A stretch of DNA of 34,121 nucleotides from Chrysophaeum taylorii. Taxonomy: Eukaryota > Sar > Pelagophyceae > Pelagomonadales > Pelagomonadaceae. The stretch is from the NCBI GenBank assembly GCA_029834535.1, contig JAQMWT010000094.1, positions 1 through 34,121 on the forward strand, written 5' to 3'. The notes under the pieces were generated by a model. That model did not search any database, was not told the DNA's origin, and saw only the letters and a list, made by a program, of their open reading frames with translations. Shown in pieces: positions 1-34,121 of this stretch (position 1 is the stretch's first letter; every line of letters starts with the position of its first letter). Both the position numbers and the translations under genes were made by a program.

Positions 1-3000
1 AGGGATGAGTATAGCCGCCGCCCGGAATCGAATTTGGATGGGACGATCAGCATGGATACGAGGAAGATGAGCGTACCGACGATTGCGATACAGGCTGCTG
101 TTTCTGAGGAAGAAACCGCCAGAGCGGAAAAGGCGCGATTCCGCCCGGGCGCGGATTTATTCGCCAACGGAGATTAATTTACGTTTGGTCAGGTTTTGGC
201 AAGAAGACGACGCGTAATGTCGATGTTTCGATAGACGAGACGTTGAGACGTTCGGATAGGCTTGGGCACCAGTCGCCTACAGGGACGATCCAGGAGTACT
301 AGGACCTGCCGAACTGACGCCAGAGAGAGAGACAAAGATAACAAGAGCCCCAGTCGAAGTTCGCGCCGGCACAGACGACGCCGATCGCGCGACGACGAAT
401 ACGACGGAGGCCGACACCAATATAATTCGGGTTTGAGCGCGCGCTCGCGTTTACGACCGGCGGTCAACGGTTACCATTAGGAGTGATGGTGTGCTCGAAC
501 ACGGACACCCGCCCCGACGACGCAGCCGACGCCTTGCGCCGCGGCCGCATTCGACGATCGTCTCGCCCGCCGACGGACGAGCCACCCAACGAAGTGCTGA
601 CCGATCGTCGGTCTTTGGCACAAATTTATGAGAAGTATTAAGTAGCGGGCGCCGGCTCCACGATACTGGGAAGGCGATTCAGACTCGGAAGACGAAGAAG
701 CGACGTTGTGAACCAGTGTCCGCGATTACGTTACTTGACGAGTCGTACGGACGACCCACCGTTTGACGAGGAAGCCCTCGACGCTATCGGCTTTGGACCC
801 TCAGAGACGACCTTTGGCGACCGAACTGGCTGTGAGCCAGAATGGTTTCTGCAGTGATAGCACGGATGATCATTCGACGGACGAGACGATGACCATCGCA
901 GTGATGCGAACGACGATCTTTGATAGAGTGGACGTCAGGGACGACGCCATAACGCCTGCGGACCCCCGAAACGGTTTCGGTTACGACGGATCGAGCCACG
1001 GATACGCCGCCGGAGAAAAGGATATTAAATCGCATAGTGCGTAGGACGAGCGCGCGCACGGTCCGAAGACGAAAGGGTCGCTTCTCCGATTGAGCGATGC
1101 CCGGATCATGCCGCCAGAAGAAGAGAGCGGCAGCGTTGCCGGGTCGAGCCGAACCCGACCAAAGATGGTTTAGAACAAGATTAGCAGCGTTCTCGACTGG
1201 GACGAAGACGAGCCGACGTGGAACCTGCAGGATTGGTGGACGGAACGGAACTGGCGGCTAAAGCCACCAGAACAACCGCTCGCTACGGATTCAAAGCCGC
1301 AGCCGACACGGAACGATCGCCGACGACGGTGATGATCAACCGATGACGAATGAATCTACGGATGCGCATGGAACGACGAAATGAATGGGTTATGGGAGGG
1401 TGCCTTGCTTCCGAGAACAACGAAGATCAGGATCCCTTACCAGCACGTTTCCCTAAAGTGTCATGGAGGAAGAGCGGAAGCCACCAGATAAAGGCTGCCG
1501 CGAGCGCGTCGATGACGCCGACAATAGATGATACAGGCTCAAAGCCGCGGTGTCGATGCCCAACCCCGGCGACGAGCAGTCAAAGCCCAATGTTCTCACA
1601 CTTCGTTGACGCCGCGAGATGGCAAGACGATCCAAGATGATTAGGTTACCCTGAGTTGTTTGGATACGGGTACTCTTACGTTTATGGCCTGTCACATCTA
1701 CAGGAATCGTGACGGACCGAAATTCTCGACGACCATCGGTGTCGATGGAATCGCACAGTTTCATTATATTTGCCGCGAAATGGTCAGAAAGTTGGCCAAA
1801 GATAAGTTGATTTTCGATGAAGGCGAGCTTCCGATTAAGCGCAAGCGCGGATCGGGGTTGAATACGACGACGATCTATCGTTGGATCGCGATCCGGGTCG
1901 CTCTCGCCGACAACATCGCCGCCCCATTGTCGCTATTGTGGCCGACACCAACGTTCTGTCCTGTTGGGAGGGCGCGATATCCGAGTTTTAGGAGCCGTCG
2001 CGGACTACCCCCACGATCGGATCTGTTTTTATCGAACCCAAGTCGTCTACGGGCGCAAGAAGATTAAAGTCGAGGATGAACGAGTCGATGCACCCATCGT
2101 GACCTTTCGATCTATTTACGATCGAGATCAACAACACCGATTTACAATCATCAACGATGCGGCGCCGGAAGAGTCTCGACCTGGTCAAGACTCGAGTTTA
2201 CGCTCGTTTGAGCACGATTAAAGATCTCCCAGCCCGCCGCCGGAACAGCGCGGTAGCCTGGCTACGCGGGGACATGCTGCGACCAAATTCTCCCCAGCTC
2301 CGGGAGGAAGCCGCGCAGCGTTTGCTTACGCTGCGCGCACGCTAAATCGAGCCTGGTCGAACTTACAATCTACCGGTTTTTTGTCGAAACCGCATGGAAA
2401 TGGGACAGGTTTTCGTCGCTACGTTTGCTGAAAACGAGCGAGTTGGGGTTGTCGAAGGATGTGTTTCTTGCGAAGAGCACGACCGGTCCGCTGCTCTTGT
2501 TGCGGTTACTTCCGCGGAAGAAGTGCGCCGACGGTCGTCACTCAAGGCGAGGTTGCGCGATTGGCGACATCGTTCGGTACGAAGATGAGTTGAACGTTTC
2601 TACGATCAACGAGCTTACGAAAAATGTGAAGAAGGATACGACAAGGGGAGCCTTTCTTTCACCGTTTCCGTCGCTAGTCATTTGACGCGTTGCGACGAAT
2701 CTCCCCCGCCGATGTTGCTGAGCACGGCGCAGAAGGACGCTACAGCCGTTGCTGTGGACGAGTCCTCCCTCAAACAACCCAGAAGAGACGACGATTTCGC
2801 TCGAAGGTCGGAAGAAGATGAAAAGAAGTGCCGCGAGATCACCGAAGCAGAGACCCGCCGCCGATACGAAAAGGTTAAATGGCTTCCATCACTTATCGCA
2901 AGGTGGTGATGCGTTCAGTGGAGCCGGAGGCAGCGTTAGGTCTCCAACGAGCCAACAGAAATGCGGGACGTCGTTTGAGTCGTGCTAGCACTGCGTCGGA

Positions 3001-3270
3001 CACCGCCAACCAAGAATATGCAACAAGATTTCGCAGCTGCGCTTGGCTACGCCGATGAACAACATTTACTTCGGATGAACAATTTATGATCATCACGAAC
3101 CGCGACAGATGCAGCTTATACCGTTACGCGTGTCCAGCTTCGCGTAGGACCGCACCGTTCCGATTACAGATGAATCTGAAAATGACTTCGAGTTGCTGAC
3201 TATGCCCCTTGATTCTGATTGGGCCGGCTTCTCCAGGACGACCTCGTTGATGGCGTCCGTCGTGCCACCA
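1..3270 (+). pseudogene. Degenerate gag/protease region of the Ty3/gypsy element
   Basis: This 3.3 kb has only short open stretches but a composition (GA-rich, many Asp/Glu/Arg codons) like the following pol. An Arg/Ser-rich stretch (262-480) and an acidic/basic stretch (51-173) would fit gag. At 1955-2060, in one frame, the residues LLGGRDIRVLGAVADYP resemble the C-terminal half of a gypsy retropepsin (the LLGRDWL...GA..DYP pattern); the N-terminal DSGA motif was not found. From about 2220 to 3270 I recognise nothing. Assignment to the same element as the pol is by position and composition, so it is tentative. Confidence 0.4.
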
Positions 3271-3787
3271 GACGATGACCTTATTAGTACTCGATCTGCA
3301 CTCTGGACCAATGATTTTCACTCGAGCGGCGAGGCTTGCCGTCCGCGTTGAGTCCGCAGACCGACCGTTTGATTATTATTTGCAAATCGACGAAACCCTT
3401 CGTCACGTACAAGTTCCGCTGCTAAACACGCGCACACGTGTCGTAAGATGGGTATCGACGGATGATCTCCAATATCGCACCAAATGGAAACCTCCAGAGG
3501 TGCCGTTGATTCCGCCTGCAACAGATGAGCCGGGGGCGTCTCATGCTTCTTTTGCTGCCCCCCCCCCGACAACCAAATTTGGACGTTCCGCCAGATCCTG
3601 AGCAAGATCGGGAACCGAAGATTAAGAGCGAGCCGAGCGTTCGTGTCAAAGGCGAGAAGATCAACAAAAGCCGCCCGGAAGTGAAACTAAAATACGAGAA
3701 AAGTTCGATGTATAATGGAAAGATGCTCCGCGCGATGCTGATGGTGCACCGCTGCCGCAAACTCCCGAGCATGTCAAGCATAACCCC

Positions 3788-4739
3788 GTGATGAAAGTGA
3801 AGATTCCTACGAAGGAAGAAGTTGACAAGGTTGTTCAGGAGCTTGGGATTCCTGACAATCCGCACCTAGATGACGAAGCGATGCTGATGCTCCGTCATGG
3901 TGTGCAATATTCTTGGGCCTTTTTCGACCCGATTATGAGACCTGTGGACTCGCCACCGGTGTCTCTACGATTAAAGGACGCGAATCCGCGCCCGATTAAG
4001 ATGACGCCCTACCGACTGACGCCTGCGAAGCTCGATTGTCTCCGCAAGCAGATCAGTGAGTGGTGCCGGGATGGCGCAATTCGTCCGGCCAACTCACCTT
4101 GGGGCTTTCCTGTGTTGATGCTTCCGAAGAAAGGAGCTGAGATTGGAACGTCAAACGCGTTCCGTGCTGCAGTTGACTTACGTCAGCTCAACGATCAATT
4201 GGTCAATGACAGTTGGCCGAACATTCGACAAGACGATGCTTTAGCTTTTCTCGCCATCCGACGCTGGCGGACATGCATTGATAATAGAGGGGGGGTACCA
4301 CAACCTTCGTCTGGATCCGGCAGCGCAAGACGCTGTCACGATGGTTAGCCCACTTGGCGCTCATAGTTTCTTGCGATTACCTCTGGGTGTGAAGACGGCC
4401 GGAGCTCTTTTCTGCAAGCAAATGGCGAGCGACCTTTCGACATGGATGTATCGAGACTTGGTTGCGTTTGTTGACGATATTATGATGGGATCTGACGATC
4501 TTCATCGACATTTACAAGTTTTGATAGAAGTTATGTGTCATTTGCCACAGAGGGGATACAGCGGTCGAACCGCAAAGTTCCACCTTCTCAAGGATGATAT
4601 AGAATTTATTGGACACATTTCGACCCCAGAAGGCTTAAAGCCGAATCCGAAGACGCTGGAAGCACTGCGGAAGATGCCGATCCACGTGATTTGCCGAATA
4701 CTTATCCGAAGACCCAGATACGCTCTTTCATCGGCATGA
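3788..4739 (+). pseudogene. Ty3/gypsy reverse transcriptase, frameshifted
   Basis: Two overlapping open stretches (3788-4348 and 4278-4739) together cover a gypsy RT. Visible landmarks are the entry block RPIKMTPYRLTPAK, the IRPANSPWGFPVLMLPKK block, AAVDLRQLN with the first catalytic Asp, an IEGGYHNLRL block, LPLGVKTAGALF, and FVDDIMM as the YxDD catalytic box (Phe for Tyr). The frame changes at about 4270-4285, next to a run of seven G, where one extra base explains the shift, and again at about 4690 near the end of the connection region. A basic, Pro-rich linker in two frames (3275-3791, with a run of C at 3559-3568) lies upstream. RT copies element RNA to cDNA; this copy is broken. Confidence 0.9.
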
Positions 4740-5596
4740 GCAATTACTGCCGGCGATATGTGAAAGGCTACTCGAAGATAGTGGAACCGCCGAGACGATT
4801 ATGCCTCGAAGGCGTAAAGTTCGAGTGGACACCCGAGTGCCAAAAGGCTTGGGATGCGATTATTGAAGCTTTGGTTGATTCAAGAGGAGTCTACCACCCC
4901 GATGATGATCGGCCTTTTCAGATCCGACCCGACGCTTCCAAGGATGGACTTGGAGCATACCTCTTCCAGATTGTCGAAGTCAAGGACGATGCAGGACGAG
5001 TGACTCGAGAAGAACGAGTGATTGAATACTGGAGCCGAGCCGTGCCGAATGAGATGCGCAATTATGAGCCCCGTCGGCTATAGCTGCTGGCACTTGTCCT
5101 TTCTCTGGAGCACCTTAGAGCCTATATCGAAGGGCACCGGACTGTTTTGGAGACCGATCACCGAAATTTGACGTTTATACGTAAGGCGACGCACTCGTCT
5201 GGGCAGATTGCTCGTTGGGCGATGCGCCTCGCCAACTTTGACCCTGAACTTGGTTACAAGCCGGGAAAGTCACCGGGTATGAGTATCCCTGACTGTCTCT
5301 CCCGCAATCCGATAGATCATGTCATCGAGACTGACGAGTTTGGAGAAACCTTGAACCACGCTTATTTAGTGTTCCAAGAGCTCCCCCGACCTGTTGATGA
5401 CCAAGGAATTCCCGCCTCCGGGTGCCACTTCACAATGTCGTTTGTTACGACCGAACTGCCGGAAGACGAGGAAGAAGATCCGGAAAAGGATCCGATGAGA
5501 TTGGCCACGTCTCACGCTACGAGACAACGTCGAAAGAACCGCGTGCGAGATGAAGGTCTTCAAGGACGCAGCCGCTCACGAGGATTATATCGATAA
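4691..5596 (+). pseudogene. Ty3/gypsy RNase H and tether, in-frame stop
   Basis: The segment continues from RT (IRSFIGMSNYCRRYVKGYS, the usual RT-RNase H connection) into an RNase H of the gypsy type: RPDASKDGLGAYLFQ carries the first Asp, and LETDHRNLTFI a later catalytic Asp. A TAG at 5081-5083 interrupts the frame just where the family has a Glu-rich helix (the next residues are LLALVLSLEHLRAY), so a GAG-to-TAG change is likely. The frame then stays open to 5596 through CLSRNPID, the usual end of the tether, and an acidic linker. The copy needs readthrough to be functional. Confidence 0.88.
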
Positions 5597-6793
5597 AATA
5601 CCCGATAATATTACGCTCGCCGAGATCGCACGTGAGCAAGAATCTAATGGTACCTGCGAGGATATTCGCTATCGAATGGCCCAAGGTCAGACGCCGCGAC
5701 GTTCCCGAGCGAACGAACGATACGAAGCTGTGAATGACATTCTTTACCGCATTTCGCTGATTTGCACCCGATGATTGTGGCCCCTACTACGTTGCGCAAG
5801 CGCATTATTCGACTCTACCATGACACTCCGGTTAACGGTGGTCATATGGGACGTCACAGTACTGTCCAGGCTATTCAAGAACGATTTTGGTGGCCCCACA
5901 TGTCGAACGAAGTCGGAGTCTTCATTGCTGAATGTTTAGTTTGCCAGAAAGCTCGTACGCCCGAGCCGAAACGAGCTGGACTCTTGCAACAGCCTGTCTA
6001 CGATGGTGATGGCGCTGTTCTATGCATGGATTTATTTGGACCCTTGTCCTGCGCTGGTCCCGAGACGTATCTTCTAGTATTTTTTGATCCGTTCTCGCAC
6101 TTTACGATTTTGGATGTTTTGAACGACAAGACTGCTGAATCCATTATCGAGTCATTTGTCATTAACATCCTCCTCAAGGGCTACTTGCCCCAGTCGATTC
6201 GCACCGACAACGGTAAAGAGTTCGTGAACAAGTTGGTGCGCAAGTTTTGCCATCTCTTCAACACACGATACCAAACTACGATTCCCTATCATGCCCAGTC
6301 GAACCCGGCTGATCGTGTAAACCGATTTATCAAGGCCTTCCTCCGTGCCTGCCTTCAGGGCTGGAACATCACGGATTGGCCCGACTTTGCCCATTATATT
6401 GCGTTTTGCTACAACCGCAAGTTTATTCCAGGCACGCAGATTTCGCCCTATATGCTGCGCCTGAACCGTCAGCCGATGTTGCCGACTGACTACACGCTTA
6501 TGGACTTTGATACGCGATTGTTGCCGAAGGCTTGCTCTGATGCAGTCGCCGAAACTCGTGAACGATTGAAGTATTATACGAAGATCGTCCACGAGGCTCG
6601 TGATAAAGCTTTGAAGAAACAACTATTGGCCTACAATACCGATCATGTCGATGTTGAATACAAGGAAGGATCGCACGTTTTGCTACCGACCGGAATGGCG
6701 AGGACCGTTTATTATCAAGGAACGCCTTTTCCCGGTCACCTATACGATCGAGTCTCTCGACTCTCCGCCCGAAGAACGACGTGTTCATGTTAG
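5550..6793 (+). pseudogene. Ty3/gypsy integrase (zinc finger and DDE core)
   Basis: Two stretches (5550-5774 and 5762-6793) joined by a frameshift near 5757. The H2C2 zinc finger is visible (GGHMGRHSTVQAIQERFWWP then ECLVCQKA). The core has Asp in LCMDLFGPL and Asp in IRTDNGKEFVN. The third catalytic position, usually the Glu of the GQVERVNR block, reads NPADRVNRFIKAFL, so Asp stands where Glu is expected. The C-terminal part FCYNRKFIPGTQISPY is typical for gypsy integrases. The enzyme would insert cDNA into the genome; frameshifts on both sides make this copy inactive. Confidence 0.9.
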
Positions 6794-7295
6794 TCAGATC
6801 ACGCCTGTGATGGTACCTCCGATCGTTGATCAAACCATCCGCAAACCCGAAGAAACCTTCCGTGATGATTATCAGCACGGGAAGGTTGTTGTTTTCCGGA
6901 TCCCTGACCGGAAGCGCCCAGATTGGCGCAAGAAGATTTATGTTGCCGCAGTTTACGAGCCTTACGATTACCAGAATGATCGTGTTGCTCTACATTTCTA
7001 TTTTGATTTGGGTCCGAACGATGATGTCGCTTATTTCAAGCCGACCTCTCACCTTTCGCACCGCAAACTCAAGCCAGAGTTAAAGGACGTTGACGGTCGC
7101 AGTTTCACCGACAAGTCCAGGATCTCATCCAGCACAACTCCTTGTGTCACGGATTTCGCTCCGCACGAGCTTGATGTGTTGATCCCAAAGTTTACTTTGC
7201 GCAGTGGTCGAGTCCCCGAACCGATCATCACCCGCGTTTATAAGAAGATTCGTTCACGAGATGCTCGTAAGGCGAAGCCGCGCTCCTCGCGTTAG
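6645..7295 (+). pseudogene. Integrase C-terminal domain plus unrecognised extension
   Basis: In a frame different from the core (shift near 6690), the block EWRGPFIIKERLFPVTYTIE followed by RRVHVSQITPV is the GPY/F-type C-terminal module of gypsy integrases. About 150 further residues follow. They contain FRIPDRKRPDWRKKIYVAAV and a later LRSGRVPEPIITRVYKK and end at a TAG (7293-7295) after a basic tail. I do not recognise this extension. It lies where chromoviruses carry a chromodomain, but the aromatic cage pattern is not visible. Confidence 0.75.
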
Positions 7296-7413
7296 CCGCT
7301 CGCTGGGGCAGCTCGAATTCTTACCAGGGGAGTCCTGTGGCGGCAACTCCCGCCTCCTAAGGCTTACCCCTCTTCTAGCCCCCCCCCCTATCAGGGGCAC
7401 GCTACTCCGTTCT

Positions 7414-7443
7414 GATGATGTCAGTTTTCTCTATGACATCATC
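7414..7443. repeat. Perfect 10-base inverted repeat (hairpin)
   Basis: GATGATGTCA and TGACATCATC are separated by ten bases. The arms contain the TGACATCA/TGATGTCA core resembling an ATF/CREB-type site. It lies 120 bases after the last Ty3 codon, where a 3' LTR would be expected. The rest of 7296-7628 holds a run of C (from 7380) and a second short stem (GGGAGT/ACTCCC, 7328-7351) but no gene that I can support. Confidence 0.6.
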
Positions 7444-7628
7444 TTCCCTGATTTCGGTGATTCAAGTGTTCTTAATCATAAAGCAACAGCCGATCCTCCA
7501 GTTGTGAGGACCAGGCACGGAAGTTGTTTGTGGTTGTGTGGCGAGAGAACGGCCATCCTCGTCCAGTGGCTCCATCAAGGGCACGGACGCGAGCGGCGAG
7601 CCAGGATTCGAAGGCGCGCCAGGTAGGC

Positions 7629-8808
7629 CTAAATTCGCCTAACGCCACAGAGATTCTCCTTGTTCTTGTAGCAGCGTATGATTGTGAGGTCGGCGTAGGC
7701 GAAGCGGGTATAGGGGAAAATCTTGAGCATTAGGCCGTCGCGGCATTTGATGCGCTTGAAGGCCGACAAAACAAGACCGTGGCCCTTGACAAACTTGGAG
7801 ATACGCACGCAGGTATCGATGATGACTTTGATCTCTGGGATGATGGCAAGATCCTCCATCATCAGATCGACGCAGTGAGCGACGCAGCCGATGAAGAATA
7901 GTTCTGGAAACGCGACGACGACCAAGGCGAATGCCGACCGGTTGTAGCGGACGTTGTCCGCGACGACACCAGCATAGACCTCCTCGACAGGCTTCTCACC
8001 GGCGCCGCTCACCAGCTGAGATATGATAAGGTTATTGTAGAACGGCGCGTCCTCGCGGTGCTCGCCTGGATCAACACACGCCTTAAACGCTGTCTTTTCT
8101 CCAGAACACTCGGTGACGATGATGACATGGGTGCCGGTCTCGGTCTTGAAGCCGTCGAACCCAAGGGTTCGAGCGAAGTTGCCGGTGGCGAACCACATCT
8201 TGTTGATGTTCTGTACAGTCTCTTCAAAAAGCCGTGGCGTCCACGTGCGCCGAAAGGCCTCGGACTTGGGCAAGTGATTGACGTAGGGCGCGTTGAGCGG
8301 CTTGATCATATCGATGAAGAAAAAGGTGTTGACGATGTTGAAAGGCAGAGCGCAACCAACCATGAGTTTGGTGATATTCTCGTTGATAAGATTGGCACGG
8401 CACGTATCACACCTGTCAGTGACTTCAGTGACTCTAGCTTGCTTCGACACGACTTGCGACGGAGCCGTCCCAGTCACCGGCAACAACGAAGGCGCGGACG
8501 AAGTCGCTGTCGAAGCGCGAATGGTCGTGGACAGCGGCGGGCCGCTTATTCGTGGCCCATACACACCCCGGGATATTCTTAGCTGACGACTTGCTCGCGA
8601 GCGTGCACATAACGCCATCGGGTGTGTGATTGTAATCCAGGACGATGTGTTCAGCCCATTGAGTTGGCTTAAACTTTTTGCCCGTGCGTGCGTGCATGCA
8701 GCCGCGTGCTGCACATCTCCATTCGAACGTGCCGTCGCCCTTAGGCGTTGTGATCACGTAGTCGCTCACCGAACTCCTGGGCCGCCCCCCCTTGAACATG
8801 ATCGCCAT
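7629..8808 (-). pseudogene. hAT-type transposase with BED finger, broken
   Basis: Read on the minus strand, a likely start is the ATG at 8808 (MAIMFKGGRPRSS). A BED-like zinc finger follows (WRCAARGCMHA then QWAEHIVLDYNH). After a frameshift at about 8440-8590 comes a DUF659/hAT core: GFDGFKTETGTHVIIV with the first catalytic Asp, VVADNVRYNRSAFALV with the second, and FPELFFIGCVAHCVDLMMED, the CxxH block typical of hAT enzymes. The protein stops at 7629 after RCYKNKENLC, so the C-terminal half with the catalytic Glu and the dimerisation domain is missing. It would cut and paste hAT termini; this copy cannot. Confidence 0.82.
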
Positions 8809-8951
8809 AACGGTCACCAGTGTGATGAAATTCAACAGGAGGCGGCGAGCGTGTGGCACAGAAGAAAAAAGGAAGAGAAAATGCTCCCTGACCACAAACG
8901 GACGTCCTGCAACATATTCTGTGCGTTTCGGTGTCAACCGTACGCGAGATA

Positions 8952-9060
8952 TGTTTAAACCGGTAAAATCCAAGTTAAATCCGGTTTTAAACCGGTTTAA
9001 AACATGTACTAGAGTACTAAAACTAAACCCTGACGTTTGATACCGGTATTTTAGGTTCGG
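8952..9060. repeat. AT-rich cluster of TTTAAACCGG motifs
   Basis: Several copies, in both directions, of a TTTAAACCGG-like motif lie upstream of the hAT start (GTTTAAACCGG at 8953, then CCGGTTTTAAACCGGTTTAAA at 8981-9001). Such clusters resemble the subterminal repeats that hAT transposases bind. A loosely similar AAACCCGGGTTAAAA stretch lies at 10146-10160. I could not define terminal inverted repeats or a target duplication. Confidence 0.4.
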
Positions 9061-9111
9061 TATGTAACTACTACAAAGTCATATAGCATATCCTAACTAC
9101 TAATCGACAGA

Positions 9112-9138
9112 TGTTTGTCTGTTTGTTTGTTTGTTTGT
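9112..9138. repeat. (TTTG)n microsatellite
   Basis: About six tandem TTTG units with one interruption (GTCT). It lies between the hAT and Helitron remnants. Confidence 0.9.
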
Positions 9139-9176
9139 CCCTCGATTTAGGGTAAGGATCAGGTAGACCCGCGAGC

Positions 9177-9773
9177 TGGCCATTGATCCTCGAAGCCGTC
9201 TACGGCGACCTCGCAGACTATTTCCACGACCCGCGGCGGCTCTTTCAGCGCGCCATTCTCACGCCCCGTCGAAACGATGTTGTCGATGCTGACAACGCGC
9301 GCATGACCGCGGCCTTTTTTTCCCGGAGACGAGGCGTCGGAGTTCTTTTCGGCTGACTGGGCTAGGTCGGAAGACGACGCCTCGCTCTTTACAGTCGAGT
9401 TTTCGACTCCCTGACAACCAGCGGCATGCTGACTTTGATCGCGAGCTTAAAGTCTTCGCAACCTCGACCCGTCGCACGGCCACTGCAACGGTACCAGATA
9501 CATGATCGATCGTGTCGTGTCACCGAGGCTCCTCCAACCTGTATCCCTTAAGGCCCGCCGACGCCAAACGATCAACAAGAGCCAGGGCCAGACGCCCCGC
9601 GAGGTCGGCGTCCTCTTGCCCAAGCCCGTCTTCTGCCACGTCCAGCTCTACGTGCCTCTCTGTCGATCGGCAACCCCGAGGTTATTCTCTTCCGGGTCGA
9701 CGACTCCACCCTACCCCACACGCGCTGCGCAATACCGATAAGCCCCCTCCCGGCGTCTACACGCGCACTGTAG
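9177..9773 (+). pseudogene. Helitron/PIF1-type helicase, C-terminal remnant
   Basis: The three frames together give the end of a Helitron Rep-helicase. LILEAVYGDLADYFHDPRRL and RAILTPRRNDVVDADN match the PIF1 block before motif IV. A frame change leads through FDSLTTSGM and LRNLDPSHGHCNGTRYMI. TINKSQGQTPREVGVLLPKP, followed by FCHVQLYVPLCR, matches helicase motifs V-VI (family consensus NKSQGQT...LYVALSR, with the Ala-Leu-Ser-Arg changed). The last codons FRVDDSTLPHTRCAIPI end at the TAG at 9771-9773. Helitrons move by rolling-circle replication. Only the last 200 or so residues remain; the Rep domain and Walker A are absent. Confidence 0.85.
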
Positions 9774-10100
9774 GTGAACTTACTGGGACCAGGTGAACTT
9801 ACTGGGTTTAGAGATTGGGACTAGGTGAACTGAGTGACCAGGTGAACTTACTGGGACCAGGTGAACTTACTGGGGTTTTTAGAGTAAACGCAAAGGTTGG
9901 CGGCGCGTGCGGATCAAAGCAGCTTGGATTGGCGGGGGTGAGAGCGACGAGCTCAAAGGAGAGTGGGGTGAGTGGGTGTGAGCACGAGTGGGTTTACACC
10001 GGGTTAGAGATTGGGACTAAGTGAACTAACCGATCAGGTGAACTTAATGAGACCAGGTGAACTTACTAGGGTTAGAGATTGGGACTAGGTGAACTTACTG
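9768..10100. repeat. Minisatellite of AGGTGAACTTACTGGGACC-like units
   Basis: At least eight imperfect copies of a unit near 19 bases (AGGTGAACTTACTGGGACC) are scattered and partly tandem, with a longer composite period that includes GGGTTTAGAGATTGGGACT. A unit-free stretch lies at about 9890-10000. The array begins right at the Helitron stop codon and ends about 100 bases before the MON2 start, so it makes up most of the MON2 upstream region. Confidence 0.85.
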
Positions 10101-10199
10101 GCCTGCACTTGTAGAGTCATAAAAATGTGTGCAACTCTTTGGATAAACCCGGGTTAAAATTTTTCCCGTTTTAAACTGCCAGGAGCCTTATGCAACTCG

Positions 10200-13100
10200 A
10201 TGGACAAGAAGAATAATCCAGGCTGCCACGCACTCGCAAGTTTAAGAAGCAAGTCTCCTATGGCACTCTTCCTTAGCATAGAGGAAGCGCTTCGATCTTT
10301 AACGATCGAATCAACTCGAAGTCGAGCTCTAACCGATGTGAGTGAAGCAGCAGATAAGGCTATGCTCAAAGTGCGAGGGCTACAACAGGAATATTCAGCT
10401 TATTTGCGCACACGTACGCAGAATGTTGATCAGTGGGTGCCTATTCACGCATATTGCAGTCAAGACTTACTGCGACCATTTTTACTTGCCTGTAACCACA
10501 TAGAAGCCAGTGCCAAAGTGCATATTCTATCACTGAATGCGATTCAACAACAAGTTGCCTTGGATGGCGTCAGTTTGTCAGATGCTCCGAATGTCATGCA
10601 TATACTCGCAATTCAATCTGGGAACCCCCACACTGAAGTTCAATTGAAAGTCTTACAGACACTCGTAATCATCACGTCATGGTGTTTGCTTGAGAGTCAT
10701 GTCATGAATGAAGATGTTGTTCTGCAGCCTCTGGCAGTGTCCATTCGGGCGCAGTCTGAACACTTAGAGAGCTGTGATTGGGGCTGTGGCACCTTTTTCA
10801 AATACTTGTAAAATAATAACACGTGTGGAGTGCGATTGCTGTTGTGTCATCAGACAATTTTTCTTTTTTTCTGACGTGATCCTACCAGGTGTAGGTGCAT
10901 GAGCATTTGCTTCCAGCTGTATCATTTTGCAAACGCTGTTGTTAAGAATGCGTCAGTTGCCACGACTCGTCAAGTCATCACCCATCTCTATGACAAATAC
11001 GTGTTGAGAGCTGGTGTCGGCGCGCTAAGCATGGAATGTTTGAACTATCCACCGGGGGAACGTGCTAAAATTCAACCTACGTCAGGTTACACTTGCGCGT
11101 ATGTGATTTTTCGTGACTTGTGCAGCCTCTGCCACGGTGCTCCGGCTGTTTGGCTGAAGCGTCAAGTTACCCCTGTCATTCTCGTGCTCGTGGTTGAACT
11201 GATTGAACTGATCCTGAAATTGCGGCCATCTGTACTTTGCTCGCTTCCAGATTTCACAAACCTGATCAAGGATAAGGTTGTCACTTGGCTACGCACAGTT
11301 CTCCGTCAGAAGACGCGGTGCGTTCAGCGTGAATTGTGATGTGTGTTGTAAACGTCTCACGCTCATCCCCAATGGATGATTGTCAGCTGAGCGCAAATTA
11401 CAAGGAGGAATTCCTTATTCTTGCTTGCGTCTGAATGCGCGTCCATGCTAGGTTTGGCGTTTTGTTTCGTGCTGCTAGACTTGCTGTTTGTCTAATCACC
11501 GAGTATGGTCGCAACTTAGCATATGAGCGCGTTGAATTGCTTCTAGAAATGCTCCAGATTATCTCCTTAAGTGATTGCAGCCAAGATTTGAGCGAGGACT
11601 CTAAGGTTCACGAGCTTGGCATGTCTCTGCTTCGGATGGTTAGTGGCGCGTGTCGAACTCGTGAAAGCTTCACTCACTTGCTGGAAACGTACCCCAGGGG
11701 GCACGGCGCTTGGGTGGTGGCGAGTGTCCTACGGTCTGTTGCACAGTATTGCACTCGAAGCGATATTAAGTTGAAAGTGCAGGCACTCAACATTAATGCA
11801 ACTTTATTATCTAATGGAACCCGGTCTCAGATGGAGTTCAGAAACATTGCTCAGGTTCCGCCGGAGGCTTTTGCTTCCAACTTGCAAGGTTCTTTTCTCT
11901 TGTACTTAGAATGTATCAAGGGGGTTGTTGACATACTGCATACATGTTGTAGCGAGGTCGGCTGTACTATCGAGCGAGGCTATGGAGGCAGACTGAAGAC
12001 CTGTGTGTTGATTCAAGACATGCAGACTATTGTGAGGATGTGCTATGATAGTCTCCTGGGGGTAATAATGCATGTTCTGCAGTATACTAGCAATTTCTCC
12101 TTGTTTTCAACGATATTCACGCTTTATGAGCACTTTGGTGTGGCGTGCAGTGAATTACAAGTGATAACCGCTCGCAATGCAGTACTTGCTTCAATCTCCA
12201 GATTTACGGTCCCAATCTTGCCAAAAGTATCGCCGTTAGGTCTGGATTATAATATTACTTTCAAATACCGGGCTTATACCGCTGTTTTACGCATTATAAG
12301 TCGCATTTCAGACCAACTAGGTTCAGCCTGGGACTACATCATACCGCAGTTGAACAACCTCGAAATAAGCACTAGGGCATTCCTGGGTGCAGATTTACAG
12401 ACTCCCCCCGACGTTACTAATTCCGAGTGGACAATTCCAGTCCAAACCTTTCGCCTAGCTGTGCAGAGATTTCTTATGCACACAAGGAGTTTGACTGTTG
12501 CGGCAGTAGTGCGTATTATCAAAGGATTCTCGAAGGTTGCATTGGCATTTCCTGTACTTGCTCAACCTGTGTACACAATTCCAGGCACTGTAGAAGCTCG
12601 GATGGGTGTCGTGCAGTTGGATCTCACGAAAAAGTGTACCAATGTCGACAGCGCTAACCCAAGACACGAGTTTGGGCCATCGATGTACGTTTTGGCAGCA
12701 ATGCGAAATATCGTGCTTGTGGCTAAATCCAATTCCCACCGACTGAAGCACTTCTGGGACTTACTTGTGAACGTTTTTGCTGCCTTGGTGAATAATTCAG
12801 AGCATGTGGTCCGAGCAAGAGCCTGTGATGCTGTGATCGAACTGATCAAGTATGCAGTGAAGCCTGCCTCACCTGCACATGCGTTCCAGGCTGATACGGA
12901 GCCTGATGTGTTTCGTGTGGATACTGCGATGCACCATGAGTTCGGGGTGCTGGACTTATTTGGTGGCGAACCTGATGATCCTGGTGTCTGTAAACTGCCG
13001 GCCGTGTTCTCCCAAGTGACTTTGCTTAAACCACTTGGAATCTTGATGCAGTGCGCTCGCGATGATGTCAGGCATCGCCTTTTGAGCGGCCTTCATGCTC

Positions 13101-15370
13101 TGCTGCAATCTTGTGGTCAGTTTCTGACAAGCGCTTGGTCAGTGGTCTTCGCAGTGCTACGCAATACGGCTGACTCTCTACCCCGGCAGTCGTTGGTTGA
13201 ATTAGGGGCGCGCAGCTCGAACGTTGATCTAGGGCCATTAATCATACCCTGTGGAGCTGCGGTTGTTGACAATACGCTTCTTAGCAATGCTTTCAAGTCG
13301 CTCCATTTAGTAGTAGATGATTTCTTGGAGTACATGCCGAGCGATTGCCTGAGAGCCTGTATAAAATGCATTGGTTCTTTTGGAGCACAAAACCATGACG
13401 TGAACATAAGTATTGCTGCTATAAGCATGACTTGGGCCATGGCCGACCATATTGCCGTGGTTAGTGACGCGAAAAGTGATCGTGCTCCTTACAACTCAAG
13501 GTCATCAAAGCATTGCGTTGTTCGTGAAGCTTGGTTATCTCTTTTTGCTGAGCTCAGCAGGTTGTTGTACGACACTCGTCCAGAAGTCCGGAACTGCACT
13601 CTAAATTCGATGTGTTCCTTGGTGGTCGGAAAAGGTGGATCGATGGACCTAGACCAGTGGCATGCGTGCTTCACTGAAGTGATTATCCCCTTTTGCATGT
13701 TTGTTCGGCAAGAAATAGCATCATTTTGTGCACAGTCGCGTTTGCCGGAACGTGCATTCGAAGGACTTGCAGAATCACACATCTTGATCTTACAAACTAT
13801 CAGCCGTGTACTTCGGATTCATTGCCGAATCGTCGGGGTAGCATGGTGGTTCCAGCATGTTTGGCAGCAGCTGCTTGCAGTCAGTTGTCAAGCTGTGTTG
13901 GTGAACACTTCGCAACGTGTGCGAAAGTATCACGGAAGGACAGTCCACAGCAGTCTGCTTTATATAGCGGCGTCAGCTGTTGAGCTTGTGTTTGTGATGC
14001 TCCGATTAGCATCTCTCACTGCTAACACGGGAGAAAGCGTGAACGTTAATGCCAGTATGAAGGTTGTTGATGGAATTTTGAGTCGTGGAGCAAGTCCTAC
14101 TGTAGCACATTCAGGCGACAGGCGTCAATCCTGTTGGCATGTAGAGCAATGTGGTACAAGGCGCCTGCAGCTTTGGCGCCAAACCTGGATGACTGTCGAA
14201 GCCATCGCATCGTTGCCTGTGGGAAGCTCTTATGAGCTGCGAACGAAAATGTTCAAGGAGCTCGTACAATTGGTACCTTCACGTAATGGGAGCGTGGAAT
14301 TTGCAGATCCTTGTGTACTTTCTTGCGTCTTGAACATCATCAAGCCACTAGTGTTTGAACCAAAGTCTTTGGCCGGCTCTGTTTTTGGCATATGTCGTTT
14401 GACTTCGCTTAGTGAACTGAAGTTGGTCCTTCAGCTCCTGCATCGTGTTAGCTCATGTGCCGCGCGTGTTTGCACTGAGGGCATCATCATGCATGTGCTG
14501 CATATAGTCAATTCTATTGCTTCTGCTTGCAAACCACTTCCTTTTGGGCGCGCCCAAAACATACATTTATCGTTGAGCGGTTTCACGGTTGCTACTTTAC
14601 TTATGGTTTTTGGCAATATACCACCTGACTTCAAGGTGAAGTGTGTCAGTCAAGAGGCGCTATCGTTCAGTTGCGAGCGTCACAACCGATCACTAATTGC
14701 GCAACATGCGCTGAGCGATACCCTCCTCAACTCCGCAGAACGCGCTACCTTACAGGGATATGTGTGCTCAAGTATTTTTTACGATCAGTCACTTGTCCGT
14801 GCAATCACGGGGTCGAGGTGTGTGAGTACAGCTCCGATGAATTATTTGGACCAAGCCATATGCGAGCTGGCTGCTATCCTTTTCCCACAAGCACCTGTAT
14901 TCACAAACATACTGGTACGATCAGTCGAATATTACGAAGTTGTGGTTTTAATGAAGTATCAGCTTGTGCGCAGTATTGCTGTTGAAGCAACCAGGTCAAA
15001 CAAAGCGCACGTTAGTGTCGTTGCGCACTGTTCTCTTAACGAGCAAGCTCTTGCTTCAGTTATTATCACCTGCGTGCAATTATCAGCCTCTATGAACGAA
15101 ACTTTGACAAGTGAGGTGCTCGGCACGCAGACAACTCTCCGCTCTGAGGTTGACGCTGCTTGTGAGAGCGCGCATTGGCTAGCGTGGACTCACCAAAATG
15201 CAACCAAGCACCTGCTCAAGTCTGAAATCCTTCCAAGGATGACTAACTGCTATGGCACACCTGTGCATGCTTCTAGATGGCGTAGAGACATGCTGGAATG
15301 TGTTCTGGAAGCAGTCGCCGATGCTACTTCACCGATGGCACAGAACATGGCAGGCTTGCTGACGTTCTAG
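10200..15370 (+). CDS. MON2: MON2 homologue (Sec7-related trafficking protein), three exons
   Basis: Exons 10200-10807, 10889-11317 and 11452-15370 join in frame to 1651 codons; animal MON2 is about 1700. The N-terminus (LFLSIEEALRSL, AADKAMLKVRGL) matches the DCB region of MON2/BIG/GBF proteins. In exon 2, VATTRQVITHLYDKYV and CAYVIFRDLCSLC match the HUS region. Exon 3 carries long alpha-helical repeat sequence, with EFGVLDLFGG and REAWLSLFAELSRLLYDTRP as MON2-specific blocks. There is no Sec7 catalytic domain, as expected for MON2. The family acts as a scaffold at Golgi and endosomes with DOP1 and a Neo1/ATP9-type flippase. The first ATG in the conserved frame is taken as start. No stop or frameshift is seen, in contrast to its neighbours. 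Confidence 0.93.
10808..10888 (+). other. MON2: MON2 intron 1 (81 bases)
   Basis: GTAAAA donor and CTACCAG acceptor, with a T-rich tract (TTTTTCTTTTTTT) followed by CTGAC as a likely branch site. Splicing removes the TAA at 10809-10811 and joins the codon TT|G in frame. A weaker donor at 10739 would also keep the frame and would shorten a non-conserved stretch. Confidence 0.75.
11318..11451 (+). other. MON2: MON2 intron 2 (134 bases)
   Basis: GTGCGT donor and GCTAG acceptor. Removal bypasses the TGA at 11337-11339 and joins the split codon CG|G in frame, linking the HUS-like exon 2 with the FGVLFRAARLAV block of exon 3, which matches the continuing MON2 alignment. Confidence 0.75.
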
Positions 15371-16261
15371 ATTCGAGGCGGAGTCTACGCTTTTGACTTA
15401 TTGCGATTGTCGCTGGCGGACGCACTCACTAGTCTTTCATGGTGGAATGTATTCGGGACAGGAAGTCGCGTCAATTTGTCTTCTGTGTGGTTAATGAAAG
15501 CTGCTCACTTTTCACGTTTCGTGGCGTTACTTGGTGCTCTCCCGAAGTTCCAAGACAACAGCGAGCGACTAGCTGCGTCTGGTTTGTGCTCTTAATCACG
15601 TTCGAGCAGTACCCAGCGTTTCGAATAAGATTTGCAGGGCAATCTCGAAACAAACGATGAATTTGATGTGCGTTTGGAAATTGCACTTGTTATTTTGTTA
15701 ATTGTCGTTTGTACTCCGTCGTGAGCGTGTTTTGTAATGCTTGTTTGGCGAACTGGCCTGCAACTGGTTGCTCTCTCCCCAACACCAGATATTGCGAGGT
15801 CTCCGGCTCATCTACGCATCGCCCCAGCTTCGTGTGCGCCTGCCCCTCTGTCCCGACTAATAAAATGGGTTTACACACCACCTCTGCCTCAGGTTGACAA
15901 TGTCGATGGCATTATGGAAAGAGTTTGCCCACGTGGCGCGTCACAGTTTAAGTTTGCTTCGAAGCCGGCTGAAATGTGCACATTTTCTCAGACATCATAC
16001 TGGGCCAGAGGTGTTTATCCTAGCACCCGGACTGTTGGGGTCCGCTCGCCATGGGGATTGCACCTGCCTCAGCGACGGAGCGCCATCTTGACAGAATTTG
16101 CCGGGCATGTAATCATGCGTGGGATTAGGATAGAAGGGTGTGCTCGACTTTCGGGCCGTCGTGGCTCGAGCTACGTAAGATAAACGGCGGCTACAGTGTA
16201 GAGGGGTTGGCCGCCTGAAAAGGGGGATATCAGCAGTGGCACTAAATGTCGGTACACTTGC
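15371..16261. other. MON2 downstream region, no recognised gene
   Basis: The region contains the MON2 3' end and open stretches of 64 codons (15401-15595) and 148 codons (15737-16183, plus strand). The longer one reads through Pro/Arg-rich sequence and resembles no family known to me. No clear polyadenylation signal was seen other than AATAAAA at 15859-15865. I do not call a gene here. Confidence 0.4.
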
Positions 16262-16711
16262 AGAGTATTCCGCAAGGCAGTGGCATTAAGTCACTGAAGG
16301 ACTATCCCGTCTCACCGTGTGAGTCTGGCAGGGTAGGTTCAAGGTTCGGTCCCCCTAGCCTCAGCGCACGACAGCCGATACATAGAAACACACCTAGGTT
16401 AACATGTGATTGCAGAGAAATCCGCTAACTCCTACCCTTATTCCGTCCGTTGAGAGCGCGATCTTTTCCTTACCCTTCTTCTCCCCTTTCACACAATCTA
16501 TTAGTCCTCGGAATTGCGCTCAAGTTCATCATGGATTAGCGCGCCCCGTAGGTATGCAGGATCACATGTAAACCTAGGTGTTCTTCTATGTATCGTCTGT
16601 CGTGTGCTGAGGCTAACCTTGTTCCCTGAAATCTGCCCTGCCAGACTCACACGGTGAGACGGGATGGTCCTTCAGTGACTTTATACCACTGCCTTGCGGA
16701 ATACTCTGCAG
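16262..16711. repeat. Long inverted repeat, about 150-base arms and 147-base loop
   Basis: The left arm (about 16262-16411) is the reverse complement of the right arm (about 16559-16711) with scattered mismatches. For example CCGTCTCACCGTGTGAGTCT pairs with AGACTCACACGGTGAGACGG, and CAGAGTATTCCGCAAGGCAG pairs with CTGCCTTGCGGAATACTCTG. The right arm is part of the 5' region of element B. B2 has the right-arm sequence but not the left arm, so the left arm is an added inverted piece. Confidence 0.88.
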
Positions 16712-17697
16712 GTTATGGGCCCAGCGGGGTCCTGAGGGATCATGTGTTGCATGCACGTACCATATTGGGTTTTGGACCGTTACCGCGCCGGTCTAGCCTC
16801 GCCATGCAACACAATTTGTTTGTATACGCTTTAACATGGGTTGTACAAAGCTACACCGCACACGTTAAGACTGCGCACCCCCTGTGTGCTTGTTTATAGT
16901 CATCGTATTGTCGTGAAAGTGTTGGTGTGTGTGTAGTCAGGCTAACCTGTACTGATTGCACGCGCGCTATGGAATATTTTGGGTATGTCCACCACTCCAC
17001 ACTTCACGATAGTACACTTAGCCGCTCGCTGAGCACCACCCTACCAACAACTGCCTGTCAGTGCATAGCCTTTCACACTGGCAGGAACCACAGTTTGTAC
17101 AGTTGCCATATAGGCACCTTCCATTGTCTACCTGATGAGTGTACATAGACACCGCTAGACAGACCCCCTTGGAATGTCTAGCTGTAGTCAACTGCTCTGA
17201 CTGAACCCATAGGTTCACGTCACCGTTCTCATGGCAGAACGAGCAGCAAGAGCCGCGCCCAAGGCAGTCACTGGCGCGGATATCCTCAAGCTCGAATCCC
17301 CTGTTGTTGAGTTTCTCAACGAAGGAAATCGGTTTCAGCTTCAAAGCCGGAAAGTCTCACTCCAAGTGAGACAGATCACGCAACTACTGCGCTTTCACCA
17401 CGCAGGAGCCCTCTTCGAATTCGATTCGTACGAGGCTTATACCAGGTCCTGCCCTGACTATGAAGTCATGCGCAATCGGATCTTGGACCAGGCTTTCCTG
17501 GATTGGCAACGCGCCAGAGTGGGAGAACTCAACCTCGAGTCTGTTGAAGATTTGCCTCCTGAATATCAGAGCTGGCACTTCACAGCTGAGGCGTTCCCAC
17601 ACTTACCAGACCTCGAAGTTGCACAGTTGGCCACTGTCTGCTACAATAATGAGGTCAGGGCTCTTCGGCCCGCGATTAACAGTCGATCTAGAGATGC
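16410..17697 (+). mobile_element. Element B1: 5' LTR/leader and start of gag
   Basis: From TTGCAGAGAAATC at 16410 the sequence is alignable to 27875 onward (element B2): shared blocks include TCTGCAGGTTATGGGCCCAG, TTACCGCGCCGGT, TGGAATATTTTGGGTA and GTGTACATAGACACCG. It runs through about 820 bases of non-coding LTR/leader into gag at 17231. It is cut at 17697 by the LTR of element C. The exact LTR/leader border is not resolved because no 3' LTR is in the window. Confidence 0.8.
17231..17697 (+). pseudogene. Gag N-terminus of element B1, truncated by insertion
   Basis: The ATG at 17231 opens a protein that is about 70 percent identical by eye to the gag start of B2 (28711). Shared blocks include MAE.AARAAPKA, PVVEFLN.GNRFQLQ, DSYEAYTRSC and FPHLPD.EVAQLATV. 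About 156 codons are kept until the insertion of LTR C; the open frame runs by chance to 17746 inside that LTR. Unlike B2, this copy has no frameshift in the shared part, so it shows the original frame of the B gag. It has no zinc knuckle in the retained part. Confidence 0.75.
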
Positions 17698-17886
17698 CAG
17701 AGATAGAAAATTCCATTTAGGGTTAGGACCCCCCCTCCCCCCTTAGTCTCACACTCACATCTAAACACCCAAAATCGCTGTGTCGAACACCGCGCTGCTC
17801 TTTGTGTCGTTAGAGGCAGGGCGCCAGGGCGGCACTACCACTGCCATCATTCTCTACCAGGAGCACAGTGGATTTTTCTGTCTCTA
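17698..17886 (+). repeat. 5' LTR of element C
   Basis: About 189 bases bounded by AGAGATAGAAAAT and TCTCTA, the same ends as the LTRs of elements A' and A, with a diverged middle. As in A it is followed by GGT(T)AT.GG.CCAGTCCCG, a likely primer-binding region. Its insertion cut the B1 gag. Confidence 0.7.
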
Positions 17887-18838
17887 GGTTATGGACCCAG
17901 TCCCGTACTAGTAGAGAAACGTCCTCCGAAAGACATCGATCTCGATCGACGTCTCGGACAAAGACTCAGGATTTCCAGGTAAGAGCAATCTCCTGAAGTT
18001 CCTGAAAGTTCTAAGACCGTAGTCAAGTCTCATCGCTTGCTACTGGTGAACAAGTGTGAAAGTGTGAAAGGCAAACAACAACGCGCAAAACGCAACCCCG
18101 ACAACGATGGCGACTCACGACCCACAAGTCCCGAGTCTGGAAGTAGCAGCGCAATTCGCTACACAACAAGCTCTCTGGCAAATCACCAACGCTGATTTGC
18201 AAAAGCTCGAAGCTGCTAACGCTCATCTCAGAGCCAAAAGCGCTGCCATACTTGCTGCGCTCGCCGCAAACATCGCTGCCACCGCAAGCATCGCAGCTCG
18301 AAACGAGCAGCTCGATCAAGACGTGCAACTCGATCAAGACGAGCAACTTGAACAAGCTCCTCCACCAGATGTTCTTACGGCAACCCCCCTCAAGCTAACT
18401 TCTCACGAAGTCGCGACCCAAGACCCGATCATCTCGATGGTCACCCCCCCTCCTACTGTTCAAAATGTTCTCGAACACGAACAGAACCTACCTCCTGCCG
18501 ACAACCCCACCGGATGTCGAACACCCCATGGCAAAGTCTCAGACCCCACTGCCTTCCCTCCGGACCCAGGCATCGCCAAGGTTACTCCACAACCTGGCAC
18601 ACCCCACATTCACGAGGACACTCCACCTTATTCGAATATCGCACCAGCGATGTTAAACACTCCACCACCACCGCCACTCAACAATAATCTCTTCACTCCA
18701 CCAACCCCACCAGAGCCTCCACCACCTTCACTTGAGACTAACTCCCCACTATCGGCGACTCCCACTTCACCATCCATTCAAGTTCCCCAACATCCTCGTC
18801 AACCCCTTCGCCGCAACACTCATTTCCTTCCTGATGAT

Positions 18839-19154
18839 CATGCCACCTACGGCCATGACGGCCCCGGCACTGCCATCCCTGACCAAGCCCCCACCGCGGC
18901 TAAAGCTCCTGCCGCCCCACCGTCGGACCCTACTGTCTATATCCATCATCTTCCGCAAGTCACTCTCCTCAAGACTTTCATCTCCACCCACAAGACCATG
19001 CCACCTACGGCCACGACGGCCCCGGCACTTCCAATCCTACTCCAGCTCCTTCCGCGGCTCAAGCTCCTGTCGCCCAACCATCGGACCATCCTGACCGACC
19101 TTCATCACCTTTCGAAAGTTGCTGTCTCCCTGATTTTCATCTCCACCCGCGTGA
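18839..19154. repeat. 158-base tandem duplication in gag C
   Basis: Two copies start with CATGCCACCTACGGCCA (18839 and 18997) and share GACGGCCCCGGCACT, then CTTCCGC.G...AAGCTCCTG and later CATCATC-type blocks with moderate divergence. The period of 158 is not divisible by three, so the second copy is read in another frame. Confidence 0.7.
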
Positions 19155-19227
19155 CTACGCATACCATAGTCACGCATACCACGACTACGACCATTCGTGA
19201 CTACGCATACCACGACTACGACCATTC
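19150..19227. repeat. Short tandem repeats, periods 46 and 31 bases
   Basis: CGTGACTACGCATACCA occurs at 19150 and 19196. The inner unit ACGCATACCACGACTACGAC occurs at 19172 and 19203. Confidence 0.8.
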
Positions 19228-19510
19228 CCCCGTCTCCGCCCAAGCAACACTCCACCTCCTTTCTCGAAGTTCCAATGCACCTCCGTCTGCGCTCCAACGC
19301 GAGTTGGCCACCACTCAGACTGCATTCCACTCCCAAACCGCTGACTTGGCCGCAACCACGGCCACGCTCATTCGCAAGGACGATTTGTCCTCCACAGCCG
19401 CCAAACTCACCATAACCGACGCCGCCCTAGCTTTCGCGACCGCCCAGCTCGCCATCCAAGCCGACGAATTTGTCTACACCCGCGCGGAACTCCATCTCAC
19501 CCACACCCAG

Positions 19511-19707
19511 TAGAGAACAGTAATCACAACTGTGTTGCCCTTCAGCAGAGCGTGAGAACAGTGGTAGTCTGTCCTCGAATCTGTCTCCTAAACGAGGACA
19601 GCCGGTGTGAATAACACAGCGTTTTCTTAAATCAAAAGGTGGCAAAGTTAAGGGAACTAACCCTAGAATAGGGGGTACTAACCCTAATTCGGATTTTCTA
19701 TCTCTAC
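19511..19707 (-). repeat. 3' LTR of element A' (minus strand)
   Basis: It is the reverse complement of the LTR at 22092-22292, with about ten substitutions and a 4-base indel by eye. Ends are TAGAGA...TCTCTA, a 6-base inverted terminal repeat, in place of the common TG...CA. RNase H lies directly upstream in its own direction, so this is a 3' LTR. Confidence 0.88.
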
Positions 19708-19748
19708 GCCCTCACAGATTGAACTCGGTGAGCGAAATCTGGATCAAA

Positions 19749-20878
19749 CTAAGCAGGAAGCGTCTTACCATCGACAAGAATGTAGAGAGTGTTCTGGACA
19801 GAGTCGTGCGGTGGAAGAGTACCTGAAAGAGTAGCTTGATGAGATGGCGGTGAGGAGGAGGCGGAGTGAACACCGTAGGAGTTTTTGAACTTGTGAAATA
19901 ACTTGCGTGGTAGGAGCTTTGAAAAATGATCAGCGACCTGGTAGTGTGTAGGACACCAGAGAGGTCTAATGATCGAAGTAGCTTGGTAGTCACGAATGCG
20001 AAATTCTCGGAAATTGATATGACGAGAAGGAGCACTGACTTTAGGGTGATTAGCGACATGTAATGCGCTAGCGTTATCAATAAGCAGGAATAGCGTAAGC
20101 TTGATCACACGAAAACAGATAAGGGTGAGAGGAGAAAAGCTTGTAAAACCTGTGACATTCATTGACGGCTGCGCTGGCGGCGATGAGTTCAGCTTCCGTG
20201 GTGCTTTTGGCAGTAAGAGTTTGTCGTTTGCTAGACCAAAATACGAGATTGCCAAAGACGAAGACACATGCACCATAATTGGATCGCAAGCGAGGGTCAG
20301 AACGATCAGCAAAACTTGCATCAGTAAAACAAATAATGGGTGAACGAAGGTGATGCAGTTCAGGATAGCGGTTGATCAGATGCTGAATAAAGGGGGTAAT
20401 AGAGGGGCTGTCGGATGAATAGTCGAGTGAATCATTCGGAGTGCCCTTTAAGTAGCGAAGTAAAACATATAAGTGCAGAAGGTGGGTCTGATCGGGGTTG
20501 TGCATGCCCTTGCAGCATTTGTTGCACAAAGTGGTGATATCAGGCCGACATGTGACAGACAAGTAAATGCTAGTGCCACAATAGTGAGGAAAATTTTGAC
20601 GTAATACGTCTAAAGTAGGAGCCAAGTCTGAGAGAAGTTTAGCAGAAGGTTTTTGAATGAGGATGTCCGAGTAGGGGACGTCCAGACTATGTAGGTTGAG
20701 CTTATGCTCAGCAAGCATCTTGGTGATCTTCGCTGCTACATTCATAGTGAGATGACCAGCGGAGACATTGTAGTGAACATCGATGCCAAGAAAGGATCTG
20801 ATGTTGTCATGCCACGTGCCTTTGCCGCATTCCTTCTCCAGAGCAGTGCGAAGAGATATAATTTTGGCAGTGTTGGTA
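19749..20878 (-). pseudogene. Ty1/copia RT C-terminus and RNase H
   Basis: On the minus strand the segment starts in the RT connection (SFLGIDVHYNVSAGHLTMNV, the copia FLGi.i...g.l.l block). It continues through the RT thumb region into a copia RNase H: CFTDASFADRSD with the first Asp, VFWSSKRQTLTAKSTTEAEL with the catalytic Glu, then after a frameshift near 20090 LIDNASALHVAN with the next Asp and YQVADHFSKLLPRKLF, the copia q.AD.lTK.L block. A stop at 19749 is followed by 40 bases and the 3' LTR. The RT catalytic YVDD part is lost at the inversion join. This segment shows that family A is Ty1/copia-type. Confidence 0.92.
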
Positions 20879-22091
20879 CCAGAGTCAGCTTTTTCGCTGA
20901 TGGTTGCCGACGACGCCTGTGCCGCCAACCACATCTTACTCAATCAGGCCCCAAGCCCTACGATGACGAATTTCCCGACCTCATCAACCATATCATCCAG
21001 AGTCGCAGATTGTCTTTGTGCCACCTACACTCCAAGCAAGACCTCAAAGAAGACAAACTCGCGGCACGGATGCAATGGACCCGGCACTGAAACTTCCTTA
21101 ATTGACGGTGGCACATCCTTTTGCTTCACTCGCACAATTCAACACTTTGTTCCCGAGTCCATACGCCGGATTCCCGAACACACCGTACGCATGGGAAAAG
21201 GCACCTTGACCAGCCATTTCATCGGCGTTAAACCGTTGTACTTGCAGGCCGCAGGTCTCTCCCCAAAGGATATAAAAGAATCAACTGGTTACGAATTGTG
21301 CCTTGTATTTCTGGTCGTCCCGCAATTCCGAAAAGGTCTACAGGTTATCGCGACATCTCAGCTCAAAGCTCTGAATGTACAAGCAACAGACCCTCCATTG
21401 CCACACGAACCATACCTGTATGAGCTAATGAACACGTCGACGGCTGATCCTCACGATTACAAGACGCTTCTAGGAAAAACAGCAATAGTTCTCGCCACTC
21501 GCCAAACCAATGGCCTGTTGTCCCTGCCGTCTCATCCAAAGCAAACATTCCGGCTGTGGTTAGTTTTCACACCGGCACGCGAATGTCACTCAAGGATGAA
21601 CCTGCGCACATCACACAGCATGTCGCCAAGACACGCTCGCAATCCCACATGTTGGATTTTGCTAATCTACAGCATCATTCCACATTCCTCCAGGAGCTCA
21701 TTAGCCTCCCGCGTACTGTCGTCCAATTTGCTTTCACTGGCTTAGCGGGCCTCACTGTGCAAGCACACCCCCCTCCGCTAAAAACAGCCATTATTACAGG
21801 TGGACTTCACCAAGAAGGCTTACCTCTTTTCGCAAACGCTTCGACAACCGTATTACTGTCGTGGTCACCTGTGAAATTCACCCTATTATGCGCGCCCGCG
21901 CGCAACAACTCTTCCCGCACGCTCAGCATTATGCGGATCTCAGAAAGCTCAATGCCGCTCTGCAAACCGGCAAAATCAGACTACCTCATTTCGACTTAGC
22001 GGTTTTCACACTGCCATGTCAACATTTGAGTGTAATGAAAGAATACGACGGCTACGCCACTCCGGTGACCGCCGACCTTTTCGTCACAGAA
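20879..22091 (+). pseudogene. A'' pol fragment: protease and N-terminal half of the cytosine methyltransferase
   Basis: It aligns with 24580-25790 of element A. The protease keeps GTETSLIDGGTSFCFTRTI. The in-frame stop found in A is absent here: the equivalent residues read MNTSTADPHDY. Frameshifts near 21545 and 21845 follow. The methyltransferase part keeps motif II (VVTCEIHPIMRARAQQLFP), motif III (HYADLRKL) and the catalytic loop FTLPCQHLSVMKEYDGYA, then is cut at 22091 by the LTR of A, before motif VI. Differences from A are mainly conservative by eye. Confidence 0.85.
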
Positions 22092-22292
22092 TAGAGATAG
22101 AAAATCTGAACTAGCGTTAGTACCCCCTATTCTAGGGTTAGTTCACTTAACTTTCCCACCTTTTGATTTAAGAAAGCGCTGTGTTATTCACACCGGCTGT
22201 CCTCGATTAAGAGACAGATTCGAGGACAGACTACCACTGTTCTCACGCTCTGCTGAACTGAAGGGTAACACAGTTGTGATTACTGTTCTCTA
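22092..22292 (+). repeat. 5' LTR of element A
   Basis: 201 bases, TAGAGA...TCTCTA. It contains a 9-base stem (CTGTCCTCG 22197-22205 with CGAGGACAG 22221-22229), also conserved in the A' copy. It interrupts the A'' methyltransferase frame. Confidence 0.9.
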
Positions 22293-22315
22293 GGTATTGG
22301 GCACCAGTCCCGGTA
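22293..22315 (+). promoter_or_regulatory. Candidate primer-binding region of element A
   Basis: TGGGCACCAGTCCCGG begins four bases after the LTR end; a TGG start complements a tRNA CCA tail. Element C has TGGACCCAGTCCCG at the same place. The tRNA is not identified. Confidence 0.4.
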
Positions 22316-22377
22316 TCAGCAGAGCCTCAGGATTCCCAGACAAGCCCCGCTCACTGACGTTCCTGAACCCAAGCAAA

Positions 22378-24601
22378 ATGCCAACCAATCGAGAACGCCA
22401 GAGGGAGATAAGAGAACAAGAAGCTCGCTTAGAAGCCAAGTACCAAAGAGACATGCAACAACAAGCTCAAGCGTACGAAGCTCGGCATAAACAAGAGATG
22501 CAAGACCAAGAAACTCGCTTGATGGCTCAAATAAGCGCTCTGTCCACCCAAGTGCAAGCAACGCAAGCACCACCACCTGCCGTCGCTGCTGCGGCTCCGC
22601 CTCCCACTCCGGCTCAACAAGATCCCAAGTCTAAGATCAACACCTTTACTGACCCCCCTAGCGTCAACACCTTTACTGACCCCCCTAGCGCCGTCCTCAC
22701 GTCGATGGACAACGCTCAAGTCACACCCCAGATGCTTTCATTTCGTGTCATGCAATTGTTCGTCGAACATCTGATGCCTGAAACAGGTATAACTCAGTAC
22801 TTCCTACAGGGCTTCTACACGTGGGAATCCGTCCTGCGCGGATCTAACGATCTCGCTGGCGCTCTCCTAAGCCACTGTATCGACGAATACGACAAGGACC
22901 CCGACAACCACTCTACCGCCGGGAACACGCCAGATTTCCAAGGCCGTTACGTCTACTCCAATGGCGTCTACCGCAAGTTCGGCAAGCACTTCCTGGACAA
23001 CGTCTACGACACAAAACTTCAAGAACTCAAAGACCAAGACAAGGACCCAACCGATATGACAAAAGGCAAGTTATATCCAATTACACAACCCCATCTCCAA
23101 GGAAAAGAAACCGACTTCATCGCATATCTCCGCGAGACTGCACACCCCTTATTTCGCCGTTTCCTACATGCCGGTAGCGACTCCGTCAAGCACCCAGCAT
23201 ACGACGAAATCGATGCACTCGGATCCTCCTACCCGACAGGACTCGAATTTGTGCTTCAAGTTCGCCTCGCACTCGACAAGCACACGGGCCAGAACCACAT
23301 CCACCATGCGCATTATGTTTACAATGCCTTTCTGGACACGCCGTTCAACCCTGAAATACATGAGCCAGCTCACTACATCGACTACATGCGTCATGTCCAG
23401 CAACAACTGCGCCAGATCACCACGGACGCTTCTCTCCAACTTCCCGACGACAAGATCCTCGAAGAAATTCACCAAATTCTCCGCTTCAAGTACTCCCCAA
23501 GCTTGCTTGACTCCCGCGCCCCAACACACATCAAGGGCTTTGCACGTCTTGCCAACTGTCTGCGCAATCCCAACGACTCGCTGTTACTCGACGAAGACAA
23601 TGAAGCCATCCACCACCTTCCTAAGCTCATCGCTCGCATCACCGTCATTTCAACGTTTGAGCGCAACTTTTGGGCTCACCTCGAGCCTCACCCCACTCTC
23701 AACTTCAAGCTTTGCGCTCCGTTACGGACTTTGGTCGTCTGCCAACAAAGGACAAAGATGACCCCCGCTTTCGCTCCCGCCATCATGGTCTCCACCTCAC
23801 CGAAGACGATGATGACACCACTCCCTCTGAAGACGAAACCCCACCGGACCCCATTGAAGACACCGACCCCGTGGCTGTTTTTCTCACGGAGGCCAATCTT
23901 GATCAAGAGGGAGACAATGACCTTATTCACCAACTACACGCCTACCGCAAGAAGCAAGTTTCGCAGCACGTCAAAAAGCCCCCTCCAGGCAAAAAGCTTC
24001 CTAATCCTCGCTCCCCGTCTTACTACGACGTCAATGACAGTCCTAAGCCCAAGGCCACCCCTGCACCCCACCGAAGAACAAGCACCGTCCCCGCGCTCCT
24101 CCTGTCACCCCTGACAAACGCGAGCACCCACATCTTCGCAAGGTCACCTTCCCCACACAACCTCATCCACCCAAACCATCCACTCCCGACCAACGCTTCA
24201 AGGTCCCCCTTCGTGAAGTCTGTCGCAAGCTCCAAACCATACGGAATCTTAGCAAAGCCGGTCGCCAACATACGTCCAGCTCCGAGCGTATGAACAAGCT
24301 AATCAACCTCATCACCACCATTTCCGATGAGATACTTCTTTCCGAAGCCGAAAACGACGCCGCCGAATTCCTCCAGATGTTAACGTCCGATCCCCAAGAC
24401 GATCAACCTGATGAGGGCGAAGCCGAAACCGATGAACAAGACGACAACGGACATCTCGGTTTCTACGACGACAACGGTCAGATAAACCTCTACGACGATA
24501 CCGTTCCCGAAACCACTGATGAAGATGACTCCGCCGAAGACTACGCCAAACGTCGCAGTGACTACATGCGTGCTCTCCACCAGAGTCGGCTTTTTCGCTG
24601 A
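22378..24601 (+). pseudogene. Gag of element A, three frames
   Basis: The ATG at 22378 follows the leader. Residues 1-55 are a charged coiled coil (REIREQEARLEAKYQRD, QEMQDQETRLMAQ), followed by an Ala/Pro linker with a 27-base duplication (NTFTDPPS twice, 22639-22692). A gag-like helical core follows (MLSFRVMQLFVEHLMPETGI, FLQGFYTWESVLRGS, LRETAHPLFRRFLH). The frame changes at about 23690 and again at about 24080; the later parts are acidic/Pro-rich (HLTEDDDDTTPSEDETPPDP and DEQDDNGHLGFYDDNG). The last frame ends at the TGA at 24599-24601. No CCHC zinc knuckle was found. Gag forms the virus-like particle. Confidence 0.7.
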
Positions 24602-25140
24602 TGGTTGCCGACGACGCCTGTGCTGCCAACCACACCTTACTTCATCAGGCACCAAACCTCAAGATGACGAATTTCCCGACCTCATCAACTATTTCCACAA
24701 GAGTCGCAGATTTCCTTTGTGCAGCTTACACCCCAGAAAAGACCTCAAAGAAGACTAGCTCACTGCACGGATGCAATGGCCCCGGCACTGAAACCTCATT
24801 GATTGACGGTGGCGCATCTTTTTGCTTTACGCGCACAATTCAAGATTTTGTTCCCGAGACCATACGCCGCATTCCCGAACACACCATTCATATGGGCCGA
24901 GGGACTCTTACCAGCCACTTCATCGGTGTTAAACCGTTGTATCTGCAGGCTGCAGGTCTCCCATCAAAGGATACAACAGACAAAACCGGTTACGCTTTAT
25001 ATCTCGTATTTATGGTCGTCCCGCAATTCAGACAAGGTCTTCAAGTTATCGCAACATCTCAGCTCAAAGCTCTGCATGTACAAGCAACCGACCCGGCCCT
25101 GCCCCACGAGCCCTATCCTTATGAGCTTCTAAAGTCCTGA
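24601..25140 (+). CDS. Aspartic protease region of A pol (DGGAS active site)
   Basis: The frame holds a linker, then GTETSLIDGGASFCFTRTI with a D-G-G-A-S box (Asp codon 24805-24807) at the place of the copia DSGAS/DSGAT retropepsin motif. GYALYLVFMVVPQFRQGLQV and IATSQLKALHVQATDP are conserved in A''. The frame stops at a TGA (25138-25140) but stays open in the same frame afterwards (TSDPHNYAALLGKTAVVLAT), and the A'' copy has no stop there. This is therefore a single-base lesion, or less likely a readthrough site, between protease and methyltransferase. The start at 24601 is only the first possible start codon after the gag stop. Confidence 0.7.
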   Translation: MVADDACAANHTLLHQAPNLKMTNFPTSSTISTRVADFLCAAYTPEKTSKKTSSLHGCNGPGTETSLIDGGASFCFTRTIQDFVPETIRRIPEHTIHMGRGTLTSHFIGVKPLYLQAAGLPSKDTTDKTGYALYLVFMVVPQFRQGLQVIATSQLKALHVQATDPALPHEPYPYELLKS

Positions 25141-25218
25141 ACCTCCGATCCGCATAATTATGCAGCCCTTCTCGGAAAGACCGCCGTCGTACTCGCCACT
25201 CGCAAACCAAACGACCTG

Positions 25219-26344
25219 TTGTCCCTGCCATCCCATCCAAAGCAAACACTCGCCACTGTGCTCAGTTTCCACACAAGAAAACGAATGTCACTCAAGGATG
25301 AGATTGCGCACATCACACAGCATGTCGCAAAGACACGCTCACAATCGCACATGCTTGATTTCGCCAAGTTACAGAACCATTCTCTGTATCTCAACGAACT
25401 GCTCAACCTCAAACATCCTGTCGTCCACTACGCCTTCAATGGCTCCGCAGACCTCTCTGTGCAAACACCAGCCCCTCTGCTCAAAACAGCCATTATTGCA
25501 GATGGACTTCACCAGGAAGTTTTCGACACTTTTCGCGAACGATTCGACAAACGCCATACTGTCGTGGTCACCTGCGAAATCAACGATATCCTGCGCACCC
25601 GTGCGCAGCAACTCTTCCCGCACGCCCAGCACTATGCGGACCTAAGAAAACTCAATGCCGCACTCCAAACCGGCAAAATACGACTCCCTACATTCGACCT
25701 GGCAGTTTTTACATTGCCCTGCCAACATCTGAGTGTAATGAAAGAATACGACGGCTATGCCACACGGGTCACCGCCGACCTTTTCGTCAAAGAACAAATC
25801 CGCTTCGTTCGTTGCACGCTCCCGACCTATGCCATTGTCGAGAACGCACCTCCCAACCCCCGAACTCACCACGAGTATGCTCAACTCGCCAAAGGTTATC
25901 AGCGCTTAGGCTACTTCCGCCACTCCGGCGTCTATAATGCCTCTGCTTTTGGTGACGTCATCAGCAAGACACGTCGTCTCGCTGTGTATGCCCGGCACCC
26001 GCTCACCGGCTACAACCTCGAGAAAACCGCCTCTCCTTGGTTAACCTCACCCCCGAGCATGGTTCCTCTCCTGGACCCCAGTCACACCATCCCTGACGAT
26101 CTCTGGATCGCCAAACCCGCCCTTCGTGGTACAGTGCCCCGCTCCACATTGGACTACTACCAGCACAAGGCCACCTACTCCTACAAGCCCGCCAGCGCCT
26201 CGAAACTCTCGATTTCCGAGAATGCCCGCATCTGCCAAATGCTCGCACGTCTCACCAAGCCCTTCACGGATCTCGGTCTAGATGCCGACGGCACCCCCTA
26301 CGCCGCAATGGCGTCCATTTCCCACCTCCTGGTTTTCACATTCC
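25219..26344 (+). CDS. C5-cytosine DNA methyltransferase domain in A pol
   Basis: This is residues about 1-375 of an uninterrupted 623-codon frame. Conserved DNMT motifs appear in order: a weak motif I (TAIIADGLHQEVF, residues 90-102), II (VVVTCEIND, 115-123), III (HYADLRKL, 138-145), IV (FDLAVFTLPCQHLSVM, 159-174, nucleophile Cys168, codon 25720-25722), VI (YAIVENAPP, 204-212), VIII (SAFGDVISKTRRLAVYA, 242-258), IX (KLSISENARICQM, 329-341) and X (DGTPYAAMASISHLLV, 357-372). About 70 residues between VIII and IX would be the target-recognition region. Motif I lacks the usual GxG and motif VIII has SK for PQ. The family transfers methyl from SAM to C5 of cytosine in DNA. It would be released from, or act within, the Pol polyprotein. 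Confidence 0.88.
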
Positions 26345-26690
26345 TGCACAACCATTTGTCGCAACACCCCACTCTCGCCGCTTGGAACACCATCCGATGT
26401 TTTCACGCCTCAGAGTCTCAATGTGCTTACCATTTGGATGGAGCCATCACCGGCACCGCCGCTACTGCCGTCGCATGTGGCTACTTCTCGCGCGTCTCCC
26501 TCACACTACATTCCAGCCCCCCTCAGATTTTGGACTGTTCCCATCAACCCGCAGTCTTCTCCCCAACGCACTCCTTTTCCCTGGATGTTCCCAAGGGCAC
26601 CGCCTTTCTGGTCGTCGCTTACACCACCTCCTTGGCCGCCGCTCATAGCTGCTCGCGCCCGTCCACTTGGGTCCACTATGTGAATCGTTC
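26345..26690 (+). CDS. TET/JBP-like 2-oxoglutarate dioxygenase domain (tentative) in A pol
   Basis: This is residues about 376-490 of the same open frame, directly after methyltransferase motif X. AAWNTIRCFHASESQCAYHL leads to an HxD (His405, Asp407; codons from 26431), then TAVACGYFSRVSLTLH in place of the GxGxYxGGxLxL strand, then SPTHSFSLDVPKGT with a second His (His451) 46 residues after the first, and FLVVAYT like the closing siVyyT strand of TET/JBP proteins. In NgTet1 the Fe ligands are spaced similarly. The 2OG-binding Arg expected about ten residues after the last His is Thr/Ala here, so activity is doubtful in this copy. TET/JBP enzymes oxidise 5-methylcytosine or thymine in DNA. 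The call rests on pattern and on agreement with B2, not on a search. Confidence 0.55.
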
Positions 26691-27410
26691 GCATCCTGGC
26701 TTTGCCGCGATCGACTCACAAGGGCGAATTGCTCTCGATGACCCCAAGGGACTCCTTATGTCCAAAGCACGTCCCACTTACGCGGACTATGTCGGCCACA
26801 TCGGAGACACGCTTCAGAAGAGCACCAAGCGCTACTCGGTCACTGGCTCGTACCCCACCAACACGAGCTACTCCAATGCCTTGCTGCTGATCTCTCCAGA
26901 CCGCATTCGTTATGCGACCCTCGACTTATCGCAAAGTTTGGACACCACTCGGACCCGGAACTGCTCCGACTGTTCAAACAGCACCCGCCGTACTTCGCGT
27001 TCAAGGCACTGGCCAGCGCCGTCCCGCACCACGTGCTGCAGGCAAAGTACAGCGCTGTCCTCGCATTCCACGAATCGCACCACCACGTGAACTTTCACAT
27101 CGAATGGGCAACAATACGCAATGGCATCCCCAGCCTAGGAGACATCACCTAGGTTGCAGACTTCTTCATGAGCATCTCCAGCCGTCTCTTAGCAGTGGAG
27201 GACCTCAACCTCACCTCCCTTTTTAATGCCATTGCAGATGCTCACCATGCTGCGATCCGCAAGCCAAGCAGATCGAAAAACCTCGAGACGCCACTTGCCG
27301 ATGCCACAGTTGCTAAAATCCGAGTCTACAAGCGACCCACTCCACCTCGGACTTCGACTGCCGCTCTGCCCCCCCTTGCACAAGCCCGGCACCATTCAGC
27401 ACGCAAAAAG
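26691..27410 (+). pseudogene. Unrecognised conserved domain X of A pol
   Basis: Between the dioxygenase-like domain and integrase lie about 240 residues in two frames. The first (to about 26930) has HPGFAAIDSQGRIALDD, YADYVGHIGDTLQKSTKRYS and NALLLISPDRIRYATL. The next continues with DPELLRLFKQHPPYFAFKAL and, after a TAG at 27150-27152, VADFFMSISSRLLAVEDLNL. B2 has alignable blocks in the same order (YTGYLRGSDRKLGSKIH, NIILLDPRNGKLRYPTRPEL, AQAFMISISSSCLTEMSLN), so the domain is real and shared. I know no family for it. Confidence 0.65.
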
Positions 27411-27874
27411 AATGCTTTTGGTCACTCGCTGGCACCGCATACACCACCAGCAACCAGAGATTCTTCGCCGCACGATTGGCGCTAATGTAACGAATCTCCG
27501 CCCAGGTGATGATCGGTATCTGCAAGACTGCAGTGAATGCAAGCGCTGTCAATCGCATGTAAGCTTCAGTCAAAAGAACAATTCCTGGTCACAGGATGAA
27601 CTGGCCTATGCTCCCGGCCAACACCTCCACATGGATGTATCATACCCGAGCATCCGCGAGTGCTACGGCGGATTTCGCTATATCATGCACTTTGTGTATG
27701 TTATCTCAGCACACAAGTGGGTCTATTTCCCGCGGAAATTAGACGCACAGGGTGTTCTGGCCGGCATCCTCTATGTGGACAATGTGATTAGAGTCGAATT
27801 CGATGTCAATGTGAAGATCATATCATCTGATGCCTTCTCAGCTTTTCGCTCTGAAGCTTTCCACCCCCTCAAGG
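27411..27874 (+). pseudogene. Copia-type integrase of A, truncated by B2
   Basis: An HHCC zinc finger is visible: VTRWHRIHHQQPEIL and, 25 residues on, YLQDCSECKRCQSHVSF. The core begins with GQHLHMDVSYPS (first catalytic Asp) and YGGFRYIMHFVYVIS. The second Asp is in KIISSDAFSAFRSEAF, the family's irSDnG.EF box with Ala-Phe for Asn-Gly. The frame differs from that of domain X (shift at about 27400). The sequence ends at 27874, where element B begins, before the catalytic Glu. Confidence 0.85.
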
Positions 27875-28710
27875 TTGCAGAGAAATCTGTTGCCTCTTAC
27901 CCTTACCCGTCCGTTGAGAACGTGATCTCTTCCTTACCCTTCTTCTTTTCTACACAATCAAATAGTCCTCTGATTTGTGCCTACGCTCATCATCATGGTC
28001 TAGCGCGTCCCGAGGTATGTAGCACTATACACTTTACCTTTCTCGTGTAGTTCTAGATGCCGCCTGTCGTGTTCTGAGGATATAGGGAACATACCTTTTC
28101 ATACCCCGAATTAAATACTTCCAGACGTTCATGATGAGACGGGATGGTTCCCCAGGTGACTTACCACTGCTTGCTAAATGCTCTGCAGGTTATGGGCCCA
28201 GGCGGGTCCCTGAGAAACCATGTGTTAAAACGTGCACGTAACCTATGGGTTTTGAACTGTTACCGCGCCGGTTCAGCCTCGCCACGTAAACACACTTGTA
28301 AATACAACGCCATTACCATTGGGCTGTATATAATACTTTTTTTGCACGCGTGATCGTGTAACCTTGTGTGCACCTGTTCATAGTATCGTATTGTCATGTC
28401 AATGTTGATGTGTGTGTAATTGGCTAACCTGTACTCTTGCACACATGTTATGGAATATTTTGGGTACGTCCACTCGTACATTCCATGGCAATGCACTTAA
28501 CAAGCTCCTTGAGAGCACCAAAGCTAACCAGCTGCCTGAGTGACTACGCTTAGCGACACTACTCTGGACTCACAGCTTGCACAGTCGTCAAATAGACATC
28601 TTTCCATCGAAAACGATGAGTGTACATAGACACCGATAGACAGACCCCCTTAGAATGTCTAGATAGTGTCAACTGCGTGACTGAACCCACAGGTTCCCCC
28701 GTCAACTGCT
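27875..28710 (+). repeat. 5' LTR/leader of element B2
   Basis: It aligns over its length with 16410-17230 (B1). The start TTGCAGAGAAATCTG abuts the A integrase. Shared landmarks are GGTTATGGGCCCAG (28189), ACCGCGCCGGT (28262) and GTGTACATAGACACCG (28620). The LTR/leader border is not resolved. No gene is seen in it. Confidence 0.75.
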
Positions 28711-30823
28711 ATGGCAGAACACGCAGCACGAGCCGCACCCAAGGCGATCACAGGTGCGGATACATTGAAGCTCGAAGCTCCTGTAGTTGAGTTTCTCAAC
28801 GATGGAAATCGATTTCAGCTTCAGACTCGCAAGGTGTCCTTGCAAATCAAGCATATTAAGCAATTGTTACGGTCCAGTCATGCCGATGCCTTCCTCGAGT
28901 ACGACTCGTACGAAGCATATACTCGGTCATGCAAGGACTACGAGATCCTCCGGAATCAAATTCTCGATCGCGTTTTCCTGGAATGGAAGACCGATAGGGC
29001 TGCTGATCTCCGTTTAGCTGTTGATGAATTGCCCCTGAGTATCAGGAGTGGCATTTCACCAACGAAGCTTTCCCCACTTACCTGATGCAGAAGTAGCTCA
29101 GCTAGCTACTGTCTGTTACGACTATGAAGTCAAGGCATTACGTCCTGAAATCAATGCCCGTTTCTTAGAAGAGGAACGAATCTTAAATCGCGCGCACCCG
29201 AAGGCATTAGCTTTCGACACCCGTGTTCGTGCCCCTGTTACCATGTTTTCGTTAACTGCTGCTGACTGGCACACTTATCAGAACACGTATGCTACATTCT
29301 TGCATACTTACTTCAATCTTGAAAGTGTTGGAAAACCAGCACTTGCGGCCTGGCCCGCCATCAATGAGGTATATAACAAAAGTTATTTACCCAACAAGGC
29401 TCGAGCCATTATGCTCATCGCCTTTAGTCACTACGAGTCTGTTACGACTACTGATGTGTCCTATTTGAAACAGCAATTTAACTCTGTTGTTTATAATCCT
29501 AACTGGTATGTCCATGTATTTATCGAAGCTGTCCTAGCATTTAGGCAAATCTCTTACCAACTTAACCAGGAAGAGACTGACCTTCAATTCGACTTTGGCA
29601 CTCTTTGTATAAAAATCTATGAAGAGATACATCGGCATTATGCCGATAATACCAGCAACAATCGTTACGATCGTGGTTGGGTAGATTGGTGTTATATGTA
29701 TGAAACCCGATCTTCATCTCGGCCTGTGCCAGAAGCTGAACGATTGTGTCACCCTACCAACCCATTAGACCTATACAATGTAGTATCAAATGGGTCGAAC
29801 AAAAGACGCTTAGAACGCCCTGTTTCTTGGCAACCCTATGTCGAAGGTTTATCATCTCAACCAAAGCCAAAGTTACTACTTACAAACACTCTGGACTCAG
29901 CAGACAAAAGTCTGACTCAAACTGCTAACACACTCGCCTTCATCACTTCGTCCCAACCTGGTACATCTTCCACGTTTAATGCTAGACGCTTGCGTAACTC
30001 TAATGATGCTCGCCAGCCTTTCTCTCGCAGCGATTTATCGTATTATCGTTCTGGTGATTCTTACGTCACCAAGAAAACTGCTGGACAGTCCCATGACCGT
30101 CCAATTTACCCCCGCACTTTTGACAGGTCCTCTCGGTCTAACATGAAATTATTAGAACGAACAAATCACACCTTAAACACCCTGCGAGAACAGTGTAGTG
30201 AACTTACGAAGCATGTGACAGATAATGATACCACGGCTCAGCTACAACAGAATATCGACAAGTTATTTGAGACTCTATTACAATCAGCTGACATTCTGTC
30301 AACGACATCTACTGAGGACAACAGTAGTTTACTTCGTCTAAACGAAAAGCTCATGTTTGCAGAAGACATCATTTATGATGTACACGTTCATCTATCCTCG
30401 ACCGAAAAGTCGTTAAACTACGTGGAGCCACAACACCATACTGTTGTTACTGCTCCCACCCCAAAGGCAACTCCTCCTACTACAAACACACAGGGTAATC
30501 CTTCCAATACCGTGCACAACCTCTTTACCGCTTCCGCCATCTCGGCTTTACCACCAGCATTATTGTCCTCGCTATCTTCACGGTCCAATCTGCCCTCAAC
30601 ATACCATCACAAGCCGAAACCAAAAGGGATGCCGATCATACTTCGCTATCGCTATCGTCATTTGATGAAAAGCACGGCATGGCTGATGAGGCTGACGAAC
30701 CATCACCACCTGTTCAACCGATTATTATTCCAACGAATCTGTTATTGCTGGAGAACTTCTTCACAGCCAGCCTCTCCACTACTTGCCCACATTCGGAAAA
30801 CGCCTTCCTCACCAACTACATGA
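28711..30823 (+). pseudogene. Gag of element B2, frameshifted near its start
   Basis: The ATG at 28711 opens a frame like that of B1 (MAEHAARAAPKAITGADTLK). Two closely spaced frameshifts at about 29030 and 29075 break it, as the B1 copy shows (PEYQ.WHFT.EAFPHLPD). The long continuation (29048-30823) has a helical core (LTAADWHTYQNTYATFLHTY, VHVFIEAVLAFRQISYQL), a Ser/Thr-rich middle, a probable coiled coil (LREQCSELTKHVTDNDTTAQ and LLRLNEKLMFAEDIIYDVH) and a Pro/Thr-rich tail. There is no zinc knuckle. The last 200 bases overlap the pol frame, shifted by -1, so a programmed frameshift is possible but not shown. Confidence 0.75.
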
Positions 30824-31227
30824 AGGTAAACAGTGTCCCTCCACATTGCTCTTTTCTATATTTTGACTCTTGTGCTACCATCTCATTGATGTCCACTTAC
30901 GATTTTGCAATACCCAATCATATAATTCCACTGGACTCCAAATACGCGCCGATTGTTATTCAGACGGCTACAGGACAACAACGTGCCTCACACATGATGT
31001 TAACACGTAACATTGTTGTTCCCCTACCAGATCATCCACAAGTTGGCTATGTTAAGATCGACTTCGCTTTATGTCTTCCGCCAGTGCATGACCGACATCT
31101 CGCTATCCTGAGCATGCTCGAGTGGAACCAGACGAACCTGACCACTGTGTTCAATGATCGAGCTGAGCCAAAGCTCAGCGCTGTCACGAGCCGCATAGAC
31201 AAAGATGTATCCCCATACACTACATAG
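30604..31227 (+). pseudogene. Aspartic protease region of B2 pol (DSCAT box)
   Basis: This open frame overlaps the gag tail (first Met at 30679, open upstream to about 30600). It contains HCSFLYFDSCATISLMSTYD, with D-S-C-A-T at the place of DSGAT. Further on come YAPIVIQTATGQQRASHMML and HLAILSMLEWNQTNL, which align with the A protease (IATSQLKALHV). It ends with the TAG at 31225-31227. Cys for Gly in the active-site triplet is unusual for retropepsins. Confidence 0.62.
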
Positions 31228-31379
31228 CAGCTAATTTACCTGCTCTCCCTTGTCTCACTTACAACATCGCTCGCGACAAGCAACACGAACTTCGTTCCTC
31301 GCATTCCCCTCAAGCGATACCATGAAAACAGGGATCTACTGGCATACTACAACTACCTACTCCAAATAGTTTTACCAGA

Positions 31380-32480
31380 TCGCCCGTGGATTCGCCCTTT
31401 GGTTCTCAATCTTCGGAAACAGAACAAGTTTGTTCAGCAAAATACGCAGCCATTAACTTGACTACTTTCACGCCCGGTGTTTCTCTCACAAGAGTCCAAT
31501 CTCCGCAAACCCTCTGTCATGTTACTTTGTTCTGGTTTGTCAACTCCGGCGTTCCTGTCTCAAAGCCACTAATGACTTAGGCTTAAATATCAATGTAAAA
31601 GTTGTTGTTGAGTCTGATGATACGCTTGTTCGTATGTTACGCCACCGTTTCCCTACTGTATTATAATTTGAATCTCTCCCCGCCTTTATTAACCATCTTC
31701 ACCTAATTTCACCAGAGGAAAGGCGCACATTCTATTGTGATATAATTGAGATCACTCCTCCCTGCACAAACAGGAAATTACTAAAACAGCAAAAGACGGA
31801 AGACTTACACAGCCTGCTGGACGATTCTCTTTTCGACAGCATGTTGTCTGTCATCAAGCTACTCCAGCCCTTGGTACTACTGGCGGAGATGACGCCTCCA
31901 CATAAGTACTGTCATCAAGACCACATCACAGTGGCCAGCCTTATCCATACTACTCTTGATTACTGTGTCGATGTTGTTGATAGGCTCCCGACCTACCTCT
32001 GTGGCGACTACTAATCTAGATAAAGATGGATATGCATCGCTCGCAGATATTCTACTGGGCCAATTAAATTATTGTCGTGGCCTATCCTCCATCCACGCCC
32101 CTTCCTAAAGATCGTGGATGATCTACAGGCTATTCCCAAGCGACTTTGGCTACCTAAACACGTATCCAATGACTGGATTCGGGTGTTCCCCGATCCTCCA
32201 TATATCCCCGTTCCTAAAACGTTTGCACCTTACTCTCGCACCGGTTCTGTTCAGCTTACTATGGCTGACCTTGAATCCCTCAATATGTTACTTCTTCGCC
32301 TTCACTCACAACAGGCTCACGAGCAACGTACTCACTCTGTTCAATCCGAGTGTACTTATCATCAGTTGTGCTTTAAACGCTCCTCTATGGAGCCGCTACC
32401 CAATGCTACCTACCCTATACACGTCAAGGTTTTTACAATCCTCTATAACTTGTTTGTCAGCTTACACACTAACTCACCCA
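31380..32480 (+). pseudogene. Decayed C5-cytosine methyltransferase of B2
   Basis: Pieces in several frames match the A methyltransferase in order. They are motif I-like MLLCSGLSTPAFLS (31519-31560), motif II VKVVVESDDTLVRMLRHRFP (31595-31660), motif IV DIIEITPPCTNRKLL (from 31739; Cys codon 31763-31765), motif VI LVLLAEMTP (from 31871), a broken motif VIII around 31985-32010, motif IX SVQLTMADLESLNMLLLRLH (about 32249-32310) and motif X PLPNATYPIHVKVFTILYNL (about 32394-32454). At least three frame changes and stops (31570, 31670, 32010) separate them. The preserved Cys of motif IV and the order of all motifs make chance similarity unlikely, though each piece alone is weak. Confidence 0.72.
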
Positions 32481-32746
32481 TTCCTGTGTCCTATTACATA
32501 ACCGTTTTCGAAACTAACCAACCGTCACACAGGTTATTACTTACAACCTCATCAACATCACACAACTCCTACTTCTTAACTGGTGGCCACCATTCTGACG
32601 GCAACCTCACCATAGAGAACGCCACCACCAAATATCATGCTTCCATCGACGCTCTTGGAAGCACGCATACGTTCACTGCTTCCAACATCCCCCGCGACAG
32701 GGACAGGTCCATATATTCTAGCCGTTTATGGGTTACTTGTGGATAG
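32481..32746 (+). pseudogene. TET/JBP-like domain of B2 (tentative)
   Basis: Directly after motif X, in the same open stretch, VSYYITVFETN matches AAWNTIRCFHA of A, LTGGHHSDGNLTIE matches VACGYFSRVSLTLH, and LGSTHTFTASNIPRDRDRSI matches FSPTHSFSLDVPKGTAF. The HxD pair of A is replaced (LTT at this place), but the distal His is kept and an Arg-rich stretch (PRDRDRS) lies where the 2OG-binding Arg is expected. The segment stops at 32746 by a frame change. Confidence 0.45.
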
Positions 32747-33520
32747 TCCAAGCCCTTCCCCAAGTTGGCTCCGCTGCCACCTATGGCACCGCCATACAAA
32801 AGCTCTTGTCCAGATGCTTTCTTGTGATGCCTGGCTGCCTTACCTACAAGGCCACCGACAACTCTTTCGACTACAAGGACTCTCATTTTGCTCTGGAAGA
32901 CCACCACCTATCTCATAGTCGCTATACAGGGTACCTTCGTGGAAGTGACCGCAAACTCGGCTCTAAAATCCACTCCATGCTTGCTCCATTGCCCACCGTC
33001 CGAGGGTACGCCAATATCATCTTACTCGACCCCCGCAACGGGAAATTACGCTACCCCACTCGACCGGAGTTGATTCGTGCTAACAACCACACCAAACAAC
33101 AGGAATCTTTCCTCTACGCCATGACCTTTGCTGTGACATGCTTCAGCAATGCTCTGCCTGCCGGTACGTACAGCACTCTGTACAAGCACCTTTCGCTCCT
33201 CGTTGCCGATATTAAATCCCTTCTGTTGGACCCTACCTTCCAACATACTGCTGCAGTGACTAAGAAATCCTATGTATCCAATTTCATTACCATTAATCAA
33301 GCTTCCACCACGCGCAGCACAGATACCTTGTCTTTGGCACAAGCTTTTATGATATCTATTTCCAGCAGCTGCTTGACCGAAATGTCGTTAAACTATATAT
33401 CTTCGTCCTACGAAGATACTCTCGTTACTCGTGATGATGAGGATGCACCTCCAAGTGACCCTGCTGCGCACCAGGATGACGACGCACCGCCTTCCCCTGC
33501 CTTAGACACCGAACTCAAGT
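32728..33520 (+). pseudogene. Domain X of B2 pol
   Basis: This part of a 406-codon open stretch (32728-33948) aligns with domain X of A. LVMPGCLTYKATDNSFDYKD corresponds to HPGFAAIDSQGRIALDD, RYTGYLRGSDRKLGSKIHSM to YADYVGHIGDTLQKSTK, and LSLAQAFMISISSSCLTEMS to GDIT-VADFFMSISSRLLA. It ends in an acidic linker (DDEDAPPSDPAAHQDDDAPP). In B2 the domain is unbroken for about 230 residues, which gives the best sequence for a family search. Function unknown. Confidence 0.62.
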
Positions 33521-33539
33521 TCGATGTTTGGCGCAAACG

Positions 33540-34121
33540 GCATATTCCCGCTCATCTATTCCTCGTAAGTCTCCTCGCACACGGATCCACCTGCCCTCAA
33601 TGCCAAAGAACGTGCTCGATCGCTTCCACCGGGTGCATCACTGCCCCGACAACGTCGCTGCCAAGGCCCCCAACGTACCTGCTCGCCCTGGATTCTCTGC
33701 TTCTGACATACCATATCGCGACTTATGCCACCGACTGCGTCGCACACAACAAGCGCCACCCGCACAAGCATTTCATCGCGACCAAGCCTTCTTTGAGCAA
33801 ACTCACAAAGCCGGCGAAGTCTGGCGTGCGACGGCGGCTATGTGACCATCCGAATGGGGAGGCTTCACACGCATTCATCGTCTTCAATGAACCCCATTTC
33901 ATCTCTTGGTGTACGTTACACGCACCACCAACGCCCGGAGTTCACTAAGCTCGACTTGAGTATTGACCCTTGTCAATGCATGCAATGCAACTCAACGTGC
34001 ACATGTGCACCTCTACTCCGATGCCTTCAAGCCCTACTTCTTAGCTGAGCACATACCTCCTAAAGTACCGCGTCGATAAGGGCATTCAACCGTCGTCTTC
34101 CTGCAGCACTACGTAACTGAA
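33540..34121 (+). pseudogene. Decayed integrase of B2, runs off the window
   Basis: In the frame of 33528-33845, NVLDRFHRVHHCPDN matches the HHCC start of the A integrase (VTRWHRIHHQQPE), with DLCHRLRR at the Cys pair. After further shifts, GEASHAFIVFNEPHFISWCT (from 33860) matches GGFRYIMHFVYVISAHKWVY, and YSDAFKPYFLAEH (about 34009-34047) matches the second-Asp box SSDAFSAFRSEAF. The first-Asp box is not clear. The catalytic Glu and all of RT/RNase H lie beyond the right edge. Confidence 0.6.

Follow-up and report, generated by a model that had tools for sequence, protein, structure and literature searches.

The window (the whole stretch of DNA analysed, 34,121 nucleotides of contig C94 of the Chrysophaeum taylorii assembly) contains a decayed member of a Ty1/copia family that carries a C5-cytosine methyltransferase (MTase) in pol, ahead of the integrase. 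The features of this copy and of the family copies next to it are listed in Table 1. Over positions 22663-27880 its DNA was 95% identical to that of L009, an open copy on contig C96 whose gag-like and pol frames are 578 and 1952 aa long, respectively; the match to L009 stopped at 27880, ahead of the reverse transcriptase (RT), which the window copy lacks. In the ORF listing of the window, the frame at 25141-27090 of the forward strand was stop-free and 649 aa long, and residue numbers below refer to this frame unless stated otherwise. Damage was found in motif I (AGG to ADG), motif VI (ENV to ENA) and motif X (Asn to Ser), the frame is broken within motif IX, and the gag and pol frames are broken too. 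Residues 116-128 are what we take to be motif I.

Table 1. Features of the retrotransposon copies in the window.
Feature	Position	Strand	Basis
Another copy: its RT/RNase H end and its LTR	19511..20882	-	aligns at the DNA level with L009:9011-9991 and 760-967
Second copy (protease-MTase fragment), into which the window copy is inserted	20878..22091	+	81.8% DNA match to L009:3414-4629
5' LTR of the window copy, inserted into another family copy	22092..22292	+	matches L009 LTR (L009:760 on); inverted match at 19511-19706
gag-like region, broken frames 22294-24114, 23661-24293, 24047-24601	22294..24601	+	ORFs
Protease-like frame, LIDGGASFCFT	24562..25140	+	ORF; motif by eye
Open frame: N-terminal part, MTase motifs I-VIII, disputed segment	25141..27090	+	ORF, PF00145, alignment
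MTase motif I region, residues 116-128; ADG here, AGG in the family	25486..25524	+	alignment A1
Motif IV LPCQHLS with catalytic Cys, residues 192-198	25714..25734	+	PF00145 match, alignment
Motif VI, residues 234-236; ENA here, ENV in most copies	25840..25848	+	alignment
Motif VIII-like SKTRR, residues 275-279	25963..25977	+	alignment
Candidate long target-recognition region, residues about 300-594	26038..26922	+	conservation, selection, related family, downstream motif IX/X
Claimed HxD	26431-26439	+	inside region 26038..26922
Claimed distal His	26569-26571	+	inside region 26038..26922
Motif IX (frame break inside) and motif X (ASAVP, against ANAVP in most copies)	26908..27026	+	second part in frame 26742-27152
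Integrase-like part, truncated	27193..27880	+	DNA match to L009, ending here before RT

The original prediction had placed an MTase fused to a TET/JBP-like dioxygenase between a retroviral-type protease and an integrase. As to the neighbours, this holds in outline: a protease-like frame comes before, called by eye from LIDGGAS with a Pfam match absent, and integrase-like sequence comes after, the rve match in L009 (0.0019) lying below the rve cut-off. The Pfam scan gave no match of note in the gag-like region, and scans of the window for tRNAs and Rfam families returned nothing. When the L009 pol was scanned in pieces with Pfam, MTase (3.6e-9) was followed by rve and then by RVT_2 (5.6e-39), which is the Ty1/copia arrangement; membership in Ty1/copia is based on the RVT_2-type RT found downstream of the integrase-like sequence in L009 and on the LTRs. 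The LTRs are about 200 bp long, with 88.9% identity between L009:760-967 and L053:289-484 in a 208-bp alignment.

The family is abundant in the genome searched (70.8 Mb in 697 contigs). At least 80 matches were obtained with the window frame (68 of 778 first-look candidates scored), at least 105 with a divergent copy (99 of 622), at least 152 with the disputed segment alone (150 of 290), at least 132 with the downstream part into the integrase (128 of 753) and at least 141 with the RT (138 of 1428), and these counts are perhaps slightly inflated by contig pairs that resemble duplicate haplotypes. In these pairs, C10/C297 and C25/C521, the two contigs shared their matches, with coordinates that hardly differed. 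Outside this genome, searches of the protein collection (E≤0.001 and E≤0.1) and of viral contigs found no relatives, and the MTase part alone, compared with phage records, matched MTases with a best E of 4e-6.

The methyltransferase half of the original prediction was borne out. PF00145 matched residues 159-274 of the window frame with 28.8 bits (E=1.1e-6), above its curated cut-off of 22 bits; the score in a piece of L009 was 36.9 bits, and 11 of 12 aligned copies matched the family (Pfam, E≤10). The comparison with eight reference C5-MTases in hhalign gave a probability of 96.5% and an E of 9.6e-10, the match covering residues 3-381 of 618 in L009. Residue conservation was scored over 31 loci besides the window. 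The Pro-Cys of motif IV was present in 28 of these, the exceptions being L022 and L026, which have a frame-shifted stretch there, and L028, which has a gap, and in motif VI the Glu and the Asn were each present in 26 of 31. Searches of the PDB with single sequences returned nothing, and the search with alignment A1 returned one MTase (8yf3, E 0.027). These results support the presence of a putative cytosine methyltransferase within the retrotransposon pol. Two further C5-MTase frames in the genome, L030 (G000:C634:8824-9801) and L031 (G000:C621:16962), are seemingly host genes, and PF00145 was stronger in them than in the elements.

Purifying selection acts on the MTase part and on the disputed segment. 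Mean dN divided by mean dS, over pairs that are not independent of each other, was 0.216 for residues 1-110 (78 pairs), 0.159 for residues 111-405 (267 pairs), 0.222 for residues 407-505 (166 pairs) and 0.143 for residues 506-595 (100 pairs). These values were obtained from 24 of 32 sequences, the frame-disrupted or gapped loci L018, L019, L021, L022, L024, L026, L028 and L034 having been excluded beforehand, and pairs with dS up to 0.05, with saturated dS or with fewer than 60 codons were dropped.

The segment had been read as a dioxygenase from an HxD followed by a His 46 residues further on, and these residues (His431, Asp433 and His477 of the frame; 405, 407 and 451 in the numbering of the original prediction) are indeed present in the window copy. 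As a sign of a dioxygenase the pattern did not hold up, the triad not being kept across the family. The first His was covered in 28 loci, with 21 His, 5 Gln, 1 Lys and 1 Leu; it was replaced in L024, L028 and L032-L036, the most divergent copies among them, and retained in the frame-disrupted L026 (68% overall). At the distal His, 23 of the 25 loci covered had His and the two most divergent copies, L032 and L033, had Asn. The position which we take to be that of the 2-oxoglutarate-binding Arg, placed through the GxR pattern of the host TET/JBP-like gene L029, was Ala in 24 of 25 loci and Val in one, with Arg in 0 of 25. When residues 406-595 were shuffled 20,000 times, an HxD with a His 40-60 residues further on arose in 23.8% of the shuffles, and the same pattern was found in 3 of the 38 long frames of the window.

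Comparisons with known families gave a similar result. Tet_JBP (PF12851) matched neither the window frame nor any of the 12 aligned copies, for which Pfam at E≤10 reported no family besides PF00145, and the NCBIfam and PHROGs scans of the segment were without a match. With our own profile of 16 TET/JBP-like proteins, the best copy scored -0.2 bits and the best of 500 shuffles 4.3 bits, whereas the positive control, P0017 left out and scored with a profile of the rest, reached 63.6 bits. The probability in hhalign for the segment against TET/JBP was 0.1-0.6%, the alignment on the segment side being shallow. In Smith-Waterman comparisons with 15 TET domains, 14 gave p values of 0.18-0.85 and one (P0011) gave 0.003. 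PDB searches returned eight matches for the segment (E 0.61-1.6) and fourteen for the TET set (E 0.081-1.1), all of which were taken as chance. In the genome, PF12851 at E≤1 was found at a single place, a host gene.

A fusion of the MTase to an active 5mC dioxygenase of the TET/JBP kind would account for HxD and His being present in the window copy and most copies close to it, but given the replacement of the first His in 7 of 28 loci and of the second in 2 of 25, the missing Arg, the frequency of the pattern in shuffles and the restriction of PF12851 to one host gene, we regard it as extremely improbable. A double-stranded beta helix related to that of TET/JBP, but degenerate and non-catalytic and retained as a fold or as a DNA-binding part, could explain why the HxD-to-His spacing of 46 is near the 45 seen by eye in L029, why the best, non-significant hhalign alignment lies partly in that register and why P0011 gave its low p value. 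The other 14 Smith-Waterman comparisons, the hhalign probabilities and the TET profile, with which all copies stayed below the best shuffle, argue against such a domain, and we consider it very unlikely. The TET/JBP reading was therefore rejected on the results of Pfam, NCBIfam, PHROGs, hhalign, Smith-Waterman with shuffles, the TET profile with its control and residue conservation. A fused dioxygenase, and hence an element that would both write and erase 5mC, is not supported: no good sign of it was found, the segment fits better as a portion of the MTase itself, and the claim of a retroelement with both a 5mC writer and an eraser is set aside.

The host gene L029 (L029:1033-2562, G000:C548) is a 509-aa frame with a weak Tet_JBP stretch, HVDANN...H...GERIS (0.0015, below cut-off) and, behind it, an ILEI domain whose PF15711 match exceeds the cut-off. 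The same ILEI domain was present in relatives from algal and metagenome data; the search with L029 returned 15 proteins, and the only species name among them was Aureococcus anophagefferens. The dinoflagellate spliced leader, sought with up to 1 mismatch, gave no match. Both results speak against a Perkinsus or dinoflagellate host and make a pelagophyte-type alga likely.

The original prediction had also placed motifs IX and X so that the MTase ended near residue 405. This is probably wrong, and a better candidate was found past the supposed dioxygenase: the open frame of L009 goes on with RYATLNEIAK...FKALANAVPHHM (RYATLNEIAK...FKALANAVP), which resembles motifs IX and X of C5-MTases. A relaxed motif IX+X pattern occurred once in L009 and was also present in 5 of the 8 reference MTases, while 50,000 shuffles yielded it 17 times; its only matches among 18 proteins were the two derived from L009, and two stricter patterns were each absent from 100,000 shuffles; all of these patterns were composed after the sequence had been seen. 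The Asn of ANAVP was present in 18 of 20 sequences, the window included, and the Glu of motif IX in 19 of 20, the window not being covered there. Some profile tests failed to confirm this placement. In the four copies scanned together with the downstream stretch, PF00145 ended at profile position 160-163 of 324 each time, so that the C-terminal motifs were unreached, and an HMM built from the IX/X block of the reference MTases recovered none of six main-family copies, nor the window frame, and gave the related family described below 3.6 bits, under the best shuffle (5.2).

A search with the RT separated this family from its nearest relatives in the genome, the lowest matches within the main family being 64-66% identical and the next RTs 43-44% identical (contigs C560, C681 and C214). 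One of these related elements, L043 (C560), matched the main family from the protease to MTase motif VIII (25% over 354 aa, 4e-22) and again across motifs IX/X (29% over 111 aa, 9e-9), where it has RYVTPEETAR as motif IX and FKEQASMI in place of the main-family FKALANAV. The middle of L044 (C214) matched at 2e-5. In both elements the MTase was unseen by Pfam, with AEC at motif IV and EEM at motif VI instead of PCQ and ENV. The first part of the segment (407-505) had no significant likeness to the related family. The same order in the two families suggests one old MTase module that begins with motif I, ends with ANAVP and has the segment for a long target-recognition region.

Given the motif IX/X-like sequence that follows the segment in open copies and the matching stretch in the related copia family, we think it likely that the segment is the part of the MTase between motifs VIII and IX, namely the enzyme's own target-recognition region of about 300 residues. 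A target-recognition region of this size is long. The main competing possibility, which we had favoured before the related family was found, is that the MTase ends near residue 405, with KLSISENARICQM...ISHLL at residues 357-405 as motifs IX/X, and that residues 406 to about 700 (406-595 in the earlier placement) are a separate conserved domain, an old part of the pol of this copia clade between MTase and integrase. The stretch 357-405 is also motif IX/X-like by eye, dN/dS shows the segment itself to be conserved, and hhalign at low stringency puts the C-terminal end of the reference MTases near there, on the segment and not on ANAVP. An NSVP-like motif X is absent at that place, however, whereas ANAVP and the motif IX match further down are conserved and, at the corresponding downstream position, a typical motif IX string is also present in the related family. 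We therefore consider an end near residue 405 rather unlikely.

In the mechanism that we propose, the MTase would be freed from pol, the Cys of motif IV would attack a cytosine where the long recognition region has read the DNA, and the element cDNA or the target site would become methylated. The reading of DNA by the segment, the enzyme activity and the purpose of methylation are what we infer from these comparisons. Between L043 and L044 dN/dS was 0.246 over 255 codons despite the altered AEC and EEM motifs. A speculative idea based on this, to which we give little weight, is that the module can outlive its catalysis, the MTase being an inherited pol module of the copia clade in which DNA reading matters more than chemistry; placed next to the integrase, it may choose integration sites by sequence or methylation rather than, or besides, writing marks.

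Methyltransferases have been reported in other retrotransposons. The accessible part of de Mendoza et al. 2018 (PMC5890265) describes DNMTs in DIRS, LINE and Gypsy elements (SymbioDIRS-Dnmt3, SymbioLINE-Dnmt and KnitGypsy-Dnmt3), some of which methylate CG in yeast, and Symbiodinium Copia elements without any DNMT domain. Like those elements, the present family has a C5-MTase in the pol frame of a high-copy algal retrotransposon, with key residues and purifying selection kept; unlike them (DIRS, LINE and Gypsy, with Dnmt3-type or other enzymes) it is a Ty1/copia family with a divergent MTase and a long region past motif VIII. A 2025 paper (PMC12344493), citing de Mendoza 2018, refers to LTR Copia and DIRS elements with DNMT3 in streptophytes and dinoflagellates, and the combination of Copia and DNMT is thus not wholly unreported; in its accessible text neither pelagophytes nor Aureococcus were mentioned, and a stramenopile element was not found. 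Fungal DNA transposons and Helitrons that encode TET/JBP are described in the accessible part of Kojima 2025 (PMC12730594), in which no retrotransposon with TET/JBP was found. They resemble the present family as mobile elements with a cytosine-modifying enzyme and differ from it in being DNA transposons and Helitrons. Nothing resembling the window element was present in the accessible parts of PMC9998398 and PMC6338049, and among the papers listed on Aureococcus or pelagophyte retrotransposons, methyltransferase and Copia, no title or abstract opening describes it. The present results add a Ty1/copia family of a pelagophyte alga to the few retrotransposon lineages with a cytosine methyltransferase, and point to two diverged MTase-carrying copia families within the same genome, of which one has changed catalytic motifs.

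Elsewhere in the window, positions 16410-17661 and 27875-29136 were alike at 72% and represent another repeat, the second of these stretches lying directly past the truncation point of the window copy. At 11435-15370 a single frame of 1311 aa with Mon2_C and Sec7-like_HDS matches was found, a host gene without visible introns.
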